A DNA stretch of 33,613 nucleotides from Candidatus Krumholzibacteriia bacterium (GTDB lineage: Bacteria > Krumholzibacteriota > Krumholzibacteriia > Krumholzibacteriales > Krumholzibacteriaceae). This document shows, one piece after another, positions 1 to 33,613 of this stretch; the stretch's first letter is position 1; every line of letters begins with the position of its first letter. The notes under the pieces are model-generated. The model was not told the DNA's origin. It searched no databases and worked only from the letters and a program-made list of their open reading frames with translations. The stretch lies in assembly GCA_025453655.1 (NCBI GenBank), contig JALOPX010000042.1:1-33613 (forward strand), written 5' to 3'. Position numbers and translations under genes: made by a program.

Positions 1-2
1 GA

Positions 3-818
3 GAGATCGTCATAAACGAGATAATGTACAGGCCTTTTGAGAATGAAAGCGAATGGTTCGAAATATACAACCGTTCGCCGGACGACATCGATCTTCTCGG
101 GTGGCGCGTGGCCGACGCCCTTTCCCCCGGCAGGTCGGTTTCGGGAGAAAGCCTGATCGTTCCGGCGGGCTCGTTCGTCGTTCTCGCCCAGAAACCGTCT
201 CTTTTCACCCTGGAGTTCCCGGATTGCCCAGCCGCCGTCTCCGGGTTGGCCGGCGGATGGCTCACGCTCAACGATTGCACGGAGAACGGGTCGACCGAGG
301 CATTGTCCATCTTCGACGAGGAGGGCGTGATGGTCGATGCCGTAGAATACGCCGGTCTTCTCGGGTATGAAAGGGGGCGCTCGCTGGAGAGATTCTCGCC
401 CGACGCGTGCAGCTCCCTTGAAGGAGGCATATGGCACCGCTGCCCGGCCGCCGGGCGGGCAACACCTGGAATGGTCAACAGCTCCTATTCGGAAAGATCC
501 ATCCCCGCCGGGGAGGTCAGCGTATCGCCGGAATCACTGATGCCGGCAAAAGGAGGCGGCGCCGTCATATCCGGGGCCCGACTTCCGGGAGAGGCTGGAT
601 TCGCGATCACGATATTCGACATGAACGGCGCTGCGGTCAGGAGGATCCTGGCCGAAGAGGACGGAGCAGCCGTTTTCAGCGCCGTCTGGGACGGGAGGTC
701 GGCCTCGGGCAATATCGTTACGACGGGGCTGTACATATGCGTCGTTGAGTTTCTGGCGCCGGGAGGTGGGGTGTGCAGGAGGGTAAAGCGCTGCATCGCG
801 GTTTCGGACGGCGGATGA
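3..818 (+). CDS. Lamin-tail domain (LTD) surface/secreted protein with C-terminal FlgD-like Ig domain, 5' truncated by window edge
   Basis: The frame is open upstream of the listed Met: codons from nt 3 read EIVINEIMYRPFENESEWFEIYNRS, the typical LTD start. The C-terminus (AITIFDMNGAAVRRIL...AVWDGRSASGNIVTTGLYICVVE) is FlgD-Ig-like. Confidence 0.8.
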   Translation, partial: EIVINEIMYRPFENESEWFEIYNRSPDDIDLLGWRVADALSPGRSVSGESLIVPAGSFVVLAQKPSLFTLEFPDCPAAVSGLAGGWLTLNDCTENGSTEALSIFDEEGVMVDAVEYAGLLGYERGRSLERFSPDACSSLEGGIWHRCPAAGRATPGMVNSSYSERSIPAGEVSVSPESLMPAKGGGAVISGARLPGEAGFAITIFDMNGAAVRRILAEEDGAAVFSAVWDGRSASGNIVTTGLYICVVEFLAPGGGVCRRVKRCIAVSDGG

Positions 819-1582
819 TATTCTGCTGCGCGGCGGTCATCGCCCTGTCAGGGCGGGCTTCGAATGCGTTCGAACACCAGGACAGCCGCGCGAGCGGTAT
901 GGGCGGCACGGTCATGCCGGGCGGGATCCATCCATGCTGCGCGATGGCATGGGAGGATCGATACGCGGCCGTCGCGGCCTCACGTTCAGCACCGTATTCA
1001 ATCCAAGGGCTCGCCGCTTCGAAGGTGGCCCTAGATATCCATGGGGAAGGGAAGTGGCTTTCGGCTTCATGGGGCGCCCTCGGCCATGATCTCTACCGCG
1101 AGGACAGGTTCTCCATTGAAACGGCGCTGGTCGTGGCGGGCCGTTTTCTGGCGATAGGTTGCCGCGGAGAGATGACAAGAAGGAAGGTCGAGGGCGCAAC
1201 GGCCGAACGCGAAGCCCTCACGGCCGCCGCCGTTGAGATATTCTTCAAAGGGGGATTGGCCCTCCAGGTCGACCGCCCGATCCTTCGGGGCGCCCGCGGC
1301 GGGGGCGACGATTTCAGGGTGAGGGCGGCGGTCGTCGCAGGGGGCCTGCGACTTTCGTTCAACCGGATCATCTCGATCGACGGCTATGCCGAAAACCGTT
1401 TCGGCGCGAGCATCCCGGCTGCGGCCGGCGCGTCCCTTCTGCTCGGTTACAGGCCCGGCACGGAGATAATATCCGCCGGCCTCCATTCTTCGGGGAAGAA
1501 CCTGAATATCTGCTTTTCCTGGGAAAGCCACCCCGTCCTTGGAAATACCTTCTCGGCGCTTGTCGAAAGGATCTGGAGATGA
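815..1582 (+). CDS. Putative exported/outer-membrane protein, PorV-like in flavour, function unknown
   Basis: ATG at 815 overlaps the previous TGA (ATGA). N-terminus MIFCCAAVIALSGRASNAFE looks like a signal peptide, followed by a RASGMGG motif. The ORF track start at 773 is probably too early. Confidence 0.6.
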   Translation: MIFCCAAVIALSGRASNAFEHQDSRASGMGGTVMPGGIHPCCAMAWEDRYAAVAASRSAPYSIQGLAASKVALDIHGEGKWLSASWGALGHDLYREDRFSIETALVVAGRFLAIGCRGEMTRRKVEGATAEREALTAAAVEIFFKGGLALQVDRPILRGARGGGDDFRVRAAVVAGGLRLSFNRIISIDGYAENRFGASIPAAAGASLLLGYRPGTEIISAGLHSSGKNLNICFSWESHPVLGNTFSALVERIWR

Positions 1583-3048
1583 CGATCATCAGGGCGATCC
1601 TTCTTGCGTCGGCGATTCTTCCCTCCGCGGCCTCCGGCACGGCCCGGGCGGAGGAGGCGGAAGGCTCCATCATCTCTCCTCCTGATCCGCTTCAGTACGA
1701 CATGGACAGCGCGCTGGAGGAGCCGCCGTCGATGTTCGTTCTCACGTGGAGGGATCTTGACGACGAAGAGCGTTTTCTCCCTGCGCTGCAATACGTTTTT
1801 GACGGGAAACGAATCCGTTTGAGAAGCAGGCTGGAACCGGTCGGTGATGGTCAAAGATTCTCGTATCACGCCCGCTGGAGGTCGCTGTCGGGGAAGGCGG
1901 GATGCGATGCCGGATATTTCCTGCCCGATCTCGCTATGGGGCTCTCCTTCGCCGGTTATTCCATCACATATCCCTTCTCTTCGGGATACCCTCTCAGGCA
2001 GCCGCGGACGATCGTCGGGCGCACCTCCTTTTACGGGAGGCCGTTTTTCGGCGGGGCGGCGAACGCGCGTGTCGCGGGACTCGATATCCTGTGTTTCCTC
2101 GCCCGGCCGGGCAGATGGAGGGAACGTGAGTTCGTACCCGAAGAGGATTGCGTCTCGGGGATCAGGCTGGCGCGGAAGACGCCGATCCTTGAAGCGGGGA
2201 TGACGGTGTGGAATTCCGGGGGATGCCTGATGGCCGGGCTCGATGGGAGGAGGATGGCCGGAAAAACGAAGCTGGCCGCCGAAATGTCCTTCGCCCCGGG
2301 GCAGGCCCCCGCCGTGATCTGCGGCCTTACGAACGGCGGCGCGCCTGTGAATGTGGGCCTCGCGGCGTACGCCGCTCCGCGCGGGAGGCTCGAGTCGTCC
2401 GGCGATCTTCCCGGAGGACGGGTGAATTCATGCGTCGAGAGGAGGGGGCTGTCACTCGTTCTGGATCGAAAAATCGCCCGAGGGCTGAAATTGCGCTATG
2501 CCTTCGCCCACGATCTGTTCGAAGAGACCGATCGCCGGCGGACGAGGAACACGTCGAGAGCCGGCGTTTCGGCCCGCCGAAAAGGGATCGAGATGAGGAT
2601 CGACTGGACATGCAGGGAGGATTTCGATATCCCCACGATCCCTTTTCCTCCGCCGGAGGAACCTGCTTCATCGACGAGCCGGGAATTGAAGATTTTAATA
2701 AAATCCGGGCCGTCTGGAAGGAAATGGCGCCTTTCGGCGCAATATCCCTCGTCCGACGAGTCCTCCGGGTTCCTTATCAGCCCCGCCGTCGCTCTGAAAA
2801 CCGAGTCCGGCCGTTCGCGGCTGGATATCTCATGCGCCTGGTACAGGTCGTTCAGGGGCAGTGAGGGATTTTACTGCTACGAGCCAGTCACAGGGGGAGG
2901 GTATCCGTGGAAGTATCTCGGCGGAAGTGGGGGCAGGACCGTAATCATGGGCGAGATCCGTTTGAAAGGCCTGAAAACGGCCGGCAGGGGCATGATCGAT
3001 ACCGGCGAGGGGTACGGCCTGGATGTGCAGATTCTTCTCGAATTCTGA
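1579..3048 (+). CDS. Putative outer-membrane beta-barrel protein, function unknown
   Basis: 489-aa ORF, ATGA overlap with the upstream gene, signal-like N-terminus MTIIRAILLASAILPSAASGTARA, C-terminal Phe (DVQILLEF) as in many outer-membrane proteins. Confidence 0.6.
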   Translation: MTIIRAILLASAILPSAASGTARAEEAEGSIISPPDPLQYDMDSALEEPPSMFVLTWRDLDDEERFLPALQYVFDGKRIRLRSRLEPVGDGQRFSYHARWRSLSGKAGCDAGYFLPDLAMGLSFAGYSITYPFSSGYPLRQPRTIVGRTSFYGRPFFGGAANARVAGLDILCFLARPGRWREREFVPEEDCVSGIRLARKTPILEAGMTVWNSGGCLMAGLDGRRMAGKTKLAAEMSFAPGQAPAVICGLTNGGAPVNVGLAAYAAPRGRLESSGDLPGGRVNSCVERRGLSLVLDRKIARGLKLRYAFAHDLFEETDRRRTRNTSRAGVSARRKGIEMRIDWTCREDFDIPTIPFPPPEEPASSTSRELKILIKSGPSGRKWRLSAQYPSSDESSGFLISPAVALKTESGRSRLDISCAWYRSFRGSEGFYCYEPVTGGGYPWKYLGGSGGRTVIMGEIRLKGLKTAGRGMIDTGEGYGLDVQILLEF

Positions 3049-3095
3049 CCGTCAGGGGATTAATTGGACCCATTCATGCAACGCTTCAAGGTGTT

Positions 3096-4634
3096 ATGAA
3101 CGACATTCGAACAATCACGTATGAGACCGGCGCGAACAGCGGGAAGATCGTCCCCTTTCCTCCGGAAATGAGCTTTTCCGCGTACAAGGGGGATCTGGTA
3201 AACATTCTCACCTCGGCGAAGGGGAAACAGGCCCTGGCCGCCCTCGCGGCGTCGCCGCGCAACATTTACGGTCTATCGAAAGAGCTGGCGACCTTCCTGT
3301 CGGTTTCCGAGGAACCGCACGTCGACATCATGACCATAACCGCCATGGTTCTCATGGAGGAACCGGGAGCCGTCAGGCTCGTGTACGCCCTCCTCATGGC
3401 CATACCCTCCCTGGAGAGGTTTCTGGAGGAGATTGTCGATTTCCACAGCACACGCAGGGTGATGGCGAAGATCGAGAGGCGGATCGCCTCCGACGCGCCT
3501 GTCGATGAGAACGACGACTGGTTTCACAAAAAGGTGATCCTTCTATCGAGTTCGCTTCCGTTGCCCGATTGCCGCGTAACGGATCCGCGCTCGCCCTGGC
3601 TTTCATGGAGCGAAGGGATCAGGAAGGCGATAGCAGATCCCGATGACAGGTGGAACGAGGCGATCATCGGCAGGGCGATGGTGGAGCTGGACGCGAAGCA
3701 GCACAGGATAAGGGACATACTGGTTTCCCTCGATCCGGACAGGAGGGAAAGGCTCACCATATCGCTCGGGTCCCTGAACGAGGAGATAAAATGGAAGAAG
3801 GCGGTGCTGGAGGAAACAGCCGGTAAACGGGGCGGTTCCATGATGATCCTGAAGGCGACCATGGGATTTCAGTGGGACCGCATGATCGCTTCCCTTCGGG
3901 AAACGGGCGCAGGCGGGCTTATGGCCGACATTCTCGAGAATCAGTTGCAGAAAGTCCATACCTATCCGCAGATAAGGAACGGAGCGGCGGTGCTGAGGGC
4001 CCTGATGATGCATCCGGCTGTGAATAAATCGGGCAGGGCTCCCGATATCCTCAGTTGCATACATATCCTCGTGGAATCATCGCACGGGGGAAAACTGGAT
4101 CTTCTGATGAACGCGGGCAGGAAACTTCCCGGGATAGAGGAGAACCCGGGATTCAGCGTCGACGACAGGATGCTTTCGATCGATTTCTCCGCGGTCGACA
4201 CGTCAAATTTCCTCGAAGACGATCTCCCCGCCGACGTCAACTGGATGGAAATAAGTAACAGCAAGAAATTAAGTTACAAGTCTCTTGTAATGTCATATCT
4301 GGATAACGACAGTTTCCTCACGCAGATGCTGAACAACCCGAAGGCCACGAATCAGCCCGGGCTCGTCGCGCTTATAGCCCAGCGGTGCAGGTCCCTCAGG
4401 ATACTCTCGATGATTGCCAACCGGAGGGATCTTTATACCGGTTTCAACAACAAGACGGTTCCCCTGAATCTCGTCATGAGTCCCGCCAAGATACCGTTGA
4501 CGACGATAAGAAAATTCATGCACATCCGCTATATCGACAAGATGACCCTTGTCAAGCTGTCCCAGAAGGGCGGTTCGCTCGTCAGGGAAGAGGTCAGGCG
4601 CGAGATCGACAGGTATCTCAGGTCGGCTTCCTGA
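3096..4634 (+). CDS. Hypothetical cytoplasmic alpha-helical (possibly HEAT-like repeat) protein, 512 aa
   Basis: Long ORF. ATG at 3096 follows the preceding gene's stop; the 2907 start would lie inside it. No signal peptide. C-terminal helical units of the type NNPKATNQPGLVALIAQRCRSLRILSMIANRRDLYTG. Confidence 0.6.
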   Translation: MNDIRTITYETGANSGKIVPFPPEMSFSAYKGDLVNILTSAKGKQALAALAASPRNIYGLSKELATFLSVSEEPHVDIMTITAMVLMEEPGAVRLVYALLMAIPSLERFLEEIVDFHSTRRVMAKIERRIASDAPVDENDDWFHKKVILLSSSLPLPDCRVTDPRSPWLSWSEGIRKAIADPDDRWNEAIIGRAMVELDAKQHRIRDILVSLDPDRRERLTISLGSLNEEIKWKKAVLEETAGKRGGSMMILKATMGFQWDRMIASLRETGAGGLMADILENQLQKVHTYPQIRNGAAVLRALMMHPAVNKSGRAPDILSCIHILVESSHGGKLDLLMNAGRKLPGIEENPGFSVDDRMLSIDFSAVDTSNFLEDDLPADVNWMEISNSKKLSYKSLVMSYLDNDSFLTQMLNNPKATNQPGLVALIAQRCRSLRILSMIANRRDLYTGFNNKTVPLNLVMSPAKIPLTTIRKFMHIRYIDKMTLVKLSQKGGSLVREEVRREIDRYLRSAS

Positions 4635-4750
4635 TCCTCCATGCCCCGGTGGAAAGCCCCGATCCGAGGCGCCCTGCCTGCGATCGGCAACATACCGCGA
4701 ATATCGTTGATGCCTCGGAAGATGCCTTGTGTTCAGGCAGTTCAGCGCTA

Positions 4751-4779
4751 TTGACAAAAGGGTTCCAAAACCGTAATAT
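4751..4779 (+). promoter_or_regulatory. Sigma70-like promoter for the aminotransferase gene
   Basis: TTGACA (4751-4756), 17-bp spacer, TAATAT (4774-4779), in the intergenic region about 70 bp upstream of the start codon. Confidence 0.65.
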
Positions 4780-4849
4780 GCTGATAATTATCCCGGGTGA
4801 CCGAACGATTGCCGGGGCAGATCGGTTTATTAAGTAAAGGGGAGTGAAA

Positions 4850-6001
4850 ATGCTGGCTGAAAGGATGAGCAGGCTGGGCACGGAGACGGCCTTTGAAGTG
4901 CTTGCGAGGGCCAAGGCCATGGAGGCCGCCGGAAGGGATATCGTCCATCTGGAGATAGGCGAGCCCGATTTCGATACGCCCAGAAATATCATAGATGCAG
5001 CGATAAAGGCCCTGAACAGCGGATATACCCACTACGGGCCGTCGGCAGGGATTCCCGAGGTCAGGAAGGTATTCGCCGAGTTCCTGACGAAGGACAGGGG
5101 TGTGGAGGTCAAACCGGAGAACATCGTGATAACGCCCGGGGCCAAGCCCATCCTTTTCTTCTCCATCCTCGCGCTCGTCAACAAGGGGGACGAGGTCATA
5201 TATCCGAATCCGGGATTTCCCATATACGAATCGGTCATCAATTTCGTGGGGGCGAAACCGGTTCCCATCCCGCTGAGGGAGGATAAGGCCTTTTCATTCG
5301 ACCTGAATGAGATGAAGCAGCTCGTCAACGACAGGACGAAGCTGATCATCGTGAACACCCCTCACAATCCGACGGGGGGAGTCCTTACCGCGAAGGACAT
5401 GCAGGGAATCGCCGAGCTCGCGAAGAAACACGACGCGTGGATTCTGAGCGACGAGGTCTACAGCAAGATGGTCTACGACGGCAAGCATGTCAGCATATAC
5501 GACTATCCCGAAGTGATGGACAGGACGATCCTTCTCGAAGGCCATTCGAAAACCTACGCGATGACGGGATGGCGCCTCGGCTACGCGGCGATGCCGGCCG
5601 AGCTCGCGGCGCATATTTCCAAGCTTCAGACGAACAGCAATTCGTGCACTTCGAGCTTCACGCAGATGGCCGGCGTCGAAGCGCTGACCGGACCGCAGGA
5701 CGCGTCCATAAAAATGATGGCCGAGTTCAAGGCGAGGAGGGATATGTTCGTCGAAGGGTTGAACAGGATCCCCGGTTTCAAGTGCCTGAAGCCGAGCGGC
5801 GCGTTCTACGTCTTCCCGAACATCACCGGTACAGGCATGAAGTCGAAACAGATCGAGGAATTCCTGCTCGACAAGGCCGGAGTGGCCGGCCTGAGCGGAA
5901 CGAGTTTCGGGAAATACGGAGAGGGTTACCTGAGATTCTCGTACGCGAACTCCCAGGCGAACCTGAGGAAAGCGCTCGACAAGATCAGCAAGGCGCTGTG
6001 A
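4850..6001 (+). CDS. Pyridoxal-phosphate-dependent class I/II aminotransferase (aspartate aminotransferase-like)
   Basis: Motifs IGEPDFDTP, NTPHNPTGG, SDEVYSKMVYDG, GHSKTYAMTGWRLGY (PLP lysine), LRFSYA. AAGGGGAG ribosome-binding site precedes ATG 4850. Confidence 0.93.
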   Translation: MLAERMSRLGTETAFEVLARAKAMEAAGRDIVHLEIGEPDFDTPRNIIDAAIKALNSGYTHYGPSAGIPEVRKVFAEFLTKDRGVEVKPENIVITPGAKPILFFSILALVNKGDEVIYPNPGFPIYESVINFVGAKPVPIPLREDKAFSFDLNEMKQLVNDRTKLIIVNTPHNPTGGVLTAKDMQGIAELAKKHDAWILSDEVYSKMVYDGKHVSIYDYPEVMDRTILLEGHSKTYAMTGWRLGYAAMPAELAAHISKLQTNSNSCTSSFTQMAGVEALTGPQDASIKMMAEFKARRDMFVEGLNRIPGFKCLKPSGAFYVFPNITGTGMKSKQIEEFLLDKAGVAGLSGTSFGKYGEGYLRFSYANSQANLRKALDKISKAL

Positions 6002-6025
6002 TAATATCTTGAAATCACGCTGAAA

Positions 6026-6055
6026 CCCCTGGTGGAAGGAAACTTCCACCAGGGG
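6026..6055 (+). terminator. Strong intergenic hairpin, probable transcription terminator or attenuator
   Basis: Perfect 13-bp stem CCCCTGGTGGAAG / CTTCCACCAGGGG with GAAA loop; a TTTT run follows at 6060-6063 after a short gap. Confidence 0.6.
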
Positions 6056-6076
6056 AAATGTTTTCCGGAGGTAATT

Positions 6077-6915
6077 TTGGCTAACGGCATCGATGTCGTC
6101 GCGCTGGGCGGTAACGCGATAATCCCGGCCGACGGCGACGGCACAATCGAAGAGCAGAGACAGGTGACCGCGGAGACGATGGGCCAGGTCGCCGATCTTG
6201 TCTCGACCGGCAGAAAGATAATAATCACGCACGGAAACGGTCCGATCGTCGGCAACATCCTCGAAAGGAACGAGGCGGTCAAGGACAGGATCCCCCCCAT
6301 GCCGCTCGACATATGCGGAGCCGATTCTCAGGGCGGCATCGGGTACATGATTCAGCAGATTCTGAAAAACGAACTGGCCGCGCGGGGCATCGACAGGCAG
6401 GTCGTCGCCCTGGTGTCGCAGGTCGTGGTGGACGAACACGACGACGCCTTTCAGAAGCCCACGAAACCGATACTCCGAAGGAGATAGTGGAATCGAAGAC
6501 CATTTCCACACTGCTCGAAACGGGCACGATAGTCATAGCAGTGGGGGGCGGGGGAATCCCCGTGATCCGCGACAAGGGGATGCTTCGCGGAGTCGAAGCG
6601 GTCATCGACAAGGATCGGGCCGCGTCCGTGCTCGCGGAAGGCATAAACGCCGAAAGGCTCATCATCCTTACCAACGTCGAGGAAGTTTACAGGAATTTCG
6701 GCAAGGAAGGACAGGAGCCGATAAGGAATATCAGGTTATCCGAGATCCGGAGACTGTACGAAAACTACGAATTTCCCGCCGGAAGCATGGGGCCGAAGAT
6801 CAGGTCGGCCATCGATTTCGTCGCTTCAGGGGGGCAAGAGGCCATCATATCGCATGCCGTGAGGTTCCTCGACGCGTGCGAGGGGAGAGCGGGCACCCAC
6901 ATAATGCCTGATTGA
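6077..6915 (+). pseudogene. arcC: Carbamate kinase with internal deletion and frameshift (disrupted)
   Basis: Frame 1 from TTG 6077 (GGAGG RBS) gives MANGIDVVALGGNAI...ITHGNGPIVGNIL...DEHDDAFQKPTKPI then LRRR-stop at 6487. Another frame resumes near 6470 with DTPKEIVESKTI...IAVGGGGIPVIRD...SAIDFV. The conserved roughly 35-residue GPF..E.EA...RRVVPSP segment is absent. Confidence 0.8.
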
Positions 6916-6940
6916 CGATCGCGCCCGTGGCGGAACCGCA

Positions 6941-8200
6941 GTGGAAATCAAGCTACCTTACGGCGGCACATCATTCGATCTCGATCTTCCTTGCGACGTC
7001 AGGGTGGAGGGCGCGTCGCACCCTCCCGCGCTGGCGGATCCGGGGGGGGCGTTGTCCTCCGCCATCATGGCTCCGGTACAGAGTAAACCGCTTCCCGGTC
7101 TGTTGCAGGGAACCGGCCGCATCAGCGTGCTGATCTCCGATATAAGCAGGGGCCGGGCCTCCGGAGCTATCCTCGAGCTGCTTCTCGAGCGCCTTGTCGA
7201 TCTGGGAGTGGACCGGAAAAGAATCGAGATCTTCCTCGCCACGGGGATGCACAGGGGGCATACGCCGGAGGAACTGGCCGGATATCTGGGCCCCGGGACG
7301 ATATCGCGATACAGAATCGTCGAACACGACGCGATCAACGGATCCTTCGTGGAGGCGGGGGTGACCTCCGCGGGCACGACCTGCCTGTTCAACGAGCGCG
7401 TGGCCGATTCATCCCTCGTCATAGGCCTCGGGACGGTATCATTCCATTACTTCGCCGGATTCGGAGGAGGAAGGAAGCTGATACTGCCGGGGATCTCCTC
7501 GGAAAGCACGATAATCGCCAACCACAGGCTTTCGCTTCTCGAGGATGCAGGGGACGGTCTGGTCGAAGGATGCAGGCCCGCCAACATCGCGGGAAATCCC
7601 GTTCATGAGGATATGCTCGAAGGCGCGAGGCTTCTCCCGGCCCCGGTCTTCATGCTGAACACGGTCTTCGACCGGGACGGGAGGCTCGTATTCATCAACG
7701 CGGGCGATCTCGACCGCTCTTACCGCGCGGCAGTGGACTGGTACAGGGGAAAATATTCCTTCGGGATAACCCGCCCTTACAAGGCCGTGCTGGCTTCTGC
7801 GGGGGGTGCGCCGAAGGACATCAATCTTCTTCAAAGCCACAAGGCCGTTCGCCACGCCGCCGAGGCGGTGGATCACGGCGGCGTTCTGATGATTGCCGCA
7901 GCCTGTCCCGAAGGGATCGGTTCTGATTCGTACGACGACGCCTTCCGCGAGGGCCGCGACGCGGTTCCGGGAAGGGTAAGCTCGAAGTACACTCTCAACT
8001 CCCAGAGAGCCATGTCGACTTACGATCTGACCGGACGCCTCTCGATCTACATGCGCTCATCTCTGGCGGAGTCCGAACTCGCGAGATTCGGCTTTTGCCC
8101 GTGGCGCGAGGATTATACAAGGTATCTCATCGACGGGTTGCGCGCTGATGAGATACTGGTCATAAGGGACGCGGCCGCGTTTCTGCCCGTGTTGTCATGA
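6941..8200 (+). CDS. LarA-family (nickel-dependent lactate racemase-like, DUF2088) protein
   Basis: GTG start. Motifs ISDISRGRAS, LATGMHRGHTPEEL, HYFAGFGGGRKLILPGISSESTIIANHRL, LASAGGAPKDINLLQSHKA. Confidence 0.85.
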   Translation: MEIKLPYGGTSFDLDLPCDVRVEGASHPPALADPGGALSSAIMAPVQSKPLPGLLQGTGRISVLISDISRGRASGAILELLLERLVDLGVDRKRIEIFLATGMHRGHTPEELAGYLGPGTISRYRIVEHDAINGSFVEAGVTSAGTTCLFNERVADSSLVIGLGTVSFHYFAGFGGGRKLILPGISSESTIIANHRLSLLEDAGDGLVEGCRPANIAGNPVHEDMLEGARLLPAPVFMLNTVFDRDGRLVFINAGDLDRSYRAAVDWYRGKYSFGITRPYKAVLASAGGAPKDINLLQSHKAVRHAAEAVDHGGVLMIAAACPEGIGSDSYDDAFREGRDAVPGRVSSKYTLNSQRAMSTYDLTGRLSIYMRSSLAESELARFGFCPWREDYTRYLIDGLRADEILVIRDAAAFLPVLS

Positions 8201-11200
8201 CCGCCTCGCCGCGCTCGTGACGCGTTGCGACCACTTCCGCATTTCATCCAGTTCGATGTAGATATTCGGAAGAATGACGAGAGTCACGATCGTGGAGAAT
8301 ACAAGGCCGCCCACGATGGCCCTTGCCATCGGGAAATACGGGGGGCCGTCCCCCCCTATCTGCGTCCCGACGACGCAGAGCGGGACGAGGCTCAGGACGG
8401 TCGTGCCGGCGGTCATGAGAATCGGCCTGAGACGGTCCCGCCCCGCCTGGATTATGGCTTCCGTCCTGCCGAGGCCTTTGCCACGGAGGTGGTTGATATA
8501 GTCGATCAGCACGATCCCGTTGTTCACCACCACTCCGATCAGAATCAGAATTCCTATCATGCCCATTAGCGACATCTTTGTGCCGGTGAGCAGGAAGAAC
8601 CAGTACACGCCGACGATGGCGAAAAGAATCTGGGTCCAGATGGCGGACGGGAAAACGATGGATTCGAAGAGCGAAGCCATGACGAAATAGATGAGGGCGA
8701 GGGCTAGGGCTAGGTTCAGAAGCATCGTTTGCAGGGCTTCCTGCTCGTCATCGAAAGATTCGCCGTAATTCCATTTGTATCCGGCCGGAAACCGGAAGTT
8801 ATCGAGCACGGCGGAGATTTTCTCCCTGGCTTCACTCACCGTGATTCCCTGAAGGTTTGCGCTTACGCCGATCGAGGTCGTCCTGTTTTCCCTCTGTATG
8901 CTGTTCGGGCCCCGTCTGACGGAGAAATCGGCGAGAGAAGCGAGAGATACGGACTGTCCCTTTTCGTTTATCAGGGGAATATTTCTGAGCTGTTCGAGCG
9001 TCTGCTGGTCGGTGTCCTGAAATTCAAGGCGCATCTCGACCTCGCCGTCTTGATCCCTGAAATGACGAAGGTTTATTCCGCGCATCGCCGCGGACACCAC
9101 CGTCGCCACCTCCCGGGACGAGAAACCGTATTGTCTCGCGAGGTCCCTGTCCACCACGACCTGGACCTCGTTCTTGCCGACTTCAGCCTCCGATCTCACG
9201 TCGGAGAACCCCTCCAGCCTGGAGAGGGTCCAGGCGACGTCACGGGACAGATCCGCCAGGTAGTCGCTTGATTTTCCGACGAGCTGAATCCTGATAGACT
9301 CGGTGCCGCCGCCAGGATTCTGCCATTCGAACGACGGATTGGCGATGGCCAGTTTCGGAAGGTCCTTCTGAACGAGTTCCTTGATTTTCTCGACAGGCTT
9401 CCTTGCCGCCCTGCCTTTTTTAAGCACTACCGTGGACATCGCGTAATCGCTCTGGTAGTAGGAATAGACGGATTCTATCTCGAATTCATCCTGCCGCGAA
9501 AACAGGAAATCCTCGAATACGTCCACGGCTTCCTCCACCTTTTCCACGGTGTAGTTGTCGTTGATATGATAATGAAGCCTGAATCTTCTGTCGTCCGGCT
9601 CGTTGAACATGTCCATCTTGACGAATTTCACCGGAATCGCGACGCTGATCAGCACGAACCAGACAATTCCCGCGGTCGCTTTCCTGTGATTTACGGTCCA
9701 TCCGAGGAGACGGCAGTATTTTTCCTGCATCCTGTCGATGGCTGTCTCCTTCGCGGACTTCTCGGGGGACTTCAACCAGGTGGCGAAAAGAGGGACTATC
9801 GTCTCGGCAAGCAGCAGCGACACCCCGAGTGCTATGCAGATCGTTATTCCGACATGTTTGAGGTATATCGAGATATCGTTGTTCGGGCTCACGATGTTCG
9901 GCAGGAACACGATGGCGGTCGTGAGCGTCCCGGCCGTAATGGCAAGGGATACTTCGCTTACGCCCGTCCTGATGGCGCTCTGCTTGTCGAGCCCGTTCAT
10001 CTGGTGCCGGTGGATGCTTTCCGTGACGACGACTGAGTTGTCGACAAGCATCCCGATCGCCAGCATCAGCCCCATCATGGTAAGGATGTTGAGCGTGATG
10101 CCAGAGAAATACATGAAGGCGAGGGTGATATAGATGGAAAGGGGGACTGAAAGGGCGACTATGAGCGTCGAGGAGATTCTTCGAAGGAAGAAATATAGCA
10201 CGAGAATCGAAAGGAAACCGCCCAGAAGCCCCGATTTCAGAACTTCGCTGAGCGAGCTTTCGACGCCCTCGGCCGCATTGTCCATGTAGAATATGTTGAT
10301 GCCGTCCATTTCGGGAAGTTCGCGGATAGCCCTGATTTCGGCTGTGACAAGATCGGCCGTTTCGACGAGGTTGGCGCCCGATTCCTTGAATACGTCGAGC
10401 CCGATTGCGTATTTGCGGTTTAGATGCCTTCCGTAATTGAGTTTGGGATGGCCGTGCGTTATTTCGGCTATGTCCCGGAGACGGACGTTGTCCGCGACCA
10501 CTATCCCGCCGACATCCTCTATCGAGCCGAATTCCCCCATAGGGCGGACTACGAGACGCTGCCCGTTGTCGGTTATCTTCCCGGCCGTCACAAGAAAGTT
10601 GCTTCTGGTAAGGGTTGATGTGAGCCTGTTTATATCGATGTGGTGCGCGATTATCCTGTCGGCGATGAGCTGTATCCTGATCTCCTTTTTTTCGACGCCG
10701 TAAAGATCGACCTTCGAGACGCCGGATATCCTCTCCAGCCTCCGCTTGATGTTTCTTTCCAGCATGTCGTATGAGTCCGACAGATCCCTGTTGCTGGAGA
10801 TCCGCATCGAGAGCATCTGCATGTCGCTGGTGGAAAATTTTCTGATGAAGAATTTTTCCAGATCGTCGGGAAAGAGGTGGCGGATCCCGTCGAGTTTCTC
10901 CCTGGCTTCAAGCGCCTTCAGGTCCGTGTCCACTCCCCAGGCGAAGTTGAGCCTCACCCACGCTCCCCCTTCGTAGGAATTGGAGCTCATCCTTTCAACA
11001 CCGCTTATCGTGGCAAGCACTTCCTCGGCGGGCCGTGTGATCTGTTTTTCGATTTCCTCCGGTGTCGATCCGGGGTAGGGTATGTCCACGAAAATGAAGG
11101 GCGCGTCGAGCTCGGGGAAATATTCCTTCGGCAAAAGCATCGATGAGATGATTCCGATCACGACGAAACAGACGAAGATCATCATTATGGTGACCGGGCG

Positions 11201-11227
11201 CTTGAGTGAGAATTCCGTTATATTCAT
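8195..11227 (-). CDS. RND-family efflux pump inner-membrane subunit (AcrB/MdtB-like), second pump of operon
   Basis: 1010 aa: MNITEFSLKRPVTIMMIF, PGSTPEEIEKQITRPAEE, GMLVDNSVVVTESI, GVVVNNGIVLIDYINHLR, RLRPILMTAGTT. Confidence 0.95.
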   Translation of the reverse strand: MNITEFSLKRPVTIMMIFVCFVVIGIISSMLLPKEYFPELDAPFIFVDIPYPGSTPEEIEKQITRPAEEVLATISGVERMSSNSYEGGAWVRLNFAWGVDTDLKALEAREKLDGIRHLFPDDLEKFFIRKFSTSDMQMLSMRISSNRDLSDSYDMLERNIKRRLERISGVSKVDLYGVEKKEIRIQLIADRIIAHHIDINRLTSTLTRSNFLVTAGKITDNGQRLVVRPMGEFGSIEDVGGIVVADNVRLRDIAEITHGHPKLNYGRHLNRKYAIGLDVFKESGANLVETADLVTAEIRAIRELPEMDGINIFYMDNAAEGVESSLSEVLKSGLLGGFLSILVLYFFLRRISSTLIVALSVPLSIYITLAFMYFSGITLNILTMMGLMLAIGMLVDNSVVVTESIHRHQMNGLDKQSAIRTGVSEVSLAITAGTLTTAIVFLPNIVSPNNDISIYLKHVGITICIALGVSLLLAETIVPLFATWLKSPEKSAKETAIDRMQEKYCRLLGWTVNHRKATAGIVWFVLISVAIPVKFVKMDMFNEPDDRRFRLHYHINDNYTVEKVEEAVDVFEDFLFSRQDEFEIESVYSYYQSDYAMSTVVLKKGRAARKPVEKIKELVQKDLPKLAIANPSFEWQNPGGGTESIRIQLVGKSSDYLADLSRDVAWTLSRLEGFSDVRSEAEVGKNEVQVVVDRDLARQYGFSSREVATVVSAAMRGINLRHFRDQDGEVEMRLEFQDTDQQTLEQLRNIPLINEKGQSVSLASLADFSVRRGPNSIQRENRTTSIGVSANLQGITVSEAREKISAVLDNFRFPAGYKWNYGESFDDEQEALQTMLLNLALALALIYFVMASLFESIVFPSAIWTQILFAIVGVYWFFLLTGTKMSLMGMIGILILIGVVVNNGIVLIDYINHLRGKGLGRTEAIIQAGRDRLRPILMTAGTTVLSLVPLCVVGTQIGGDGPPYFPMARAIVGGLVFSTIVTLVILPNIYIELDEMRKWSQRVTSAARRS

Positions 11228-11290
11228 CCGTTTCCGTCCGTGAAAAAACGATTTGTTAAATTCCGCCGAACACCGCCGGCCGTTTCGCGG

Positions 11291-14200
11291 TCATCTTTTT
11301 CTGTCGATCAAGGCGTAAACCACTGGAATTACCAAAAGCGTCAACAGGGTCGAAACGGTCAGGCCGCCTATCACGGTGATGGCCATGGGTGCCCGCAGTT
11401 CCGCTCCTTCACCGATACCGAGGGCCAGAGGAAGGAGGCCGAGCACGGTCGTAATGGTGGTCATAAGAATCGGGCGAAGACGCGAGCGTCCGCCGGCTAG
11501 TATAGCCTCGGCCTTCCCCGCGCCGCCGGCCCTGATCTTGTTTATGAAATCTATAAGAATGATCGCGTTGTTGACGACGATCCCCGCCAGAAGTATCAGA
11601 CCTATGAATACCACGACGCTGATAGTCGACCTGGTTATAAAAAGGGCCAGAACCGATCCAATCAACGCGAGGGGAATGGTGAAAAGAATGACGAAAGGAT
11701 GAAGAAAGGATTCGAACTGCGACGCCATCACGAGGTATACGAGGAAGACGGCGAGCAGCAGGGCCAGCTGCAGCGACCTGAAGGAAGCCGACATTTCCCT
11801 GTTCTGGCCGGCCAGCTTCGCTGTGAAATCCAGCGGCATGGCGACCCCGCTTATTATCGAGTTTATTTCGGCGGCGGCGCTTCCAAGGTCGCCGTGATTG
11901 AGGTTCGCCGTCACTATGGCGGAGCGTTCCTGGTCGATTCTCCTTATCTCCCCGGGCCCGGTGTCGACGGTTATGTCGGCGACGGCGTCGAGGGTGACGG
12001 GCCTGTCGCTTTCCGGATTTATCACGAGGCGCCGGATCTTCTCGATAGAGTTGCGGTCGCTTTCGCGAGCTCTCACGAGCACGTCTATCTTGCGGTCGTG
12101 CCATGAATATCTGGTCGCGACGTCGCCTTTCACCTGGCTTACGACCCGGTCCGCCACCTGATAAACCGCGAAACCGAGCGAGGCGGCGCGTTCACGGTCG
12201 AATTGAATCCGGATTTCGGGATGTCCGGCCTGCATGGTCGATTTGACATCGGCAAAACGGCTGGAAGACTCGAGTTTCAGGGCTATATCATCGCTGATTC
12301 TCTTGAGCTGCGTCAGGTCGAAGCCGGTCACCTCTATCTCCACCGGCGTTTTGAAGGTAAAAAGAGTGGGGTGGAAAAATTTGTATTGAAGATCCGGAAC
12401 GCGGGCGAGGTAGTTTCTCATCGCGCTTATCGCCTTTTCCTCGTCGGCCCGCTTCGAACCCGGAATCATGACGATGTTCATTTCCCCCCAGTTCTCGCCG
12501 CCCTGCTCCGGATTGGCGTCCATCCTGTTGCCTGAGCCGGCCACGGAAAAGGTCGTTTTGATATCGACGATCTTTTCGGCCGATCTCTGCACTCCCGCCA
12601 TCGTCCGGGCCGTGGTTTCAAGGGGAGTTCCCGGGGGAAGCTTGAATTCGACGCCGAATTCGCCCTGCGAGAGCTGCGGGATCAATTCGACGCCGAGGCG
12701 CGGTATCAGCGCGAGGGAGAGCGCGAAGAGGGCGATCGCGGCGAAAATGACCCGGGACTTGTGATCCAGGGACCATTTGAGAAGTTTGCAATACCGCTCC
12801 TCGACGCCCTCGTATGTCTTCTGAAAAATGTCGAGTTGCGGCCGAAGAATGAACATTATCCCCTTCGACACTCCCGCCGCGGCTTTGAAAATGCTCCTGA
12901 CGGCGAAAACGGGCACGGTCACCGCGAGCAGCCGGCGCGTCCTGCGCTCCCATCTGCCGAAACGCGTCCGGGGCTCGTCGCGAACCGGCTGCTCCTCGAT
13001 TTCCCCGGCCCCGCGCTTCTGAAGCGAGGACAGCATAGGAATAAGGGTAAGCGCGACCACGAGTGAAGCGAGTAGGGAAAAGGTCACGGTCAGGGCCTGA
13101 TCGCGGAAAAGCTGGCCGGCGACTCCCTTGACGAAAACCAGAGGGATGAATACCGCCACTGTCGTCAACGTGGAGGCGGTGACCGCCATGCCGACTTCGC
13201 CCGCTCCGTCGATGGAGGCCTGGATCGCCGTTTTGCCGTTTTTCAGGTGCCGGGAAATGTTTTCCAGCACGACGATGGAATTATCGACGAGCATCCCGAT
13301 GCCGAGCGCGATACCGCCGAGCGACATTATGTTGAGAGTCAGATTCGATCCGTACATCAGGTTGAATGTCGCTATGACGGAAACCGGAATCGAAAGAGAG
13401 ATGATGACCGTCGCCCAGAAGCTGCGAAGGAAGAAATAGAGGATTATAACGGCCAGCAATCCCCCGATCACGGCGGCATTGATCACCTCGGTGACAGCCT
13501 GCTTTATAAAGGTCGATTGATCGTACACTTTGATCAACTCGTAATTTTCGGGGAGAATCTTCCGCGTGCGGTCCAGGATCTTTTCGACCTCCCTGGCTAC
13601 GGCGACGGTGTTCGCGTCGCCCTCCTTGTACAGGGCGATTTCAACGGCTTCCACGCTGTTAAGGCGGATGATCGCTTCCCGTTCCTTGTACCCGTGCATA
13701 ACGGTGGCGACATCCTTCAGATAGGTTGGTTTGCCTTCCTTGGTCGAGATTATGATGTTTCCTATCTCCTCGACCGACTTGAATTCGTTCAGGGTGCGGA
13801 CCAGATATTGTTGCGAGCCCTCTTCAAGCCGTCCGCCGGACAGGTTGACGTTTTCGGCTCCGACCTGCCTTGCGAGCTGTTCGAGCGGGAGATCGAGCTG
13901 GGAAAGGCGCCCCTGGTCGACCAGGATCTGGATTTCGTCCTCAAGCCCGCCGCTTACCTTTACCGCGGCGACTCCCAGCGCCGACTCGAGCTCCTTTTTT
14001 ATCTCCTCTTCCGAGAATCGCCTGAGGAACTTGAGCTCGTCCTCGCTGAAGGAATCGACCGGGGATGCCGTAGAATGGCCGCCGGGTCCGGAAGACGGCG
14101 CGGCGGGATTCTTCCGCCTGAATCCGAAACGGATTATAGGGTCGAGGGATGGATCGAATCTCAATATCGAGGGACGCTTGATCTCGAGGGGAAGCTCGAG

Positions 14201-14542
14201 CGCGTCGAGCTTTTCGCGAACATCGAGGCCCGCGCGGTCCATGTCGGTGCCCCATTCAAACTCGAGTATCACGTCCGACTGGCCGGATCGGGATATGGAA
14301 CTTATCCTGTTGACCCTCTTCACGACCCCGAGAGCCTCCTCGACGGGTTTCGATATAAGGTTCTCGATCTCCGCCGGGGCCGCCCCGGAGTATTCCGTCC
14401 TTATTGTCAGGGTGGGATAGGTAAGTTCGGGAAGAAGATTGATTTTGAGCCGCATGAAGGAGACCGTTCCGAACAGGATCACGGCGAGGGTGAACATCGC
14501 CACAGTGACTTTTCGCCTGATGGAGATTTCAATTATTTTCAT
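11291..14542 (-). CDS. RND-family efflux pump inner-membrane subunit (AcrB/MdtC-like), first pump of operon
   Basis: 1083 aa: MKIIEISIRRKVTVAMFTL, GAAPAEIENLISKPVEEAL, GMLVDNSIVVLENISRH, GIVVNNAIILIDFINKIR, RLRPILMTTITT. Confidence 0.95.
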   Translation of the reverse strand: MKIIEISIRRKVTVAMFTLAVILFGTVSFMRLKINLLPELTYPTLTIRTEYSGAAPAEIENLISKPVEEALGVVKRVNRISSISRSGQSDVILEFEWGTDMDRAGLDVREKLDALELPLEIKRPSILRFDPSLDPIIRFGFRRKNPAAPSSGPGGHSTASPVDSFSEDELKFLRRFSEEEIKKELESALGVAAVKVSGGLEDEIQILVDQGRLSQLDLPLEQLARQVGAENVNLSGGRLEEGSQQYLVRTLNEFKSVEEIGNIIISTKEGKPTYLKDVATVMHGYKEREAIIRLNSVEAVEIALYKEGDANTVAVAREVEKILDRTRKILPENYELIKVYDQSTFIKQAVTEVINAAVIGGLLAVIILYFFLRSFWATVIISLSIPVSVIATFNLMYGSNLTLNIMSLGGIALGIGMLVDNSIVVLENISRHLKNGKTAIQASIDGAGEVGMAVTASTLTTVAVFIPLVFVKGVAGQLFRDQALTVTFSLLASLVVALTLIPMLSSLQKRGAGEIEEQPVRDEPRTRFGRWERRTRRLLAVTVPVFAVRSIFKAAAGVSKGIMFILRPQLDIFQKTYEGVEERYCKLLKWSLDHKSRVIFAAIALFALSLALIPRLGVELIPQLSQGEFGVEFKLPPGTPLETTARTMAGVQRSAEKIVDIKTTFSVAGSGNRMDANPEQGGENWGEMNIVMIPGSKRADEEKAISAMRNYLARVPDLQYKFFHPTLFTFKTPVEIEVTGFDLTQLKRISDDIALKLESSSRFADVKSTMQAGHPEIRIQFDRERAASLGFAVYQVADRVVSQVKGDVATRYSWHDRKIDVLVRARESDRNSIEKIRRLVINPESDRPVTLDAVADITVDTGPGEIRRIDQERSAIVTANLNHGDLGSAAAEINSIISGVAMPLDFTAKLAGQNREMSASFRSLQLALLLAVFLVYLVMASQFESFLHPFVILFTIPLALIGSVLALFITRSTISVVVFIGLILLAGIVVNNAIILIDFINKIRAGGAGKAEAILAGGRSRLRPILMTTITTVLGLLPLALGIGEGAELRAPMAITVIGGLTVSTLLTLLVIPVVYALIDRKR

Positions 14543-14552
14543 GCGCTCACGA

Positions 14553-15605
14553 TCACTTTCTTACAATATCGACCCTGGTGCTGTCCTTAAGGCTGCCCTT
14601 GCCGGTGGTGACGATCACATCGTCAAGCGCGAGGCCCCCAAGCACCTCGACATGGGTCGTGTTTATGTACCCGATCGAGATATTATGCTTGTACGCGACG
14701 CTGTCCCTGACGACGTACACTGCCGATTCCCTGTCCTCGGAGATTATCGCGTCCTTCGGTATCTTCAGGGTGTTGGCGTGCACGTCATATATGATCTTGA
14801 TGCGGGCGAACATCCCCGGCCTCAACCTGCCGAGAGGATCCTTCGTTTCGATCGTGACCTTGACGGTCCCGGTGGAAGGATCGACTATGGGGCTTATTCG
14901 TTTTATATGACCCTCGATCTCGTCGCTGTTGATGGCATCCACGGCAAGCTTCGACAACTGGCCCGTGCGGAGCTTGTCGAGGTGGCGTTCGGGAACGAAG
15001 AGGACTGCGATAAGCGGATCCAGCCCGGAAACCCTGAACGTTGTCTGGTTCGGAAGGATCATGTTGCCGACCTTGATCTTTCGCTCCGAAACGACCCCGC
15101 TGATGGGCGTTTTGATCTCCGAATAGTCGAGGTTCAGCCTCGCCATGTCGTAGAAGGCTTTCTGCTGTTCGTATTCATACTGGGATTGTTGAAACACCTC
15201 GGTGCTGACCAGCTGTTTGCTGTGAAGGTCCTTGTTGCGTTCGAAATTGCTTTCGAGCTTTTTCAGGTTGGCCGCGGCCTGGTCAAGCTGGACGGAGATC
15301 ATCTCGTCGTCGAGTTTCGCGAGGACCTGGCCCGCCCTGACGAACTGGCCTTCCTCCACCATTATCTTTTCGACGACACCGCCCACCTTCGCCACGACCT
15401 CCGTTTCCTGCTCTGCTTCGATCGTGGCCGTGCCTGTGAAGAAAGCCGCGATGTCTCCGAGCGTCACTGAATCGATCTCCACCGGGACGACGAGTTTCGC
15501 TTCTTCCTTCTTTGTTTCGGAGTGCGATTTGGCGCCGCATCCCCCCATCGCGACGGCCGCTGCGAGAAGGGGCAGGATGATCAGCGGTCTCCAGGTATTA
15601 TTCAT
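14553..15605 (-). CDS. RND efflux periplasmic adaptor (membrane-fusion) lipoprotein
   Basis: Lipobox AMGGC near the N-terminus; TGTATIEAEQETEVVAKVGGVVEKIMVEEGQFVRAGQVLAKLD lipoyl half; hairpin FERNKDLHSKQLVSTEVF; RBS aaggagat. Confidence 0.93.
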   Translation of the reverse strand: MNNTWRPLIILPLLAAAVAMGGCGAKSHSETKKEEAKLVVPVEIDSVTLGDIAAFFTGTATIEAEQETEVVAKVGGVVEKIMVEEGQFVRAGQVLAKLDDEMISVQLDQAAANLKKLESNFERNKDLHSKQLVSTEVFQQSQYEYEQQKAFYDMARLNLDYSEIKTPISGVVSERKIKVGNMILPNQTTFRVSGLDPLIAVLFVPERHLDKLRTGQLSKLAVDAINSDEIEGHIKRISPIVDPSTGTVKVTIETKDPLGRLRPGMFARIKIIYDVHANTLKIPKDAIISEDRESAVYVVRDSVAYKHNISIGYINTTHVEVLGGLALDDVIVTTGKGSLKDSTRVDIVRK

Positions 15606-15665
15606 TTTTCAACATCTCCTTCAAGGTTGGTTATTCAGTTACCGTTTGAATACGTCGAAGCGCTT

Positions 15666-15698
15666 AAAATAGTTTCAGGCCGATATTCGGTCGAATAT
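15666..15698 (-). promoter_or_regulatory. Candidate operator/promoter of the RND operon
   Basis: 16-bp inverted repeat ATATTCG-GT-CGAATAT (15683-15698) overlapping a weak reverse-strand TTCGAC-18-TATTTT promoter candidate (15695 to 15666), about 78 bp upstream of the adaptor start. Confidence 0.35.
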
Positions 15699-15829
15699 GG
15701 ATTCATCAGGCGAAAAGTGGAGCCTGTAATGACAATGTCTTAAGCCGGTTGTGAGAATGCGATCGCGATCGTGCAGGGAAGGGGCCCTTGGCAGTAATAA
15801 TGAGGAAGCGGCTTTCTTATCCGCCCGGT

Positions 15830-15863
15830 AAAACCCGCAGGAACGGCGATCCTCCCTGCCGGG
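15830..15863 (-). terminator. Candidate terminator downstream of the DDAH gene
   Basis: Reverse strand CCCgGCAGGGA...TTCCTGCGGG stem (one bulge) followed by TTTTA. Confidence 0.4.
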
Positions 15864-15982
15864 TAAGCAAAACGGTATCTGGTTGGCAAACGGAAAGTTG
15901 GCAATTTCACCTTCCGAGATGGTTTAAATATACGTTCGGGCAAGGGAGAAGTCAAGGGCGTCCATGCTTATCCGGATTGATC

Positions 15983-16741
15983 TCAGAATCTCAGAGACAG
16001 GCAGGTCAGCCCGCCGTCCATTTTCATGAATTCGGACATCTCCAGCTCGATGATTTCGAGGCCGGCCGACGCTATTTCCGACGCGGTTCGGGGGAATCCC
16101 GCGGGCACGATGACGGTTCCGTTGACTGGAAGGCAATTGGCGGCGTAGGCTTCATCTTCTCCGACCGTGATAATATCGTATTTACCGAGGAATTCGAGAT
16201 TTTTGAGTTTTTCCCATGCTATCATCAGGCCGTCTCCGATGTAATTCACGCCTGATTTCAGATGAAGTGAGTCGCGGACATGCGCGGTCGAGGACGAGTA
16301 TCCTTCGCGTGACAGGATGGAGGCAAGCTGCCTCGCTCCCTCGAGGTTGGTCCTCCCCGAAAGGCCGATGTAGAAATGATTATCAGCCCTCAATATATCC
16401 CCGCCGTCTACCGTGCCCGGGGGTTCAATCACCATCGTTTCCCTGTATCCGGACAGCACCTGCGCGATGGAAACCTCCTCCCCCCGCCGGCGGGGATCAC
16501 CGGGCCTCGTAACGATCGCCGTTTTTTCCGTGATCACGGCGGTATCCTCCACGAACGGGGCGTCGGGGTACACCGGATCGGGTTCGAGGAGAATCACTTC
16601 AAGGCCGCACCTTTCCAGGGCGTCCCGGTAGGCGGCATGCTGGCGAAGGGCGAGGCTGTAATCGGGAGGGCCGAGGCCGGCGGACGTTATACCGTCGAGG
16701 AAATTCTCCCCCGGGAGACGCGTTATGGCCATGGACTGCAT
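15983..16741 (-). CDS. Dimethylarginine dimethylaminohydrolase (DDAH) family / amidinotransferase-fold hydrolase
   Basis: Motifs APFVEDTAVI, GTVDGGDIL, LHLKSGVNYI, C-terminal MDGGLTCLSLRF with the catalytic Cys. Start at reverse-strand ATG 16741 after gaaaggggg RBS; the 16756 start is less likely. Confidence 0.87.
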   Translation of the reverse strand: MQSMAITRLPGENFLDGITSAGLGPPDYSLALRQHAAYRDALERCGLEVILLEPDPVYPDAPFVEDTAVITEKTAIVTRPGDPRRRGEEVSIAQVLSGYRETMVIEPPGTVDGGDILRADNHFYIGLSGRTNLEGARQLASILSREGYSSSTAHVRDSLHLKSGVNYIGDGLMIAWEKLKNLEFLGKYDIITVGEDEAYAANCLPVNGTVIVPAGFPRTASEIASAGLEIIELEMSEFMKMDGGLTCLSLRF

Positions 16742-16868
16742 AATTCCCCCTTTCAACGGGATGCCGCCTTTAAGGAGGCCCGTCTCGTACGATTCAACCG
16801 GAAGATCCGGTTCCGGTCAAGGTGATTTTGGAGTTACATCCGGGGGAAAATGAAAGAAACACGGAGAT

Positions 16869-18074
16869 TTGACGCGCCGCGGATTCATCACGACCGCGTT
16901 CGGAGGAATAATGGCCGCCGGGCTCCTCTCCACCGCTCCGTCCGGGCTCGAGGGCCGGGAAAAAGAGGGGAAGATCAAGGACGCGAACGGCGAGATAATC
17001 CGCAGGAAACTGGGGAAGACGGATATTACCCTGCCGATCGTGAGCATGGGCGTGATGAACGCGAACAATCCGGAGGTGGTCAGGGCGTCGTACGAGCTGG
17101 GCGTTCGCCATTTCGACACGGCGGCCATTTATCAGTCGGGGAACAACGAGAGGATGGTGGGGCAGGTCATAAAGGAGCTGGGCGTCAGGGACGAGGTAAC
17201 GATCGCCACCAAGATATACAACCCGAACATGAGGGAGGGGGACGGACCGGCGGAGACGAGGGAAAAGCTGCTCCGGCAGATCGACGAATCCCTCGAGCGC
17301 CTCCAGATGGACCATGTCGACATACTCTACGTGCACAGCATAACGAACGCCGATCAAATCAGGAATAAAGCCATTTCGGACACGATGAAGGAGATAAGAA
17401 AGAGCGGGAAGACGAGATTTATAGGCGTTTCAACGCACCAGGACATGCACTCCGTCATCGATGCCGCCGTCGAGGAGGGAAGCTACGAGGTGATCCTGAC
17501 CGTGTTGAACTTCACGATGTGGGATTACGCGGAACTTTTATCGGCGATCGAGAAGGCGGCGAAAAAAGGGATCGGCATAATAGCCATGAAAACCCAGGCC
17601 GGGAGCTCGAGGCGTTCGAGGCTCGAGTTCAGCGACGAGTTCACCGCTTCGACCATCGCGACCGCCTCCCTCAAATGGGTCCTTAGAAACGGTAACGTCA
17701 CGACAGCCATCCCCGGGTACACGACCTTCGAGCACATGAAGGAGGATTTCTCGGTGGCCCGGGGGATCGAATACGACGAGGCCGAAGAGAAGCTTCTGAA
17801 CGGGCAGAACGTGAAACTCGGGATGGGATTCTGCCGGCAGTGCGGCATATGCGTCAACAGCTGCCCGAACAGGGTGGACATACCGGCGCTCATGAGGACC
17901 CACATGTACGCGGCGAGGTATTCGAACTTCAACCACGCGCGCCTCACGCTGTCCGGGATTAAGCCCCGCGCCGGGCTCGACGGCTGCAGGGCCTGCGGCG
18001 TTTGCGTCGCCTCCTGCCGGCACGAAGTCGACATAGCGGGCGGCATCTCGGAGTTGATGACGATCTACGGATGA
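16869..18074 (+). CDS. Aldo/keto reductase with Tat-like signal and C-terminal 2x[4Fe-4S] ferredoxin-like domain
   Basis: TTG start; MTRRGFITTAFGGIMAAGLL; RRKLGKTDITLPIVSMGVMNANN; FDTAAIYQSGNNERMVG; cysteine clusters CRQCGICVNSCPN and CRACGVCVASCRHEVD. Confidence 0.9.
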   Translation: MTRRGFITTAFGGIMAAGLLSTAPSGLEGREKEGKIKDANGEIIRRKLGKTDITLPIVSMGVMNANNPEVVRASYELGVRHFDTAAIYQSGNNERMVGQVIKELGVRDEVTIATKIYNPNMREGDGPAETREKLLRQIDESLERLQMDHVDILYVHSITNADQIRNKAISDTMKEIRKSGKTRFIGVSTHQDMHSVIDAAVEEGSYEVILTVLNFTMWDYAELLSAIEKAAKKGIGIIAMKTQAGSSRRSRLEFSDEFTASTIATASLKWVLRNGNVTTAIPGYTTFEHMKEDFSVARGIEYDEAEEKLLNGQNVKLGMGFCRQCGICVNSCPNRVDIPALMRTHMYAARYSNFNHARLTLSGIKPRAGLDGCRACGVCVASCRHEVDIAGGISELMTIYG

Positions 18075-18168
18075 GCCGAAGCGGGCGGGGCGGATAGAAG
18101 CGGGCCGCATTATTGATCCCCGGGAAAATTCCAGGTGCGGGGAAGGGCCGTTTATGATAGATATGATT

Positions 18169-18191
18169 ATCCCGATCCGGGGAATCGGGAT
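18169..18191 (+). promoter_or_regulatory. Inverted repeat/hairpin upstream of purD
   Basis: Perfect 8-bp arms ATCCCGAT / ATCGGGAT around a 7-nt loop, about 46 bp upstream of the purD ATG. Confidence 0.35.
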
Positions 18192-18236
18192 GTGAAGGAA
18201 TCTGAACGCGCTTTACGAGAAGGAGACGCCTGAATA

Positions 18237-19505
18237 ATGAAAGTACTTGTCCTCGGAAGCGGAGGAAGGGAACACGCCCTCGTGTGGAAGATCGCGCAAT
18301 CCGACAAGGTCGGTAAAATCTACGCGGCCCCGGGGAACGCGGGGATCGCCGAACTGGCGGAGCGGGTCGATATCGACGTCAACGACAAGAAGAAGCTGCT
18401 GGAGTTCGCGATCGCAAAAGGCGTCGATCTTACGGTCGTGGGGCCCGAGGCCCCGCTCGTATCGGGGATCGTCGATCTATTCGCCGATAACGGCCGGAGG
18501 ATCTTCGGATTCGACGGCAGGGGGGCGCTGCTCGAGGGCAGCAAGGTCTGGGCGAAGGAATTCATGCGGAAATACAGGATACCGACAGGAGGATTCGCCG
18601 CGTTCAACGACCACTGCGCCGCCCAGCGTTCGATAGAGGAGGGGACCCCTCCCTTTGTCATAAAGGCCGACGGGCTGGCCGCGGGCAAGGGAGTCTTCGT
18701 GTGCGAGACCCGCGAACAGGCCCGCAACGCCGCCGAGAGGATGATGAAGGCGGGCGAATTCGGCGAGGCGGGAAAAAGAGTGGTGATCGAGGAATATCTC
18801 GAAGGGCCCGAACTCTCCATCCTGGCGGTGTTCGACGGGAAGGATTACCGTCTTTTCGCCGCCTCGCAGGATCATAAAAGGGCCTTCGACGGGGACACCG
18901 GGCCGAACACCGGAGGGATGGGAGCGTATTCCCCCGTTCCGTGGCTCGACCACGCGCTCTCTGAGAAGATAAGGATAGAGATAATAGAGCCGACTCTGAA
19001 TGGCATTCAGGCGGAGAAGATATCCGGGGCGGGAGTGATATATTTCGGTCTCATGATAACCGGGGAAGGCCCGAAGGTCCTCGAGTACAATTGCCGCTTC
19101 GGAGACCCGGAAACCCAGGTCATACTTCCCCTTTTCAAGGGAGACCTTTTCGAGGTTCTCTACGAGGCGACGGGCAGCAACCTCGAAAGCGTCGATTTCG
19201 AAAACAGCGCCGATTCCTGCGCGTGCGTCGTGATAGCTTCTGGCGGTTACCCGGGGCCATATAGGAAAGGGCACAGGATCAGCGGCCTGGAGGAGGCGGA
19301 TGATACGGGATGCATCCTGTTTCACGCCGGAACGGCGATCCGGGACGGCGAATTCGTGAACGACGGGGGCAGGGTGCTGTGCGTTACGGCGGTCGCCAGG
19401 AATCTCAATGACGCCCTCGAGAAGGCGTACAGGGGGGCGGGAATGATAAGCTTCCAGGACTGCTTCTACAGGCGGGACATCGGCAGGAGGGCGCTGGAAA
19501 GCTGA
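18237..19505 (+). CDS. purD: Phosphoribosylamine-glycine ligase
   Basis: MKVLVLGSGGREHALVWKIAQS, KADGLAAGKGVFVC, HKRAFDGDTGPNTGGMGAYSP, EYNCRFGDPETQ. Confidence 0.97.
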   Translation: MKVLVLGSGGREHALVWKIAQSDKVGKIYAAPGNAGIAELAERVDIDVNDKKKLLEFAIAKGVDLTVVGPEAPLVSGIVDLFADNGRRIFGFDGRGALLEGSKVWAKEFMRKYRIPTGGFAAFNDHCAAQRSIEEGTPPFVIKADGLAAGKGVFVCETREQARNAAERMMKAGEFGEAGKRVVIEEYLEGPELSILAVFDGKDYRLFAASQDHKRAFDGDTGPNTGGMGAYSPVPWLDHALSEKIRIEIIEPTLNGIQAEKISGAGVIYFGLMITGEGPKVLEYNCRFGDPETQVILPLFKGDLFEVLYEATGSNLESVDFENSADSCACVVIASGGYPGPYRKGHRISGLEEADDTGCILFHAGTAIRDGEFVNDGGRVLCVTAVARNLNDALEKAYRGAGMISFQDCFYRRDIGRRALES

Positions 19506-19562
19506 CGGGCGAGGGCCGGATGCGGGAACATGGTCGTTGCGGACGAGTGAAAGGAGCGCCAG

Positions 19563-20027
19563 GTGAGTGAGAAATTGCAGGTGGCGGTGATCATGGGGAG
19601 CGAATCGGACAGGGAAACGATGAATCCCTGTCTGGATCAGCTCGGGAAACTGGGGATAAAGGCCGAACTGAAGGTTTCTTCCGCGCACAGGATGCCCGAA
19701 CAAACGAGGGATTATATAAGGGCGGCCGAAGAAAGGGGAGCGAAGGTCTTCATAGCAGGGGCGGGCATGTCCGCCGCCCTCCCGGGATTCGTCGCGTCGG
19801 CGACGATCCTGCCGGTCATCGGAGTCCCGATTCCGAGCGGGATGCCGGACGGCATGGACGCCCTCCTTTCGATAGTCCAGATGCCCCCGGGGATACCGGT
19901 GGCGACGGTTGCCGTCGGGAAGGCGGGGGCGAAAAACGCCGCCATTCTCGCCGCGGAGATACTGGCCATCGAAGACGCCGCGATCGGCGCGGCGCTGCGG
20001 GAGCTCAGGGACTCGTGGAAGAAATGA
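19563..20027 (+). CDS. purE: 5-(carboxyamino)imidazole ribonucleotide mutase
   Basis: VAVIMGSESD, VSSAHRMPEQT, FIAGAGMSAALPGFVA, VIGVPIPSG, LLSIVQMPPGIPVATVAVG; GTG start. Confidence 0.96.
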   Translation: MSEKLQVAVIMGSESDRETMNPCLDQLGKLGIKAELKVSSAHRMPEQTRDYIRAAEERGAKVFIAGAGMSAALPGFVASATILPVIGVPIPSGMPDGMDALLSIVQMPPGIPVATVAVGKAGAKNAAILAAEILAIEDAAIGAALRELRDSWKK

Positions 20028-20650
20028 TGACCGGATATCTCGCGGCGGGGAAGATGGGAAGACTCGCTGAGATTCTGAAGTCGGGCGGGGTGGCGGTGCT
20101 CCCGACCGATACGATATACGGATTCCATTGCATTTCCACGAGCGGGCCGGCGGTTGAACGGATAATGCAGCTTAAAGGCAAAACGGGACGCAGCCCTTTC
20201 ATCCTGCTCGTGTCGAACATGGATATGGCGGACAGCCTAGTCGCGGATTGGCCCGGCGAATCGAGGAAATTGCTGGAGCGGTCCTGGCCCGCGCCTCTTA
20301 CGGCGGTCCTTCCGGCCGGAAGCCGTGTTTCTCCGGGATTGGCCCCGGACGGCAGGGTGGCCCTGAGGATCCCCGCTCTTTCACCTCTCAGGAGGCTGAT
20401 AGAGAGGGCCGGCGCCCCCCTGATATCCACGAGCGTGAATATCAGCGGCAAAAAACCGATTTCAAGGATAAGGGATATCATGAAAGATTTCCCCGGCCTG
20501 GATGCGTACATTTCGAGAATGGGGAGGCCCTGTTCCCTGCCGACGACGGTCGTAGATTTCTCCGCGATACCCTTCAGAATCCTCAGGCAGGGAGGGCACG
20601 TACTGAAAATACACTCGAGATCCGGGGCTTCAGGCAGGAGGAAATCGTGA
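20024..20650 (+). CDS. tsaC: Threonylcarbamoyl-AMP synthase (Sua5/YrdC/TsaC family)
   Basis: LKSGGVAVLPTDTIYGFHC, MQLKGKTGRSPFILLVS, WPAPLTAVLPAG, VALRIPA, PLISTSVNISGKKP, STVVDF-like TTVVDFS. Start overlaps the purE stop. Confidence 0.92.
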   Translation: MMTGYLAAGKMGRLAEILKSGGVAVLPTDTIYGFHCISTSGPAVERIMQLKGKTGRSPFILLVSNMDMADSLVADWPGESRKLLERSWPAPLTAVLPAGSRVSPGLAPDGRVALRIPALSPLRRLIERAGAPLISTSVNISGKKPISRIRDIMKDFPGLDAYISRMGRPCSLPTTVVDFSAIPFRILRQGGHVLKIHSRSGASGRRKS

Positions 20651-21078
20651 GAAGCATCGCACTGTCGCTGATCCCGCTGATATTCATCTCGTGCCAGGGA
20701 GGCCGGGACGCCGGGCCCGATGCCGCGGACGAGATTCGCGCGGCCATGGAGAATCAGGTGAAAAGCTGGAACAGCGGCGACATGGCCGGTTACATGAGTT
20801 ACTACCTGAAATCTCCTGATCTGACATTTCATTCGGGCGCCAGGCTGCTTCTCGGGTGGGAAACCCTCGATTCGATGTACCGGGAGAAATATTCGGGGCC
20901 GGCAAGGGGCGTCCTGCGGTTCGACGATACCGCGGTTTCGATCCTTTCCAGGGATTCGGCCTACGTCACCGGCCGGTGGCAGGTGCAGCTTCCCGACACC
21001 GTAAGGGAAGGGCGTTTCACCCTTGTTTTCAGAAAATTCGAAGAAGGCTGGAGGATAGTGCACGATCACTCTTCGTGA
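20647..21078 (+). CDS. SnoaL-like/DUF4440-type small lipoprotein
   Basis: GTG start overlapping the tsaC TGA (GTGA); MRSIALSLIPLIFISCQGG lipobox; NQVKSWNSGDMAGYMSYY...WRIVHDHSS is NTF2/SnoaL-like. The ORF track start at 20248 is spurious. Confidence 0.75.
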   Translation: MRSIALSLIPLIFISCQGGRDAGPDAADEIRAAMENQVKSWNSGDMAGYMSYYLKSPDLTFHSGARLLLGWETLDSMYREKYSGPARGVLRFDDTAVSILSRDSAYVTGRWQVQLPDTVREGRFTLVFRKFEEGWRIVHDHSS

Positions 21079-21131
21079 TTCGGCGTATCGGCGCTTCTTC
21101 CGGCGCCGGTAAAAGACGATCGGGAGGAATC

Positions 21132-22253
21132 ATGTCGATATGGTTGAGAAAGGCGGCGGCGCCGCTGGTGGCCGTGATCATCCTGTCCGTCCCCGCGGTG
21201 TCCTCATGCGTCGACAGACGCGAAACTCCGCCGGGCGGCCCCGCGAATATCATCCTTTTCATAGGCGACGGAATGGGGATCGCGCACCTCACCGCGGCGC
21301 GCATCGCGTGCGGGAAGCTCCATATGGAGAGATTCGAGGTCGCCGGGCTCCTGACGACATGGTCCTCGGACGAGCTTGTAACCGATTCGGCCGCCTCCGC
21401 GACGGCGATGGCGACAGGGGTAAAGACCCGGAACGGCTCGATCTCCGTCGACCCCGGCGGCACCCCCTTGCGGACCGTTATTGAATTAGCCGAGGAAAGG
21501 GGGATGCGGACCGGCCTGGTTTCCCTATGTTCGGTCACGCATGCCACGCCCGCGGCCTTCGCGTCGCACGTGGCCGACAGAGACGATAACCTTGAAATTG
21601 CCCGGCAGATGGCGCTCGGAGGGGTCGACGTGCTGATCGGCGGAGGGCTCGAGTACTTCCTCCCGGCGACCGCCGGGGGAAGCGCGAGGACCGACACGTG
21701 CGATCCGATGGCCGCGCTCAGGGAACGCATGGCCGTCGTGACTTCCATCGACGAACTCAGGGAGTCCGGCGGGAAAGGGCCCGTTGCCGCGTTTCTCGCG
21801 CAGAATCATCCCGGGCCCGTGGGAGAAAGGGATTATACGCTCGCCGAACTGACTGACATCGCTGTCACGGCCCTTTCCTCCCGGGGGAACGGTTTCTTCC
21901 TGATGGTCGAAGGTTCCCAGATCGATTGGGAGGCGCATGACAACAACGCGGGAGGGGTGGTTCTGGAGACCGTCGATTTCGACAGGGCGGTGGGAGCCGG
22001 CCTCGATTTCGCCGAAAAAAACGGCAGGACTCTCGTGATAGTCGCGGCCGATCACGAGACGGGAGGGTTCGCCTTGCTGGGGGGCTCTCTTCAGCGCGCC
22101 GAGATATCTTCGTACGATTTCTCCACGGAGGGGCATACCGCTTCCATGGTTCCACTGCTGGCTTTCGGGCCGAATGCGGAGGATTTCGGAGGCATTCACG
22201 ACAACGCGTGGCTCGGCGGGAAACTTATCAGCCTGATCGGTTTCGGGAAATAA
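21132..22253 (+). CDS. Alkaline phosphatase (PhoA superfamily), exported
   Basis: NIILFIGDGMGIAHLTAARI, VTDSAASATAMATGVKTRNG (catalytic Ser), QIDWEAHDNNAGGVVLE, VAADHETGGFALL. RBS gggagg upstream of ATG 21132; the 20856 start is inside the preceding gene. Confidence 0.92.
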   Translation: MSIWLRKAAAPLVAVIILSVPAVSSCVDRRETPPGGPANIILFIGDGMGIAHLTAARIACGKLHMERFEVAGLLTTWSSDELVTDSAASATAMATGVKTRNGSISVDPGGTPLRTVIELAEERGMRTGLVSLCSVTHATPAAFASHVADRDDNLEIARQMALGGVDVLIGGGLEYFLPATAGGSARTDTCDPMAALRERMAVVTSIDELRESGGKGPVAAFLAQNHPGPVGERDYTLAELTDIAVTALSSRGNGFFLMVEGSQIDWEAHDNNAGGVVLETVDFDRAVGAGLDFAEKNGRTLVIVAADHETGGFALLGGSLQRAEISSYDFSTEGHTASMVPLLAFGPNAEDFGGIHDNAWLGGKLISLIGFGK

Positions 22254-22320
22254 CGGCGTTCCCGGTCGATTCCAAGACTGCAGGCGCGGCCGGATTGACG
22301 CGGGGCTCTGGAACGCGGCG

Positions 22321-23022
22321 TCAGTCGTCAGCCTCCGGAGCCGTAAGCCTGAATCCCTTTCCGTGCACGTTGGATATCCTGACTGAACCGTCGGCGCCGA
22401 GATATTTCCTCAGTTTCGATATGAAGACGTCCATGCTTCTCGACGAGAAGAAATTGTCCTCCCCCCATATCTTTTCAAGTGTGACCGGTCGCGAGAGCGT
22501 TTCATTCATGTGAAGGGCGAGAAGGTGCAGCAACTCGGCCTCCTTCCCCGTGAGCCTGCGGGTTTCTTTCCCGATCGCGAGCGTCCGCTCGAGCGGATCG
22601 AACAGATAGGCTCCGATCCTGATGCTCTTCATTTCCGCATCCCGTCCGCCTTTACCGCTTCTTCTGAGAACGGCCCTGATTCTCAGTATCAGTTCCTCCA
22701 TGCTGAAAGGCTTTGTAATATAATCGTCCGCTCCGAGTTTGAAGCCTTCGATCCGGTCTTCCCGAAGGGATCTGGCGGTGAGGAAGATGATCGGAGTCGA
22801 AATGCCGGAGCGCCGTATTTCCCCGGCGAGAGTGAATCCGTCCATCACGGGGAGCATTACGTCGATCAGGCACAGGTCGAAAAACTCCTCTTTCACGGCG
22901 TCGCGGCCCCTGAGGCCGTCCTTTTCCAGACGTACGGAATACCCCTGCTGCCTGAGGGATTCATCCAGAAGCGTCCCCAGATTGGGGTCGTCCTCCACGA
23001 GCAATAATCTGCATCCCGTCAT
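22321..23022 (-). CDS. OmpR/PhoB-family DNA-binding response regulator
   Basis: LLLVEDDPNLGTLLDESL, DLCLIDVMLPVMDGF, KLGADDYITKPFSMEEL, winged-helix LTGKEAELLHLLALH...VHGKGFRL. Confidence 0.95.
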   Translation of the reverse strand: MTGCRLLLVEDDPNLGTLLDESLRQQGYSVRLEKDGLRGRDAVKEEFFDLCLIDVMLPVMDGFTLAGEIRRSGISTPIIFLTARSLREDRIEGFKLGADDYITKPFSMEELILRIRAVLRRSGKGGRDAEMKSIRIGAYLFDPLERTLAIGKETRRLTGKEAELLHLLALHMNETLSRPVTLEKIWGEDNFFSSRSMDVFISKLRKYLGADGSVRISNVHGKGFRLTAPEADD

Positions 23023-24746
23023 ACGCTCTCCGCGCCCCGCGAAGAATGCGGCCGGCGCCCGCCGGTTCCGGCGGGCGGCAATATTATCGAAAATATCGAT
23101 CCGCCGCCCGGGCGACTCTCGACCCTTACGCGGCCGCCGTGCGCCTCCACGATCATCTTCACGTAGGCAAGCCCGAGGCCGAATCCCCTGACGTCGTGCA
23201 CATTCCCGGTGGGGACCCTGTAATACATGTCGAAGATTCTTTCCTGCTGTTCCCGCGTCATGCCGATCCCGTTGTCTTCGACGCTGATCGTCAGTTCACC
23301 GTCCCCTGAAACGATGGAGACGGTCACCCGGGGTTTCCCCTTCGTGTACTTGAACGCGTTGTCGATCAGATTGTTGACCACGTTCGTGAAATGCACTCTG
23401 TCGACTTCTGCCGTGGCGGAATGATCGTCGAAACGCGTCGACAAGGTTCCGCCGGCGGCTTCGAACCTGATGGCATGGTTCCCGGCCGCGTCGCGAACAA
23501 GGCCGCGAATATCCGAGCGCTCCAGGTTCAGCCGGAGTTCGCCCTTTTCAATGGCGGCCATCTGAAGGATCCGCTCTATCTGCAGGCGCATCCTTCCGGC
23601 CTCTTCCATGAGAATCCTGCCGTACCGGCTTCTCTTTTCCCCGGTCATCTCCCCTCCCGCTGCGGAAATCGCCTCTCCCGCTATCATTATCGTGGAGACC
23701 GGCGTCTTGAATTCGTGCGTCATGTTGTTGATGAAATCCACGAGCAGCCCGTGAAATCTTCTCTGGCGCTTCAGGAGAAGGGCGAATGAAACCGAAGAGT
23801 AGATGATAACGGCGAGGAAGATGAAGACGCTGAGAGCCATGAACGCCGCCTGTTTCATCAGGTAGATGTTTTTCCCGGGAAAGGACAGGACCAGATATTC
23901 GTCGACGACCCTCAGGTCGTGGGGGAAGAAACGCGCCCTGCTGTCCGAATCCCTGAGGGATCCGGCCGCGGATGGAGGCTCGGCGAAGAGAAACGAATCG
24001 GCGGATGCCGAATATATCCCGAACTCGAATTCGGTGTTTATCCCCTTTTCCGCCATCGTGGCGGTTATCAGCGAATCGAGGCGGGAGGGTTCGATTATCT
24101 GCATGACGCTCGAGATCCCGCCGCCCGACAGATCGTCCAGCACCTTGTTCAGGATGATCCGCCTGTCGTCGAGCGTGACCTCGAACGACGAGCCTGCCCC
24201 GGCGGAATCACCCTCGCAAAAAACGGCGATCCCCATGGAATCCGGGAATTCGGGGGATCCCCGGCCGCGGCCTTTCCCGCCCTCCATCGCCATCACGTAT
24301 CTGCCTCTCGCGAGAGGGTCTTTCAGCAGCGTGTCCATAAGCGCGCCGCCGGAATCGGACATGATCACGCGGATGACTCCGGATTTCAGACGCCCCGTCT
24401 CGAGGTTCGAACCGCCCGAAGCGCCCCGGCCCCCGGCGCCGCGTTCGGCTACGCCGCCGGCAAAGATCGTGACACGCTCCAGCAGCCCGACGGCCGCCGT
24501 GTCGGATCGCTGAATTCCACCGGGCCCGTTTTCGCCGAGGATCACCCTGCGGATGCTCAGAAGAGCCTCCCTGTTCTCGATTTTCTGAACGACGCTTCCG
24601 AGAACCGAGGTCACGTTCTGGCTGAAGAGGTCCGATTCAAGAGAGAGAGTACGGCGCAGCAAAAGATACTGCACAATCATCAGGCCGATGACGGACAGCG
24701 CGACGATCAGGCTGAAGAAGGCGATATTTCCACGGTCCTTTTTCAT
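23019..24746 (-). CDS. Membrane sensor histidine kinase
   Basis: Two TM segments flanking a roughly 260-aa extracytoplasmic region; MTHEFKTPVSTIMIA H-box; NNLIDNAFKYTKGKP N-box; ISVEDNGIGM; GFGLGLAYVKMIVEAHGG. ATGA overlap with the response regulator gene. Confidence 0.95.
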   Translation of the reverse strand: MKKDRGNIAFFSLIVALSVIGLMIVQYLLLRRTLSLESDLFSQNVTSVLGSVVQKIENREALLSIRRVILGENGPGGIQRSDTAAVGLLERVTIFAGGVAERGAGGRGASGGSNLETGRLKSGVIRVIMSDSGGALMDTLLKDPLARGRYVMAMEGGKGRGRGSPEFPDSMGIAVFCEGDSAGAGSSFEVTLDDRRIILNKVLDDLSGGGISSVMQIIEPSRLDSLITATMAEKGINTEFEFGIYSASADSFLFAEPPSAAGSLRDSDSRARFFPHDLRVVDEYLVLSFPGKNIYLMKQAAFMALSVFIFLAVIIYSSVSFALLLKRQRRFHGLLVDFINNMTHEFKTPVSTIMIAGEAISAAGGEMTGEKRSRYGRILMEEAGRMRLQIERILQMAAIEKGELRLNLERSDIRGLVRDAAGNHAIRFEAAGGTLSTRFDDHSATAEVDRVHFTNVVNNLIDNAFKYTKGKPRVTVSIVSGDGELTISVEDNGIGMTREQQERIFDMYYRVPTGNVHDVRGFGLGLAYVKMIVEAHGGRVRVESRPGGGSIFSIILPPAGTGGRRPHSSRGAESV

Positions 24747-24785
24747 AATCCAATTTTACGTCATAAAAGCGCCCTCGGCACACTA

Positions 24786-24813
24786 TTTAACATAATTTAA
24801 CATTTGATAACAC
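24786..24813. promoter_or_regulatory. Three 10-bp-phased direct repeats in the divergent promoter, candidate response-regulator binding site
   Basis: TTTAACAT (24786), TTTAACAT (24796), GATAACAC (24806), at an exact 10-nt period. Confidence 0.55.
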
Positions 24814-24885
24814 TAATTGATGAAACTGCAAGGAGATATATAGGTTAAACATTCCATGGCACAAAAACCCGGAAGGAGGGTTCCG

Positions 24886-25329
24886 ATGAAAAAATGGATT
24901 CTTGTCACGGTCGCCTCGCTGTCGCTTGCGGCATGCGCCGGCGCTCTTGGCGCAAGGCCGCAGGAGCGGCAGGAACTCAGGCTTGACAGGGAGACGAGCT
25001 TCATACTTTTCGAACTGATGGCGGTCATGAGCGAATCGGACAGCGTTGTCAGCGTCAGCCGGATCATACCGACGCAAAGGAAAAGCGCGGACAGCGGCGA
25101 GGTCGACCTCGAGGAAGGCGATGTCATCCTGATGGCGAACGGCAGGCGAATCGCCGGGGTGAAGGATTTGCACGAGATATACGACAAGCTGCAGGTAGGG
25201 GAGCCGTTCAAGCTCGGCGTCAGGAGGGGGAAGGAGACCTTCATGAGATCGGTGCCAAAGATGGACCCGGAGAAGATGCAGGGCGACGGTATGATCATAA
25301 GGCGGGCGGAGACGGATGATAAGAAATAA
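24886..25329 (+). CDS. PDZ-domain periplasmic lipoprotein
   Basis: ggaaggaggg RBS before ATG 24886; MKKWILVTVASLSLAACAG lipobox; PDZ core GEVDLEEGDVILMANGRRIAGVKDLHEIYDKLQVGEPFKLGVRRGKE. Confidence 0.8.
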   Translation: MKKWILVTVASLSLAACAGALGARPQERQELRLDRETSFILFELMAVMSESDSVVSVSRIIPTQRKSADSGEVDLEEGDVILMANGRRIAGVKDLHEIYDKLQVGEPFKLGVRRGKETFMRSVPKMDPEKMQGDGMIIRRAETDDKK

Positions 25330-26902
25330 TTCGCGGAGCGTCTTCCGGCCGGCCGGCCTTGCCGGGCGGCTTCGACGGGGGATCGCCGCGCCGGCCGCCC
25401 GCGGCCTGATTCTGGTTCCGGCATTCGCGGCGATCCTGGTGGCAGCGCCCGCCTGCCTGGGGCTCCGCGCCCAGACCGGAATCCCGTTCAACCAGCGCGA
25501 CGACACCTATCCCCTCCTCGGCCTGAAAAGGGCGAAGGAAGCCTTCGAGTTCGCGAAGGCGGAGCTCGAAAGGCAGCAGGCGATATATGGGAAGGGATTG
25601 ATTTCCTTTCAGGAGCTCGAAAGGTCGAAAAACGCCTTTGCCGACGCCGAGGTCAATTATCAGCAGTCTCTTCTCGCAGTCCTTTTCGAAAGGCAGTTCG
25701 TATCCGTCGTGAACGCGGTAAAGTACCAGGCCCCGGACGGGAACAAGCACGTCAGGATAACGCTGGCCAATACTTCCGGCGGAGGGGCTGATTTCAGGAA
25801 GCTCATAGAGATGGACGACGAGCTTTTCAGGAAACTGCAGCCGGACGTGATAAACGATGTCTATGTTTCGCTGCTCAACGATGAAAACGCGATAATCAGC
25901 CGCCCGTACGAGGCGAAGGTCGAGCAGCTTCTTTACGGCGATCCGGCGGAGCTCGATTTCGCCCTTCTTCAGGATCTGGACGCGCTGACCGTGGATATCG
26001 TCTATGGCAACGGAAGCCGGCGCTCGCCGAAGATTTTCCTACAGAAGGATTCGTCCGTCAACATGGCCACGATCTACTCGGAGCAGTTTTCCCAGGAGGT
26101 GGAACTGGGCGGATCGGCTACTTACGATCTTCACCTCGAGCTCTTCAGCAGCGCGACGAACACGTTCAAGCTGGAGGTGGTCAACCTGCCGCCGCAAATC
26201 ACGAGGTATTTCAACGATCCGGCGAGCGACGCGAGACTCAGCCAGCTCAGGTTCACCGAGAGGACCAATTCCATGAATGCCGCCCTGAGGATCTACCTCC
26301 CGGACAGGCCGACCGGTGAGGTCGCCGTCGGGGAACCGATTTCCTTTTTTGTCATAGCAGTCCCGCAGGACAGGATGGATTCCATCGAGGGGCTGGATTC
26401 CGGAAGGTGGACGGTCGAGCAGATCGAGGCGCTGAACGTGGGATTCGCTAAGCTGGAGATAGTTCCCATGGGGAACGGCAGGCTCCTGGTCAAGGCGCCC
26501 CAGTTGTACCATTCGATCGGGAAGGGAGGCGTCGTCCAGATGGACATCGACGTGGTCAACGACGGGACGAAGCGGCTGGACAACGTGGAATTCGAGATCG
26601 ACGCGCCCCCCGGATGGCTGAAGGCAACGGATCCGTCGATGATCCGTTCGCTGGATATACGCCAGGAGAGCAGGATCAGGATTACGTTGACCCCCCCGGG
26701 CGACGTCTCATCCGGCCGCTATGAATTCAGGATAAAGACCTCGTCCCTCTCGGGCGACCTTCCGGTCAGGGGCGAAGAGAAGACGGTAACGGTGGAGATC
26801 AAGGCGGGAACAAACGTCTGGGGAACCCTGCTGCTCGTTTTCCTTATCGTCGGGGCCATATCGGCGATCGTCGTCTTCGGCATCAGGCTTTCGAGGCAAT
26901 AG
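25316..26902 (+). CDS. Membrane-anchored NEW3-like (alpha-galactosidase-associated Ig-like) protein with N-terminal coiled-coil hairpin
   Basis: KRAKEAFEFAKAELERQQAIYGKGLISFQELERSKNAFADAEVNYQQSLLAV hairpin; VNDGTKRLDNVEFEIDAPPGWLKATDP...SGRYEFRIKTSS NEW3-like domain; C-terminal TM TNVWGTLLLVFLIVGAISAIVVFGIRLSRQ. Confidence 0.75.
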   Translation: MIRNNSRSVFRPAGLAGRLRRGIAAPAARGLILVPAFAAILVAAPACLGLRAQTGIPFNQRDDTYPLLGLKRAKEAFEFAKAELERQQAIYGKGLISFQELERSKNAFADAEVNYQQSLLAVLFERQFVSVVNAVKYQAPDGNKHVRITLANTSGGGADFRKLIEMDDELFRKLQPDVINDVYVSLLNDENAIISRPYEAKVEQLLYGDPAELDFALLQDLDALTVDIVYGNGSRRSPKIFLQKDSSVNMATIYSEQFSQEVELGGSATYDLHLELFSSATNTFKLEVVNLPPQITRYFNDPASDARLSQLRFTERTNSMNAALRIYLPDRPTGEVAVGEPISFFVIAVPQDRMDSIEGLDSGRWTVEQIEALNVGFAKLEIVPMGNGRLLVKAPQLYHSIGKGGVVQMDIDVVNDGTKRLDNVEFEIDAPPGWLKATDPSMIRSLDIRQESRIRITLTPPGDVSSGRYEFRIKTSSLSGDLPVRGEEKTVTVEIKAGTNVWGTLLLVFLIVGAISAIVVFGIRLSRQ

Positions 26903-26951
26903 GGCCGGCCGGCGAAAAGGATCGAGGCGATACTTTCAGGAAAGGACTGAC

Positions 26952-27710
26952 ATGGAATCGGATAAAAACAACGGGATGTCGCGGACGGCGCCGATGCTCG
27001 AAGCGGTCAACCTCACGAAACGTTACGACGACGGAGTGCTAGCCCTGGACGATCTGAATCTCAGCGTGTTTCCGGGGCGGGCGTACGCGATGCTGGGCGC
27101 CAACGGGGCCGGCAAGACGACAACGATAAATCTGTTCCTCAATTTCATAGACCCGACCGAAGGGGAGGCGCGCGTAGCCGGAGTGGCATCCCACCGGGAT
27201 CCGCTGCTGATAAGGGAAAAGGTCTCGTACGTGTCGGAGAACGTCATGCTTTACATGAATTTCTCCGCCGTACAGAACCTCGATTTCTTCGCGAGGCTGT
27301 CCGGCAGATCGAAGGGATTCAGAAGGGATGAGTGCAGGGACGTTCTAAGAAGGGTCGGGCTGGAGGACGATTGCCACGACAGGAAGCTGAAGACCTTTTC
27401 CAAGGGGATGAGGCAGAAATGCGGAATAGCTATCGCGGTAATTAAGGGGGCCCCGGCCATACTTCTCGACGAGCCGACATCGGGGCTCGACCCCAAGGCC
27501 GCCTTTGAATTCATGAACCTTCTCGATTCGCTTCGGGCCGAGGGCAGGGCGATACTGATGTCCACTCACGACATATTCAGGGCCAGGGAAATCGCCGACG
27601 ACATCGGGATCGTGAAAGAGGGACGGCTCGTGATGCAGCGAAGCAGGGAGGAACTCGAAGGCGAGGATCTCGAGAAGATATACCTCGATTACATGTCGGG
27701 CCTGAGTTGA
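26952..27710 (+). CDS. ABC transporter ATP-binding protein
   Basis: LGANGAGKTTTINLFL Walker A; FSKGMRQKCGIAIAVI signature; AILLDEPTSGLDPKA Walker B; STHDIFRAREIAD. Confidence 0.95.
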   Translation: MESDKNNGMSRTAPMLEAVNLTKRYDDGVLALDDLNLSVFPGRAYAMLGANGAGKTTTINLFLNFIDPTEGEARVAGVASHRDPLLIREKVSYVSENVMLYMNFSAVQNLDFFARLSGRSKGFRRDECRDVLRRVGLEDDCHDRKLKTFSKGMRQKCGIAIAVIKGAPAILLDEPTSGLDPKAAFEFMNLLDSLRAEGRAILMSTHDIFRAREIADDIGIVKEGRLVMQRSREELEGEDLEKIYLDYMSGLS

Positions 27711-27754
27711 AGCCCGTTCGACAGGGACTGCAATTCAAGGACGGAGAACCGGAA

Positions 27755-29173
27755 ATGATCGGAATAGTGGTAAAAAAGGAATTGTTCGAGACCGTTGGAT
27801 CGAAGAAATTTCACATCAGTTTCGCCGTTTGTTCGGTTCTGATCCTGTTGGCTTTCTACGCGGGCATCAGGAACCATCAGAACAACGTCGAGAGGTACGA
27901 GGCTTCGAAGGCGGACAACCTTCGAAAGCTCGAGGGATTGAAGGAATGGCACGAAGTGGAGAATTACAGGATCTTCCTGCCCCCGCGCCCCCTTGAGTCC
28001 CTTGTCGGCGGAGTGTCGAACGATATCGGGCGGACGATCGTCATCCAGAGGGGAAATGAGCTCGAGGCGGAAGGGAGCAGGTTCGGAGACGATCCCGTTT
28101 TCGCCGTCTTCGGCTTCCTCGATCTCGAGTTCATCTTCCAGATCGTTCTGACCCTCTTCGCGATACTCTTCGCGTACGATTCCGTGAACGGCGAGAAGGA
28201 GCGCGGGACACTCAGGCTCACCTTTTCGAACCCGATCCCCAAGAGCTCCTACATCCTCGGCAAATGGACGGGATCGTTCGTCGCGGTCTGTCTTCCGCTG
28301 ATGATACCCCTGCTGACAGGGTGCCTCATGCCGCCGGTTCTTGGGGTCGGCCTTTCCGGCGGAGAATGGCTGCGGCTCGGGCTTGTCATCCTTTCCGGGC
28401 TTCTTCTGTTCGGCGCTTTTCTCGCCATGTCGATCATGGTTTCAGTATTCACCAAAAGATCGTCGAGCTCGTTTCTGGTCCTCCTGGTGATCTGGATCTT
28501 CGTGATCCTCATTATACCGAGAACGGCGGTCGTTCTGGCCGCGAGAGCCGTCGAAACGCCCTCGGTCGACGAGCTTGCAGCTAAAAAAAGCAGCTTCGCG
28601 AGGCAGCTGATGATGGAGGACAGGGAGAAGGTGGACGGATACCGCGGATCGGGAGGCAGTGACATGGAGGCAATGATGCGGGAATTCCAGGAATTCATGA
28701 ACGGGATACAGGAGGAAAGGCGTAAAAAGACGGACGAGTACAACGCGCGCCTGAACGAGGAGAGAAGAAACAAACAGATCGTCCAGGAAAAGACGGCGTT
28801 CGGCCTGGCGAGGATTTCCCCGTCGGCCACCTTCACACTGGCGGCCGCCTCGCTCGCCCGGACGTCGCTCGACCAGAAGGAGCGGTTCCTGGGGGAGGCC
28901 GGCAGATACCAGGAAACCTACGGAAGATTCATGCTGGACAAGACGGGGATAGCGTCGGGATTGAGGGTCATAAGGATCAGCGACGGGGATCGGGAGGAAG
29001 GGGAGGCGAAGGCCTCGATCGATCCGGGCGAGATCCCGGTATTCGACTTTCACGAGGTTTCCACCGCTGAATGCGTGAAAGGTTCCATCCCGGATATGGG
29101 TCTGCTTTTGATATTCAACCTGGCCTTCTTCGCTCTCGCGTATTTCAGGTTCCTCAGGTATGACGTGCGTTGA
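27755..29173 (+). CDS. ABC-2 type transporter permease with long extracytoplasmic insertion
   Basis: MIGIVVKKELFETVGSKKFHISFAVCSVLILL; FAILFAYDSVNGEKERGTLRLTFSNPIPKSSYILGKW. ATG 27755 has an upstream GGAG; the 27707 TTG start is less likely. Confidence 0.88.
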   Translation: MIGIVVKKELFETVGSKKFHISFAVCSVLILLAFYAGIRNHQNNVERYEASKADNLRKLEGLKEWHEVENYRIFLPPRPLESLVGGVSNDIGRTIVIQRGNELEAEGSRFGDDPVFAVFGFLDLEFIFQIVLTLFAILFAYDSVNGEKERGTLRLTFSNPIPKSSYILGKWTGSFVAVCLPLMIPLLTGCLMPPVLGVGLSGGEWLRLGLVILSGLLLFGAFLAMSIMVSVFTKRSSSSFLVLLVIWIFVILIIPRTAVVLAARAVETPSVDELAAKKSSFARQLMMEDREKVDGYRGSGGSDMEAMMREFQEFMNGIQEERRKKTDEYNARLNEERRNKQIVQEKTAFGLARISPSATFTLAAASLARTSLDQKERFLGEAGRYQETYGRFMLDKTGIASGLRVIRISDGDREEGEAKASIDPGEIPVFDFHEVSTAECVKGSIPDMGLLLIFNLAFFALAYFRFLRYDVR

Positions 29174-29198
29174 CCGACAAGGATAGCGGAGGCATAAG

Positions 29199-30668
29199 AT
29201 GTTTGGGACACTGGTGAGAAAAGAACTGAAGAACATTATCGCCGGGCCGAAATTCGCGGCGACATTCCTCGCGTGCTCGGTGCTTATTCTCCTCGGCGTA
29301 TGTGTGGGAATCGTCGATTTCAAGGCCGACATGAAACAATATGAAACGGCCGTTCAACTCGAGCAGGAGCAGCTGCAGGAACAGCATTCGTGGTCTTATC
29401 TCGCAACGAGGGTCTTCCGGAAGCCGGATCCGATGCAGATCTTCGTCGGGGGAGTATCCAGGGACATCGGGCGATTCTCGGTTCTCGAGGAGTCGGAGGC
29501 GATCAGGCTGACGGGCAGCGCGTATTCCAACGATACCGTCTTCGCGGTGTTCAGGTTCATCGATCTTCACTTCATATTCATGGTCGTCATGTCGCTATTC
29601 GCAATTCTCTTCACGTACGATTCGATAAACGGGGAGAGGGAATCCGGGACCCTTAAACTCGTTTTCACGAATCCGGTGAAAAGATTCTCTTACATATTGG
29701 CGAAATTCGCCGGCTCCTGGCTCGGGCTGGCGATACCGCTCGTGATTCCGGTCCTGACGGGATTGCTCCTGGTCCTTCTATTCAGAGTGCCGCTGACGGC
29801 GGATCACTGGGGGCGCTTACTGCTGTTCCTGCTGGTCTCTTTCCTTTATTGCACCTTCTTCCTGGCCTTCGGGCTGATGGTTTCCGCCATGACGCGAAGG
29901 TCGTCGGTCTCTTTCCTCGTCCTTCTCGTTTCCTGGGTCGCGATGATCCTCATCGTGCCTAAAGCGGCGGTGATGGCGGCGGGCAAACTGGCCCCCGTGC
30001 CGTCGGTTGCGCAGATCGAGAGCCGGATCGACCGGTTCTCGTCCTCGGAATGGGAAAAGTATATAAAAGGGATGGAGGAGACATCGATCCGGAGGGAAAG
30101 GGAAATGAGCGGGATGACCGAGGAGGAGCGGAAAGCGCAACGCGAGATCAACGAATGGAACTGGCTTGAAGAGAGCGAAAAGGCGAGAAAAGCCGTTGAG
30201 ACGGAGATCTGGAACAATTCGAAGCGCATGTACGAGGAATTGGGCAACCTGAGGGGGAGGCAGGAGCGGCTCGCATTCGTCCTTTCCAGGGTCTCGCCCG
30301 CATCGGCATACAAACTCGCGTCGATGAACCTGGCCGGGACGGATACAGGGCTCAAGGAAAGGTGCGAAGGACAAATGGCAAGGTACCATGATTCCCTTTA
30401 TGAATTCGCAACGAAAATGGAGAAGGAGTCCCCGGGGGGGAATCCCGGGATCATGGTGACGATCGATTCTGAGAAAGGGCTGACGACCTCGGCCCCGAGG
30501 GATACAAAGACGATCGATACGAGCGGAATGCCCCGATTCGCTGAAGGATATCCCTCGATGTCGCAGGTCATCCGGAACGCGCTGACCGACGCGGTGCTGC
30601 TTGTCATTTACGTGGCCCTGGCCCTGCTCGGAGCCGTGGCGGCATTTTCAGCCTACGATCTTCGCTAG
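29199..30668 (+). CDS. ABC-2 type transporter permease, paralogous to the preceding gene
   Basis: MFGTLVRKELKNIIAGPKFAATFLACSVLILLG; FAILFTYDSINGERESGTLKLVFTNPVKRFSYILAKF. Confidence 0.9.
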   Translation: MFGTLVRKELKNIIAGPKFAATFLACSVLILLGVCVGIVDFKADMKQYETAVQLEQEQLQEQHSWSYLATRVFRKPDPMQIFVGGVSRDIGRFSVLEESEAIRLTGSAYSNDTVFAVFRFIDLHFIFMVVMSLFAILFTYDSINGERESGTLKLVFTNPVKRFSYILAKFAGSWLGLAIPLVIPVLTGLLLVLLFRVPLTADHWGRLLLFLLVSFLYCTFFLAFGLMVSAMTRRSSVSFLVLLVSWVAMILIVPKAAVMAAGKLAPVPSVAQIESRIDRFSSSEWEKYIKGMEETSIRREREMSGMTEEERKAQREINEWNWLEESEKARKAVETEIWNNSKRMYEELGNLRGRQERLAFVLSRVSPASAYKLASMNLAGTDTGLKERCEGQMARYHDSLYEFATKMEKESPGGNPGIMVTIDSEKGLTTSAPRDTKTIDTSGMPRFAEGYPSMSQVIRNALTDAVLLVIYVALALLGAVAAFSAYDLR

Positions 30669-30701
30669 GGCCGGCGCTCCGGATCCGGCCGATCGAATAT
30701 A

Positions 30702-30730
30702 TCGTGCATCTTCGTGTATTCATCGTGTAC
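30702..30730. repeat. Short helically phased direct repeats upstream of the hydrolase gene
   Basis: TCGTGCAT (30702), TCGTGTAT (30712), TCGTGTAC (30723). Confidence 0.4.
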
Positions 30731-30770
30731 ATTGTTGTCGTCGCATGGACACGGCACAGGGGGGTAACGC

Positions 30771-32258
30771 ATGAACGCAATGAGGATCGCGGTATTCGTC
30801 ATTTCAATGGCGTCAATTTCCGTAATCGCCGGTTCGCAGCTCCCGGCCAGGGCCGCGGAAGAACCGGTGAAGATCGCGGGGAGCTGGGAAGGATCCATCA
30901 GGATTCAGGGATCCGGGCTCAGGATTGTCTTCAATATTACCTTGAGCGGCGAGGGCGTGCCCGGCGGCACGGTCGACAGCCCCGACCAGGGAGCGAGGGG
31001 CATACCGATCAGGGAGATAACGGTCAGGGGGGACAGCCTGATTATCGACGTGGCGGCCGTGGGAGGGAGATTCGCTGGTAAATACGACCGGCAGGTGGAT
31101 GTCTTCTCGGGATCATGGAATCAGTCGTCCATGGAATTCCCGCTGGAACTGCGTAGAAGCGCCGCCCCGGCAGGACCGGTCCGGCCGCAGACGCCTCAAA
31201 AACCGTATCCCTACAAGACGGAGGATGTATCTTACATCAACGAAGAGGCCGGCATAACCCTCGCCGGCACACTCACGATTCCGGCCGGGGGCGGAGGCTT
31301 TCCAGCCGTGGTCCTTATCACCGGCTCCGGGCAGCAGAACCGGGACGAGGAAGTTTTCGGGCACCGCCCTTTCCTGGTACTCGCGGATCATCTGACGCGC
31401 AGGGGGATTGCCGTGCTGAGAACCGACGACAGGGGGGTGGGGGGATCGGGTGGAAATCCGGCCCTTTCCACGACGGAGGATTTCGCGACGGATGTCCGGG
31501 CTGCGATCGTCTACCTCAAATCGAGACCGGAGATCGATCAGGACGGGATCGGGCTGGTCGGGCACAGCGAGGGGGGCATCATAGCTCCCATGGTGGCGGC
31601 CGGCGGGGCGGATGTAAAATTCGTCGTCCTGCTCGCGGCACCGGGGCTGAACGGCTCAGAAATACTGATATCGCAGACGGGGCCGATTTTAAGGGAGGCG
31701 GGACTCGGCGAAGAACTCATCGGAAAGATCCTGGAGCAGAAAAGGCTCGAGCAGGATGTCTTCATCCGCGAAAAGGACGTCGATAAGGCCGCGGAAATCA
31801 TGATCGAAGAATCGACGGCCTTCATGGACCGGTATTCTCGCGAAGAGCGGCAGGCCCTTGATGGCATCGGTTACACGGAAGGCGCGATCGCGCAGCGGGC
31901 AAGGATCTATTCCACCCCGTGGTTCGGATTCTTCCTCTCGTACGATCCGGCCCCGGCCCTGTCCAGGGTCGAATGCCCTGTTCTGGCGCTTTGGGGGGAG
32001 AAGGATATCCAGGTTCCCCCGGGTGAGAATATCGCAGCGATCGGAAAAGCCCTTTCCGCGGGAAGATGCCGGAGGTACAGGACCCTCGAGCTCAAGGGCC
32101 TGAACCATCTTTTTCAGACCTGTCAAACCGGGTCGATAAACGAATACGGGAGGATCACCGAAACCTTCGCGCCCGAAGCCCTAGATATCATCTCCGGATG
32201 GGTCCTCGAGGCGGCGGCGGATCGGGCTCATGGCGGCGTGACGGAGGGGCGCCCTTAA
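30771..32258 (+). CDS. Exported alpha/beta hydrolase (serine esterase/dienelactone hydrolase-like)
   Basis: Signal peptide MNAMRIAVFVISMASISVIAGSQLPARAA; PAVVLITGSGQQNRDEE; LRTDDRGVGGSGG; nucleophile elbow GHSEGG; WGEKDIQVP; GLNHLFQ. Confidence 0.9.
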   Translation: MNAMRIAVFVISMASISVIAGSQLPARAAEEPVKIAGSWEGSIRIQGSGLRIVFNITLSGEGVPGGTVDSPDQGARGIPIREITVRGDSLIIDVAAVGGRFAGKYDRQVDVFSGSWNQSSMEFPLELRRSAAPAGPVRPQTPQKPYPYKTEDVSYINEEAGITLAGTLTIPAGGGGFPAVVLITGSGQQNRDEEVFGHRPFLVLADHLTRRGIAVLRTDDRGVGGSGGNPALSTTEDFATDVRAAIVYLKSRPEIDQDGIGLVGHSEGGIIAPMVAAGGADVKFVVLLAAPGLNGSEILISQTGPILREAGLGEELIGKILEQKRLEQDVFIREKDVDKAAEIMIEESTAFMDRYSREERQALDGIGYTEGAIAQRARIYSTPWFGFFLSYDPAPALSRVECPVLALWGEKDIQVPPGENIAAIGKALSAGRCRRYRTLELKGLNHLFQTCQTGSINEYGRITETFAPEALDIISGWVLEAAADRAHGGVTEGRP

Positions 32259-32276
32259 AAAAAATTCCGAGGGGCC

Positions 32277-32326
32277 TTGATTTGAACGGCATCCCGAATA
32301 TATTGTATATGTAAAGCGGGCTTTAC
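32277..32326 (+). promoter_or_regulatory. Promoter plus palindromic operator upstream of the XRE regulator
   Basis: TTGATT (32277-32282), 16 bp, TATATT (32299-32304), then perfect inverted repeat GTAAAGC-GG-GCTTTAC (32311-32326). Confidence 0.55.
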
Positions 32327-32342
32327 TCGCGGAAGGCCGGGT

Positions 32343-32549
32343 ATGGACGAAAAAATTTCGAACAGGGTGAGGGAATTCAGGAAGAAATCGGGGATGACGC
32401 AGGAGGACCTCGCGCGCAAACTCGATGTCTCCCGGCAGACGATCATTTCCATCGAAAAGGGGAAGTATATTCCGAGCCTGCCGCTCGCGTTGAGGATGTC
32501 GCGGTATTTCGGATGCGCCACGGACGAAATGTTCGAGATAGGGGAGTAG
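32343..32549 (+). CDS. Small XRE-family HTH transcriptional regulator (YozG-like)
   Basis: 68 aa: [58 protein letters not shown]. Confidence 0.92.
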
Positions 32550-32554
32550 AGACG

Positions 32555-32752
32555 ATGCCGGATGAAAGATTCATGATTCATCAGATGAAATCGATGAAGA
32601 TCGCGACCAGGATCGGAGCGGTGCTGATGAGCGCCTCGCTGCTGGACAAATATCTGAGGCAGGGATGGGTGGACTGGCAGCTCTTCGCGATAATGGCGGT
32701 CATGGGCCTGATAAAGATCGGAGCGCTGGTTTATTTTCGAAGGACGAACTGA
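32555..32752 (+). CDS. Small two-TM membrane protein co-transcribed with the XRE regulator
   Basis: ATG 32555 five bases after the regulator stop with a gagacg-type leader; MPDERFMIHQMKSMKIATRIGAVLMSASLLDKYL...WQLFAIMAVMGLIKIGALVYFRRTN. Confidence 0.65.
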   Translation: MPDERFMIHQMKSMKIATRIGAVLMSASLLDKYLRQGWVDWQLFAIMAVMGLIKIGALVYFRRTN

Positions 32753-32849
32753 GTATTCCCGGAGGCGCCTCTTCCCGCTTGATTTCCGGCCTCCGGCGGC
32801 ATAAATTTAAATGGAGAAGCCGGACCCCACGCCCCCCCAAGGAGATGCC

Positions 32850-33613
32850 ATGATCAGGATGATTCTGCTCGCCTTCGCGATCGGCGCCTTCACGGCACCC
32901 GGAATTTCAATTTCAGCCCCCGCGAACGTTTCAGAGGGGGAAAGGCTTGCTATAGAAGCGGTACAGCAGGCGATCGAGATGAAGGGGTACGGGTGGACGG
33001 CCGGGAAGACCTCCCTTTCCTCCCTTTCGGACGAGGAGTTTCTCGCGCTTTGCGGAACCGTCGTGCCGCCGGAAGTCGAAAAGAGATTCTCCGGCCTGGA
33101 CACGAGGCAATATTCGACGAAGTCGCCGGGGACTGCCCCGTCGAGCTGGGACTGGCGCGACTTCGGCATGGTTTCGTCGGTCAAGGACCAGGACGGCTGC
33201 GGCAGTTGCTGGGATTTTGCCGCCATAGGCGCGCTCGAGGCGGTCCTGCTTCAGAACGAGGGAATCGAATATGATCTGTCCGAACAACAGATACTTTCCT
33301 GCAGGACCGGGGGGACCGGATGCGACGGAGGATGGTACAGCTGGGCCTGGCAGTATATAAGGGAAAACGGGGCTGTGACCGAGGCCTGCATGCCCTACCA
33401 GGCGAATGACGGCATACCCTGCGCCGATCACCTCTGCGCCAGGGTGGCTTCGACCGGCGGCTGGATCGACGTGGCGAACGACGTGGACGCGATCAAGCAG
33501 GAAGTGATGATATCCCCCGTCGCCACGACCTTTACGGTGTACAATGATTTCAGGTACTACACTGGGGGATGCTACGAACACGCCGACGAGGCGGCCATCA
33601 ACCACGCGGTCGT
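32850..33613 (+). CDS. Secreted C1 (papain-like) cysteine protease, 3' truncated by window edge
   Basis: My translation from ATG 32850 stays open to the window end: MIRMILLAFAIGAFTAPGISISAPANVSEGERLAIEAVQQ...SSWDWRDFGMVSSVKDQDGCGSCWDFAAIGALEAVLL...DLSEQQILSC...GCDGGWYSWAWQYIRENGAVTEACMPYQAND...INHAVV. AAGGAG RBS upstream. Missing from the ORF track. Confidence 0.9.
   Translation, partial: MIRMILLAFAIGAFTAPGISISAPANVSEGERLAIEAVQQAIEMKGYGWTAGKTSLSSLSDEEFLALCGTVVPPEVEKRFSGLDTRQYSTKSPGTAPSSWDWRDFGMVSSVKDQDGCGSCWDFAAIGALEAVLLQNEGIEYDLSEQQILSCRTGGTGCDGGWYSWAWQYIRENGAVTEACMPYQANDGIPCADHLCARVASTGGWIDVANDVDAIKQEVMISPVATTFTVYNDFRYYTGGCYEHADEAAINHAV

Follow-up and report, generated by a model that had tools for sequence, protein, structure and literature searches.

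A conserved ABC-2 module with a candidate NEW3-type adaptor and a probably dedicated two-component regulator

Module layout and conservation

What do two regulatory genes and five transport-associated genes transcribed away from each other in a Krumholzibacteriia genome build together, and do they form a functional unit? The question arises in a window of 33,613 nucleotides (the whole stretch analyzed; contig JALOPX010000042.1, assembly GCA_025453655.1), where a first-pass annotation made from the sequence alone had placed a response regulator-kinase pair opposite a five-gene operon. The coordinates, strands and Pfam domains of all seven genes were borne out. The minus-strand pair (22321-24746) consists of an OmpR/PhoB-type, RprY-like response regulator (22321..23022; PF00072, 7e-28; PF00486, 3e-17) and a 575-residue sensor histidine kinase (23019..24746; HisKA and HATPase_c by Pfam). 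The plus-strand operon (24886-30668) encodes a secreted PDZ protein of 147 residues with one PDZ domain (24886..25329; PDZ_2, 1.3e-6), a 528-residue NEW3 protein that is a putative stalk or adaptor (25316..26902; NPCBM_assoc, AlphaFold model and alignment of 34 homologues), an ABC ATPase with a single nucleotide-binding domain (26952..27710; ABC_tran, 3.9e-26), and two ABC-2 permeases. These are P1, with a NosY-type core and two extracytoplasmic insertions (27755..29173; PF12679, 2.1e-33), and its paralogue P2, with a DUF3526-like helical insertion (29199..30668; PF12679, 2.3e-29; DUF3526, 3.7e-8). The operon is as tightly packed as had been described: the PDZ and NEW3 genes overlap, and gaps of 49, 44 and 25 bp separate NEW3 from ATPase, ATPase from P1 and P1 from P2.

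A scan of the genome collection with the NEW3 protein as query returned 34 homologous loci (NEW3 identity 50-66%) spanning Krumholzibacteriota, Zixibacteria, KSB1, Calditrichota, Ignavibacteria, Rhodothermota/Bacteroidota (including Rhodothermales, Balneolaceae and Bacteroidetes) and Acidobacteriota. The order NEW3-ATPase-P1-P2 is kept at all 26 loci with enough DNA to read it, the remaining eight being incomplete or ending at a contig edge. Conserved synteny in relatives, the check that the first-pass annotation had proposed, therefore holds across several phyla, and the gene module is a real unit conserved among them. One of the 34 loci lies in a metagenome-assembled genome labelled Pseudohongiella. 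The NEW3 protein is patchily distributed in its own phylum, occurring in four of 80 genomes, all from its own family; among 39 relatives, the NEW3 protein, the permeases and the promoter box described below co-occur in the same four. On the NEW3 protein tree, most Zixibacteria loci and one Ignavibacteria locus stand apart from the others, and the type of regulator clusters on the tree.

The PDZ protein and the regulator are accessory to the conserved NEW3-ATPase-P1-P2 unit. At 21 loci a PDZ gene lies upstream of NEW3; ten loci lack one, and the relatives' PDZ proteins mostly have two PDZ domains as against one in the window copy. The predicted PDZ domain was found, while the accompanying claim that the protein is a lipoprotein does not extend to relatives: the lipobox, LAAC, occurs in the window copy alone, and general lipidation was rejected since signal peptides in relatives mostly end in a signal-peptidase-I-like AQ site.

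No operon protein, the NEW3 protein and permeases included, matches an NCBIfam model above its cut-off, and searches of the open-licence literature for the NEW3/NPCBM-associated domain with an ABC transporter or periplasmic adaptor, for DUF3526 and for COG1470 found nothing. Together with the synteny and the regulatory box, these results support the earlier proposal that a two-component system controls an envelope export module which is conserved and, it appears, undescribed.

A phased promoter box and the associated regulators

The kinase has a large extracytoplasmic region between hydrophobic segments at residues ~10-31 and ~300-322, as read off the sequence. Its partner response regulator is 51-58% identical in most relatives. 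The best NCBIfam model for this regulator is RprY (E 2.6e-84), yet its score of 282 bits falls under the equivalog cut-off of 370, and we rejected RprY orthology. RprXY of Bacteroides and Porphyromonas nonetheless supplies the closest model. Porphyromonas gingivalis RprY binds several chaperone promoters (Porphyromonas gingivalis RprY study, PMC3646045), whereas the module has one box per genome.

This box, TTAACATAAT-TTAACATTTG-ATAAC(A), occupies 24787..24811 (plus strand) of the shared promoter. The phased repeats noticed there earlier are TTAAC(A) copies recurring every 10 bp, and they are conserved; the window has three copies, and many relatives' promoters have a fourth. Across phyla, 21 distinct loci with the window type of kinase-regulator pair have the box, a membership defined by the kinase type, with the response regulator itself visible at most of them. 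L022 and L036, where the response regulator is of a different kind with just 36% identity to that of the window, lack the box. The three-copy pattern occurs once in each of four genomes (G000, G008, G010 and G015), always in the module promoter, and has zero matches in the other 35 of the 39 relatives; the reversed pattern used as a control has zero matches in all 39. A search with 11-bp spacing gave no box, and a sigma-70 promoter scan scored no better than shuffled sequences. Because each module-bearing genome among the relatives has one box and the other genomes have none, the response regulator looks dedicated to this single promoter, as judged from the distribution of its putative site.

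Elsewhere the transporter occurs without this kinase, accompanied by BlaI/BlaR1, by an ECF-sigma protein or by no visible regulator. BlaI/BlaR1 stands in place of the kinase-regulator pair at one locus (L015), and at another (L026) an ECF-sigma region-4 protein takes the kinase's place; the membrane protein encoded after it is unclassified and may be an anti-sigma factor. Like a two-component system, BlaI/BlaR1 and ECF-sigma factors are means of reading extracytoplasmic stress, and their substitution for the kinase suggests that the exporter is turned on by an extracytoplasmic signal.

A predicted adaptor-type hairpin on an Ig-like scaffold

Most telling among the products of the module is its NEW3 protein, which runs from a signal peptide through an alpha-hairpin and Ig-like domains to a NEW3 domain and a C-terminal transmembrane helix. 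The NEW3 (NPCBM_assoc) domain covers residues 405-475 (26528..26740, plus strand; Pfam, E 1.1e-10). In the AlphaFold model (mean pLDDT 83) the hairpin is followed by beta domains to about residue 495 and by a helix at 501-527 (26816..26896, plus strand), a stretch that is hydrophobic in all 34 homologues and fits a membrane anchor. The protein had been described as a NEW3 membrane protein, and both the domain and the transmembrane helix were found; what that description overlooked is the N-terminal hairpin of the type found in adaptors.

This hairpin comprises two predicted antiparallel helices, residues 66-92 and 98-125 (25511..25690, plus strand), as in periplasmic adaptors, and it matches families and structures of membrane fusion protein (MFP) adaptors. 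In an NCBIfam search with the whole NEW3 protein, it appears as a weak MFP adaptor match. Searched alone, it matches a CzcB-type adaptor model in 28 of 29 members, and all ten matching NCBIfam families are adaptors or TolC; against Pfam, its commonest match is OEP, the TolC family (21/29 members). Matches in the PDB are mostly adaptors (EmrA, MexJ, AcrA, MacA and 4l8j); the splicing factor CLF1 is the one match of another kind. A fold search with the whole model was uninformative, all its hits being generic proteins with Ig repeats, among them integrins and proteins of cilia. When the hairpin was compared by hhalign with single E. coli proteins, YbhG reached 91%, AcrA 22% and MacA 21%; none of the six other E. 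coli proteins compared, and no reversed sequence, exceeded 0.4%.

At the hairpin tip lies an RLS motif, R86-x3-I90-x6-S97 (25571..25606, plus strand), identified by conservation and by alignment with AcrA, MacA and YbhG. In experiments, RLS (RxxxLxxxxxxS) has been shown to be the element by which MacA and AcrA bind TolC, with RLT as its counterpart in HlyD (MacA, AcrA and HlyD tip motif study, PMC3391258). R86 aligns by hhalign on the RLS arginines of YbhG (R133), AcrA (R128) and MacA (R131). Among the 34 homologues the arginine is invariant, the second position is always L, M or I (isoleucine in the window copy), and S or T follows in 30. The residues around the motif vary while those of the motif are kept, the pattern expected of a tip that docks to a channel in the outer membrane. 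Conservation is higher still at the hairpin base (DAEVNYQQSLLAVLFE), and the hairpin is short, with about four heptads.

The features that surround such a hairpin in canonical adaptors are lacking. The Pfam scan found no lipoyl/HlyD domain in the NEW3 protein, and just ~10-15 residues separate the signal peptide from the hairpin; with no Pfam match and no space upstream for its first half, a lipoyl domain split by the hairpin is absent. Like MacAB-TolC and other systems with canonical membrane-fusion adaptors, the module combines an alpha-hairpin with an RLS motif, but its NEW3 protein is anchored C-terminally instead of N-terminally and lacks the domains (lipoyl, barrel and membrane-proximal) by which canonical adaptors form a sealed ring. 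On the evidence of its sequence and model, the NEW3 protein is thus predicted to combine a hairpin of the TolC-docking type, RLS motif included, with a different scaffold.

A variant of a known exporter plan

Both permeases contain PF12679 (ABC2_membrane_2) and come with a cognate ATPase, as in NosY-type ABC-2 exporters, whereas MacAB-TolC has a MacB-type permease. P1 places with NosY by profile and fold searches and P2 by profile search, and the two permeases match each other over their full length. The large extracytoplasmic insertions reported earlier are real; those of P1 fall at residues ~58-120 and ~266-436 (helical) of the predicted structure. The ATPase, of 252 residues, has ABCA lipid transporters and NosF as its nearest solved relatives.

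The first-pass annotation had found the gene combination unfamiliar. Its order of adaptor, ATPase, permease and permease is known, being that of E. coli ybhG-F-S-R, so that the module is a variant of an existing exporter plan. YbhGFSR combines a HlyD-type adaptor, an ATPase and two ABC-2 permeases and is a probable TolC-dependent exporter (E. coli YbhGFSR study, PMC7190983). The hairpins of YbhG and the NEW3 protein align without gaps over 43-44 residues with the RLS motif in register. In contrast to the HlyD-type YbhG, the module has Ig-like and NEW3 domains in place of the lipoyl scaffold, and YbhF has 578 residues against the 252 of the module ATPase. YbhS matches the module permeases, which carry large insertions, only weakly (45% probability over just 129 columns), which does not amount to homology beyond the general ABC-2 core. 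The regulator of YbhGFSR is TetR-type and that of the module a two-component system. The plan of an adaptor with an ATPase and an ABC-2 pair is therefore already known; what stands of the claim to novelty is the architecture of the NEW3 adaptor, of which, as far as we could find in the open-licence literature, no description exists.

NosDFY shares its permease core and ATPase family with the module. It differs in having the beta-helix protein NosD, which the genes and domains read in the module operon do not include, and the module differs from it by two distinct permeases, a NEW3 stalk, a PDZ protein and a two-component system. No nitrous oxide reductase gene is linked to the module among the genes read. 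Assignment to the GldA-GldF gliding transporter failed at the equivalog cut-offs (129 of 403 bits for GldA, 28 of 289 for GldF), and a role as a defense system was dropped because the PADLOC matches were confined to ATPase-type models cross-matching the ABC ATPase.

Proposed function and alternative explanations

We consider it probable, though well short of certain, that the module is a signal-induced tripartite trans-envelope ABC-2 exporter in which the NEW3 protein replaces the canonical adaptor. We hypothesize that the periplasmic region of the kinase senses an envelope signal and that the phosphorylated response regulator binds the phased TTAACA box, turning on the operon and perhaps its own gene. 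The ATPase, P1 and P2 would assemble a NosY-type exporter; the NEW3 protein, with its C-terminal helix as inner-membrane anchor, would raise its Ig-like and NEW3 domains as a stalk, and its N-terminal hairpin could dock through the RLS motif onto an outer-membrane channel of TolC type whose gene lies elsewhere, which would give cargo a direct way out of the cell. The secreted PDZ protein may serve as an accessory factor. TolC-family proteins occur in every one of the 39 relatives, and the genome itself has 11 domain matches. The most likely substrate would be a membrane-active or lipophilic toxic compound. Sensing combined with export, as suggested at first pass, fits this predicted content.

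The more serious competitor is an envelope machine resembling NosDFY or Gld systems, with no outer-membrane duct. Here the ABC-2 core would move a lipid or cofactor, or transmit force, to periplasmic NEW3 and PDZ proteins acting on an envelope substrate, and the hairpin would contact either the insertions of the permeases or some other partner in the periplasm. Such a machine agrees with the relationships of the permease core and ATPase, which are nearest to NosY/NosF and ABCA types, and with the frequent presence of the PDZ protein, and the long periplasmic helices modeled in P1 could receive the hairpin. At none of the loci was the module seen linked to a gene for an outer-membrane factor, which, with the missing ring-shaping domains and the short hairpin, counts against a closed TolC duct; it is this lack of a linked channel gene and the extreme conservation of the hairpin base that keep the machine alive as an explanation. 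Against it, the RLS residues are kept amid variable neighbors, the hairpin matches adaptors specifically and NosD is absent. We regard it as unlikely, although clearly less so than the remaining alternatives.

The first-pass comparison with Bce-type systems, in which a transporter reports antimicrobial-peptide flux to a kinase, did not survive. As in BceRS-BceAB, the kinase-regulator pair adjoins ABC genes and is likely signal-responsive, but the permeases are PF12679/NosY-type, with no FtsX-type permease in the Pfam scan, the sensor has its own large extracytoplasmic region, and the kinase is dispensable, the transporter being found elsewhere without it. A detoxification module of this type is accordingly rejected as improbable. 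Least credible of all is a chance neighborhood without joint function: each gene family is common by itself, but the recurrence of their order over many phyla and their co-occurrence with the box contradict it, and we reject it as well. A tripartite exporter remains the favored reading.

Significance

At roughly even confidence, we propose that the NEW3 protein founds a new architectural class among adaptors for outer-membrane channels. Such an adaptor would carry the RLS hairpin on a stalk of Ig-like and NEW3 domains, with its anchor at the C-terminus and no lipoyl domain, and would serve a NosY-type ABC-2 exporter. In many phyla, a two-component system acting on a single promoter with a box phased at 10 bp would govern this exporter. 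The module may thus represent a design, so far undescribed, for a pump that spans both membranes. Should docking prove true, the accepted adaptor blueprint of lipoyl domain, hairpin and N-terminal anchor would not be needed to reach TolC-type channels, and a pump class of largely uncultured phyla would gain a testable mechanism. Its single dedicated promoter would offer a simple entry to the inducing compound and hence to the likely cargo.

Two blocks of the NEW3 protein hardly vary from one phylum to another: the DAEVNYQQSLLAVLFE block, which forms the base of the alpha-hairpin (window 25643-25690), and the EQFSQEVELG block (window 26081-26110). Both are conserved more strongly than the hairpin tip.

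At Bacteroidota loci, a third NosY-type permease gene lies upstream of the NEW3 gene (L041 6486-7922; L030 7235-7705), the L030 copy being apparently fragmentary. At another locus, a single ORF (L042 9060-9665) shows similarity to both the beginning of the ATPase and the latter half of permease P1, and represents either a deletion-fusion or an assembly error.

In the window, an alpha/beta-hydrolase gene (30771-32258, + strand) follows permease P2 by ~100 bp, and hydrolases of alpha/beta or beta-lactamase fold adjoin the module at L037 (6481-7323), at L013 (126-1586) and, on the convergent strand, in relative genome G008 (L058 1148-2572). These neighbors are not consistent enough to be counted as part of the module. 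On the other flank, a gene (20856-22253, + strand) convergent with the response regulator gene encodes, as read from sequence alone, an alkaline-phosphatase-like protein whose N-terminus resembles that of a lipoprotein.

The TTAACA half-site of the box in the divergent promoter (window 24787-24811) resembles the WalR/YycF half-site (TGTWAH) in reverse complement, but its copies are spaced at 10 bp, as against 11 bp for WalR/YycF.
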